From a virus: a stretch of 33,616 bases of DNA. Location: the IMG/VR virus record IMGVR_UViG_3300011113_000221, positions 1-33,616 of that record. One strand, given 5' to 3'. Both the position numbers and the translations under genes were made by a program. Under the pieces are notes generated by a model. The model was not told the origin of the DNA and did no database searches. It saw only the letters and a list, made by a program, of their open reading frames with translations. Below are positions 1 to 33,616 of the stretch, piece after piece (positions within the stretch are counted from its first letter, which is position 1; every line of letters starts with the position of its first letter).

Positions 1-123
1 GTTTACCCAATGACCGTGGGCATCTTTGGTTTGAATGGCATAGGTGGTTGGACGCGGCTTGCCTTCCTCTGGTGAAGACCAGTTCTGAACTACGCGCAGT
101 GTCGGCACGGTGTTGCGGCACAT
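1..123 (-). CDS. Hypothetical phage protein, 3' end outside window
   Basis: The first 41 codons of a leftward gene that runs off the left edge. It begins MCRNTVPTLRVVQNW and I do not recognise it. The start is set by a TGATG junction, in which its ATG shares one base with the stop of the upstream gene, and by a GGAGAAG ribosome binding site about 8 bases before the ATG. It is therefore probably translationally coupled to the upstream gene. Nothing can be said about function from this fragment. Confidence 0.6.
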   Translation of the reverse strand, partial: MCRNTVPTLRVVQNWSSPEEGKPRPTTYAIQTKDAHGHWVN

Positions 124-377
124 CAGACGGGCTTCTCCGTTTCGTGGGTGGCAAGGTCAAGGGCACGACCGCCGTGATATACAAGCAGTTCGTTGACGGC
201 GCCTAGGATTTTTAGGTTGTCGCCAATGTCCGCCCAGTTGTGGGGGCCGCCGCCTGAAGCAAGGTTCTTATGGGCTTGACGGATGCACCAGATGGCGGTG
301 TCACCTGTGTTGCGTAGCATGGCGATCATGAACTGGTCAGCCATTTCTTCGTCGATGTTGATTGTAAGACCCTGCAT
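123..377 (-). CDS. Hypothetical phage protein, 84 aa
   Basis: A small soluble acidic protein beginning MQGLTINIDEEMADQF, with no membrane segment and no motif I recognise. The ATG has an AAGGAA site 7 bases upstream. It starts 1 base after the stop of the cell-wall hydrolase and ends in a TGATG junction with the next gene, so all three are probably on one transcript. The compact spacing supports a real gene. Its function is unknown; an accessory early phage protein is likely from context. Confidence 0.7.
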   Translation of the reverse strand: MQGLTINIDEEMADQFMIAMLRNTGDTAIWCIRQAHKNLASGGGPHNWADIGDNLKILGAVNELLVYHGGRALDLATHETEKPV

Positions 378-378
378 G

Positions 379-897
379 TTAGCGTTCCTTGTAGAAGACG
401 TGGTTGTCGATGCGGGCAGTCCGCCGCAGATGGCGCCATCCTACTATGGATGTGTCGTGGAAGTAAAGGGCGCCGTGCGTCAGGTCAGGGATATTTGAAA
501 GGGCCAGTTCGGCAGCCTCCCTAGCTTGCGCCACGTCGGTGACATTTGCTAGGGGTAAATGTCGGCGCGCGGTGCAGGCCCACGAGAACTGGCAGGAGTT
601 GCCTCGGCGCTGGAAGACTACATCGCAGACGTCAGGCGGGAAGCGCACGTCGTTGGCCCTGTTAAGGATGACTTGGCCTACGGCGATCTGGCCTGCGCGT
701 GACTGGCCTCGGGCTTCCCAGTAGATGGCGCGGGTTATGCAGTTCAGGTAGCGGTCGCGGTTGTTGGTGTCGTTCCATTCTACTTCGATGGGGCTAGGCG
801 GCACGGCGATGGCTGGCAGGGGTTGCGCCCATACCAGACCCGCCAACGCCATGACCGGCCAGTAGATCAGAACATCACGCACTAGGCGTAGCTTCAT
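379..897 (-). CDS. SleB-like cell wall hydrolase (Hydrolase_2 family)
   Basis: A 172-residue putative peptidoglycan hydrolase, a candidate endolysin. The core around residues 50-100 carries the family pattern: AIYWEARGQ, then GQIAVGQVILNRA, then a QFSW block. Glu61 in WEARG is the expected catalytic acid. Residues 1-25 (basic start, hydrophobic LIYWPVMALAGLVWA) look like a signal peptide or signal-anchor, so it may act in the periplasm. The start at 897 is chosen over an in-frame ATG at 933 because AGGAGGGAAGG lies directly upstream and it keeps the signal sequence at the N-terminus. SleB-type domains occur in spore germination enzymes and in endolysins of many proteobacterial phages. No holin or spanin is visible beside it. 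It overlaps the upstream gene by 23 bases. Confidence 0.85.
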   Translation of the reverse strand: MKLRLVRDVLIYWPVMALAGLVWAQPLPAIAVPPSPIEVEWNDTNNRDRYLNCITRAIYWEARGQSRAGQIAVGQVILNRANDVRFPPDVCDVVFQRRGNSCQFSWACTARRHLPLANVTDVAQAREAAELALSNIPDLTHGALYFHDTSIVGWRHLRRTARIDNHVFYKER

Positions 898-1156
898 CTT
901 CCTTCCCTCCTGCCAGCGCGGCGCGGGCTTCATCCAAAGCAGCTTCTAATTCTTCAGTGTAGCACTCAATACCTATACTGTTTAGAACACGCTCACCTTC
1001 ATGGGCGTATAACTTACGCAGCGCCGCTTCCAATTCCGAGATGCGGTCGGCGGCTTCAAATGGTGCGCGATCAAAATAAATCCCTCGGCTACCTTCATTC
1101 TGAAGGCGCAGCCATTTCGCCGTATTCCGCAACCGCTTCACAAGATCATCACTCAT
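875..1156 (-). CDS. Small phage protein with ADRI-x-ELEAAL motif, 93 aa
   Basis: A hypothetical protein beginning MSDDLVKRLRNTAKWL, with a central AADRISELEAALRKL segment and a second helix EELEAALDEARAALAGG. This helical pattern is common in small accessory proteins of proteobacterial phages; the role is unknown. The start at 1156 is preferred over an upstream GTG/ATG because AAAGGAGAACCC lies just ahead of it. Its tail (ARAALAGGK) resembles that of the 1456-1602 product (ARAALKGGK), so the two may be distant paralogues. It overlaps its neighbours on both sides. Confidence 0.75.
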   Translation of the reverse strand: MSDDLVKRLRNTAKWLRLQNEGSRGIYFDRAPFEAADRISELEAALRKLYAHEGERVLNSIGIECYTEELEAALDEARAALAGGKEDEATPSA

Positions 1157-1340
1157 TGGGTTCTCCTTTGGGTTTGTGGCAGGAGGGTTGCTTGGTAAAG
1201 ACTGCGATGGGGGCGCCGGGTTTGCCCCACCACTTAGCAGCAGCGTCATGGACGGCTGGCGTAAGGGCACGAGGGCAAGAGGCGGCGTCAGCGCAGTCAG
1301 CATAGAAGGGACAGAATGTCATGTCACGAAAGCCCATCAT
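1149..1340 (-). CDS. Cysteine-containing small phage protein, 63 aa
   Basis: The product begins MMGFRDMTFCPFYADC and has four cysteines (residues 10, 16, 22 and 54) and an invariant-looking AAAKWWG segment. From memory, similar proteins with the pattern C-x5-C-x5-C followed by RALT and KWWG occur in alphaproteobacterial phages. Metal binding through the cysteines is possible but unproven. It starts in an ATGA overlap with the upstream 40-residue gene and has AAGGA about 10 bases upstream. A start at the second or third Met is also possible. Confidence 0.7.
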   Translation of the reverse strand: MMGFRDMTFCPFYADCADAASCPRALTPAVHDAAAKWWGKPGAPIAVFTKQPSCHKPKGEPNE

Positions 1341-1459
1341 GGGTTGGGTTCCTTGAGTGCGGCCAGTGCTTCTTCAGCATCGGCCTTGGTTGGAAAGGGG
1401 AAGGCATGGAAGGCGCCTGCGTTAACGAGGTACCACCAGCCGCTGATGTTCTTGATCAC
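1337..1459 (-). CDS. Tiny phage protein, 40 aa, GTG start
   Basis: A short gene that length cut-offs would miss. It encodes a product beginning VIKNISGWWYLVNAGAF and ending in EEALAALKEPNP. Support comes from its junctions: the GTG start overlaps the preceding stop as GTGA, and its own stop overlaps the next start as ATGA. A GGGGGGAAG site lies just before the GTG. The WWYLVNAG segment followed by a KADAEEALAAL helix resembles small phage proteins with a substrate-binding-like fold, but no function can be given. Confidence 0.65.
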   Translation of the reverse strand: MIKNISGWWYLVNAGAFHAFPFPTKADAEEALAALKEPNP

Positions 1460-1602
1460 GACTTCCCCCCTTTCAGCGCGGCGCGGGCTACCAGCGCAGC
1501 TTCTTGGCACCTATCGCAACAAGTGTTGTTTGCGATTGACGACAGCGCCGCTTCCAATTCCGCAAGGCGTTTGCGAAGGGCGTCATAGGTTACTTCGGAC
1601 AT
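1456..1602 (-). CDS. Small phage protein with cysteine motif, 48 aa
   Basis: The product begins MSEVTYDALRKRLAELEAAL, has NTCCDRCQ in the middle, and ends ARAALKGGKS. The start at 1602 is chosen for its strong AGGAGA site 5 bases away. An in-frame ATG at 1692 would add 30 plausible residues, and has a weaker GGAG site. A promoter-like TTGACA/TATGCT pair at 1672-1699 overlaps that longer N-terminus and favours 1602. The CCDRC cluster could bind metal. Function unknown. Confidence 0.6.
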   Translation of the reverse strand: MSEVTYDALRKRLAELEAALSSIANNTCCDRCQEAALVARAALKGGKS

Positions 1603-1671
1603 GGGTTCTCCTGCGTTTGTAAGGGCTTCGTTAGCGCGGCGCCGGACCTCGTGGCTAGGCACCGTGTCGGT

Positions 1672-1699
1672 AGCATAAGCGTCAATGATCATATGTCAA
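1672..1699 (-). promoter_or_regulatory. Candidate leftward promoter
   Basis: On the minus strand TTGACA (1699-1694), a 16-base spacer and TATGCT (1677-1672) are seen. Transcription would begin near 1665, about 60 bases before the 1602 start codon. The match is perfect at -35 and 4/6 at -10. It would give extra transcription of the last genes in the window's left end. Confidence 0.4.
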
Positions 1700-1703
1700 G
1701 GCT

Positions 1704-1742
1704 CCATAAAGAGTTAGGGGAGCAGACTTGCGCCCACTCCCC
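1704..1742 (-). terminator. Possible weak terminator or RNA hairpin
   Basis: On the minus strand GGGGAG and CTCCCC form a 6-bp stem with a 14-base loop, followed by TAACTCTTT. It lies downstream of the 1781-2230 gene. The loop is long and the U tract is broken, so termination would be partial at best. Confidence 0.3.
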
Positions 1743-1780
1743 CTTCCCTGTACTCACCAACTAAAGGAGAAGCGGTTCGG

Positions 1781-2230
1781 TCAGGCCGCCTTCTTGTAGC
1801 TATCGACCGAGTAGTAACGCGACACCGTCAGGCGAGGCGTGTTCAGTGGGGTGCCATCACGGTTCTCAGTTTCGTGGGCAACCGATACAACGACGTCGCT
1901 GCCGGGAAGAATATCGACAGCGTCACGAATGCTGTTACCGACAGTGTCCTTGCTGATGCGAGCAAGACGATCTTGCACCACCGGCAGAGACTTCTCCGAA
2001 ATCCAAAGCGTATCACGGAGACGGCACTTGGAAAGATCGACGCCCGTCATGTCGTGCGGGTGCAGAGGGTCGATCATGGTGAAGGTAATCTCCAAACCCT
2101 GAGTACCGGAGTTCGCCTTGACAATCTTCACAGACTGCACAGTGGCAAGATACTCGCCCGCCGGGGCCTGCCGGAAAGCCGGACGATCAGCAGCGGTGTT
2201 GGAAATCACGGTGTCGAAAAGGTCAGCCAT
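1781..2230 (-). CDS. SSB-like / DUF669-like recombination-associated protein
   Basis: A 149-residue protein starting MADLFDTVISNTAADRP. The segment GEYLATVQSVKIVKANSGTQ followed by LEITFTMID, and a later TLWIS segment, resembles DUF669-type and single-strand-binding-like phage proteins, which often sit beside Sak4-type ATPases. That context holds here: the Sak4-like ATPase and a nuclease follow upstream in the same block. A role in coating DNA during recombination is an inference. The start at 2230 has GGAGAA 8 bases upstream; an in-frame start at 2269 lacks one. A promoter with an inverted repeat precedes it, so its expression may be controlled separately. Confidence 0.55.
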   Translation of the reverse strand: MADLFDTVISNTAADRPAFRQAPAGEYLATVQSVKIVKANSGTQGLEITFTMIDPLHPHDMTGVDLSKCRLRDTLWISEKSLPVVQDRLARISKDTVGNSIRDAVDILPGSDVVVSVAHETENRDGTPLNTPRLTVSRYYSVDSYKKAA

Positions 2231-2274
2231 TGGCTGTGTTCTCCATAAGGGTTGTGTCACATAGGACAAGGCGG

Positions 2275-2303
2275 GATATACATCCGGGCACCCGCCCTGT
2301 CAA
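2275..2303 (-). promoter_or_regulatory. Internal leftward promoter with palindromic repeat
   Basis: Minus-strand TTGACA (2303-2298), 17-base spacer, TATATC (2280-2275). The predicted start is near 2268, about 38 bases before the SSB-like gene. The -35 box lies between the arms of an 8-bp inverted repeat, TCCGGGCA at 2283-2290 and TGCCCGGA at 2308-2315, which could be an operator or a hairpin ending the upstream transcript. Confidence 0.6.
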
Positions 2304-2317
2304 TAGATGCCCGGAAA

Positions 2318-2503
2318 TTATTTTAGCGTGGCCGGGTTGTGAAGGTTGGCAAGGAGTTGCTTCATTTCACGATTCTTCCGCGCAAGCAAGGAATTGTGGT
2401 AGTCACGATCTTCCAAACAGAGGCGGCGAGGTTTACCTCTGACTCGGTTTTCTTCTGCTTTGGACGGACTAAGATTTTCTACTTTGATTCTCTTCGCGCA
2501 CAT
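2318..2503 (-). CDS. Small basic phage protein, 61 aa
   Basis: A lysine- and arginine-rich protein beginning MCAKRIKVENLSPSKAEEN. No known motif. An AGGAG site 7 bases before the ATG and a 2-base gap from the Sak4-like gene stop support it as a real, co-transcribed gene. The high charge suggests nucleic acid binding, which is only a guess. It is followed by the inverted repeat and promoter at 2275-2315. Confidence 0.65.
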   Translation of the reverse strand: MCAKRIKVENLSPSKAEENRVRGKPRRLCLEDRDYHNSLLARKNREMKQLLANLHNPATLK

Positions 2504-2505
2504 GA

Positions 2506-3309
2506 TCAGGCTCCTATGGTCAGGCGGTCGAGCATCGAGGCTAGGTCGTATGGCTCGGCTGCCTTGATGAGGGTGGGTGCGGAGGTGCGAAGCGAAGCCT
2601 TGTCTGTGGCCGCTGTCTTAAAGGTGCGGTTGCCTGCGCGGTCCACTTCGAGGTGCCAGATGTCAGAGAAGTAGGTTTGCATCTTCTTAGAGAACTTGAC
2701 GCCGACGCCGACGGGCACGTCACGGGCCTTGCCAATGATCTTGCCTTGGTCGTCGGTGTCGCCAGTCTGCATGATGTGGGTTAGCACAATGACGGACGCG
2801 CCCATCTTGTTGCCAGTCAGGTGGTCGAGGATGGCACCGTAGTATTTGCCAGCCACGTTGTAGAGGGAACGCCCATCGCGCTTGGCTTCGGGGTCTTCGC
2901 TCGCAGCCAGCAGCAGGAGTTCGCCGAGGAAGGTGCCGCTGTCAATGACGACGACGTCCTTCGCGGTCCATGAGGTGCAGGGTCCGAGGTCTTCGCCGCC
3001 CGCCACCTTCCAGTGTTCGAGCATCTTGCAGAAGCGGCGCATCTCATCGAGCGCTTGCTTGCCTGCGCTGCCTGACCCGGCGAACAGGTTGGTGCCGGTG
3101 ATCTTGGCGGCAGCGTAAGTGCTGACGTAGACGTCGGCTGCCTTGTCTGTGAGGTAGGAGCCGATGACGCGCGTGTTCTGATCGAAGTCATGGATCATCA
3201 GACGGAAGCCTGCATTGGCGAGTTGGGCGAGGGCGCCTGTCTTGCCGGACGCTGCTTCACCGCAGAGCAGGATGCGGGGCGGTGGGGCGAGGTCATTAAA
3301 CTTGGGCAT
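2506..3309 (-). CDS. Sak4-like RecA-fold ATPase (recombination)
   Basis: A 267-residue P-loop ATPase. Walker A is GEAASGKT at residues 17-24; the strand LMIHDFD near 37-43 and Walker B VVVIDS near 119-124 follow in RecA/AAA_24 order. A QTG-type segment (THIMQTGDTDD) follows a hydrophobic strand SVIVLTH. Such proteins are usually annotated phage NTP-binding protein or Sak4, single-strand annealing recombinases that work with a phage SSB. The neighbouring PD-(D/E)XK nuclease (14-base overlap) and SSB-like gene fit this. The start has GGAGA 9 bases upstream. A general nucleotide-binding early protein is the alternative. Confidence 0.75.
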   Translation of the reverse strand: MPKFNDLAPPPRILLCGEAASGKTGALAQLANAGFRLMIHDFDQNTRVIGSYLTDKAADVYVSTYAAAKITGTNLFAGSGSAGKQALDEMRRFCKMLEHWKVAGGEDLGPCTSWTAKDVVVIDSGTFLGELLLLAASEDPEAKRDGRSLYNVAGKYYGAILDHLTGNKMGASVIVLTHIMQTGDTDDQGKIIGKARDVPVGVGVKFSKKMQTYFSDIWHLEVDRAGNRTFKTAATDKASLRTSAPTLIKAAEPYDLASMLDRLTIGA

Positions 3310-4183
3310 TGAATAAGGTCTCCGAGATTGATTGTTTGTTACGGGGATCGTCCTGCCATTGCTGGCAGAAGCGAGATACCGGACACCAACTCTGGCAGCG
3401 AACTGCCTCGCCGGGCCGATGCTCTACATACAGATTGCTTGCGGTTTTGGCAAGATGCTCTGCATCTAGGGGGTTGTCGAACAGCCTGACTGCACGAACA
3501 TTGCCGCGCTTCATAACTGCCCATTTTTCTGGCTTAGTCCAGCGCTCCTCGTCACTGCAAGGTTCAAAGGCACTAGCCTGATGGCGAGCTATCTGACGTT
3601 CGATGAAGTCGTCTGTCTCGTCATCCTCCCATACTCGAACTGAGAAGTCCTTGACCTGAGTTTGTGGGTAGTCAGGGCTACGGGCAGCTTCGTTACGGGA
3701 CCAGTCACGCAGGATAGCGATGACGTTGATGTTCCCTATCTGTAAGCCTTTCTCTTTTTTGAGCAGGCGCCTGTAGATATTTGTTTGCTGTTCCCATTCG
3801 ATAGGAACTACGCCGCTCTTGACTTTCCAGGCTGATGTAACCTTGAAGTCATAAAGCTGACAGCCTGACAAAACGACGTTGTCAATTTGACCCTTCAGTT
3901 TCCAGCCTCGATAGGCGGAATTGACGGTAGCTTCAGTCAGCACGTTGGGTAAGGCAAGGCTCGCCCGTTCGATGATGGTGTGTGTGGATTGCCCCAACAA
4001 GGACCAGATACGGTCGCTCACATCTTCTTCGAGTTCCTCATAGTGCTTGATCTTGAGGGCGCGAAGTTGAGGAGGCGACAACAATTCTGTAACCGAGATG
4101 TCGGCATCACCTTTGGTGTAGCTGTCATTCATGATGGCAGCAACGATAGCCTCGGGCAAGTTGTGGTTGTTGGTTAGCTTCAT
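3296..4183 (-). CDS. PD-(D/E)XK nuclease, Cas4/RecB-like exonuclease
   Basis: A 295-residue nuclease. The signature order is seen: GQSTHTIIERA (residues about 64-74, motif with His), KLKGQIDNVV with the Asp, then LYDFKVTSAWK carrying D-x-K, and later a Gln/Tyr motif WEQQTNIYRRLL. Near the C-terminus VRCQSWCPVSRFCQQW has three cysteines, like the iron-sulphur cluster region of Cas4/AddB-type nucleases. A fourth cysteine partner is not certain. It probably trims DNA ends for the Sak4-like ATPase next door. It starts in an ATGA overlap with the upstream gene and has only a weak ribosome site, so coupling is likely. Confidence 0.8.
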   Translation of the reverse strand: MKLTNNHNLPEAIVAAIMNDSYTKGDADISVTELLSPPQLRALKIKHYEELEEDVSDRIWSLLGQSTHTIIERASLALPNVLTEATVNSAYRGWKLKGQIDNVVLSGCQLYDFKVTSAWKVKSGVVPIEWEQQTNIYRRLLKKEKGLQIGNINVIAILRDWSRNEAARSPDYPQTQVKDFSVRVWEDDETDDFIERQIARHQASAFEPCSDEERWTKPEKWAVMKRGNVRAVRLFDNPLDAEHLAKTASNLYVEHRPGEAVRCQSWCPVSRFCQQWQDDPRNKQSISETLFNAQV

Positions 4184-4470
4184 AGCTTGGTGTCCAATAT
4201 GTTAGGGGCAGCGACGAGGGGTGCTTTCTTTTTGCGCGAAGCGGTGTTTGCTTTCTTCATTTTGGAAGCGGCTTCGGCAATGGCGGCATCATCGGCGCGG
4301 GCCTTGCGGTTGCGTTCGTTGATCTTTCGGATTTCCTCGATCACCTGTTCTAGGTTGGCCGGGGTTAGTTCCTCGGGATCGCGGGCGAATACTTGGGCGC
4401 GCGTCAGCTTCTCTAGAGGAGCAACAGCGCCCCCGCCAGAAGCATCCAATGAATTAGTCGCATCGGTCAT
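4180..4470 (-). CDS. Hypothetical helical phage protein, 96 aa
   Basis: The product begins MTDATNSLDASGGGAVAP. The middle (ANLEQVIEEIRKINERNRKARADD) looks helical or coiled-coil, and the tail is lysine-rich (MKKANTASRKKK). The start at 4470 is chosen for AAGGAA 7 bases upstream; 18 further in-frame codons upstream lack a site. It overlaps the nuclease gene by 4 bases. It might be a partner of the recombination proteins, but only position suggests this. Confidence 0.65.
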   Translation of the reverse strand: MTDATNSLDASGGGAVAPLEKLTRAQVFARDPEELTPANLEQVIEEIRKINERNRKARADDAAIAEAASKMKKANTASRKKKAPLVAAPNILDTKL

Positions 4471-4484
4471 TCCATTATTCCTTT

Positions 4485-4517
4485 TGCAGAAGAAGAAGGG
4501 AGAGCCGAAGCCCTCCC
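4485..4517 (-). terminator. Terminator hairpin with UUCG loop after rIIB
   Basis: On the minus strand GGGAGGGC-TTCG-GCTCTCCC forms an 8-bp stem with one G-U pair, followed by TTCTTCTTCT. It sits 13 bases after the rIIB-like stop. It could separate the rII genes from the recombination set or protect an mRNA 3' end. Confidence 0.6.
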
Positions 4518-4529
4518 CAATCAAGGGGG

Positions 4530-5318
4530 TTAGCCCTTGATGCCGAAGATGTCACCATCCCAGAAGTCAACGGGCGTAGGTTCTTCTTCGTAGTAGGCGC
4601 GACCCTTGAAGATGTCGGCGGCTTCAGGGATTTCGAACATCACTGTGTAGGCGCAGGTCCGCAGCTTTTGGTTGTTGTAGTCAGACGGCACTGACACAAC
4701 GTCGGCAGGGTTGATCTTGACTGCAACCATTTTGCCGCCGTCAACCATGAAACCCTTGGCGTATTCATAGGCAGAGGCATGGAAGCCATAGCTGCATGTC
4801 ACGTTGCGGTCATCATTGACATCGGCGCGGGCCATCGAATGGATGGTGCCGGGTGAGTTATCGAAAAGACCAGAGTGGATGTCGCGGAAGTCAGGACGCA
4901 CAGCCTTGTAGGCAAGGAAGCAACCATCTTCGGTGACGGGAAGGTCGGCGGCTTCAAGGAACAAGAACAGTTCGTTGCGGCTGACCATGGAGGGGTTGCC
5001 CATCAAGTTGCTAAGGAACTTGCAGTAGTGTTCGACTGGCAAGCCATCCTTGAAGAACTGGTGTAGCTTGTCGGCAAGATAGCTGGTAAGCTCGTTGCCT
5101 TTGTAGAAGACGCCGCGCTCGTCAACAGAGACATCGCCGCCGCTGATTGAACCATAGTAAGTCTTGACCGAAGCAAGTTCTACGGCAAGGTCAAAGTCGC
5201 GGGAACGCAGGGCATCCACGACTGCCTGATAATTGACATGTTCACTGTCAATCAGGATTGGAGCCTGACCAGCAGGGAAGATGGACAGGGAGTTGGACTT
5301 GATGATGAAGGGATACAT
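4530..5318 (-). CDS. rIIB: rIIB-like protein
   Basis: A 262-residue homologue of T4 rIIB. Conserved blocks are clear: DLAVELASVKTYYGSISGG, LSNLMGNPSMVSRNELFLFL, TEDGCFLAYKAV, then CSYGFHASAYEYAKGF and VKINPADVVSVPSDYN. T4 rIIA and rIIB form a membrane-associated pair that affects lysis and counters exclusion by resident lambda rexAB; the molecular role is not settled. It lies 17 bases downstream of the rIIA-like gene, the usual order, and is followed by a UUCG terminator. An AAAGG site lies 9 bases before the ATG. Product length matches typical rIIB-like phage proteins. Confidence 0.88.
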   Translation of the reverse strand: MYPFIIKSNSLSIFPAGQAPILIDSEHVNYQAVVDALRSRDFDLAVELASVKTYYGSISGGDVSVDERGVFYKGNELTSYLADKLHQFFKDGLPVEHYCKFLSNLMGNPSMVSRNELFLFLEAADLPVTEDGCFLAYKAVRPDFRDIHSGLFDNSPGTIHSMARADVNDDRNVTCSYGFHASAYEYAKGFMVDGGKMVAVKINPADVVSVPSDYNNQKLRTCAYTVMFEIPEAADIFKGRAYYEEEPTPVDFWDGDIFGIKG

Positions 5319-5335
5319 GGTTGTTTGCCTTTCGG

Positions 5336-7462
5336 TTAGCGGTTGATGTAGGGGTTGAGAATTGACAGCGGAACGGTAGCTAGGTCTACGTGACGCAGCA
5401 TCGAATGCACGTCAAGAAACTTGTTCCATTCCTCCGACAGTAATTGCACATGGGCGGTGGCCTTGTCAATGATCGCCTTGTGGTCAGCCGACGCCCAATT
5501 AAGAAGCGGATTAGGCACATCGTAGTGATGAGCGAACGTGCTATCTGACAACAGCGTGTCACGATAGGGTTCTAGTAACTTGATGAACTTGTCACCATGT
5601 TTCCAGTAACCGGGGCCGTATGCCAGCGCGTGACGTAATCTAGAAGGATTGAAAGGGCGGTTGGCATAGAGGAACCTACCGACTTGGGCCACCAAGGATA
5701 CTTCGTAGAGGCGATCCGGCAGGACATTGGCAGCCACCCAATCAGGAGTAAATTCTTCCCACCCGTTAGATGCTAAGGCGGCTTGGAACTTCTTAGTTTT
5801 GAGGGCTTTGTGTGACACGCCAATCACGCGCGGCATTGAAGCCACTAGCTTTTGGTTGTCAAGGATGCGAAGAATATCCCTGTGGTTGTAAGAACACATA
5901 GGACTGCCTTCCTTGAAGAGGATGCATAAGCCGCCGCCCTTCAAGTCTAGTGGTGCCGTAGTTCTAGAAGAACTATAGTTGTCATCGTAGATGTAGCCCA
6001 TGGTTTTGGGAACAGAAGATGATGTGCCACGCTCTGCCGTGGGCGGTTCTTCTAGGTCCTCGATGTTGATGGGTTCAGGTAGACCCTTGGCTAGACAGTA
6101 ATCGACAAGCACCTGATAGGTCATGCCCGTGAAGATATACAAATCCACATGTGTCCGTTGCCCCGTAAGCGGGTAGTTATGGCGCAGAGTCGAATAGGTT
6201 TTGGACCCTATCTTCGGCGCCCATATAATCCGTGGGCAATAGTGGTCGTCTTTACTAGAAAGCAGCTTCACGTTTAGTTGCCCGCTCCACACCATACCCT
6301 TTTGGAAATTCTTCCAGTGGTGACGCCGCTCATAGCTAGTGATTGAGGCAATCCCGTTAGAAAAATCTACAGGCAGGTCAATAGCTACGGCTACGGGAAT
6401 CTCTTGACCTCGCCACTTGATCTTGCCCTTAAGAGCTAGGTCACAAACGGCGGCGGTTACGGTGTTGTAGCGGTCGACCGTAGCATAGACAAACTTTCTA
6501 GCATCGTAAAGCGTAGGCTGGGCGTCAAGGTCCTTGATTGCCTGATTGATGATAGCCTTGGCAACGACACAGCATCGATCAGTCAAGGTCTTGATAGTAG
6601 CTGGATCGTAGGACAGTGACTCGCGGGAGGGGCTGATGCTCAAGCTGCCCACTGGGAAGTTAAGAAACAGTGAGCCGCTTTTGAGCAGCGTATAGACATC
6701 ACGCGGCAGACCTGTCAGGTTGTCGAAGTTAAGGCCATAAGGAACCAAGCCCATGAAAACCACAGGCGCCACCTGACTTTTGAAACTCGCCCAAGTAGGC
6801 AAGCCATTGAGCATAGTCTCTGACTGTAGCTGCACATCTGTGAGTGGGTGCTGCAAGTCAAGCGTGTTGCCTGTGAAGGTAGGGAACTCGGGCCACCAGC
6901 TATAAAACTTGGCAGCTTGGTATGTCCATTCACTCATGTTGCGGGCAGCTACCTGAACACGCAAGCCGCTAGGTTCGGGCGAAGGCTCGCTCCTAACTAG
7001 GCTAACGCGGGGCAGGCCGTTCTCCTTGAAGCAGATGTATTCGCTTTGCTCCCCGTCATGCCATGACGTTACTGTGAACTGGTCAGCTACGGCGAAGGGA
7101 GACTTAGAGCCTAGGCCAAAGCCGCCGATCATGTCGTTGGATTGGTCTTTGGTGGAGCGGAAGTATGTAGTGTATAGCTCCATAACGTCAGCGCGGGAGA
7201 GGCCGGGACCGAAGTCCCGAACCGAAAAAACTGGCTCCATGATGGTAGGAATGTGGACTTCGATGCTAGACAGGGGCGCCCCCACTAGGACATGGGCGTC
7301 GGCTGCATTGCAGCTAATCTCACGGATCACCGCCAGGATTTTGTTCTGATAGAGGTTGGAGGACAAGACCTCAAACGCCTTGGCAGAGGCAGCGATGCTG
7401 AAGCTGCTAGTCTGCTCTAGGCCAGAGGTTTCGATGGGTTCACGTTCGGTTGTCAGAAGCAT
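5336..7462 (-). CDS. rIIA: rIIA-like GHKL-ATPase-domain protein
   Basis: A 708-residue homologue of T4 rIIA. The N-terminal third is a GHKL (gyrase/Hsp90/MutL-like) ATP-binding fold: N box REISCNAADA (residues 47-56), DFGPG (83-87) and GGFGLGSKSP (113-122). The remaining C-terminal part has no recognised catalytic motif. The start at 7462 is chosen over an in-frame ATG at 7558 because GGGGAA precedes it and the conserved rIIA sequence begins right there. It is co-directional with rIIB. In T4 the pair is needed in lambda lysogens; here a general anti-exclusion or membrane role is inferred. This is the largest gene of the left arm. Confidence 0.88.
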   Translation of the reverse strand: MLLTTEREPIETSGLEQTSSFSIAASAKAFEVLSSNLYQNKILAVIREISCNAADAHVLVGAPLSSIEVHIPTIMEPVFSVRDFGPGLSRADVMELYTTYFRSTKDQSNDMIGGFGLGSKSPFAVADQFTVTSWHDGEQSEYICFKENGLPRVSLVRSEPSPEPSGLRVQVAARNMSEWTYQAAKFYSWWPEFPTFTGNTLDLQHPLTDVQLQSETMLNGLPTWASFKSQVAPVVFMGLVPYGLNFDNLTGLPRDVYTLLKSGSLFLNFPVGSLSISPSRESLSYDPATIKTLTDRCCVVAKAIINQAIKDLDAQPTLYDARKFVYATVDRYNTVTAAVCDLALKGKIKWRGQEIPVAVAIDLPVDFSNGIASITSYERRHHWKNFQKGMVWSGQLNVKLLSSKDDHYCPRIIWAPKIGSKTYSTLRHNYPLTGQRTHVDLYIFTGMTYQVLVDYCLAKGLPEPINIEDLEEPPTAERGTSSSVPKTMGYIYDDNYSSSRTTAPLDLKGGGLCILFKEGSPMCSYNHRDILRILDNQKLVASMPRVIGVSHKALKTKKFQAALASNGWEEFTPDWVAANVLPDRLYEVSLVAQVGRFLYANRPFNPSRLRHALAYGPGYWKHGDKFIKLLEPYRDTLLSDSTFAHHYDVPNPLLNWASADHKAIIDKATAHVQLLSEEWNKFLDVHSMLRHVDLATVPLSILNPYINR

Positions 7463-7464
7463 GA

Positions 7465-7698
7465 TTAGTTCCCCTTGTGAGTGCGCTTGTAAGCCCAAGC
7501 GTGAGCGGATTGGAAGGACTCGGCAACGTGAACGATCTGCCACGCCGAAGCCCGCCACCCACCTGTGCTTTTCAGGTAGTCGGCAAGGACTTTTGGCTCC
7601 TCGTCTAGGTAAGGGTCAGGCCAAGGCATGTAAGCCCAGATGTTGACGTTACCGTCGAGGCGGCGTGAGAAATCGAACCCGTTGAAATGCTTAGACAT
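7465..7698 (-). CDS. Hypothetical phage protein, 77 aa
   Basis: The product begins MSKHFNGFDFSRRLDGNVN and is rich in Trp and Tyr (WAYMPWPDPYLDEE). It contains no recognised domain. The start at 7698 has GGAGA 8 bases upstream; an in-frame ATG 39 codons earlier overlaps the next gene and has no such site. It overlaps the gp88-like gene by 8 bases and ends 2 bases before the rIIA start, so it is probably co-expressed with both. Confidence 0.65.
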   Translation of the reverse strand: MSKHFNGFDFSRRLDGNVNIWAYMPWPDPYLDEEPKVLADYLKSTGGWRASAWQIVHVAESFQSAHAWAYKRTHKGN

Positions 7699-8401
7699 TG
7701 TGATTGTCTCCGAGGAAGGCAGATTGGGGGGACTTGCGAAGCAGGCCCTTAGCTTTGAGGCCCACAATGCAAGGGGTAGGATCGAGGAAACGCAGATCGT
7801 CAGCGTCCCCATCAATTACTGGATAGCCAAGCCATGTCTCAGGCAGCGCCCCGAGGAAGGGAACTGCCACGTTCATGCCATTGGCAAGCGCCTTGCGGCA
7901 ATCAGTTAGGTTGTTGCCCGAAAAGCTGAACGTCAGCTTGTAGTTAGCGGGCAAACCCTTGCGATTAGGTAGTTTGGTGTAGTCATAGAAGCCAATCATA
8001 GGCCAGCGTTGAGGGACGCCATGCCTCTCCCACCGAATATCGGATAGGACATTGGGGCGAATGACTGGCTCCAAGTCTAACGACCGGGCGTTGGCAACGA
8101 ACTGATAGATGTCGCTATGAAGCAAGTGAAGGAAAGCTTCACCCTCCTCGAAGAACATCTTGGTTCGTGCAATCCTAGCCTCTTGGATTTTCTTCATAGC
8201 ACCACGACCAGCAAAGAATAGGCAGGCTGCGCTACATTCGGTGCTATGATTGGCGCAAGTATTATAGCCGGACTCCCAAGCGGGGGCAAGGGAAAGGCCC
8301 GCAGTAGCATAACCGCGAGCCGTGCCTTTGATAATCTTGGGATTGCCGACTGTCAGCAGCGAGACGTTGCGCTTGAGTCGGTTGATGAACTTAGTGTCCA
8401 T
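7691..8401 (-). CDS. gp88-like conserved phage protein
   Basis: A 236-residue protein with LLTVGNPKIIKG near the N-terminus, then a cysteine cluster C-x6-C-x3-C (CANHSTECSAACLFFAGRG, residues about 49-67). Later blocks are PMIGFYDYTK, LTFSFSGNN, NVAVPF, PVIDGDADDLRFLD and IVGLKAKG. I recognise this from proteins annotated gene product 88 or similar in diverse phages; their function is not known to me. The spacing of beta-strand-like blocks suggests a barrel-type fold, and the cysteines may bind metal or a cluster. It has a weak AGGGAA site. Confidence 0.65.
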   Translation of the reverse strand: MDTKFINRLKRNVSLLTVGNPKIIKGTARGYATAGLSLAPAWESGYNTCANHSTECSAACLFFAGRGAMKKIQEARIARTKMFFEEGEAFLHLLHSDIYQFVANARSLDLEPVIRPNVLSDIRWERHGVPQRWPMIGFYDYTKLPNRKGLPANYKLTFSFSGNNLTDCRKALANGMNVAVPFLGALPETWLGYPVIDGDADDLRFLDPTPCIVGLKAKGLLRKSPQSAFLGDNHNV

Positions 8402-8402
8402 G

Positions 8403-8654
8403 TCATTTCCCTAGCCCTAGGTATTTGATGCGCTCAATAAGCTGAAGCAATTCATGTGAAAGCATTTCAGCTTCGTTCAGCTTGTCGTAGTGCCTGGCCC
8501 AAGCTTCTTCGTGACTGGGTAGCATCTCTTGGATTTTATCCACGTTGGCGTTAATCATCCCGCCTACCTGGCTAATGTCCTGCATCATTTCCTCGATGGC
8601 CCATTGCTTCTGAGACCAGTTGACCCAGCCGGGTTCACCGTGCGTCGTGTCCAT
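8403..8654 (-). CDS. Hypothetical helical phage protein, 83 aa
   Basis: The product begins MDTTHGEPGWVNWSQKQW and continues as a mostly helical, charged protein (EEMMQDISQVGGMINANVD; KLNEAEMLSHELLQLIERI), likely a coiled coil. The start at 8654 has a strong AGGAGG 9 bases upstream, which decides against in-frame starts further upstream. It overlaps the stop of the preceding gene by 20 bases. No function recognised. Confidence 0.65.
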   Translation of the reverse strand: MDTTHGEPGWVNWSQKQWAIEEMMQDISQVGGMINANVDKIQEMLPSHEEAWARHYDKLNEAEMLSHELLQLIERIKYLGLGK

Positions 8655-8886
8655 GGATAGCATCCTCCTTAATTGGATAGGCATTGCAGGCGTCAATGAC
8701 TGCCAAGATAGCCTTAGCTTCGGCTGCATGGCGGGCATTGGCGATGCGGAAACTTAGATAGCTGCCAGACTGGGCGAGGTCCGGGTAGGTATCGCGCAAG
8801 TCCTCTAGCAAGGCAAGCACCTTATGCCTTACGCTGAAGTAAGGATCATAGAGGTGAGGCGGTGCTTTGCGTGGCTTGGTTGCCAT
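8635..8886 (-). CDS. Hypothetical phage protein, 83 aa
   Basis: The product begins MATKPRKAPPHLYDPYFSV and has two predicted helices (HKVLALLEDLRDTY; NARHAAEAKAILAVIDAC). The start at 8886 has GGAGGA 7 bases upstream and overlaps the stop of the tiny upstream gene as TAATG. The SFRIANARHAAEAKAI stretch loosely recalls the ANARLIAAAP motif of the 10098-10397 product, but similarity is weak. Function unknown. Confidence 0.65.
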   Translation of the reverse strand: MATKPRKAPPHLYDPYFSVRHKVLALLEDLRDTYPDLAQSGSYLSFRIANARHAAEAKAILAVIDACNAYPIKEDAIHGHDAR

Positions 8887-8984
8887 TACCAAATCCTCCA
8901 AAGTTTGCGGCCCCACCGTAGGTAGAGCCAGCCTAGGGCGCCCCGCTTGACACGGGGAACCCAATAGAATGGACGGGGCGCCAT
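8886..8984 (-). CDS. Tiny basic Trp-rich protein, 32 aa
   Basis: A very short gene whose product begins MAPRPFYWVPRVKRGALG and ends RWGRKLWRIW, unusually rich in Trp, Arg and Tyr and shaped like a short amphipathic helix. It is supported by its junctions: the ATG lies 1 base after the upstream stop (TGATATG) and its TAA overlaps the next ATG (TAATG). It has no good ribosome site of its own, so translational coupling is likely. Similar tiny Trp/Arg-rich proteins occur in phage early regions; a membrane or RNA interaction is possible. Confidence 0.6.
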   Translation of the reverse strand: MAPRPFYWVPRVKRGALGWLYLRWGRKLWRIW

Positions 8985-8985
8985 A

Positions 8986-9438
8986 TCAGCGAAGCCGAAA
9001 GATGCGGATGCCGCTGACACCGCTCTCAATAGCTTGCCGCACACTAATGACAGTGTGAATGCCCTTAGCGCGCAATTGATAGCTAGAATCCAAAGCCCGC
9101 AGAAGTGCTTGACGTGGATTAGGGTGAGGCACGAACTGCGATGAACCTACCGGCAGTTTAAGTAGAATTTCTTTCTTAACAAAAGCATTGAAGCTGGAAT
9201 AACGCCCATAAGCAATGCTGGGGGCGCGCTTCCTAGGGGTAGGCGTCGGGGTCTGCACGACAGGGGCAGCCTGCTTAATAACTTCGGGCGTCTCGATCTC
9301 CTTGACAATGGCAGGAGCGGCGGCGGCTTTCTTCTGCTTGGCTTGCTCACGCGCGGCTTGTTTAGCCATGGACGTAAGAGTCTTGATGGGCAGATCAATC
9401 TTGAAGTCGCCGAAGGAGATGATGAAAGAGTTGGACAT
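8986..9438 (-). CDS. Hypothetical phage protein with Ala/Pro linker, 150 aa
   Basis: The product begins MSNSFIISFGDFKIDLPIK. Residues about 25-70 form a Lys/Ala/Pro/Thr-rich linker (QAAREQAKQKKAAAAPA; TPTPTPRKRAP). A C-terminal domain follows (FNAFVKKEILLKLPVGSSQ to SGIRIFRLR) that looks like a small alpha/beta fold. AGGGAAA lies 7 bases before the ATG. The basic linker suggests nucleic acid or protein tethering; no family recognised. Confidence 0.7.
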   Translation of the reverse strand: MSNSFIISFGDFKIDLPIKTLTSMAKQAAREQAKQKKAAAAPAIVKEIETPEVIKQAAPVVQTPTPTPRKRAPSIAYGRYSSFNAFVKKEILLKLPVGSSQFVPHPNPRQALLRALDSSYQLRAKGIHTVISVRQAIESGVSGIRIFRLR

Positions 9439-9513
9439 GGTGCTATTTCCCTGAATAGCGTTGAGATGGACAGCGGATGCTGCCGGAACCAGCCAGGATG
9501 ACTAGCTCTGGAA

Positions 9514-9535
9514 GCACCCCACCGAAGTGAGGCAC
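9514..9535 (-). terminator. UUCG RNA hairpin, possible terminator or processing site
   Basis: On the minus strand GTGCCTCAC-TTCG-GTGGGGTGC pairs over 9 bp with three G-U pairs around a UUCG tetraloop. No U tract follows (TTCCAG), so it may stabilise the mRNA end of the 34-residue membrane gene rather than terminate efficiently. It lies in the 103-base gap between that gene and 8986-9438. Confidence 0.4.
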
Positions 9536-9541
9536 CCTCCG

Positions 9542-9646
9542 CTAATAGCCCAGGAAGATCAGGACTTCAAGGACAATCAGCACCCAAATGGCGAGGATGA
9601 AAGACGACACGACACCAATCAGGCTGAGTTCTAGGTATTTGCTCAT
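9542..9646 (-). CDS. Tiny single-pass membrane protein, 34 aa
   Basis: A short gene encoding a product that begins MSKYLELSLIGVV and continues as one hydrophobic helix (FILAIWVLIVLEVLIFLGY). The whole protein is essentially one transmembrane segment with a short N-terminal head. A near-ideal AAGGAG site 8 bases before the ATG overlaps the last codons of the preceding gene. Tiny membrane proteins of this kind in phages may be holin-like, spanin-like or act in host takeover; which applies here cannot be told. It is followed by the UUCG hairpin. Confidence 0.65.
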   Translation of the reverse strand: MSKYLELSLIGVVSSFILAIWVLIVLEVLIFLGY

Positions 9647-9649
9647 AGG

Positions 9650-9883
9650 TTATTCTCCTTTGGTTTCGAGGTGGTCGGCAGCCATAGTCAGGATGTTGAT
9701 TAGGGTTCGCAATTGATCTGCATTAAAGTAGACGGCAGGAGAACAGGCGCTGGTGACCATTTCAATTTCGAAGCAGTAGCTGTTGTGGTATTTATTGGGG
9801 ACGTCAAGGTAGGTTTCGCGATGAAAGACATGGCTGATGTGGAGGAGGTCGCCGTCAACGTCTTTGAAGGCTACTTTGACCAT
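9650..9883 (-). CDS. Hypothetical phage protein, 77 aa
   Basis: The product begins MVKVAFKDVDGDLLHISHV, with a probable C-terminal helix NADQLRTLINILTMAADHLE. The layout (beta-rich N-terminal half, then a helix starting with D/E-Q-L/F-R) matches the 69-residue product just upstream, so the two look like diverged tandem paralogues. AAGGA lies 9 bases before the ATG. The function is unknown; the repeated small-gene pattern is typical of phage early regions. Confidence 0.7.
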   Translation of the reverse strand: MVKVAFKDVDGDLLHISHVFHRETYLDVPNKYHNSYCFEIEMVTSACSPAVYFNADQLRTLINILTMAADHLETKGE

Positions 9884-9885
9884 GG

Positions 9886-10095
9886 TTAGGCATCCTTTTC
9901 GAGGGCTTCGAGATGGGCGATGACTGCAAGGCAGGCTTCATTCAACTTGCGGAATTGCTCCAGCTTGAAGAAAAGCGCGTCATTGGGGGTATCAAGTTCT
10001 ACCCAGAAACCTTTTGAGTAGTGACCCTCAAGATAATAAGAAGGGTCTAAGACGAGGCTATAGTTATCAATGTCCAAAAGGGTTATGCGTTCCAT
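9886..10095 (-). CDS. Hypothetical phage protein, 69 aa, paralogue of next gene
   Basis: The product begins MERITLLDIDNYSLVLDPS and ends in a helix KLEQFRKLNEACLAVIAHLE that parallels the helix in the 9650-9883 product. AAGGAA lies 7 bases before the ATG, and the gap to the next gene is only 2 bases. Tandem duplication followed by divergence is the simplest reading. No known domain. Confidence 0.7.
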   Translation of the reverse strand: MERITLLDIDNYSLVLDPSYYLEGHYSKGFWVELDTPNDALFFKLEQFRKLNEACLAVIAHLEALEKDA

Positions 10096-10097
10096 GG

Positions 10098-10397
10098 CTA
10101 GGTTCCTTTGGCTTTGTCGATGATGTTTTGGGCTGCTCCGAGCATGGTTGCCCCCGCTAATAAGGCACTCTCATCGGCATATTCATTTGCAAAGCCTAGC
10201 AGACGCTCGCACATGTCTAACAGGTCAGGCGCTGCCGCGATTAAACGGGCGTTGGCGTTTGCCTCTCGCTCTGAGCTACCTTCCGCTGATATATATCTTA
10301 GTTTTGAAACCTCGACGAAATCGAAAGGATGTGGAACGCCGTGTAATACTTCTCCAGCTGATCTGAGAATCCACGGGCCGGGAGTATGGTTGCTCAT
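10098..10397 (-). CDS. HTPGPW / ANARLIAAAPDLL-type phage protein, 99 aa
   Basis: A well-known class of small phage and prophage proteins: N-terminal HTPGPW (residues 4-9) and a central ANARLIAAAPDLLDMCERLL motif (about 47-66). The function is unknown although the family is extremely widespread in proteobacterial phages, usually in early accessory regions. It lies in a chain of genes with 2-base gaps. A short AAGGAG-type site precedes the ATG. Confidence 0.85.
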   Translation of the reverse strand: MSNHTPGPWILRSAGEVLHGVPHPFDFVEVSKLRYISAEGSSEREANANARLIAAAPDLLDMCERLLGFANEYADESALLAGATMLGAAQNIIDKAKGT

Positions 10398-10399
10398 GG

Positions 10400-10615
10400 C
10401 TAGGCTCCTTTGGAGATGGATTTGAGGGAGTCGCGGACTCGTTTAGCTATGTCACCACGCCAGTGAGTCATGTTGTTCAGGATGTAAAGGGCCTGGACCT
10501 TTTGCTCATAGGGATCAGTGACTAGGAGGCCGTGCTTGGCGTAGGCAATGGCATAGTTAAGGGAGCGAACACCCTGATGGGCTACGATAGAGCGGCAGGC
10601 TTCATGGAAAGTCAT
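10400..10615 (-). CDS. Conserved phage protein, 71 aa
   Basis: The product begins MTFHEACRSIVAHQGVRSL, with the block VQALYILNNMTHWRGD near residues 40-55. I recall close relatives with this HQGV-SLNYA and ALYILNN-THWRGD signature in other phages, all of unknown function. GAGGAG lies 8 bases before the ATG, and the start overlaps the upstream stop as TAATG, so it is coupled to the 59-residue gene. Confidence 0.75.
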   Translation of the reverse strand: MTFHEACRSIVAHQGVRSLNYAIAYAKHGLLVTDPYEQKVQALYILNNMTHWRGDIAKRVRDSLKSISKGA

Positions 10616-10794
10616 TAGGCTGACTCCTCTACCAGGTCATAAAGGGGATAGACTTGCTTGCCTTTGGATTGAAGGGAAACAAGGAAGCGGTCAGCTAGAG
10701 AACGGGCTTCCCAAAGACTTTCTGCTTTGAGAGTGCGGGTCTGTTCTACAGTAGACCCCCACCGATTAGCTACGAGATAGGACATGACGAACAT
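10615..10794 (-). CDS. First gene of left arm: small protein, 59 aa
   Basis: The first gene of the leftward block. Its product begins MFVMSYLVANRWGSTVEQT and ends VYPLYDLVEESA. AGGAG lies 9 bases before the ATG, the stop overlaps the next start as TAATG, and no gene lies upstream for 1 kb. A start at the internal Met4 is possible. Being closest to the strong leftward promoter it is probably among the earliest proteins made. Its leader contains inverted repeats that end just ahead of its ribosome site. No known domain. Confidence 0.65.
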   Translation of the reverse strand: MFVMSYLVANRWGSTVEQTRTLKAESLWEARSLADRFLVSLQSKGKQVYPLYDLVEESA

Positions 10795-10813
10795 GAATTA
10801 GCACTCCTGCTAA

Positions 10814-10920
10814 CTAGACCAGTCAGGCACGATTGCACGGCTGGTCAAGGTAGCGGGTAGTGATGGCTAAATTAGCTCTGTTGTTGGGCTGTTGCCAAGA
10901 TGTCTCGACGGCTGGTCTAG
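10814..10920 (-). promoter_or_regulatory. Leftward leader with competing inverted repeats
   Basis: In the leader RNA the arm CTGGTCTAG (10822-10814) lies just before the ribosome site of the first gene. It can pair perfectly with CTAGACCAG at 10920-10912, or partly (CTTGACCAG, 7 of 9) with a second arm at 10849-10841. The two upstream arms sit in a shared ACGGCTGGTC-x-AGG repeat. Mutually exclusive pairings of this kind can regulate translation or elongation; this is an inference from sequence only. Confidence 0.4.
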
Positions 10921-11036
10921 GCAACGTCACTTGCCTATATAACCATACTTGAACCCAGAGCGTTGTAGACGTTGGGCCACCGCAAAGATAATCTTATATG
11001 GGCTGTCCGACCAGGCAGATCGGCGCCACGGGAGGG

Positions 11037-11065
11037 ACCATAGCCCGCCCCGAAATCGGTGTCAA
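11037..11065 (-). promoter_or_regulatory. Main leftward promoter
   Basis: Minus-strand TTGACA (11065-11060), exactly 17-base spacer, TATGGT (11042-11037) inside GGCTATGG. A run of about nine A residues on this strand lies just upstream of -35 and resembles an UP element. The predicted start is near 11030, giving a leader of about 235 bases. This is the best leftward promoter in the window and probably drives the whole left arm. Confidence 0.75.
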
Positions 11066-11078
11066 GCGTTTTTTTTTC

Positions 11079-11103
11079 GCCAACGATTTCAACGGGTTAC
11101 GGG
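11079..11103 (+). repeat. Iteron-like 25-bp repeat, copy 1
   Basis: GCCAACGATTTCAACGGGTT followed by ACGGG. It matches the copy at 11727 at about 20 of 25 positions. It lies immediately upstream of the leftward promoter's A tract. Confidence 0.5.
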
Positions 11104-11159
11104 CCGATCCTCATGTGGGATGTGAGTTGCGAAAGCGTAACGATTTGCACCATAAGGAT

Positions 11160-11181
11160 TGGCTATAGAAGCGAATAGCCA
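11160..11181. repeat. Inverted repeat next to rightward promoter
   Basis: TGGCTAT and ATAGCCA are separated by 8 bases (AGAAGCGA). The perfect 7-bp arms end 3 bases before the -35 box of the rightward promoter, a position suited to an operator. Confidence 0.5.
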
Positions 11182-11184
11182 GAC

Positions 11185-11213
11185 TTGACTTTCCAGCCTA
11201 GCTAGGTTAGTAT
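11185..11213 (+). promoter_or_regulatory. Rightward promoter with palindrome in spacer
   Basis: TTGACT (11185-11190), 17-base spacer, TAGTAT (11208-11213). The spacer contains the exact palindrome CCTAGCTAGG (11197-11206), one of four copies nearby. A second extended -10 (TGCTATACT) follows at about 11223-11231, and together with TAGTATGCA it makes an imperfect inverted repeat. It could drive the 11855-12244 gene through a long leader or prime origin transcription. Confidence 0.5.
11197..11206. repeat. CCTAGCTAGG palindrome, copy 1
   Basis: A self-complementary 10-mer lying between the -35 and -10 boxes of the rightward promoter. Identical copies are at 11550, 12279 and 12345. Confidence 0.7.
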
Positions 11214-11267
11214 GCAGTCTCATGCTATACTAGCCAACCTCCGCGCCCTGGGGTAGCTAGATGGGAT

Positions 11268-11420
11268 GCTCACTTAGATTCTCACCAAGAAAAGCCAATG
11301 AAATCAAGCACTTAGGGGCGCCGGTGAGGAAGTGAGAATGGTGAGCGACTAACTTCTAGGTTTTGAAAAGAAAGAATATATATAGAAATACCTGGAGGGG
11401 CGCGCTCACTTTCTCACTTT
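11268..11420. repeat. GTGAG/CTCAC element, copy A
   Basis: It begins with GCTCACTTAGATTCTCACC (11268-11286). Then come three direct GTGAG motifs (11324-11345), an AT-rich core with GAAAAGAAAGAATATATATA, and an inverted block CGCTCACTTTCTCACTT (11404-11420). The GTGAG block and CTCAC block are near-complements and could form a long hairpin. The same order recurs at 12739-12897. A replication origin with flanking iterons, or a multi-site operator, are the leading readings. Confidence 0.65.
11294..11307 (+). repeat. Iteron-like repeat, copy 2
   Basis: GCCAATGAAATCAA, identical over 14 bases to 11727-11740 and followed by GCACTTAGGGG, which partly matches the other copies. It lies inside element A. 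Confidence 0.55.
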
Positions 11421-11453
11421 CTGTCTAAACTATTGAAATGCTTGCGCTTTCTG

Positions 11454-11479
11454 GTGAGAATCGCCCGGCGGGCGCTCAC
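11454..11479. repeat. GC-rich hairpin flanked by GTGAG and CTCAC
   Basis: GTGAG, then AAT, CGCCCG-G-CGGGCG and CTCAC. The inner arms pair closely and the outer GTGAG/CTCAC arms extend the stem past a 3-base bulge. It follows element A and uses the same pentamer. Confidence 0.5.
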
Positions 11480-11549
11480 TTTCTGTTCACCTAGGCGTGC
11501 GCTTAGGCTCTCGTTCTGTCCAAGCTCTAGCTTAGGGCGCGCGTTCTGG

Positions 11550-11559
11550 CCTAGCTAGG
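11550..11559. repeat. CCTAGCTAGG palindrome, copy 2
   Basis: An exact copy of the 10-mer, directly before the alternating purine-pyrimidine tract. Confidence 0.7.
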
Positions 11560-11566
11560 CGCGTGC

Positions 11567-11610
<44 letters not shown>

Positions 11611-11706
11611 CTGGGCGTGCGTGCGCGTGCATGGGCGCGTGCGACTAGGGCAGGTTAGAGAGGGAACAAAGAGGGAACGAGCAGGGGGCTAGATAGGCCA
11701 AAAAGA

Positions 11707-11726
11707 ATTGTAACAAATTGTAACTG
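11707..11726 (+). repeat. Tandem AATTGTAAC repeat
   Basis: AATTGTAACA is followed directly by AATTGTAACT, a 10-base period equal to one DNA turn. A second short tandem, GAGGGAAC spaced by 11 bases, lies about 40 bases upstream. Possible operator sites for the downstream gene. Confidence 0.5.
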
Positions 11727-11751
11727 CCAATGAAATCAATGGGTTAGGGGG
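11727..11751 (+). repeat. Iteron-like 25-bp repeat, copy 3
   Basis: GCCAATGAAATCAATGGGTT followed by AGGGG. It shares 14 identical bases with copy 2 and about 20 of 25 with copy 1. A perfect TATAAT follows about 28 bases downstream, but no good -35 is at the right spacing. Confidence 0.55.
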
Positions 11752-11854
11752 TATTGCAATGCCTGGGGCTTTGTGAAATTATAATTGGGCCAAGGCGGAA
11801 ATCGCTAAGGCGGGACCGGGACCATCCCGGCGGTGCTAGAAAAGGAATTGCACC

Positions 11855-12244
11855 ATGGCTTACAAGAACATTATTTCCTCTTGGCAGGATATCGAATTGT
11901 CGGCGCAGGAAATCGCATCGGTCCGCGCCATTGTCGCGGGGGCTTTTAAGCGCGCGGGCGGTAGGGGCGCGCTGCCTAGTGTCGTTTCTTGCAAGAATAT
12001 CCTGAAAGGCAAGATTGCAGTCGATGCGGCGGCATTTGAAGCAGGGAATGTGGCGGAAGCCCCGACGCAGATTATGGCCAAGCCCCTTGCTACATTAGTA
12101 AAGCCTAATACAGTAGGGGCGTCGGACAATGGCCTAGCAGAAAAGGTAGCAGGGTTAGAAAGCATGTTAGCTAGGCTAATCAGCGCCTTGCCAGCGCAAG
12201 CCCCCGCCCCCGCGCAAAAGACAACAAAGCGCAAGGCGGCCTAA
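11855..12244 (+). CDS. Hypothetical control-region protein, 129 aa
   Basis: A protein beginning MAYKNIISSWQDIELSAQE. The first 60 residues look like a compact helical domain (AQEIASVRAIVAGAFKRAG), followed by a flexible Ala/Pro-rich middle, a short helix (EKVAGLESMLARLISAL) and a basic tail (QKTTKRKAA). It has its own AAGGA site 8 bases before the ATG and its own terminator, and stands alone among the repeats. A DNA-binding regulator or origin-binding protein is an attractive guess from position, helix content and basic tail, but no known family is recognised. Confidence 0.75.
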   Translation: MAYKNIISSWQDIELSAQEIASVRAIVAGAFKRAGGRGALPSVVSCKNILKGKIAVDAAAFEAGNVAEAPTQIMAKPLATLVKPNTVGASDNGLAEKVAGLESMLARLISALPAQAPAPAQKTTKRKAA

Positions 12245-12267
12245 TTATCTAGCCTTTACAATAGGTT

Positions 12268-12302
12268 AGCCCCTCTGGCCTAGCTAGGGGGGCTTTTCTT
12301 TT
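12268..12302 (+). terminator. Rho-independent terminator
   Basis: AGCCCCTC pairs with GGGGGGCT (8 bp, one G-U) and is followed by TTTCTTTT. It lies 24 bases after the stop of 11855-12244. The loop contains the third exact CCTAGCTAGG copy. Confidence 0.8.
12279..12288. repeat. CCTAGCTAGG palindrome, copy 3
   Basis: An exact copy, inside the loop and 3' stem of the terminator, so a protein binding here could influence termination only at the DNA level. Confidence 0.7.
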
Positions 12303-12323
12303 GCCCTTAGATAGGAATTGTTT

Positions 12324-12354
12324 CCTAGCCTAGACTAGCTAGGGCCTAGCTAGG
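12324..12354. repeat. CTAG cluster with palindrome copy 4
   Basis: Several CTAG tetramers are packed in about 30 bases, ending with the exact CCTAGCTAGG at 12345-12354. CTAG is usually rare in proteobacterial DNA, so this density is notable. Confidence 0.65.
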
Positions 12355-12501
12355 GCGCCCTGGCGAAGGGGGGTAGGCCCACCCAGGGCGGCAAAAATCA
12401 GGCCGGGTCAGGTCTGTGTCAGTATGCCCCTACCAGAATCGCGCGTATTTTTAGACTTGCCCTATTTTCGCCACAATCCACTTAAGATCAGTCTTCTGAC
12501 A

Positions 12502-12672
12502 CTAACTCGACGCCGGTAGCTCAGGCAACTCGGGCAACTCACTCTGCCCCTTAATGCCCAAACGCCCTTCGACCACCTTCAGGCGCACCTTAAGGTCCCA
12601 AACAGCCCGTTGCAAATCCAACATCAAATTGAACGCAACCATATCTCTAACCTCTTCTTTGCTTACTACCAT
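12502..12672 (-). CDS. Small coiled-coil protein, 56 aa
   Basis: The product begins MVVSKEEVRDMVAFNLMLD, has a helical middle (DLKVRLKVVEGRLGI) and ends in the repeat ELPELPELPASS. It is the only leftward gene in the control region, convergent with 11855-12244 and divergent from the nucleotide genes. The ATG at 12672 is preferred over an in-frame GTG at 12744, which lies inside the GTGAG element. The ribosome site is weak. It may be a small regulator, judging from position only. Confidence 0.5.
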   Translation of the reverse strand: MVVSKEEVRDMVAFNLMLDLQRAVWDLKVRLKVVEGRLGIKGQSELPELPELPASS

Positions 12673-12738
12673 GATAGACACCCTACCCGAAAGCTCGCCG
12701 CACGTCAACCCCGGCGCAAGTGAGTTTCCATTTGTAAA

Positions 12739-12897
12739 GCTCACCTAGATTCTCACCTAAAAGTTGCAGTTATATCAAGCGATTAGCTCAAAAGTGAGAA
12801 AGGTGAGCGTGGTGAGCGACCCCTTCTTATAAGAAAAGAAAGTATATAATATATAAAGTAACCCGAAAATACGCTCACTTTTCTCACTTGCTCACTT
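12739..12897. repeat. GTGAG/CTCAC element, copy B
   Basis: Same order as copy A: GCTCACCTAGATTCTCACC (12739-12757; 18 of 19 identical to A), three GTGAG motifs (12794-12816), an AT-rich core with GAAAAGAAAGTATATAATAT, then CGCTCACTTTTCTCACTT (12873-12890) and one more CTCAC. AAGTGAGAAAGGTGAGCG and its partner are complementary at 17 of 18 positions, so a long hairpin is possible. The total length between landmarks is 134 bases, against 136 in copy A. Confidence 0.7.
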
Positions 12898-13089
12898 ATC
12901 TAATGATATCAATGACTTACAGGCCGCCGCGGGGGTGAGCTTCTCGGTGAGTTTCCCCGTTTGTTACGATTCGCGAACGTATCTGTAAGGAGGCCGCATT
13001 TCGGCATTGTAGGATACGGTACCCTTATATCACACCCGTCAGGGGAAATCAAGCTCTTTGGCCCGACGGGTCCCGCGCATACGCGCCCC

Positions 13090-13118
13090 TTGACATCCGA
13101 CCCTGCATACGCTATATT
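13090..13118 (+). promoter_or_regulatory. Strong promoter P1
   Basis: TTGACA (13090-13095), exactly 17-base spacer, TATATT (13113-13118) within GCTATATT. This fits both the general housekeeping consensus and the alphaproteobacterial GCTA-type -10. The predicted start is near 13125. It lies directly upstream of a strong terminator rather than a gene. Confidence 0.8.
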
Positions 13119-13124
13119 ATGTTC

Positions 13125-13233
13125 ACCGCTAAAAGAAGGACTCTAATGTCCCCGAGCGGCGACTATCCCAAATGTCTCCTTGCGCGTACACCCCCAGAAT
13201 CTGCCCCTCACTACGGTAGGTTCTGGGGTTTTT
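13125..13233 (+). ncRNA. Putative small RNA or attenuated leader, about 110 nt
   Basis: The stretch between promoter P1 and the terminator ending at 13233. It contains a good ribosome site and start (AGAAGGACTCTAATG, ATG at 13146) that opens a frame running through the terminator and in frame into the 13296 gene. It could therefore be a stand-alone phage small RNA, or a leader whose translation or antitermination controls read-through. The exact 5' end is predicted from the -10 box. Confidence 0.5.
13191..13233 (+). terminator. Strong terminator between two promoters
   Basis: CCCCAGAA pairs with TTCTGGGG and the stem continues inward with CTGCC/GGTAG, giving about 14 pairs and a 9-base loop, followed by TTTTTG. 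It sits about 70 bases after the P1 start and just before a second promoter. Confidence 0.8.
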
Positions 13234-13238
13234 GCTTC

Positions 13239-13267
13239 TTGACAGCCCTCGCGCCCGGTGCTACACC
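13239..13267 (+). promoter_or_regulatory. Promoter P2 for nucleotide-metabolism genes
   Basis: TTGACA (13239-13244), 17-base spacer, TACACC (13262-13267) within GTGCTACACC. The -10 is weak by the general consensus but near GCTANAWC, and TG precedes it. The predicted start near 13274 gives a 22-base leader to the GTG at 13296. Confidence 0.55.
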
Positions 13268-13295
13268 GTCCTTCCTACAAGCAAGGAGCAAACCC

Positions 13296-13493
13296 GTGGA
13301 ACCTGAATATGACCGCTTTGACTTCGAGCAGCAAATCCTAAAGTGCTGGAACATCGTGGATGACCTTAAGTCCTTCCGCAAGCGCGAAGTCCCCGACGAA
13401 GCTTACGACGGTCTAGCCGCCACCTACCAGCAGCACTTCGCCATCCTTTGGGACATGTTCGAGTACCTCCTTCAAGAAGGTAAGTTGAAATGA
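13296..13493 (+). CDS. Hypothetical small protein, 65 aa, GTG start
   Basis: The product begins (M)EPEYDRFDFEQQILKCW and is acidic and helical. The GTG at 13296 has AAGGAG 7 bases upstream and follows promoter P2. Longer in-frame starts exist at 13146 (good ribosome site, 115 residues) and 13119. The 13119 start overlaps the P1 promoter boundary, and the extra residues encoded through the terminator look non-protein-like, so the GTG is favoured. It ends in an ATGA overlap with the next gene. Function unknown. Confidence 0.65.
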   Translation: MEPEYDRFDFEQQILKCWNIVDDLKSFRKREVPDEAYDGLAATYQQHFAILWDMFEYLLQEGKLK

Positions 13494-13702
13494 CAGACGA
13501 AACCATGGAACTCACGCATCAGGACCTGGTTGAGGCTTTTGACCGCGTCCTTCAGCAGCTAGAGATCATAGACGACTCAGCGATCTTCAAGAACATCAAT
13601 ACCGGCATGTTCGACATCGAGGAAGTCGCCAAGGTCCTCCTGAGCTTCAAGAGCAAGCTAATCATTGACGCCCACAAGAAAGGCATCCTTGAATGGAAGT
13701 AA
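13490..13702 (+). CDS. Hypothetical small protein, 70 aa
   Basis: An acidic helical protein beginning MTDETMELTHQDLVEAFDRVL. It starts in an ATGA overlap with the upstream gene and overlaps the thyX start by 10 bases, so it is in the same operon. No known domain. It may modulate nucleotide synthesis, but only by position. Confidence 0.7.
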   Translation: MTDETMELTHQDLVEAFDRVLQQLEIIDDSAIFKNINTGMFDIEEVAKVLLSFKSKLIIDAHKKGILEWK

Positions 13703-14352
13703 CCTACCTCAACCACATGGGTGACGACCGTACCGTCGTGAACGCAGCCCGCGTGTCCTTCGGCAAGCGCACCAAGGACTTCAGGCCCGGCAAGGACGAC
13801 CGCCTAATCCGCTTCTTAGCTCGCCACAACCACATTCTGCCCTTCGCCCACCCCACGGTCAGCTTCCACTTCCGGGCGCCCATCTTCGTGGCCCGCCAGC
13901 TTGCCAAGCATCAGGTGGGCTTCGTATGGTCCGAGATCAGCCGTCGCTACGTGAAGGACGACCCCGAGCTGTACTGGCCTACCAAGTGGCGCAAGGCGGC
14001 CCCTGATGTCAAGCAGGGCAGCAGCGACGAGGAGTTCACTGATCCCTTCGGCTCCGCACAGCGCGCCCACACGACAGCCCGTGCCCTCGTCTGGGACTAC
14101 AAGCGGCTCGTGATCGACGGCATGTGCCCCGAGCAGGCGCGCATGATCCTGCCCCAGAACATGTACACGGAGTGGCACTGGACCGGGTCGCTGTTAGGCT
14201 GGTCGCGGGTCTGGAATCTGCGCGTCAAGCCTGATGCCCAAGCGGAAACCCGCGAAATAGTCCAGCTTATCGAGCCTACAATGCGGTCGCTGTTTCCGTA
14301 TTCATGGCTGGCTTTGGTGGACCATCCACTAGCAAAATCCGCCGACATCTGA
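13693..14352 (+). CDS. thyX: Flavin-dependent thymidylate synthase ThyX
   Basis: A 219-residue enzyme that converts dUMP to dTMP using FAD and methylene-tetrahydrofolate. Seen: NAARVSFGKRT near the N-terminus, LPFAHPTVSFHFRAPIFVARQLAKHQ (residues about 49-74) and the ThyX signature region SEISRRYV (80-87), a variant of RHRxxSxNExSxRY. LPQNMYTEWHWTG further on matches the dUMP-binding C-terminal part. Length is typical (about 210-250). It precedes the ribonucleotide reductase gene, and together they would raise the dTTP and dNTP supply for phage replication. Confidence 0.9.
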   Translation: MEVTYLNHMGDDRTVVNAARVSFGKRTKDFRPGKDDRLIRFLARHNHILPFAHPTVSFHFRAPIFVARQLAKHQVGFVWSEISRRYVKDDPELYWPTKWRKAAPDVKQGSSDEEFTDPFGSAQRAHTTARALVWDYKRLVIDGMCPEQARMILPQNMYTEWHWTGSLLGWSRVWNLRVKPDAQAETREIVQLIEPTMRSLFPYSWLALVDHPLAKSADI

Positions 14353-14358
14353 TATACT
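14350..14358 (+). promoter_or_regulatory. Extended -10 promoter candidate before nrdJ
   Basis: TGATATACT (TG then TATACT) overlaps the thyX stop. No good -35 is present at 17 bases. A 29-base leader with a TAGGAG ribosome site follows. It could add reductase transcription. Confidence 0.35.
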
Positions 14359-14386
14359 CAAACCTCATCCCCCAATAGGAGCTATC

Positions 14387-16414
14387 ATGCGTAATTCACC
14401 TGAATTTCGTACGCCCTCAGTGCGTGCGTCAACCATCACTCGTCGCACCTACGCTAGACCCCTCGACAACGGAACCTTTGAAAGCTGGGATGACATTGTG
14501 GGTCGCGTAATCAGCCACCAGCGTTGGCTCTGGCAGCGCGCCCTCGGCGACAAGCCCCTTGACACGAAGCAAGAAGGCGAGTTAGAAGAACTGCGCGAAG
14601 TGCTGTTGCGTCGCAGCGGCTCCGTGTCCGGGCGTACCCTGTGGCTGGGCGGTACCGACGTAGCCAAGCGCCGCGAAGCCTCCATGTTCAACTGCGCGTT
14701 CACCAAGGTGGAGACTGTCCATGACGTCGTCGATGCCTTCTGGTTGCTATTGCAAGGGTGCGGCGTGGGGTTCGAACCCATTGTCGGTACGCTCAATGGC
14801 TTTACTGCGCCTATGGAAATCGAAGTGGTACGCTCCCAGCGTCATCTACTTGAACAGAAGAAAGGCCGCGAGACCAATGTTGAGAGCTACGTTCAAGAGG
14901 GCGAAAAGACCGTCTGGACAATTAGTGTGGGCGATAGTGCCGAGGCGTGGGCCAAGTCGGTGGGTAAGATGCTCGCTGGCAAACGGAAGGCTGACGTTCT
15001 ACGACTTGACTTCTCGCAAATACGTCCGAGCGGACAGCGTCTTAAAGGCTATGGGTGGATTTCCTCTGGTGATGAAACGTTTGCACCGGCAATGCAACGC
15101 ATGGCGGGAATCCTTAACAATCGATCTGGTAGTCTGCTTTCCCGAATCGACATTCTCGACATCCTCAACCACCTCGGAACCACTCTCTCCTCACGCCGCT
15201 CGGCGGAGATCGCGCTTGTGCCTTTCGGCGATGCTGAATGGGTAGACTTCGCCCAAGCCAAGAAGGACTTCTGGGTCCATAACAACTTCCATCGCCAGCA
15301 ATCCAACAACTCCGTAACCTTTCACACGCGCCCAGAACGGCACGACATTGCCCGCCTGTTCGACATGATGCAAGACGCGGGCGGCTCTGAACCGGGCTTC
15401 ATCAACTTCGTCGAGGGCAAGCGTCGCGGTCCCTGGATGTCAGGCGTGAATCCGTGCGCCGAAATCCTGCTTCCCAACAAGGGCTTCTGCAACCTCGTTG
15501 AAATCAACCTCTCGCACTTCAACGGGCGTGAAGCTTTGAAGCTGTGGCGTACTGCCGAACTGCTGGCCCGCGCCAATTACCGCCAGACCTGCGTGAACTT
15601 GGTCGACGGCGTCTTGCAGCGTGCCTGGCATGAGAACAACGAGTTCCTGCGTCTGTGCGGCGTGGGCGTCACGGGCGTCGCCGAATGGGAACCGGCAGGC
15701 GATCCCTCCGTGTGGCGTATGTTGCGCGACAAAGTCAAGCGGGCAGCTAACCGTATGGCCGACGAACTGGGCTTGCCGCGTCCCAAGGCCGTCACTACGG
15801 TCAAGCCGTCGGGCACCCTATCGAAGATCATGGACACCACAGAGGGCGTTCACAAGCCGCTGGGCCGCTACATTTTCAATAACGTCCGGTTCAGCAAGCA
15901 TGATCCGTTCGTGCAGGAGCTGATCGACGCCAACTACCGCGTCTTTCAGGACCCATCTAGCCCTGACGCAGTGCTGGTGACGTTCCCGGTAGCCTATCCT
16001 AACGTCAAGATGGACGAAGTCGACGGTAAGTTCGTGAACTTGGAGCCTGCCACAGTCCAGTTGGCGCGCTACAAGACCATGATGGACAACTACGTAGACC
16101 ACAACTGCTCGGTTACCATCAGCTATAGCCCCGAAGAAGCCCCCGCCATTGTGGATTGGCTCCACGAGAACTGGGATTCCTACGTCGGCGTCAGCTTCCT
16201 GTACCGTACAGACCCCACAAAGACCGCTCAGGACCTCGGCTACCTATATTTGCCCCAACAGGTGGTCACAAAAGAAGACTATGACGCCTATGTAGTTACC
16301 CTTAAGCCCCTTGAAGGACAGGAAGCGGGGGCACGGGAGCTTGTTAGCGAAGCTGATGACTACGAAATTGACACTGGCGGGGAATGCGCTACGGGTGCGT
16401 GTCCGGTGCGTTAG
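14387..16414 (+). CDS. nrdJ: Class II (B12-dependent) ribonucleoside-triphosphate reductase
   Basis: A 675-residue adenosylcobalamin-dependent reductase of the monomeric triphosphate type. Seen: SGRTLWLGGTD, then MFNCAF (Cys103), GCGVGFEP, NPCAEI (Asn355, Cys357, Glu359, the radical-site cluster), HNCSVT (Cys574, redox partner) and a C-terminal pair CATGACPVR (Cys667, Cys672) that would shuttle electrons from thioredoxin or similar. All key residues are present, so it is probably active. It makes dNTPs without oxygen but needs host cobalamin. It follows thyX, and its stop overlaps the next start. TAGGAG lies 6-7 bases before the ATG. Confidence 0.93.
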   Translation: MRNSPEFRTPSVRASTITRRTYARPLDNGTFESWDDIVGRVISHQRWLWQRALGDKPLDTKQEGELEELREVLLRRSGSVSGRTLWLGGTDVAKRREASMFNCAFTKVETVHDVVDAFWLLLQGCGVGFEPIVGTLNGFTAPMEIEVVRSQRHLLEQKKGRETNVESYVQEGEKTVWTISVGDSAEAWAKSVGKMLAGKRKADVLRLDFSQIRPSGQRLKGYGWISSGDETFAPAMQRMAGILNNRSGSLLSRIDILDILNHLGTTLSSRRSAEIALVPFGDAEWVDFAQAKKDFWVHNNFHRQQSNNSVTFHTRPERHDIARLFDMMQDAGGSEPGFINFVEGKRRGPWMSGVNPCAEILLPNKGFCNLVEINLSHFNGREALKLWRTAELLARANYRQTCVNLVDGVLQRAWHENNEFLRLCGVGVTGVAEWEPAGDPSVWRMLRDKVKRAANRMADELGLPRPKAVTTVKPSGTLSKIMDTTEGVHKPLGRYIFNNVRFSKHDPFVQELIDANYRVFQDPSSPDAVLVTFPVAYPNVKMDEVDGKFVNLEPATVQLARYKTMMDNYVDHNCSVTISYSPEEAPAIVDWLHENWDSYVGVSFLYRTDPTKTAQDLGYLYLPQQVVTKEDYDAYVVTLKPLEGQEAGARELVSEADDYEIDTGGECATGACPVR

Positions 16415-16842
16415 TGCCTTATAAAGACAAGACTGTGGACCGGGAGTATAAGCGCCAATATTACTCCCGGCGCCGCCGCGACGACCCTGAATACAGCCGT
16501 AAAGGGCAGTATGACTGGCGGGTAAAGAACCCAAAGAAGTACCTACTGTCTAGGGCAAGGGGTCGAGCCAAGATTGAGGGTATACCTTTTGCCATAACTG
16601 ACGCCGACTTTGAGATGCCTGAGTATTGCCCGATATTTAAGCATCTTAAGCTGGAGTTTAGTAAGGGCAGAGGTACCCGACCTGACAATATACCCACCTT
16701 GGACAAGATTATTCCTGTCTTAGGGTATGTTCCGGGCAATGTGGCGGTCATTTCTATGCGGGCAAATCGCTTAAAAAGCGACGCAACGGCACAGGAATTG
16801 CAGACAATACTGGATTGGCTAAATGGAAAACAATCTACCTAA
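16414..16842 (+). CDS. HNH-type / homing endonuclease-like protein
   Basis: A 142-residue protein. The start is taken as GTG (16414), which shares a base with the nrdJ stop (TAGTG) and gives MPYKDKTVDREYKRQYYSR, the usual opening of this family. The C-terminal block IPTLDKIIPVLGYVPGNVAV, ISMRANRLKSDAT is the familiar LDRIDPxKGY-GNV-ISxRANxxKxDA signature of phage HNH-like nucleases. The usual DRID acidic/His pair is degenerate here (DKII), so activity is uncertain. The gene looks AT-richer than nrdJ, suggesting it arrived as a selfish insertion beside it. Confidence 0.7.
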   Translation: MPYKDKTVDREYKRQYYSRRRRDDPEYSRKGQYDWRVKNPKKYLLSRARGRAKIEGIPFAITDADFEMPEYCPIFKHLKLEFSKGRGTRPDNIPTLDKIIPVLGYVPGNVAVISMRANRLKSDATAQELQTILDWLNGKQST

Positions 16843-17011
16843 GAAAAGGAGTCCGTGTCTTGGAATATGTCATATTATTGGGGGTCCCTATGACCGCCGC
16901 TGTGGTGGTTGCCTTCGCAGCCTTACGGAAATTGAAAACTGGAGCCGATATACTGATGAAGAAAAGCAAAGTATCCTCCGGTTACTACCACTAAGGGCCT
17001 CAGAGGCTTGA
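16823..17011 (+). CDS. DUF1289-family cysteine protein
   Basis: A 62-residue protein with the family pattern SPCLGIC-x10-CGGCLRSLTEIENW (Cys12, 16, 27, 30), then YTDEEKQSILRLL. DUF1289 proteins are small bacterial proteins with four cysteines that probably bind zinc or a cluster. They are common in proteobacterial genomes and also seen in phages. It may have been acquired from a host. It overlaps the HNH gene by 20 bases. The role in infection is unknown. Confidence 0.8.
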   Translation: MENNLPKKRSPCLGICHIIGGPYDRRCGGCLRSLTEIENWSRYTDEEKQSILRLLPLRASEA

Positions 17012-17036
17012 CTTTTGGGAGCCAGTGGGTTATTAT
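17008..17036 (+). promoter_or_regulatory. Promoter before the 17067 gene
   Basis: TTGACT (17008-17013), 17-base spacer, TATTAT (17031-17036). It matches 5/6 at both boxes and overlaps the DUF1289 stop. The predicted start near 17043 lies after the in-frame ATG at 17025, which supports 17067 as the true start. Confidence 0.65.
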
Positions 17037-17066
17037 CCTGCTGGCTTCTTCTTTTCGGGGGTACCC

Positions 17067-17273
17067 ATGCGGTATACGGTCACATACGACGACGGAGTCT
17101 GGGTATTTACCCTAGAATCCACTGATCCGACGTCTGATTACTACGAAGAGTGGGAAATTACCGACGAAAATGACGCCAAGGCCGTAGCCCTTGAGCTAGT
17201 CCAAGAGATTGCCGAGGCAATGGACGACGACGACCTCGACGGCGCCTTCGGCAGCGTGGTGCCCCGCCCGTGA
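17067..17273 (+). CDS. Hypothetical acidic protein, 68 aa
   Basis: The product begins MRYTVTYDDGVWVFTLEST and is very acidic, ending in a helix EIAEAMDDDDLDGAFG. The start at 17067 has GGGGG 5 bases upstream and lies downstream of the promoter start. Strong negative charge recalls DNA-mimic proteins, but nothing else supports that. It ends in a GTGA overlap with the next gene. Confidence 0.65.
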   Translation: MRYTVTYDDGVWVFTLESTDPTSDYYEEWEITDENDAKAVALELVQEIAEAMDDDDLDGAFGSVVPRP

Positions 17274-17518
17274 CCGACTCCACCACGGAGGCCATCGAGC
17301 AATTCCAAGAGATGGTGGACCTAGACCGGAAGGTCGCGGCTGTCATCTCCAAGGTTCTGGCCCGGTCACCCCACGCGGTCCTGATTGCCTGGGAAGAAGA
17401 CGGCGGCGTCAAGGCCACCAGCATTCCCTTCTCGACTTGCCTAGTCAAGGGCATGGTCGACACCCTCTTCGACATGGTATTTGAGCCTGCTGCCGATGAT
17501 GACGAAGCTCCTGAATAG
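17270..17518 (+). CDS. Hypothetical protein, 82 aa, GTG start
   Basis: The product begins (M)TDSTTEAIEQFQEMVDLD; it is acidic and mostly helical, with a beta-like centre (AVLIAWEEDGGVKATSI). The GTG overlaps the preceding stop as GTGA, indicating coupling. No ribosome site is clear. It is the last gene before the tail-fibre operon. Function unknown. Confidence 0.6.
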   Translation: MTDSTTEAIEQFQEMVDLDRKVAAVISKVLARSPHAVLIAWEEDGGVKATSIPFSTCLVKGMVDTLFDMVFEPAADDDEAPE

Positions 17519-17563
17519 CCTCACCTTTGCCTTTTGGAACGGCTGGATTTTCCTCCGCCAGTG

Positions 17564-17572
17564 TGCTATAAT
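17564..17572 (+). promoter_or_regulatory. Extended -10 promoter before tail fibre
   Basis: TGCTATAAT: a perfect -10 with TG one base ahead. The -35 region is poor. The predicted start near 17579 gives a 27-base leader with an AGAGG ribosome site. Likely drives the fibre genes. Confidence 0.6.
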
Positions 17573-17605
17573 GGCACTACGACTGCTCCGAATCAAGAGG
17601 TAATA

Positions 17606-19828
17606 ATGTCGACGGCACAGAAAATTTCGCAGCTTACGACCGCCGGTCCACTGACTGGTGCGGAACTGGTGCCTATCGTCCAGACCTCCGGTACCCTCCA
17701 GACCACCGTCTCCACCATTGCTGCCTTTGCCGTCGTCTCCATCGTACCAGTCGTCTCCGCTCTTGGCACCCAAATCGCCCAAGTCTCCGCTATCGCTGCT
17801 GCCAACACGACTGCCATCACTTCCGTCCAAGCTGACGTCTCGGCCCTGACCATCAGGACCGCTTCTGTGTCCGCTGTCACGTCAGTCAATTCTGCTGCCA
17901 TTACCTCTATCAACAATGTCGTTTCGGCTCTTGAAGTCAGGGTCAGTTCTGTCTCGGCGGCGGTCGTCTCTGCTAACGCAGTAATCGCTAACGTATCTGC
18001 TCTCGCCTCTGCTAACGCTGCCGCTATCACTTCCACCAACGCGGTCGTCTCTGCCCTTGAAGTTCGCGTATCTACGCTTGAAATTGCAGTATCTAATATT
18101 GGTAACGTATCAGCTATCGCGGCCCTCGTCACTGCTGTTGCCAGCCTTCAAGGCACCGTCTCGGCGCTTACTATTCAAGTCGCTAACGTTTCGGCTTCAG
18201 TGTCGGCGCTTCAAATCCAACTGAACGCTGTTTCAGTTCTTACGTCCGTCAATGCTGCCGCTATCACGTCGGTCAATGCGGTTGTCTCCTTGAAGGTGTT
18301 CCGCAACAACGACTTTATGACTAACGTTCAGTACATCGACTTCAATACTACTACAAGCTATGCACCTTCTGCCGGGCGCTTAACCTGGGACCTCACACAC
18401 GGTACTCTCGATCTGGGCCTGACGGGTACTGTCAACTTGCTTATTGGTCAGCGTACGGTCGCCCAAATCTACAACAACAGTGGCGTCACGCTTCCCAAGG
18501 GCAAGGCCGTCAAGGTCACGGGTGCCTCTGGTCAACGCCTCACAGGCGCCTTAGCGCAGGCTGATAGCGACTCCGATAGTGCCACCATCTTTGGCCTTAT
18601 GCTCGAAACAGTCTCCAACCTCGGTACAGGCTATGTTGCAACTGATGGTGTCGTTAACAACGTAAATACTGGCGCTTTCACGGATGGTCAGATCGTCTAC
18701 TTGTCTCCGGTTTCGGCTGGCGAACTAACTGCTACCAAGCCCGTCGCGCCTCAGCACCTAGTCCAGATGGGCTATGTCGTCAAGGGCGGCTCGGTCGGGG
18801 GTGGTTTGCTTTACGTCAAAGTTCAAAATGGCTACGAACTAGGCGAACTCCACAACGTCAAGACCTCTGCCGAAGCCTCCATCGCCAACGGCGAAGTCCT
18901 TGCCTGGAATACAAGTGCCAGCGTTTGGACCAACTCCACTGCCCTTCTCGACACCCAAGCTTCTGTGTCGGCCCTCAACATTCAGGTGGCCGCAGTTTCT
19001 GCTTCGGTCAGCGCCCTCCAAATCCAAATCAACGCCGTATCGGCAGCACTCACTTCCACTAACAATGTGGTGTCGGCCCTTGAGGTTCGCGTCAGCGCGG
19101 TATCTGCGGCAGTTGTGTCCGCCAATGCAGTCATCGCAGCCGTATCTGCCCGCACCTCTGTAAACGCTGTAGCCATTGCAGCCGTCTCGGCTTCGGTCAG
19201 CGCCCTTCAAGTATTTGCTAACGCTATCGAAGTCCGTGTCAGCACCGTCTCGGCAGCAGTCTCTGCTCTTGAAATTCGGGTCAGCACCGTCAGCGCCGTA
19301 GCCGCAGCAACCAAAACCCAGGTGGACGCCGTCTCAGTTCTTGTATCGGCGCTTCAAGTGCAGGTCAATACGGTCTCGGCAGTAGTGTCCCAGACCCGCG
19401 TGTCGGTTGGTCAGCGGGTCCTGAAGGCTGGCGATACGATGTCCGGCGAACTGAACATGGCCGACAACCTTGTGACGCGCCCCAAGTTCAAGGACTATGC
19501 TATCACGGCGGTCATCAGGGGCAACGTATCAGCGACTGCTACCCTAGACATGCTGGACGGCAATTACTTCATGGTGACTGCGGCTGGTAGCACTACCTTC
19601 GTGTTTGCCAATCCTCCTACATCGGCAGCTAATGGTGGTGCAGCAGGGGGCTTCATCTTGGAACTCGCCAATGGTGGCGCGGCAACTGTGACATGGCCTT
19701 CCGCAACCAAGTGGCCCAGCGGCACAGCACCCACCCTAACCTCTTCCGGCACCGACATATTCGTCTTTATTACGGACGACGGTGGTACCATTTGGCGTGG
19801 CGTGCAGTCCATGAAAGATAGCAAGTAG
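17606..19828 (+). CDS. Tail fibre protein with long coiled-coil repeats
   Basis: A 740-residue fibre. Order: N-terminal ISQLTTAGPLTGAELVPIVQ (residues about 6-25), a common attachment domain of phage fibres; a Val/Ser/Ala heptad region (about 30-230) of VSALEVRVS-type units; a globular domain (about 245-430: NSGVTLPKGKAVKVTGASG to VQNGYELGELHNVK) seen in many fibres; a second heptad region (about 450-610); and a C-terminal module ending ITDDGGTIWRGVQSMKDSK. The heptads suggest a trimeric coiled coil. The start at 17606 is chosen for AGAGG upstream and the recognisable N-terminus. The next gene repeats the C-terminal module. It probably carries or forms part of the host-recognition structure. 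Confidence 0.85.
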   Translation: MSTAQKISQLTTAGPLTGAELVPIVQTSGTLQTTVSTIAAFAVVSIVPVVSALGTQIAQVSAIAAANTTAITSVQADVSALTIRTASVSAVTSVNSAAITSINNVVSALEVRVSSVSAAVVSANAVIANVSALASANAAAITSTNAVVSALEVRVSTLEIAVSNIGNVSAIAALVTAVASLQGTVSALTIQVANVSASVSALQIQLNAVSVLTSVNAAAITSVNAVVSLKVFRNNDFMTNVQYIDFNTTTSYAPSAGRLTWDLTHGTLDLGLTGTVNLLIGQRTVAQIYNNSGVTLPKGKAVKVTGASGQRLTGALAQADSDSDSATIFGLMLETVSNLGTGYVATDGVVNNVNTGAFTDGQIVYLSPVSAGELTATKPVAPQHLVQMGYVVKGGSVGGGLLYVKVQNGYELGELHNVKTSAEASIANGEVLAWNTSASVWTNSTALLDTQASVSALNIQVAAVSASVSALQIQINAVSAALTSTNNVVSALEVRVSAVSAAVVSANAVIAAVSARTSVNAVAIAAVSASVSALQVFANAIEVRVSTVSAAVSALEIRVSTVSAVAAATKTQVDAVSVLVSALQVQVNTVSAVVSQTRVSVGQRVLKAGDTMSGELNMADNLVTRPKFKDYAITAVIRGNVSATATLDMLDGNYFMVTAAGSTTFVFANPPTSAANGGAAGGFILELANGGAATVTWPSATKWPSGTAPTLTSSGTDIFVFITDDGGTIWRGVQSMKDSK
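17915..19150 (+). repeat. Repeated coiled-coil unit inside the fibre gene
   Basis: The segment at 17915-18001 and the one at 19064-19150 encode almost the same 29 residues (NNVVSALEVRVS-x-VSAAVV, then SANAVIA-x-VSA). Their DNA differs at roughly a quarter of positions, almost all synonymous. The protein repeat is thus preserved while the DNA repeat is lost. Confidence 0.75.
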
Positions 19829-19836
19829 GGAATCCC

Positions 19837-20310
19837 ATGGCAACCTTTAAGATCAGCGGCCTTACGTCTGCTACAGCAGTATCGGCCACCGACCGCTTCG
19901 AAATCTCCAAGGTCTCAGCATCTGGTTTCGGCTCTCGCCAAATCACTGGCGCCCTGCTTCGCACCTACGCTCTGACCGAAATCTCCGGCTATACTTTGGC
20001 CAAGACCTCCCTCGCTAACGTCTCTGCGACCACGACCCTCGATCTCGCTGGCGCCAACTTCTTCTCAGCTCAAGTCAGTGGCAGCGTCTCCTGGGTCTTC
20101 GCCAACCCACCCACCAGCACCGTTGCGGCAGGCTTTATCTTGGAGCTTACCAACGGCGGGGGCTATACCAACACGTGGCCTACGGCGGTCAAGTGGCCCG
20201 GCGGTACCGCACCTACGATCACAACCAGCGGCACAGACGTCTTCACGTTCATCACCGATGATGGTGGCGTCATTTGGCGCGGTGTCCAATCTATGAAGGA
20301 CTCCAAATAA
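19837..20310 (+). CDS. Short fibre/tip protein sharing the fibre C-terminal module
   Basis: A 157-residue protein. Its first half (MATFKISGLTSATAVSATD) resembles the fibre N-terminal attachment motif, and its second half repeats the fibre C-terminal module closely (WVFANPPTS, GFILELTNGG, KWPGGTAPT, ITDDGGVIWRGVQSMKDSK). It therefore looks like a mini-fibre without the coiled-coil shaft. It lies 8 bases after the long fibre gene and its stop overlaps the next start as TAATG. It may compete for or share an attachment site with the long fibre. Confidence 0.75.
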   Translation: MATFKISGLTSATAVSATDRFEISKVSASGFGSRQITGALLRTYALTEISGYTLAKTSLANVSATTTLDLAGANFFSAQVSGSVSWVFANPPTSTVAAGFILELTNGGGYTNTWPTAVKWPGGTAPTITTSGTDVFTFITDDGGVIWRGVQSMKDSK

Positions 20311-21149
20311 TGTTGCTCGCTGAATCCCTCCTCGCAACCGCTTCTGGGCCAACGGCAACGCCAACCGTTGAATACCTTGTTGTTGCTGGTGGCGCTGGCG
20401 GTGGTTTTGACAATGGTGGTGGTGGTGGTGCTGGTGGATATAGAACTGCCACAGGTTTAGCTGTTACAGCGGGATCAGCAATTACCGTTACCGTTGGTGC
20501 TGGTGGCGCCGGAGGTACGTCCGGTCAATATGGTGGTGATGGCGGTAATAGTGTGTTTGGAAGCATTACTTCCACTGGTGGTGGCGGTGGCGGCCTTGGT
20601 GATGGAAATAACGGGCGCCCAGGCGGTTCTGGTGGTGGCGGCGCTTATGGCTCAAGTGGTACAAGCGGCGGCGCGGGTACTTCCGGTCAAGGTAATGCCG
20701 GCGGCGGAGGATATTCTGACGCTGTTTCTGGCGGTGGTGGCGGTGGCGCTGGCGCTGCTGGTAGCGGTTCCCCAACCAGCAACGGCGGAGCTGGTCTGCA
20801 ATCATCTATCTCCGGTAGCGCAACTTATTATGCTGGCGGCGGCGGCGGGACAAAAAGAACTGGCACGCCTGGACAGGGCGGTATTGGCGGTGGTGGCGCC
20901 GGTGCGGCGGGAACTAGTTCCTCAAATCTTCCTACCGCTGGTACGGCAAATACAGGCGGTGGTGGCGGTGGTGGCGGCGGTGTGGGTGGTCCAGGGAATG
21001 AAGGTGCGAACGGCGGTTCTGGCATTGTAATCATCCGGTACGCCAACACTTATGCAAACGCCACATCAACCACAGGCTCGCCTACCTTCACAAACACTGG
21101 TGGCTACAAAATCTACAAGTGGACCGGCTCCGGTTCGATCACATTCTGA
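20310..21149 (+). CDS. Glycine-rich phage adhesin
   Basis: A 279-residue protein beginning MLLAESLLATASGPTATPT. After VEYLVVAGGAGGG it is dominated by poly-glycine runs separated by short loops, then GGSGIVIIRYAN and a C-terminal YKIYKWTGSGSITF. This is the glycine-rich domain found at the ends of phage fibres and adhesins; in phage S16 gp38 such runs pack as polyglycine helices with variable receptor-binding loops. The start is fixed by the TAATG overlap. It is probably a receptor-binding tip. GGT/GGC repeats make the DNA prone to recombination, which can change specificity. Confidence 0.8.
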   Translation: MLLAESLLATASGPTATPTVEYLVVAGGAGGGFDNGGGGGAGGYRTATGLAVTAGSAITVTVGAGGAGGTSGQYGGDGGNSVFGSITSTGGGGGGLGDGNNGRPGGSGGGGAYGSSGTSGGAGTSGQGNAGGGGYSDAVSGGGGGGAGAAGSGSPTSNGGAGLQSSISGSATYYAGGGGGTKRTGTPGQGGIGGGGAGAAGTSSSNLPTAGTANTGGGGGGGGGVGGPGNEGANGGSGIVIIRYANTYANATSTTGSPTFTNTGGYKIYKWTGSGSITF

Positions 21150-21157
21150 GGCAACAC

Positions 21158-21529
21158 ATGGCTCATTTTGCACAACTTGATGATAGCAACGTCGTTACCC
21201 AAGTTATCGTGGTTCATAACAACGAACTTATGGTAGACGGCGTGGAATCCGAAGAAAAGGGCATTGAATTTTGTCAATCATTGTTTGGAGCTAATACATA
21301 CTGGAAACAAACTTCTTATAACAACAGTTTCCGTAAAAATTATGCTGGAGTTGGGTATACATACGATTTTCAACGTGATGCTTTCATAGCTCCCAGGCCC
21401 TACCCTAGTTGGATTTTGAATGAACAAACGTGCCAATGGCAGTCTCCCATTCCTTATCCAAATGACGGTAAATTATATTACTGGGATGAATCTCAACAAA
21501 AATGGATCGAAGGAGTTCCAAATGTCTGA
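21158..21529 (+). CDS. Cyanophage-type conserved tail-associated protein, 123 aa
   Basis: The product begins MAHFAQLDDSNVVTQVIVV and continues with FRKNYAGVGYTYD, FIAPRPYPSWILNEQTCQW and a Tyr/Trp-rich end (KLYYWDESQQKWIE). I recognise this family from many cyanophages and other aquatic phages, where it is annotated as hypothetical structural or tail-associated. GAGG lies 6 bases before the ATG. The coding DNA looks AT-richer than its neighbours, suggesting separate transfer. Function unknown. Confidence 0.75.
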   Translation: MAHFAQLDDSNVVTQVIVVHNNELMVDGVESEEKGIEFCQSLFGANTYWKQTSYNNSFRKNYAGVGYTYDFQRDAFIAPRPYPSWILNEQTCQWQSPIPYPNDGKLYYWDESQQKWIEGVPNV

Positions 21530-21938
21530 CTACGGTTACGTTGAAAACAACGAAGTTAAGCAGGGGCCTTGCGCGTTGCCAAGTGCTTGGAATAACATTT
21601 CCAACTTTAACTTGATGACGCCCGCAAAGCTTCCCAGCCTAGGTTGGTTTCCTTGGGTAATTCAGACCACGCCCGGCCATGTCCTTGAGCGTACGACAAT
21701 TGAAATCAAAGACAATCAAATTGTCCAAACGCACCACATGCGCGAACGCACCCAAACCGAAAAAGACGTGCAACTTCAGCGCACAATCGACCAGCTTCGT
21801 CGTCAGCGTCAGGCTGCCTACACTAAAGAATCCGATCCGCTTTTCATGAAGTGGCAGCGCGGCGATGTCACCAAAGAAGAATGGGTAGCCAAGGTCGACG
21901 AAATTAAAGCTAGGTTTCCGTACCCGACCGCTCAGTGA
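21522..21938 (+). CDS. Putative tail-fibre accessory protein, 138 aa
   Basis: The product begins MSDYGYVENNEVKQGPCAL and has GWFPWVIQTTPG, and a C-terminal ESDPLFMKWQRGDVTKEEW, KVDEIKARFPYP. The last block is common in small proteins beside phage fibre genes and resembles tail-fibre assembly or chaperone-type proteins. The start at 21522 (AAGGAG 6 bases upstream) overlaps the previous gene by 8 bases. It closes the host-recognition gene group. Confidence 0.65.
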   Translation: MSDYGYVENNEVKQGPCALPSAWNNISNFNLMTPAKLPSLGWFPWVIQTTPGHVLERTTIEIKDNQIVQTHHMRERTQTEKDVQLQRTIDQLRRQRQAAYTKESDPLFMKWQRGDVTKEEWVAKVDEIKARFPYPTAQ

Positions 21939-21982
21939 GATTGGGTGAGAATCTTGACACAACCCTCACCGTGGGATAGATT
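21934..21982 (+). promoter_or_regulatory. Promoter with GTGAG motifs before the ATPase gene
   Basis: TTGACA (21954-21959), 17-base spacer, TAGATT (21977-21982). GTGAGA (21935) and GGTGAGAA (21944) lie just upstream, and an inverted CTCACC (21965-21970) lies in the spacer. The same pentamer marks the two control-region elements, so a shared regulator is plausible. Confidence 0.6.
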
Positions 21983-21984
21983 GC

Positions 21985-22001
21985 GCTCCTAACCTAGGAG
22001 C
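21985..22001 (+). promoter_or_regulatory. Hairpin covering a ribosome binding site
   Basis: GCTCCTA-ACC-TAGGAGC: perfect 7-bp arms. The 3' arm contains the AGGAG used by the 22008 gene. In read-through transcripts the site would be hidden; a transcript starting near 21989 would lack most of the 5' arm and be free. Confidence 0.55.
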
Positions 22002-22007
22002 CATCCC

Positions 22008-23480
22008 ATGAGTGACAAAGTCAACCGCGTCCAACTCTTGAACGACGCCAAAGCCCAGCTTACGCCGTGGACCACTGAAGACGGGCGCCTCTTCTTGGAC
22101 TACACTGACCTCGGCGTGCGACGCACGATGGCCATTTCAGCTCAGGGCAACTGCGACTTTCGTGGTTGGTTCTCGGCTTTCTGCGTCGACCAAATCAGCC
22201 TGGTGCCCAACGGCGATCTTGTCAACTCTGCCCAAACCTACTTCGCGCACTGGACCCGCACCCGTGGCCCCAAGCTCAAAGACTACATTCGCGTGGGCGG
22301 GCGCATCGGCGAACTCTACATTGACACCGGCAACGACGCAAACGACGCATGGCGCATCACCCCGACCGGCATCGAACTCGTGAAGGGCGGCCCTACCCAC
22401 ATCCGTATGCTACGCGGCGCAGGCGTTCTGCCCCTGATCGAACCCGACTTTGACGCCGATCCCTCCGAGTTTCCTGCCCTGCTTCGCAAGTACATCGCCT
22501 CTGACGACGACACCCTAATGCTACTAACAGCCTGGCTTCTCGGTTGCCTGCGCCCGGAAGGCCCCTACCCAGTCCTTACCATCTCAGGCGAGCAAGGTTC
22601 AGGTAAGTCCACCGTCCTGCGCTTAATGCGACGCATCATTGACCCACACGCCCTCGACATGCGCACCCCGCCCGAAGACCAACGCGACCTGCAAGCCATG
22701 GTTCGCAACTCCTTCATCTTGGCTTTCGACAACGTATCCTACATCTCCAACAAAATGTCGGACGCCCTTTGCGTCATCAGCACTGGCACCGGCGCCCAAG
22801 GTGGCCGCGCCCTCTACACCAACGCCGAAGAGTCTGCCGTGCGCGTCTGCCGCCCCGTGGCCATGAACGGCATCCCTGACGTAGTCGAGCGCGGTGACCT
22901 AGTCGACCGCTCCATCCACGTTCACCTGCCCCGCATCGACCCGCGTCTGCGCCGTGACGACTCTGAGTTCTGGGACAGCTTCCACGCCGACCATCCACGA
23001 CTACTAGGCTCCCTCATGAACGCGGCATTGAAAGCTATGCAAAATTATGGTAATGTAGTCTTGGCTGAAAAGCCGCGCATGTCTGCTTTTGCAGTGTGGG
23101 CCGTTGCCGCCGAGGAAGCTTTTGGCTGGGTGCCGGGTCGTCTTATGGAAGTCTATAAGAACAACCGCTCGGCAGCCGAGTCCCAGATGCTCGAATTTAA
23201 CGGCATGGCATCTGCTCTGTTACGCATGATGGCAAAACAAAAGGAGTTCTCAGGAACCTATTCGGATTTGATTGGACAGTTGGAAATGAACGTCGGCCCC
23301 CGCGAGCGCTTGCCGCAGACCTCCCACAGCTTTGCTGCGGAACTCAAGCGCATTCGCCCGGCCCTTGAACGCCATGGCCTGCGCTTCTTCAATGCGGGTC
23401 GCTCTGGCTCCGTTGAGCAGAAGGGCCGTTCACGTATTTCCATCGTTCGCCATGATGAAGAGGAACCCGCACCCGCATGA
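22008..23480 (+). CDS. AAA+ ATPase, putative phage replicative helicase
   Basis: A 490-residue P-loop protein. Walker A is GEQGSGKST (residues 194-202) and Walker B-like FILAFDN (236-242). A sensor-type segment with Asn (MNGIPDVVERGDLVDRSI) and an arginine-rich end follow, as in helicase domains of phage primase-helicases (D5/SF3-like). The N-terminal 190 residues have no primase motif I can see. From memory, similar proteins in islands and phages are annotated ATP-binding protein or DNA primase. It lies alone between fibre and packaging genes and has its own promoter. Its stop overlaps the terS start as ATGA. Confidence 0.6.
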   Translation: MSDKVNRVQLLNDAKAQLTPWTTEDGRLFLDYTDLGVRRTMAISAQGNCDFRGWFSAFCVDQISLVPNGDLVNSAQTYFAHWTRTRGPKLKDYIRVGGRIGELYIDTGNDANDAWRITPTGIELVKGGPTHIRMLRGAGVLPLIEPDFDADPSEFPALLRKYIASDDDTLMLLTAWLLGCLRPEGPYPVLTISGEQGSGKSTVLRLMRRIIDPHALDMRTPPEDQRDLQAMVRNSFILAFDNVSYISNKMSDALCVISTGTGAQGGRALYTNAEESAVRVCRPVAMNGIPDVVERGDLVDRSIHVHLPRIDPRLRRDDSEFWDSFHADHPRLLGSLMNAALKAMQNYGNVVLAEKPRMSAFAVWAVAAEEAFGWVPGRLMEVYKNNRSAAESQMLEFNGMASALLRMMAKQKEFSGTYSDLIGQLEMNVGPRERLPQTSHSFAAELKRIRPALERHGLRFFNAGRSGSVEQKGRSRISIVRHDEEEPAPA

Positions 23481-24193
23481 CCGACGAGCCTTACGTTCCC
23501 AAAGTCAGTACCAAGAAACTACCCGCGTATTACGACAAAGTAAAGAAGAACGCGCGGGAGCGTAATGGCAATCCCCTTTCCCAGAAGGAACGGGTGGCAA
23601 AGCACAAGCGCGAACTCAAGGCCATGAATATCCACAAGCCAGGCCATGGCATTCGCGCCGAAAACGTCAAAGCTATCCGAGACCTTAAGAACCACCTGCG
23701 CGAAACTTGGCAAGCTTCTTGGGACAAAATAAACAAAATCAAGAAGCTAAGTCCCAAGCAAGTCGAGTTCGCCCGTCACTACGCCCTGAACGGGCGCTCC
23801 AACAAATGTGGCGCCATGCGCCTCGCAGGATACGACACCGTCAATCCTGCTGTCCTGCTGGCCATGGCCAACAAGAACCTATCCATCCCACACTTCAATG
23901 ACCTAGTCACTGCCTTCGAGATCGAGGAGAAAGCCCGCATGAAAATCAACGTCGAAGACGTCGTCAAGTGGTTCAACGACATCGCCACCCAGGCCATGGC
24001 ATCCGGCGACTTCACCAACGCTAACCGCGCCATGGAAAACCTTGCCAAATATTTGGGCATGTTTTTGGAACGTAAAGAAATTACACATCGCACCATTTAT
24101 TCTCGAGATGAACTGGATAATCGTATTCAGGAGCTTACCTCCATTCTTAAAGAAGCTGAACCTGAAATCGAAAAGCGCCTGCGGATTAACTGA
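23477..24193 (+). CDS. terS: Terminase small subunit
   Basis: A 238-residue protein. The N-terminal 90 residues are basic, then LSPKQVEFARHYALNGRSNK, followed by AMRLAGYD, is the typical helix-turn-helix region of terminase small subunits (LTPKQxxFVxxYxxxGxxxxAAxRAGY). The rest is helical with EEKARMKINVEDVVKWFND, and ENLAKYLGMFLERKE. It would recognise the packaging site and hand DNA to the large subunit encoded 562 bases further on. An HNH gene is inserted between them. The start overlaps the previous stop. Confidence 0.85.
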   Translation: MTDEPYVPKVSTKKLPAYYDKVKKNARERNGNPLSQKERVAKHKRELKAMNIHKPGHGIRAENVKAIRDLKNHLRETWQASWDKINKIKKLSPKQVEFARHYALNGRSNKCGAMRLAGYDTVNPAVLLAMANKNLSIPHFNDLVTAFEIEEKARMKINVEDVVKWFNDIATQAMASGDFTNANRAMENLAKYLGMFLERKEITHRTIYSRDELDNRIQELTSILKEAEPEIEKRLRIN

Positions 24194-24195
24194 CT

Positions 24196-24762
24196 ATGGG
24201 TTTGGAGGTCATATCTCAACAGGAAGCTAAAGCAAAGGGCCTGCCTAGGTTCTTTACAGGAGTTCCTTGTGTGCGTGGCCATCTAGTGGAGCGGTTTGTT
24301 TCCAGCAAAGCATGTGTAGTTTGTGCGCGAGCAAATCAAAACAAATGGGACTCCGCTAATAAAGACAAGCTTCGTCAATATACAACTAAGTATGACCAAG
24401 CTAACCGAGATCAACGTCGTGAGGCGGCTCGTTTGTATCGCCAACAAAATCCAGAAGCTGCAAACAAAGCTACCCAGCAATACCGTAGGCGGAATAAAAG
24501 TCTGGTTTCGGCCCTCTGTTCTGAGCGAAGAGCTTCTCTATTAAAAGCTACTCCAGCGTGGGTTAATCGCTCTGCTCTTAAACTGATCTATGCGGAATGC
24601 GAAAATAGAAGTCGGGAAACGGGGACGCCACACCAAGTCGATCATATAGTGCCACTTAAAAACAAGTACGTCTGCGGTCTTCACGTCCCTTGCAACTTGC
24701 AAATACTTACGGCCACTGAAAATCGACGCAAGAGAAATCAGTTTGAAATCGACCATGGATAA
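24196..24762 (+). CDS. HNH endonuclease between terminase genes
   Basis: A 188-residue protein. N-terminal zinc-type motif with Cys25, His29, Cys40 and Cys43, a long charged helical linker (NRDQRREAARLYRQQNPEA), and a C-terminal HNH core HQVDHIVPLKNKYVCGLHV, PCNLQILTATENRRKRN. It may be a homing endonuclease, or an HNH protein assisting terminase, as in HK97-like phages, where HNH genes sit near terminase. It is AT-richer by eye than terS and terL, which favours recent insertion. The ribosome site is weak; the 3' end overlaps terL by 8 bases. Confidence 0.8.
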   Translation: MGLEVISQQEAKAKGLPRFFTGVPCVRGHLVERFVSSKACVVCARANQNKWDSANKDKLRQYTTKYDQANRDQRREAARLYRQQNPEAANKATQQYRRRNKSLVSALCSERRASLLKATPAWVNRSALKLIYAECENRSRETGTPHQVDHIVPLKNKYVCGLHVPCNLQILTATENRRKRNQFEIDHG

Positions 24763-26290
24763 AGAAGAAGCAATCCTTAAAGCAAAAGCCGAACTTGCAG
24801 AGGTTCTCCACCAGAAAGCAGTACTGGAGGCGCAAGAGGACTTCTACGTTTTCGTCAAGCTCCTCGCGCCTTTGATGTTGGATGGCAACGACTATCGTGA
24901 CGGGCGTCACATCGAAGCCATCGCCGCCACCCTACAAGAAGTAGACAGGGGCCTTGTCGACCGCCTGATGCTGGCCTTGCCGCCAGGCTCCATGAAGTCC
25001 GTCCTCCTCATGCTCTTCACCGCATGGTGTCTTGGCCGCCACCCGACTTGGCGTATCATGTGGATTTCGCACACCACCGACAAGGCCGTCGAATGTTCGG
25101 GCCGAATCCGCGATCTAGTCCGCTCTACCGAATACCAAGAAATCTTCCCCGGTGTCCACATCCGCGACGACATGTCCGGCGTCACTGGCTGGAAACTCGT
25201 CACAGGTGGGTCCTTCATGCCAGCAGGCGCAGGCAAGTCCATCGCCGGTTACCGCTTCAACTTAGGCATCCTCGACGATCCCCTCTCGGAACAGACCGCC
25301 AAGTCCGACACCGAGCGCGAGCGCGTCAACAACTGGTATGGCCCCGGCTTCCGCTCCCGTAAGCTGCCCGACTCCCGCATCGTCCTCGTGAACACGCGCT
25401 GGCACGTGCGCGACTTGAGCGGCTATTTGCTCGACAAGTCTGCCCGTAATGCCCGCGTCGACCAGTGGGAAGTCATCTCGATTCCGGCCATCCTCGACAA
25501 GCCTGCCGCTGACTACCTGATGCTGCCCGACGGCGAATCCTACTGGCCCGAGTTCATTACTATGGACGACCTGATCTCCACTCGCGAGGGTCTCAGCCGC
25601 GCTGACTGGGGCGCCCTGTACATGCAGACCCCGACCGGCGAGGATGGCAACGTCTTTAACAAGGACGACTTCCAAGACTGGGACGAGGACGACCCACCCG
25701 AATGTGACGAAATCATACAGACCATGGACACGGCCTTCTCCACTAAAGCCAAGGCTGACTACTCCGTGATCCAGACCTGGGGCATCTTCCACCTGACCTT
25801 CACAGACGACAAAGGCTTTGAATATCAAGAGCCTAACGCCATCCTCCTGAACCAAGTCCGTGGCCGGTGGTCCTTCCCCCAGCTCCGCGCCGCCGCCAAA
25901 GAGCAATACGCCCTCTACAAGCCCGACCGTATAATCATCGAAAACAAAGCCTCCGGTCAGTCGCTCCTGCAAGATTTGCGCCTTAACAAGTTGCCAGTAT
26001 TGCCTTTTCAGCCGGATCGTGATAAAGTGTCCCGTGCCCATGCAGTTAGCGGCATCGTGGAGCGGCAGCGCGTTTGGCTTCCCCTGAAGAAGAAATTCGC
26101 GGCGGAACTCCTCCAAGAGGCCCTCGAGTTTCCAAAGGGCGCCCATGACGACGCTGTCGATACTATGGTCATGGCGCTTCTTTATTTGCGGCGCCGCTAC
26201 GAACTTACCCAAGAGACGGTCAGCCAACCCGAGGAGCGGTCCCGTCGTCGATCTTTCAAAAGCTATTGGAGCCAAATGACCCATGTCTGA
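24755..26290 (+). CDS. terL: Terminase large subunit
   Basis: A 511-residue packaging motor. The ATPase part has LPPGSMKS (residues 75-82, a Walker A variant usual in this group) and LGILDDP with the Walker B Asp-Asp (174-175). The nuclease part has MDTAFST (Asp325), IIENKASG and HDDAVD (Asp465/466/469). All key residues are present. It cuts concatemers and drives DNA into the head through the portal encoded next. An in-frame TTG at 24743 is an alternative start. It overlaps the portal gene by 8 bases. Confidence 0.93.
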   Translation: MDKEEAILKAKAELAEVLHQKAVLEAQEDFYVFVKLLAPLMLDGNDYRDGRHIEAIAATLQEVDRGLVDRLMLALPPGSMKSVLLMLFTAWCLGRHPTWRIMWISHTTDKAVECSGRIRDLVRSTEYQEIFPGVHIRDDMSGVTGWKLVTGGSFMPAGAGKSIAGYRFNLGILDDPLSEQTAKSDTERERVNNWYGPGFRSRKLPDSRIVLVNTRWHVRDLSGYLLDKSARNARVDQWEVISIPAILDKPAADYLMLPDGESYWPEFITMDDLISTREGLSRADWGALYMQTPTGEDGNVFNKDDFQDWDEDDPPECDEIIQTMDTAFSTKAKADYSVIQTWGIFHLTFTDDKGFEYQEPNAILLNQVRGRWSFPQLRAAAKEQYALYKPDRIIIENKASGQSLLQDLRLNKLPVLPFQPDRDKVSRAHAVSGIVERQRVWLPLKKKFAAELLQEALEFPKGAHDDAVDTMVMALLYLRRRYELTQETVSQPEERSRRRSFKSYWSQMTHV

Positions 26291-28619
26291 AAACCTTGAT
26301 ACCACACCCGATATGGAATTTGAGTTCTCCGAAGAGACCCTTGAAGTGGAGGTCCCAGAGGAGGTCGTCGAGGTCGACATGTCCTTTGGCGCCAACCTCG
26401 CCCTGTCCATTGAAGACACCATCCTTACTGACATCGGCTCCGCGCGTCAAGACGCCCTCCAGAACATCAAGAACTCCCGCCAACAGTGGGAAGAGAAAAT
26501 CAAGCAGGGCATCAAGTACCTGGGCCTGAACACCGATGGCGAAGGCAACGTAGACGTCGAGGGCGCCTGCACCGCTGTCCACCCGCTCCTGATCGAGAAC
26601 GTCGTCAAGTTTCAGGCCAAGGCCATCCAAGAACTCTGGCCTGCCAAAGGTCCGGTTCGGACCAAAATCCGTGGCTTCGTCGACGTCCCCCGCGAGCAGG
26701 TGGCCCAGCGCGTCCGCACCTTCATGAACTACCAGCTTACCGAACAGGTGCCGGGCTTCTACAGCGATCTCGAACGCAACCTCTTCCGCGTGGGCTTCAT
26801 GGGCACCGGCATCCGCAAAGCAGGCTGGAATAGCGCGACCGTCGTGCCTGACCCCACAATCATCTACGCCGAAAACTTCTACGTCGAACCCTCAGTCACG
26901 CACCTGAAGGACGCCGAAGAATACATCGAGATCATGGAACTGTCCCCGCGCAAGATGGACAACCTGATCCTGGCTGGCACCTTCCGCGAAGCAGCCGAGA
27001 GTGACTCCGAAGAAGTCCTAGACACCAACGAGATCACCGAAGCTATCGCCAACGCCCAGGGCTTCGACATGTCCCTAGAGCGCAAGGGCTACGCGGTCGG
27101 CGAATCACACTGCTACCTTGACCTAGACGGCGCCGATAACCTGTTGCCCGAAGGCGGCATGGCGCCCTACATCGTCCACTTCAACGCCAAGACCGGCAAC
27201 GTCTACTCGATCCGCCGCAACTGGCGCGAGGACGATCCGGCTATGACCAAGCGCCTCTGGTACACCATCGACCAGTTCATTCCGGCGTTCGGCATCTATG
27301 GCCTCGGTTATGTCCACCTCATCGGTGACCTTGCCGCTGCATCCAGCGCCGCCCTCCGCGCCCTCGTCGACTCCGGTCAATACGCCAACTGGACAGCGGG
27401 CTTCAAGTCCCAAGACGCCAAGTTCTCTGACAGCGATACGCCCCTCGGCTTCGGCGAGTTCCGCGACGTCAACCTGTCACCCGAAGAACTCCAGAAAGCC
27501 TTCCTGCCGCTTCCCACCAAAGAACCCTCGCAAACACTCTTCACGCTCCTCAAGTACATGGTGGACTCGGGTCAGAAGTTCGCGGACTCTGCTGACGAAG
27601 TCGTAGCCAACTCCACCAACTACGGCCCGGCGGCAACTACCCTAGCCCTACTTGAAGCTTCGCAGCGCTTCTACTCCTCGATCCACAAGCGCCTCCACCA
27701 GTCACAGGGCGAGTTCCTCAAACTAATCGGTGAACTCAACTTCGAGAACTTGCCTGACGTCGTCAACTTCGTGGTAGGCGCCGAGAACCAATACGTCCAG
27801 CGCACTGACTTCAATCCCCAAGTTGTCGACGTGCTTCCGGCCTCTGACCCCAACGCGCTCACCGAATCCCAGCGTGTGGCCAAAGCCCAAATCGAACTCA
27901 ACGTGGCCAAAGAGTTCCCTCAGTTCCACGACATGCGCGAAGCCTTACGTCGCTACTACTCTGCTCTGGGCGTCGAATCAATTGACAAGCTTATGACAAA
28001 CCCGGAAGCTCAGGCCGTCTCGGCGGACCCCCTCACCGAAATCCAAGTGGCCATGTCCGGCAAGCCCATCAAGGCCCAGCTAGGCCAAAACCACGCGGCC
28101 CACATTGCCGTCAAGACTGCCTTCCTCCAAGCACCCCAGATGCAGGGCACCAACGACCCCACTATCGCCTTGGGCCAGCAAGTCCTCGCTGCGAACATCG
28201 CCGAACACAAGGTCCTGATGTTCGTGGCGCAGGCTATGCAACTAGCGCAGCAGATGGGCATGCCCATTCAAGACGAGAACGTCCAAGCCCAGATCGCCAC
28301 CCAGCTTATTCAAATCTCTAACGAAAGCAACCCACAGCAACAGCAGGCCAACGTCGAACAGCAGATGCTCCAGCTACAGGCCGCCGAGCTTCAGATGGCC
28401 GGGCAGCGCATCCAATCACAAGATGTCCGTGAGGCAGCCAAGATCGCCCAGAAGAACCGCGAGCTTGACCTCAAAGAAACGGACATGCTCCTGAAGGCGC
28501 AAAACTCCCAAAAGCGCAACCAGATCGACGCTTCTGCGAAAATACTTGACAACTCGGCTAAATTAGCGGATATTCAAGCCCAAAGACTTGCAGAAAGAGC
28601 TAACCAGCCCATCACATGA
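26283..28619 (+). CDS. Portal protein
   Basis: A 778-residue portal. Residues 1-40 are very acidic; the body has GACTAVHPLLIENVVKFQAK, ELWPAKGPVRTKI, and FIPAFGIYGLGYVHLIGDLA, as in large portals of podovirus-like phages; the last 200 residues are Gln- and Ala-rich and helical (barrel-like crown). The portal forms the dodecameric vertex ring through which DNA enters. It follows terL with an 8-base overlap, and its length (700-800 residues) matches the podovirus-type group. It ends in an ATGA overlap with the next gene. Confidence 0.88.
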   Translation: MSENLDTTPDMEFEFSEETLEVEVPEEVVEVDMSFGANLALSIEDTILTDIGSARQDALQNIKNSRQQWEEKIKQGIKYLGLNTDGEGNVDVEGACTAVHPLLIENVVKFQAKAIQELWPAKGPVRTKIRGFVDVPREQVAQRVRTFMNYQLTEQVPGFYSDLERNLFRVGFMGTGIRKAGWNSATVVPDPTIIYAENFYVEPSVTHLKDAEEYIEIMELSPRKMDNLILAGTFREAAESDSEEVLDTNEITEAIANAQGFDMSLERKGYAVGESHCYLDLDGADNLLPEGGMAPYIVHFNAKTGNVYSIRRNWREDDPAMTKRLWYTIDQFIPAFGIYGLGYVHLIGDLAAASSAALRALVDSGQYANWTAGFKSQDAKFSDSDTPLGFGEFRDVNLSPEELQKAFLPLPTKEPSQTLFTLLKYMVDSGQKFADSADEVVANSTNYGPAATTLALLEASQRFYSSIHKRLHQSQGEFLKLIGELNFENLPDVVNFVVGAENQYVQRTDFNPQVVDVLPASDPNALTESQRVAKAQIELNVAKEFPQFHDMREALRRYYSALGVESIDKLMTNPEAQAVSADPLTEIQVAMSGKPIKAQLGQNHAAHIAVKTAFLQAPQMQGTNDPTIALGQQVLAANIAEHKVLMFVAQAMQLAQQMGMPIQDENVQAQIATQLIQISNESNPQQQQANVEQQMLQLQAAELQMAGQRIQSQDVREAAKIAQKNRELDLKETDMLLKAQNSQKRNQIDASAKILDNSAKLADIQAQRLAERANQPIT
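28546..28574 (+). promoter_or_regulatory. Candidate promoter inside portal 3' end
   Basis: TTGACA (28546-28551), 17-base spacer, GATATT (28569-28574). It would start transcription near 28581, ahead of the GroES-like, scaffold and capsid genes. Being in coding DNA, it may be chance. Confidence 0.35.
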
Positions 28620-28807
28620 AACTACTATCAGATTACGTAGCCGAAGTCCAGAAGCACATTGATCAAAAGAAAGACGCTTTAGCTAGGGGGTCAGCGACCT
28701 CCTATGACGAATACGCGCGCGCATGCGGCGTCATAAGCGGCTTGGGTCTTGCCGTCACCATCCTAAAAGACCTCTTCCAATCTACTCCCATTGAGGAAAG
28801 GAACTAA
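28616..28807 (+). CDS. Conserved small protein after portal, 63 aa
   Basis: A helical product beginning MKLLSDYVAEVQKHIDQKK, with a C-terminal segment ISGLGLAVTILKDLF that may be an amphipathic helix. It is joined to the portal by ATGA and to the GroES-like gene by TAATG. From memory, small proteins of this type are often found right after the portal in related phages. Function unknown; a minor head role is possible. Confidence 0.7.
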   Translation: MKLLSDYVAEVQKHIDQKKDALARGSATSYDEYARACGVISGLGLAVTILKDLFQSTPIEERN

Positions 28808-29223
28808 TGCTTACTACCCGCGCACCCCTAGACGGGGCCATTTCAAACGACCAGTGGATTTCGGCTGACGAAGTTCCAGACCCGACGCCACTGCCACGGA
28901 TTCCCGGAGTGGGGATTCTTGTCCGACCTGTGCCCATTAGGCGCAAAACTGCGGGCGGTATCCTTCTTCCAGATTCATTCCGAGAAGACCGTGAGTATCT
29001 CAACACTGTGGGCCGCGTCCTTGCTTTGGGCGAACTCGCATTCATCGACGAAGACATATACCGGAAAGGTCCTTGGGTCAAGCCCGGCGACCATATCGTA
29101 TACTCAAAACTCGCAGGCCAGAAAATCTTTTGGAAGGGCGTGAAGCTCCTCCTCATCAAAGCTTCTAGCATCGAGCTTGTGGTCGATACCCCGGAATATC
29201 TCGACTCCAACTTCAAGGAATAA
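28807..29223 (+). CDS. GroES-like co-chaperonin
   Basis: A 138-residue Cpn10-like protein. After a 34-residue extension: GVGILVRPVPIRRKTAGGIL, LPDSF (the GroES opening and mobile-loop region), then VGRVLALG, KPGDHIVYSKLAGQKIFW, and a final strand LLLIKASSIELVV. In T4, gp31 replaces GroES on host GroEL to fold the capsid protein; this location between portal and scaffold suggests the same job. No GroEL gene is in the window. The loop is longer than in GroES. Start by TAATG overlap with GGAAAGGAA ahead. Confidence 0.85.
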   Translation: MLTTRAPLDGAISNDQWISADEVPDPTPLPRIPGVGILVRPVPIRRKTAGGILLPDSFREDREYLNTVGRVLALGELAFIDEDIYRKGPWVKPGDHIVYSKLAGQKIFWKGVKLLLIKASSIELVVDTPEYLDSNFKE

Positions 29224-29226
29224 ATC

Positions 29227-30222
29227 ATGTCCGAATCCGGCTACCAAGAAATCGACCTCGACAACCCAGGCAAAGGCGCAGCCGCCTCAGAAGCATCCGA
29301 CATTGAGATCGTGGAAGAGACTGCTGCCGAGCCACCTCCAGAAGCTGCTCCGGCGCCCGAACCCGCAGCCGCTTCCACGCCTTCTGAAGACGATGAGCCT
29401 GACGATGAGAGTCCATCTGAGTCTCCTTCCAGCGGCCCAAAGAAACTGACTCGTAGTCAGCGCCTCAAGAACCAACGTGATGCTTATGCCAGACAACTTA
29501 GCGAAACGCAAGCCCGTCTGCAAGCCCTCGAAAACCGTGCGTTGCGGGCCGAAGCCGAAGCTAATGAAGGTGCTGCTATCGGTTTTGACCTTTACATCAA
29601 GCAGCTCGATACCTCGATGCAGGCTCTGCGCCGGGACTTCGACTCTGCCTACGATGCGGGCGACCGTGACAAAATCTTTGAAATCCAGCAGCAGATCGCT
29701 AGCATCACGGCGGCCAAATCCCAAGCTGAAAAGGACCGGCGCTCGATCCCTACGAGGCAGGCCCCTACTGGACAGGCAGCGCAGCAGCCGACCCAGCAGA
29801 CACCGCCTGCGCCCCCTAAGCGGACCCCCAGCCCGGCAGCCGTCGAGTGGTACGAACGCAACAAAGACTGGTTCAACAAGGATGCTGTCCTGACGGCCAG
29901 TGCCCGCGTACTCGACCAGCAGATGGTCCGCGACGGCTTTACGCCCAGCGACCCTGACTACTTCGAAGAACTGGACAAGCGCCTTCAGAAGGAGTTCCCC
30001 CAGAAATTTGGACGCTCGCCGGGGCGCCCGCCTGCCAACAACCCTACCATCCAGAACCGCTCGGCTCCCGCTCTGGCGCCCGGCAAGGTCCGCGTAACCA
30101 TCACGCAGGCTGACCGGGATATGGCCAATCACCTCGGCATCAGCGTCGAACAGTACGCCCGCGAGAAGGCCAAGACCGAACGTGCCGCCCAGACAGTCAG
30201 CCAGTACACGGAGATTCTATAA
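29227..30222 (+). CDS. Capsid assembly scaffolding protein
   Basis: A 331-residue protein. Residues 1-70 are acidic and Pro/Ala/Ser-rich, then a long coiled coil ([20 protein letters not shown]), a Gln/Pro-rich hinge, a conserved [12 protein letters not shown] block and a basic tail. This order matches scaffolding proteins encoded just before capsid genes in related podovirus-like phages. It would guide procapsid assembly and then leave or be cut; no protease gene is visible. Its stop overlaps the next start as TAATG. Confidence 0.75.
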
Positions 30223-30713
30223 TGAAAAACAAACTCTTCGCGGCCCCTAACAACGCCGCCGACGAAGCACTTGAAAATTCTCTGGAAACAGAGTATAATC
30301 CACCTAATGCGCTGGAAATCCCCCCTATGCCCGACGCAGACGCATTCGTCTATAGATGGATTCGCTTCCGGGTCGGGGACCAAGATGATTTCAATAACAT
30401 CTCCCAGCGCATGCGAGAAGGGTGGTCATTCGTTCCCCTAGAGGAAGTTCCCGAAGGATACGTTTTCCCCGGTCTTGAAAGCAAGATTTCTGCTTTGGCA
30501 GGTGCGGCTATCAACGGAGACCTGGTCTTCGCCAAGCTACCTCGACGGAAAGCGGAAGCCATCCAAAAGTGGTCTGAAGACAGGGCCATTCAAGCGGAGC
30601 AGGCTTTCGATCTGAAGACAATTAGCTACGAAGATGGCATGGGCCGTAAGCAGCAGCTTGTCAACGAAAGTTCAAAACGCTTTTCCAGAGGGCGACGTCC
30701 CTCATTTGGATAA
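30222..30713 (+). CDS. Conserved head-region protein, 163 aa
   Basis: The product begins [19 protein letters not shown]. The block [20 protein letters not shown], followed by [16 protein letters not shown], and later [20 protein letters not shown], is familiar from phages with this head-gene order, where it lies between scaffold and decoration genes. The function is unknown; a minor capsid or assembly role is inferred. It is joined to the scaffold gene by TAATG. Confidence 0.7.
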
Positions 30714-30734
30714 CACAACGAAGGAGGATAGAAA

Positions 30735-31325
30735 GTGGCACAATCTTATGCCCCGTTCGGTCTTCGCGCAGTGGCGGCCCTTGGCACCCACGGCAACGAA
30801 GTCCGCGCGTATCCGCTTCCCAACGGCGCTAACTGCCCTGACCTCGGTAAGGGGTCTCCGGTAAAGCTGTCGGGTGGCGTAATTGTTTCGGCTGGTACTG
30901 GTGGTGGCCCCCTGCTGGGTGTTGCTGCTGGCTTTGCGTGGATCGATCCGACCACGAAGCAGCCCCAACTCAAGAACTCAATCCCCGCAGATACGTCTTC
31001 GGCTGGCCTGTACGACGGTTCCGACCGCCCAACCGCCTACGTCGTGGACAATCCCTTCGCGCTCTTCATGATTCAGGCTGACGCTTCCGTTACGGCGGGC
31101 GACCTCGGCCTCAACTTTGATGTGACCGCGTCGGGCGGCGATGTCAACTCGGTGTACGGTACGTCCCAGTATACGCTGGATGCGTCCACCCGTACTTCCG
31201 CTGTCGGCACCGCTCTGAAGCTTGTGGGTCTGGCCAACATTCCTGACAACAACTGGGGCGATCCGTTCCCGATTGTGGTCGTGAAGCTGAATGGTCCGAT
31301 CCTCCAGCAAGTTTCTGCGGCCTAA
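30735..31325 (+). CDS. Structural / decoration-like head protein
   Basis: A 196-residue protein with GTG start, beginning (M)AQSYAPFGLRAVAALG. An AAGGAGG site lies 5-6 bases upstream. The opening AQSYAPFGLR and the middle GPLLGVAAGFAWID and YVVDNPFALFMIQADAS are typical of proteins encoded just before the capsid gene in related phages, usually annotated as structural. A capsid stabilising or decoration role is likely from position. Glycine- and alanine-rich with a beta-rich character, no membrane segments. Confidence 0.7.
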   Translation: MAQSYAPFGLRAVAALGTHGNEVRAYPLPNGANCPDLGKGSPVKLSGGVIVSAGTGGGPLLGVAAGFAWIDPTTKQPQLKNSIPADTSSAGLYDGSDRPTAYVVDNPFALFMIQADASVTAGDLGLNFDVTASGGDVNSVYGTSQYTLDASTRTSAVGTALKLVGLANIPDNNWGDPFPIVVVKLNGPILQQVSAA

Positions 31326-31341
31326 TAGGGGGACCTGAACA

Positions 31342-32256
31342 ATGTCAATTTTGACTCGCGCACAGTTTGCGAAGCAGCTTGTTCCCGGCCTTAACGCGAT
31401 CTTCGGCACGGCCTATAAGAGCATCGACAACGAACATGCACCGCTGTTCGACATCGAGCGTTCTGATCGTTCGTTCGAAGAAGAAGTGTTGATGACGGGT
31501 TTTGGTACGGCCCCGGTCAAGTCCGAAGGTGATCAGGTGTTCTTCGACACCGCCTCCGAAGCTTGGACGAGCCGCTACACGCACGAAACCGTTGCCATGG
31601 CTTTCGCCATCACCGAAGAAGCTATCGAGGACAACCTCTATGGCACGACGGGCAAGATGAAGGCGAATGCGATGGGCCGCGCTATGGCGAACGCCAAGCA
31701 GGTCAAGGCGGCTAACGTCTACAACAACGGCTTCAACACCAGCGCCCTCTATGCTGGCGGTGACGGCAAGCCGCTGTTCGCTACCGACCACCCGACGCTT
31801 GCTGCCGGTACGCAGTCCAACAAAGTCAGCTCGGACCTGTCCGAAACTGCCCTTGAAGCGGCCCTTATCAACATCTCGTTGACCAAGGATGACCGTGGCC
31901 TGCTGATTGGCGCCCGCGCCGTGAGCCTGCACATTCCTCCGCAGCTTCAGTTCGTTGCTCACCGTATCCTGTTCTCGGACCTCCGCGTCGGTACGGCTGA
32001 CAATGACACGAACGCTATGAAGGACATGGGCCTGTTCTCGAAGGGCTACAACGTCAACCATCGCTTCACGGACACCAACGGTTGGTTCATTCGCACTGAC
32101 GTGCCGAACGGTACCAAGATGTTCATCCGTGCGCCGCTGGCCACCAAGGACGACGTAGACTTCCTGACGGGCAACATGCGCTACAAGGCCCGCGAGCGTT
32201 ACAGCTTCGGCTGGTCTGACTGGCGTCAGTGGTACGGCTCCTCTGGTTCAACCTAA
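31342..32256 (+). CDS. Major capsid protein
   Basis: A 304-residue HK97-fold type capsid protein of the Mu gpT-like/podovirus class. Seen: a helical N-terminus, SEAWTSRYTHETVAMAFAIT, EEAIEDNLYG, then KPLFATDHPTLAAGTQSNK (a recurrent capsid block), TKDDRGLLIGARAVSLHIPP, and a final VDFLTGNMRYKARERYSFGW. GGGGGA lies 8 bases before the ATG. It is followed by a strong UUCG hairpin, as expected for a highly expressed gene. Likely folded with the GroES-like protein and assembled on the scaffold. Confidence 0.85.
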   Translation: MSILTRAQFAKQLVPGLNAIFGTAYKSIDNEHAPLFDIERSDRSFEEEVLMTGFGTAPVKSEGDQVFFDTASEAWTSRYTHETVAMAFAITEEAIEDNLYGTTGKMKANAMGRAMANAKQVKAANVYNNGFNTSALYAGGDGKPLFATDHPTLAAGTQSNKVSSDLSETALEAALINISLTKDDRGLLIGARAVSLHIPPQLQFVAHRILFSDLRVGTADNDTNAMKDMGLFSKGYNVNHRFTDTNGWFIRTDVPNGTKMFIRAPLATKDDVDFLTGNMRYKARERYSFGWSDWRQWYGSSGST

Positions 32257-32262
32257 TGGTTT

Positions 32263-32278
32263 GGGGGCTTCGGCCCCC
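32263..32278 (+). terminator. UUCG hairpin after capsid gene
   Basis: GGGGGC-TTCG-GCCCCC: a perfect 6-bp GC stem with UUCG loop, 6 bases after the capsid stop. It is followed by ATTCCTCC rather than a U run, so it may stabilise the capsid mRNA 3' end or cause partial termination. Confidence 0.6.
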
Positions 32279-32304
32279 ATTCCTCCATCCTTAAGGAGAA
32301 TCAG

Positions 32305-32748
32305 ATGACTAACTTTGCCTTCCCTGTCAATATCGACAATCGCGAACCGGCTTCCGGCAGCACCGTCGATATGACGACTGCCCGCGTTCCGGGGCGCTTT
32401 TCTGTAGTTGTGAATACCGCGAAGTCGGGTACGGCTGTTGGTGCTACCACCATTCCGCTGTTCGTGGCCCCTGCCGGTTCCAACTTCTACGAGTGCGTCC
32501 TTGACATCACGACCGCCTACGATAACCTTGACACCAAGATTACCGTCGGCACCTCGGCGAACCCCGCGACTCTGTATGCGGCTACTTCCGTAAACACCGC
32601 AGGGCGTCGCGCTTACGCTGGCACAGGCGCTCAGGTCTCCACCAACAGCATTGTGCTGACGGCGGATACCACGGTTCAGGCCATCGTGTCTATTGCTACT
32701 TCGACTGTGGCGGCTGGTTCCGTCATCGTCCACGTTGTGATTGGCTAA
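32305..32748 (+). CDS. Putative head structural protein, 147 aa
   Basis: The product begins MTNFAFPVNIDNREPASGS and is rich in Thr, Val and Ala with alternating hydrophobics, indicating a beta-sandwich. AAGGAGAATCAG precedes the ATG. Placed between the capsid and connector genes, it may be a decoration or head-fibre protein; no family recognised. Confidence 0.6.
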   Translation: MTNFAFPVNIDNREPASGSTVDMTTARVPGRFSVVVNTAKSGTAVGATTIPLFVAPAGSNFYECVLDITTAYDNLDTKITVGTSANPATLYAATSVNTAGRRAYAGTGAQVSTNSIVLTADTTVQAIVSIATSTVAAGSVIVHVVIG

Positions 32749-32756
32749 CAAGTGAC

Positions 32757-32786
32757 GGCAGGCTCGCCCTTTGGGTTGGGTCTGCC
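32757..32786 (+). terminator. Hairpin between structural genes
   Basis: GGCAGGCTCG and the downstream GGGTCTGCC side pair over about 13 positions with one bulge and some G-U pairs around a TTT loop, followed by TCATTTGCTTT. A possible partial terminator after the 32305-32748 gene. Confidence 0.5.
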
Positions 32787-32808
32787 TCATTTGCTTTAGG
32801 AGCTTCAC

Positions 32809-33123
32809 ATGCCCGGTATTAAGACTATTCGAGTTATTCCTTTCCAAGTGAGTACCTCGGCCACAACCACAAGCGATCCAATCGATCTCGACTACCGCTT
32901 CGACGGTTCGCCCGCTCGCTGCTTCTGGGTCCAGAAGAGCGCCGCCGCGGGTCCGTCCATCTTCTTGGAAGCGGCGCCTTTCGAGACTGGCCCGTGGATC
33001 GCCTTCGCCGAAGTTACTGCCGCCGTAACCACCACGTTGGTTCAGGTGATCTTCGACGTGCCCTATGTGCGTTCGTCGTATGCAGGCGGTGGCCCACTCG
33101 TCACTATCTACGGAGTCGTCTGA
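32809..33123 (+). CDS. Putative head/tail structural protein, 104 aa
   Basis: The product begins MPGIKTIRVIPFQVSTSAT, has CFWVQKSAAAGPSIFLEAAPF, and ends SYAGGGPLVTIYGVV; it is beta-rich. A TAGGAG site lies about 8 bases before the ATG. It lies between the capsid-associated gene and the connector. No family recognised; a small virion protein is the best guess. Confidence 0.6.
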   Translation: MPGIKTIRVIPFQVSTSATTTSDPIDLDYRFDGSPARCFWVQKSAAAGPSIFLEAAPFETGPWIAFAEVTAAVTTTLVQVIFDVPYVRSSYAGGGPLVTIYGVV

Positions 33124-33135
33124 GGAGCAGCGCCA

Positions 33136-33616
33136 ATGGCAACCAGCGGCGTCGCCTCCTTCAATCCGACTTTCGACGAGATACTTCAGGATGCGGCTGC
33201 CATGGTTGGTGGTGGCCCCCTTCTTGCTGACGAACTGATCAGCGCTCGGCGTGGCCTTGACTATATGCTCACGTCGATCCAAAACAAGAACGTACTTCTT
33301 CACAAGATCGAAACTACCGTCGTCCCGGTCTCAGCGTCCGTCAGTTCGCTCACGTTCGGCCCGTCCATCTCAGATGTCCTAACAGCCACTGTCCGCACCT
33401 CGACGACCGAAATGCTACTTGATCGCGATGGCTACGAGCGTTGGGCCGAAATCCCCACCAAGTCGCAGACCGGACGTCCAACTCGCTATTGGTGGGACCG
33501 GCGCCGCGACTCCAACATCATGAACTTGTGGCCGCTGCCCGACCAAACCTACTCCATCGTCCTGACAGTTCAGAAGAACACCGAAGACACGTTGCGCGCT
33601 TTCGACAACATCGACG
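33136..33616 (+). CDS. Head-tail connector (P22 gp4-like adaptor), 3' end outside window
   Basis: The first 160 codons of a gene that runs off the right edge, beginning MATSGVASFNPTFDEILQDA. The opening S-FNPT-DEI--DA, the helix ELISARRGLDYMLTSIQNKN, and later RYWWDRRRDSNIMNLWPLPD match the gp4-like / T7 gp11-like adaptor that seals the portal and joins it to the tail. GGAG lies about 8 bases before the ATG. Position after the capsid genes fits. It supports a podovirus-type virion, though the tail genes themselves are outside the window. Confidence 0.75.
   Translation, partial: MATSGVASFNPTFDEILQDAAAMVGGGPLLADELISARRGLDYMLTSIQNKNVLLHKIETTVVPVSASVSSLTFGPSISDVLTATVRTSTTEMLLDRDGYERWAEIPTKSQTGRPTRYWWDRRRDSNIMNLWPLPDQTYSIVLTVQKNTEDTLRAFDNID

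Follow-up and report, generated by a model that had tools for sequence, protein, structure and literature searches.

PeSL cassettes, the promoter/stem-loop units of T4-like myoviruses, are said to have been described by Arbiol in 2010 and by Comeau in 2014. Little is known about regulatory RNAs in lytic phages. In phage T4, the ribosome site of gene e is hidden in long transcripts and free in those that start at a promoter just upstream, and a review of this phage holds that no trans-acting regulatory RNA has been functionally characterised in it (PMC3014915). The locus described here resembles the phage-encoded small RNAs reviewed in PMC12197685 in that a phage genome holds a short RNA gene which may contain a segment for pairing; it differs from them in coming from an uncultured phage, in being predicted from sequence, and in its unusual presence or absence between two promoters. 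A short phage RNA gene with a promoter and a terminator is ordinary; unusual here is that it is placed, exchangeably, between two promoters. We propose, with a probability of roughly 0.55, that this is an exchangeable regulatory-RNA cassette that keeps transcripts of its own promoter from expressing orf65, orf70 and thyX, in cis and possibly in trans.

The window, meaning the whole 33,616-base stretch of DNA that was analysed, is itself one virus record, and its source phage is podovirus-like and uncultured. At 35-36%, the portal-like protein matches a protein of Pelagibacter phage HTVC027P as well as head-to-tail connecting proteins from Roseobacter phages CRP-901/902. Genes of rIIA/rIIB-like type point leftward, and a block running rightward includes thyX, a class II-like ribonucleotide reductase, an endonuclease VII-like gene and structural genes; a tRNA/tmRNA search of the window found none. 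Since the GenBank phage collection matched the window only in short stretches within thyX, relatives were drawn from IMG/VR, and L-numbers (L002, L006, L022 and so on) are the labels of those compared at the cassette locus. In a close group ThyX is 83-90% identical and orf65 and orf70 stand before thyX. In a distant group ThyX is about 71-75% identical, the gene-proximal promoter (P2, below) is followed directly by thyX, and orf65 and orf70 were not found at the thyX locus. A search of 9 relatives for a single-subunit phage RNA polymerase found none, and its controls also gave no match. Elsewhere in the window, a non-coding element at 12401-12490 (GTCAGnATrCCCCTACCAnATTCGCGCGTATTTTT...) is 78-95% conserved in 18 relatives of both groups. 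Two block copies, at 12740-12910 and 11268-11439, are 70% identical and consist of an AT-rich core flanked by GGTGAG arrays and inverted CTCACC arrays; they are candidates for a replication origin or regulator-binding iterons, and second copies also occur in L002, L008, L013 and L015. A GT dinucleotide tract of 23 copies at 11563-11609 is unusual for a phage genome.

Promoters, terminator, layout, presence or absence, the orf65 start and complementarity were all established by sequence comparison, and the features given below lie on the + strand. Promoter P1 (13090..13118, TTGACA-17-TATATT) agrees with the consensus at 11/12 positions, is the top promoter-like site in the part of the window between 5 and 24 kb, and is predicted to drive an orphan RNA. 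Promoter P2 (13239..13267, TTGACA-17-TACACC) has a perfect -35 and a weak -10 (9/12), and is predicted to serve orf65, orf70, thyX and nrdJ. Relatives hold equivalents of P2 with -10 elements TACAAA, TATACA, TATAAC, TAGATT and TAAATT at an identical spacing of 17 throughout, and P2 is therefore very likely a real promoter; the distance from its -35 to the orf65 GTG is 55-57 nt in 10/10 orf65-bearing genomes examined. Such sites are rare by chance, with 4 occurrences of TTGACA-N17-TANA in the window versus 0.14 +/- 0.35 expected from shuffles; four relatives, 54-63 kb long, hold 2-5 each, versus 0 with reversed-pattern controls. Other near-consensus promoters in these four relatives are few and located away from the cassette locus. 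A GC-rich inverted repeat, GGGTCCCGCGCATACGCGCCCC (13068..13089), abuts the P1 -35 and is conserved before the promoter whether the cassette is there or not. The pattern GGGTCCCNCGCN{2,6}GCGN{1,5}TTGACA was found in 15 viral contigs, once each, all of them relatives at the P1 locus, and in bacterial genome contigs its matches were scattered over unrelated taxa, apparently by chance. Another inverted repeat, TGTCGGTACTTAT...CCGACA, lies directly before the -35 in L004, L007 and L008, where it follows or replaces the GC-rich repeat and is a possible operator.

Between the promoters lies a predicted non-coding RNA of ~110 nt (13125..13233), its 5' end placed from the P1 -10, as were transcription starts in general, and its 3' end from the terminator. 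The fold of 13125-13233 is predicted at -40.7 kcal/mol (z -4.3), with a 5' stem at 13126-13159 (CCGCT/AGCGG around a hairpin GGAC/GTCC), then a middle part that is mostly open, and at the 3' end the terminator. The intrinsic terminator (13192..13233) has a 14-bp stem (13192-13205 / 13215-13228), a 9-nt loop and U5 at 13229-13233; its hairpin reaches -24.9 kcal/mol (z -5.9), which 0/200 shuffles equalled. A consensus terminator scan probably missed this hairpin because its loop limit is 8. By sequence, the predicted RNA has its own promoter and intrinsic terminator with no gene between them, and the earlier note, which had read the region as a near-consensus promoter, a strong hairpin terminator and a second promoter right after it, had the coordinates right within a base or two. 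Rfam covariance models gave 0 matches above the gathering score in the window and 0 in 16 relatives.

That note had also proposed comparing relatives over 13125-13233 for conserved structure, which turned out in part: the layout recurs and terminator pairing is kept in L022 and L006, but the RNA sequence varies widely. Between the window and these two relatives, stem pairing is kept, by eye, through two double changes from A-U to G-C, and in the first module of the distant group the terminator stem is nearly invariant, with a double change in 1/12 pairs. The GGACnCTAAnGTCC hairpin is common to the window RNA and the L006 RNA. The RNA 5' ends of L006 and L022 are identical at 47/47 nt, while their P1 spacers (71% identical) and orf65 genes (83%) have drifted, which suggests selection on the RNA or exchange of it.

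No fewer than 10 distinct relatives share the layout of P1, RNA and P2, and in every one it precedes thyX-nrdJ. An exact TTGACA-17-TATATT P1 is present in the close relatives L006, L022 and L051 and in the distant relatives L013, L014, L016, L018, L019, L021 and L046, and behind each of those 10 sites come a structured stretch and, after it, P2. L007 has P1, one 50-nt hairpin and P2, and L010 has a weaker P1-like site plus P2. One promoter and no RNA cassette are found in L002/L003, L005, L004 and L008 of the close group and in L009 and L020 of the distant group, the lone promoter sitting at the same place; L012 apparently has one weaker promoter (by eye). The cassette is thus present or absent as a unit among relatives, and this clean pattern, together with the conserved pair of promoters, supports the earlier proposal of an orphan P1 that makes an RNA of about 110 nt and a second promoter that serves the genes. 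The two-promoter layout was seen in none of 18 further orf65 loci, three of which hold one promoter-like site.

In close relatives homology ends at or within about 10 nt of the P1 -35. When the window is aligned locally with L002, L003, L005, L051 and L052, the match extends from about 12.7 kb to 13098-13099 and ends there, and alignment blocks end at 13096 with L006 and at 13088-13089, just before the -35, with L007 and L004. In the cassette-free L002 and L005, the lone promoter starts like P1 (TTGACATCC) and continues gene-ward as the P2 of L051 does (CTTCCCAtCAACgAAGGAG), which is the pattern expected if the cassette was gained or lost via exchange at the promoter. What lies between the promoters differs among relatives. 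The distant L013, L014, L016, L018, L019, L021 and L046 hold hairpin arrays of about 250-430 nt, whose modules come and go; pairing in the last hairpin is apparently kept, by eye, through the double changes GACC/GGTC, GTCC/GGAC and GGCC/GGCC (the latter in L010). An identical 50-nt hairpin (GCCGGGCGACTGTCTTTCTATAGGG...) occurs in L051 (3199-3508) and L007 (1-300) in different surroundings, the orf65 genes of the two being 86% identical.

Such mosaic RNAs could also be explained by a promoter-terminator insulator or recombination cassette of the PeSL type known from T4, in which the RNA itself has no function. Presence or absence of the unit at the promoter fits this explanation, as do the hairpin that L051 and L007 share in different surroundings and the terminators of L016 and L019, which match although their 5' parts differ. 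In PeSLs (PMC4503421), a promoter plus stem-loop terminator unit lies in phage intergenic DNA and varies between relatives, as is found here; this locus differs from it in being a single one, in a podovirus-like group, with a longer RNA between promoter and stem-loop. PeSLs are reported scattered, in many copies within gene-shuffling regions, whereas the cassette elements that we searched for elsewhere in viral contigs were found at one locus per contig and in relatives only, no adjacent shuffling was seen, and the genes behind the cassette are not shuffled. The 47/47 nt identity between L006 and L022 also exceeds what a bare insulator needs, and we regard a functionless RNA as quite improbable. 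More tentatively, the locus may be thought of as a phage RNA docking site, a fixed promoter pair upstream of a nucleotide operon where recombination at the promoter swaps one non-coding RNA module for another, some modules acting as cis and trans anti-Shine-Dalgarno switches. The modules would then run from about 60 to 430 nt and from a single hairpin to a hairpin array with compensatory changes.

Downstream of P2, orf65 (13296..13493) encodes a small conserved phage protein with a GTG start, 42-66% identity in 6 relatives and the motif RFD.EQ.I..CW. The family is widespread, with 169 related stretches in viral contigs, and searches of Pfam and PHROG returned no family for it. The start of orf70 (13490..13702; 49-73% identity in relatives) overlaps the orf65 stop (ATGA), and orf70 in turn overlaps thyX (13693..14352), a flavin-dependent thymidylate synthase (Pfam Thy1, E 1.3e-38). 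A ribonucleotide reductase of the B12-dependent type, NrdJ-like (14387..16414; Pfam PF02867 and PF17975 above cut-off), follows.

In the window a frame through 13119/13146 is open into orf65, which raises the question of whether the RNA region is translated. An N-terminal extension of orf65 from ATG 13146 and a leader peptide from the same codon were both considered and ruled out, since the frames before the GTG are not conserved and are stopped in relatives, by a TGA within the P2 -35 in L022 and by a TAA in L051; the lengths of the frames follow no pattern. Conservation of the protein begins only at GTG 13296, and the window's open frame over 13146 is probably accidental. Protein-level conservation over 13146-13295, which the earlier note had named as the sign of a longer protein, is absent. 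Its overall interpretation therefore divides: the orphan-RNA reading is supported, and the idea that translation from ATG 13146 through the terminator acts as a switch is not, no matching frame being conserved. The wider form of that idea takes the region for a leader of the thyX-nrdJ operon, either an attenuator or a riboswitch, with P1 as the operon promoter and with read-through controlled by a ligand or through translation of a leader peptide that begins at ATG 13146. It is very improbable, even though a promoter, a structured RNA and a terminator do stand ahead of nucleotide genes and the frame is open through the terminator in the window: a conserved P2 follows the terminator directly, a lone promoter suffices in cassette-free relatives, no leader frame is conserved, Rfam has no match, and the RNA sequence is too variable for a conserved ligand pocket. 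Because the layout recurs, other relatives lack the RNA and the upstream frames fail, P1 most likely drives a stand-alone RNA of ~110 nt.

A possible regulatory link between this RNA and orf65, which is new relative to the earlier note, is suggested by an anti-Shine-Dalgarno segment, CUCCUUGC (= CTCCTTGC; 13176..13183), the perfect complement of the orf65 ribosome-binding site GCAAGGAG (13281..13288), its predicted target. The segment has a mean unpaired probability of 0.75 in the predicted fold of the terminated RNA. Against dinucleotide shuffles of the RNA, the contiguous match has p 0.006 in the window, 0.005 in L022 (10 bp) and 0.007 in L006 (11 bp with one G-U); in L051 the match of 7 bp (p 0.37) is alone not significant. 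The distant L014 has a match of 11 bp with one G-U (p 0.005), five other distant RNAs have no such match, and no anti-Shine-Dalgarno segment was seen in the hairpin-only cassette of L007. In ensemble folds of read-through transcripts, the ribosome-binding site is predicted to pair with P1 RNA at 0.61 in the window, 0.85 in L022, 0.999 in L006 and 0.61 in L051, versus shuffle means of 0.04, 0.12, 0.30 and 0.10 (p 0.02, 0.01, 0.01 and 0.04, respectively), that is, in 4/4 orf65-bearing genomes with a full cassette. The combined p is 7e-5 when the four folds are treated as independent and 6e-4 without L006; the close cassettes are only partly independent, L006 and L022 sharing ancestry. Read-through folds of seven distant relatives, L014 included, gave no occlusion above shuffles. 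We chose these tests once the complementarity had been noticed by eye, and they are thus strong hints and not proof. There is also no clear genome-by-genome co-variation, since pairing of the window RNA scores higher with the site of L006 (24) than with that of the window (21).

The same RNA may instead be a stand-alone small RNA acting in trans on host or other phage mRNAs, its match to orf65 being that of a generic anti-Shine-Dalgarno seed. It has its own promoter and terminator, its predicted fold offers a 5' hairpin, a mostly open seed and a terminator, and the stretch CUCCUU is similar to the 16S 3' end as well and would find partners in many ribosome-binding sites, others in the window scoring nearly as well (18.5 and 17.5 vs 21). 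Yet orf65 is still the top and best contiguous match among 39 candidate start sites, all of them in the window, and we consider purely trans targets elsewhere unlikely.

Under the reading that we prefer, an exchangeable cassette that restrains P1 transcripts, 13090-13233 would be a small-RNA transcription unit with a strong sigma70-type P1, a structured RNA and an intrinsic terminator, removable from its place upstream of P2, which would be the true promoter of orf65-orf70-thyX-nrdJ. We infer from the comparison that the unit is transcribed and terminated and that occlusion takes place, and likewise any action in trans and any consequence for orf70 and thyX. P1 RNA that stops at the terminator would be released as a small RNA. 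In read-through P1 RNA, the anti-Shine-Dalgarno segment would fold around the terminator hairpin onto the orf65 ribosome-binding site, giving poor translation, and given the overlaps of orf65 with orf70 and of orf70 with thyX, a block at orf65 may lower translation of these as well. P2 lies downstream of the anti-Shine-Dalgarno arm, so its transcripts would lack the arm and only they would be fully translatable, which would uncouple the nucleotide genes from transcription from P1 or further upstream. The Shine-Dalgarno sequence in the P2 mRNA is itself predicted to be partly paired. The released RNA could in addition damp the P2 mRNA, since a hiding arm that sits in a separate terminated RNA could reach P2 mRNA in trans as well as read-through RNA in cis.

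This arrangement would resemble the leader occlusion of T4 genes e, soc, 49 and I-TevI, where an arm in upstream transcripts occludes the ribosome-binding site and RNA from the proximal promoter lacks the arm (PMC3014915); folding of the long transcript over the site, with a proximal transcript free of the arm, is predicted in 4/4 close cassettes. Unlike in gene e, the occluding arm here lies upstream of a terminator, in an RNA unit with its own promoter, and could act in trans, and the gene-proximal promoter is of the sigma70 type and not a T4 late promoter. The locus is a natural experiment, in which related phages have the RNA, a different RNA or no RNA before the same genes. It suggests a simple design in which a single segment of RNA could both act in trans and, in cis, silence transcripts that read through.
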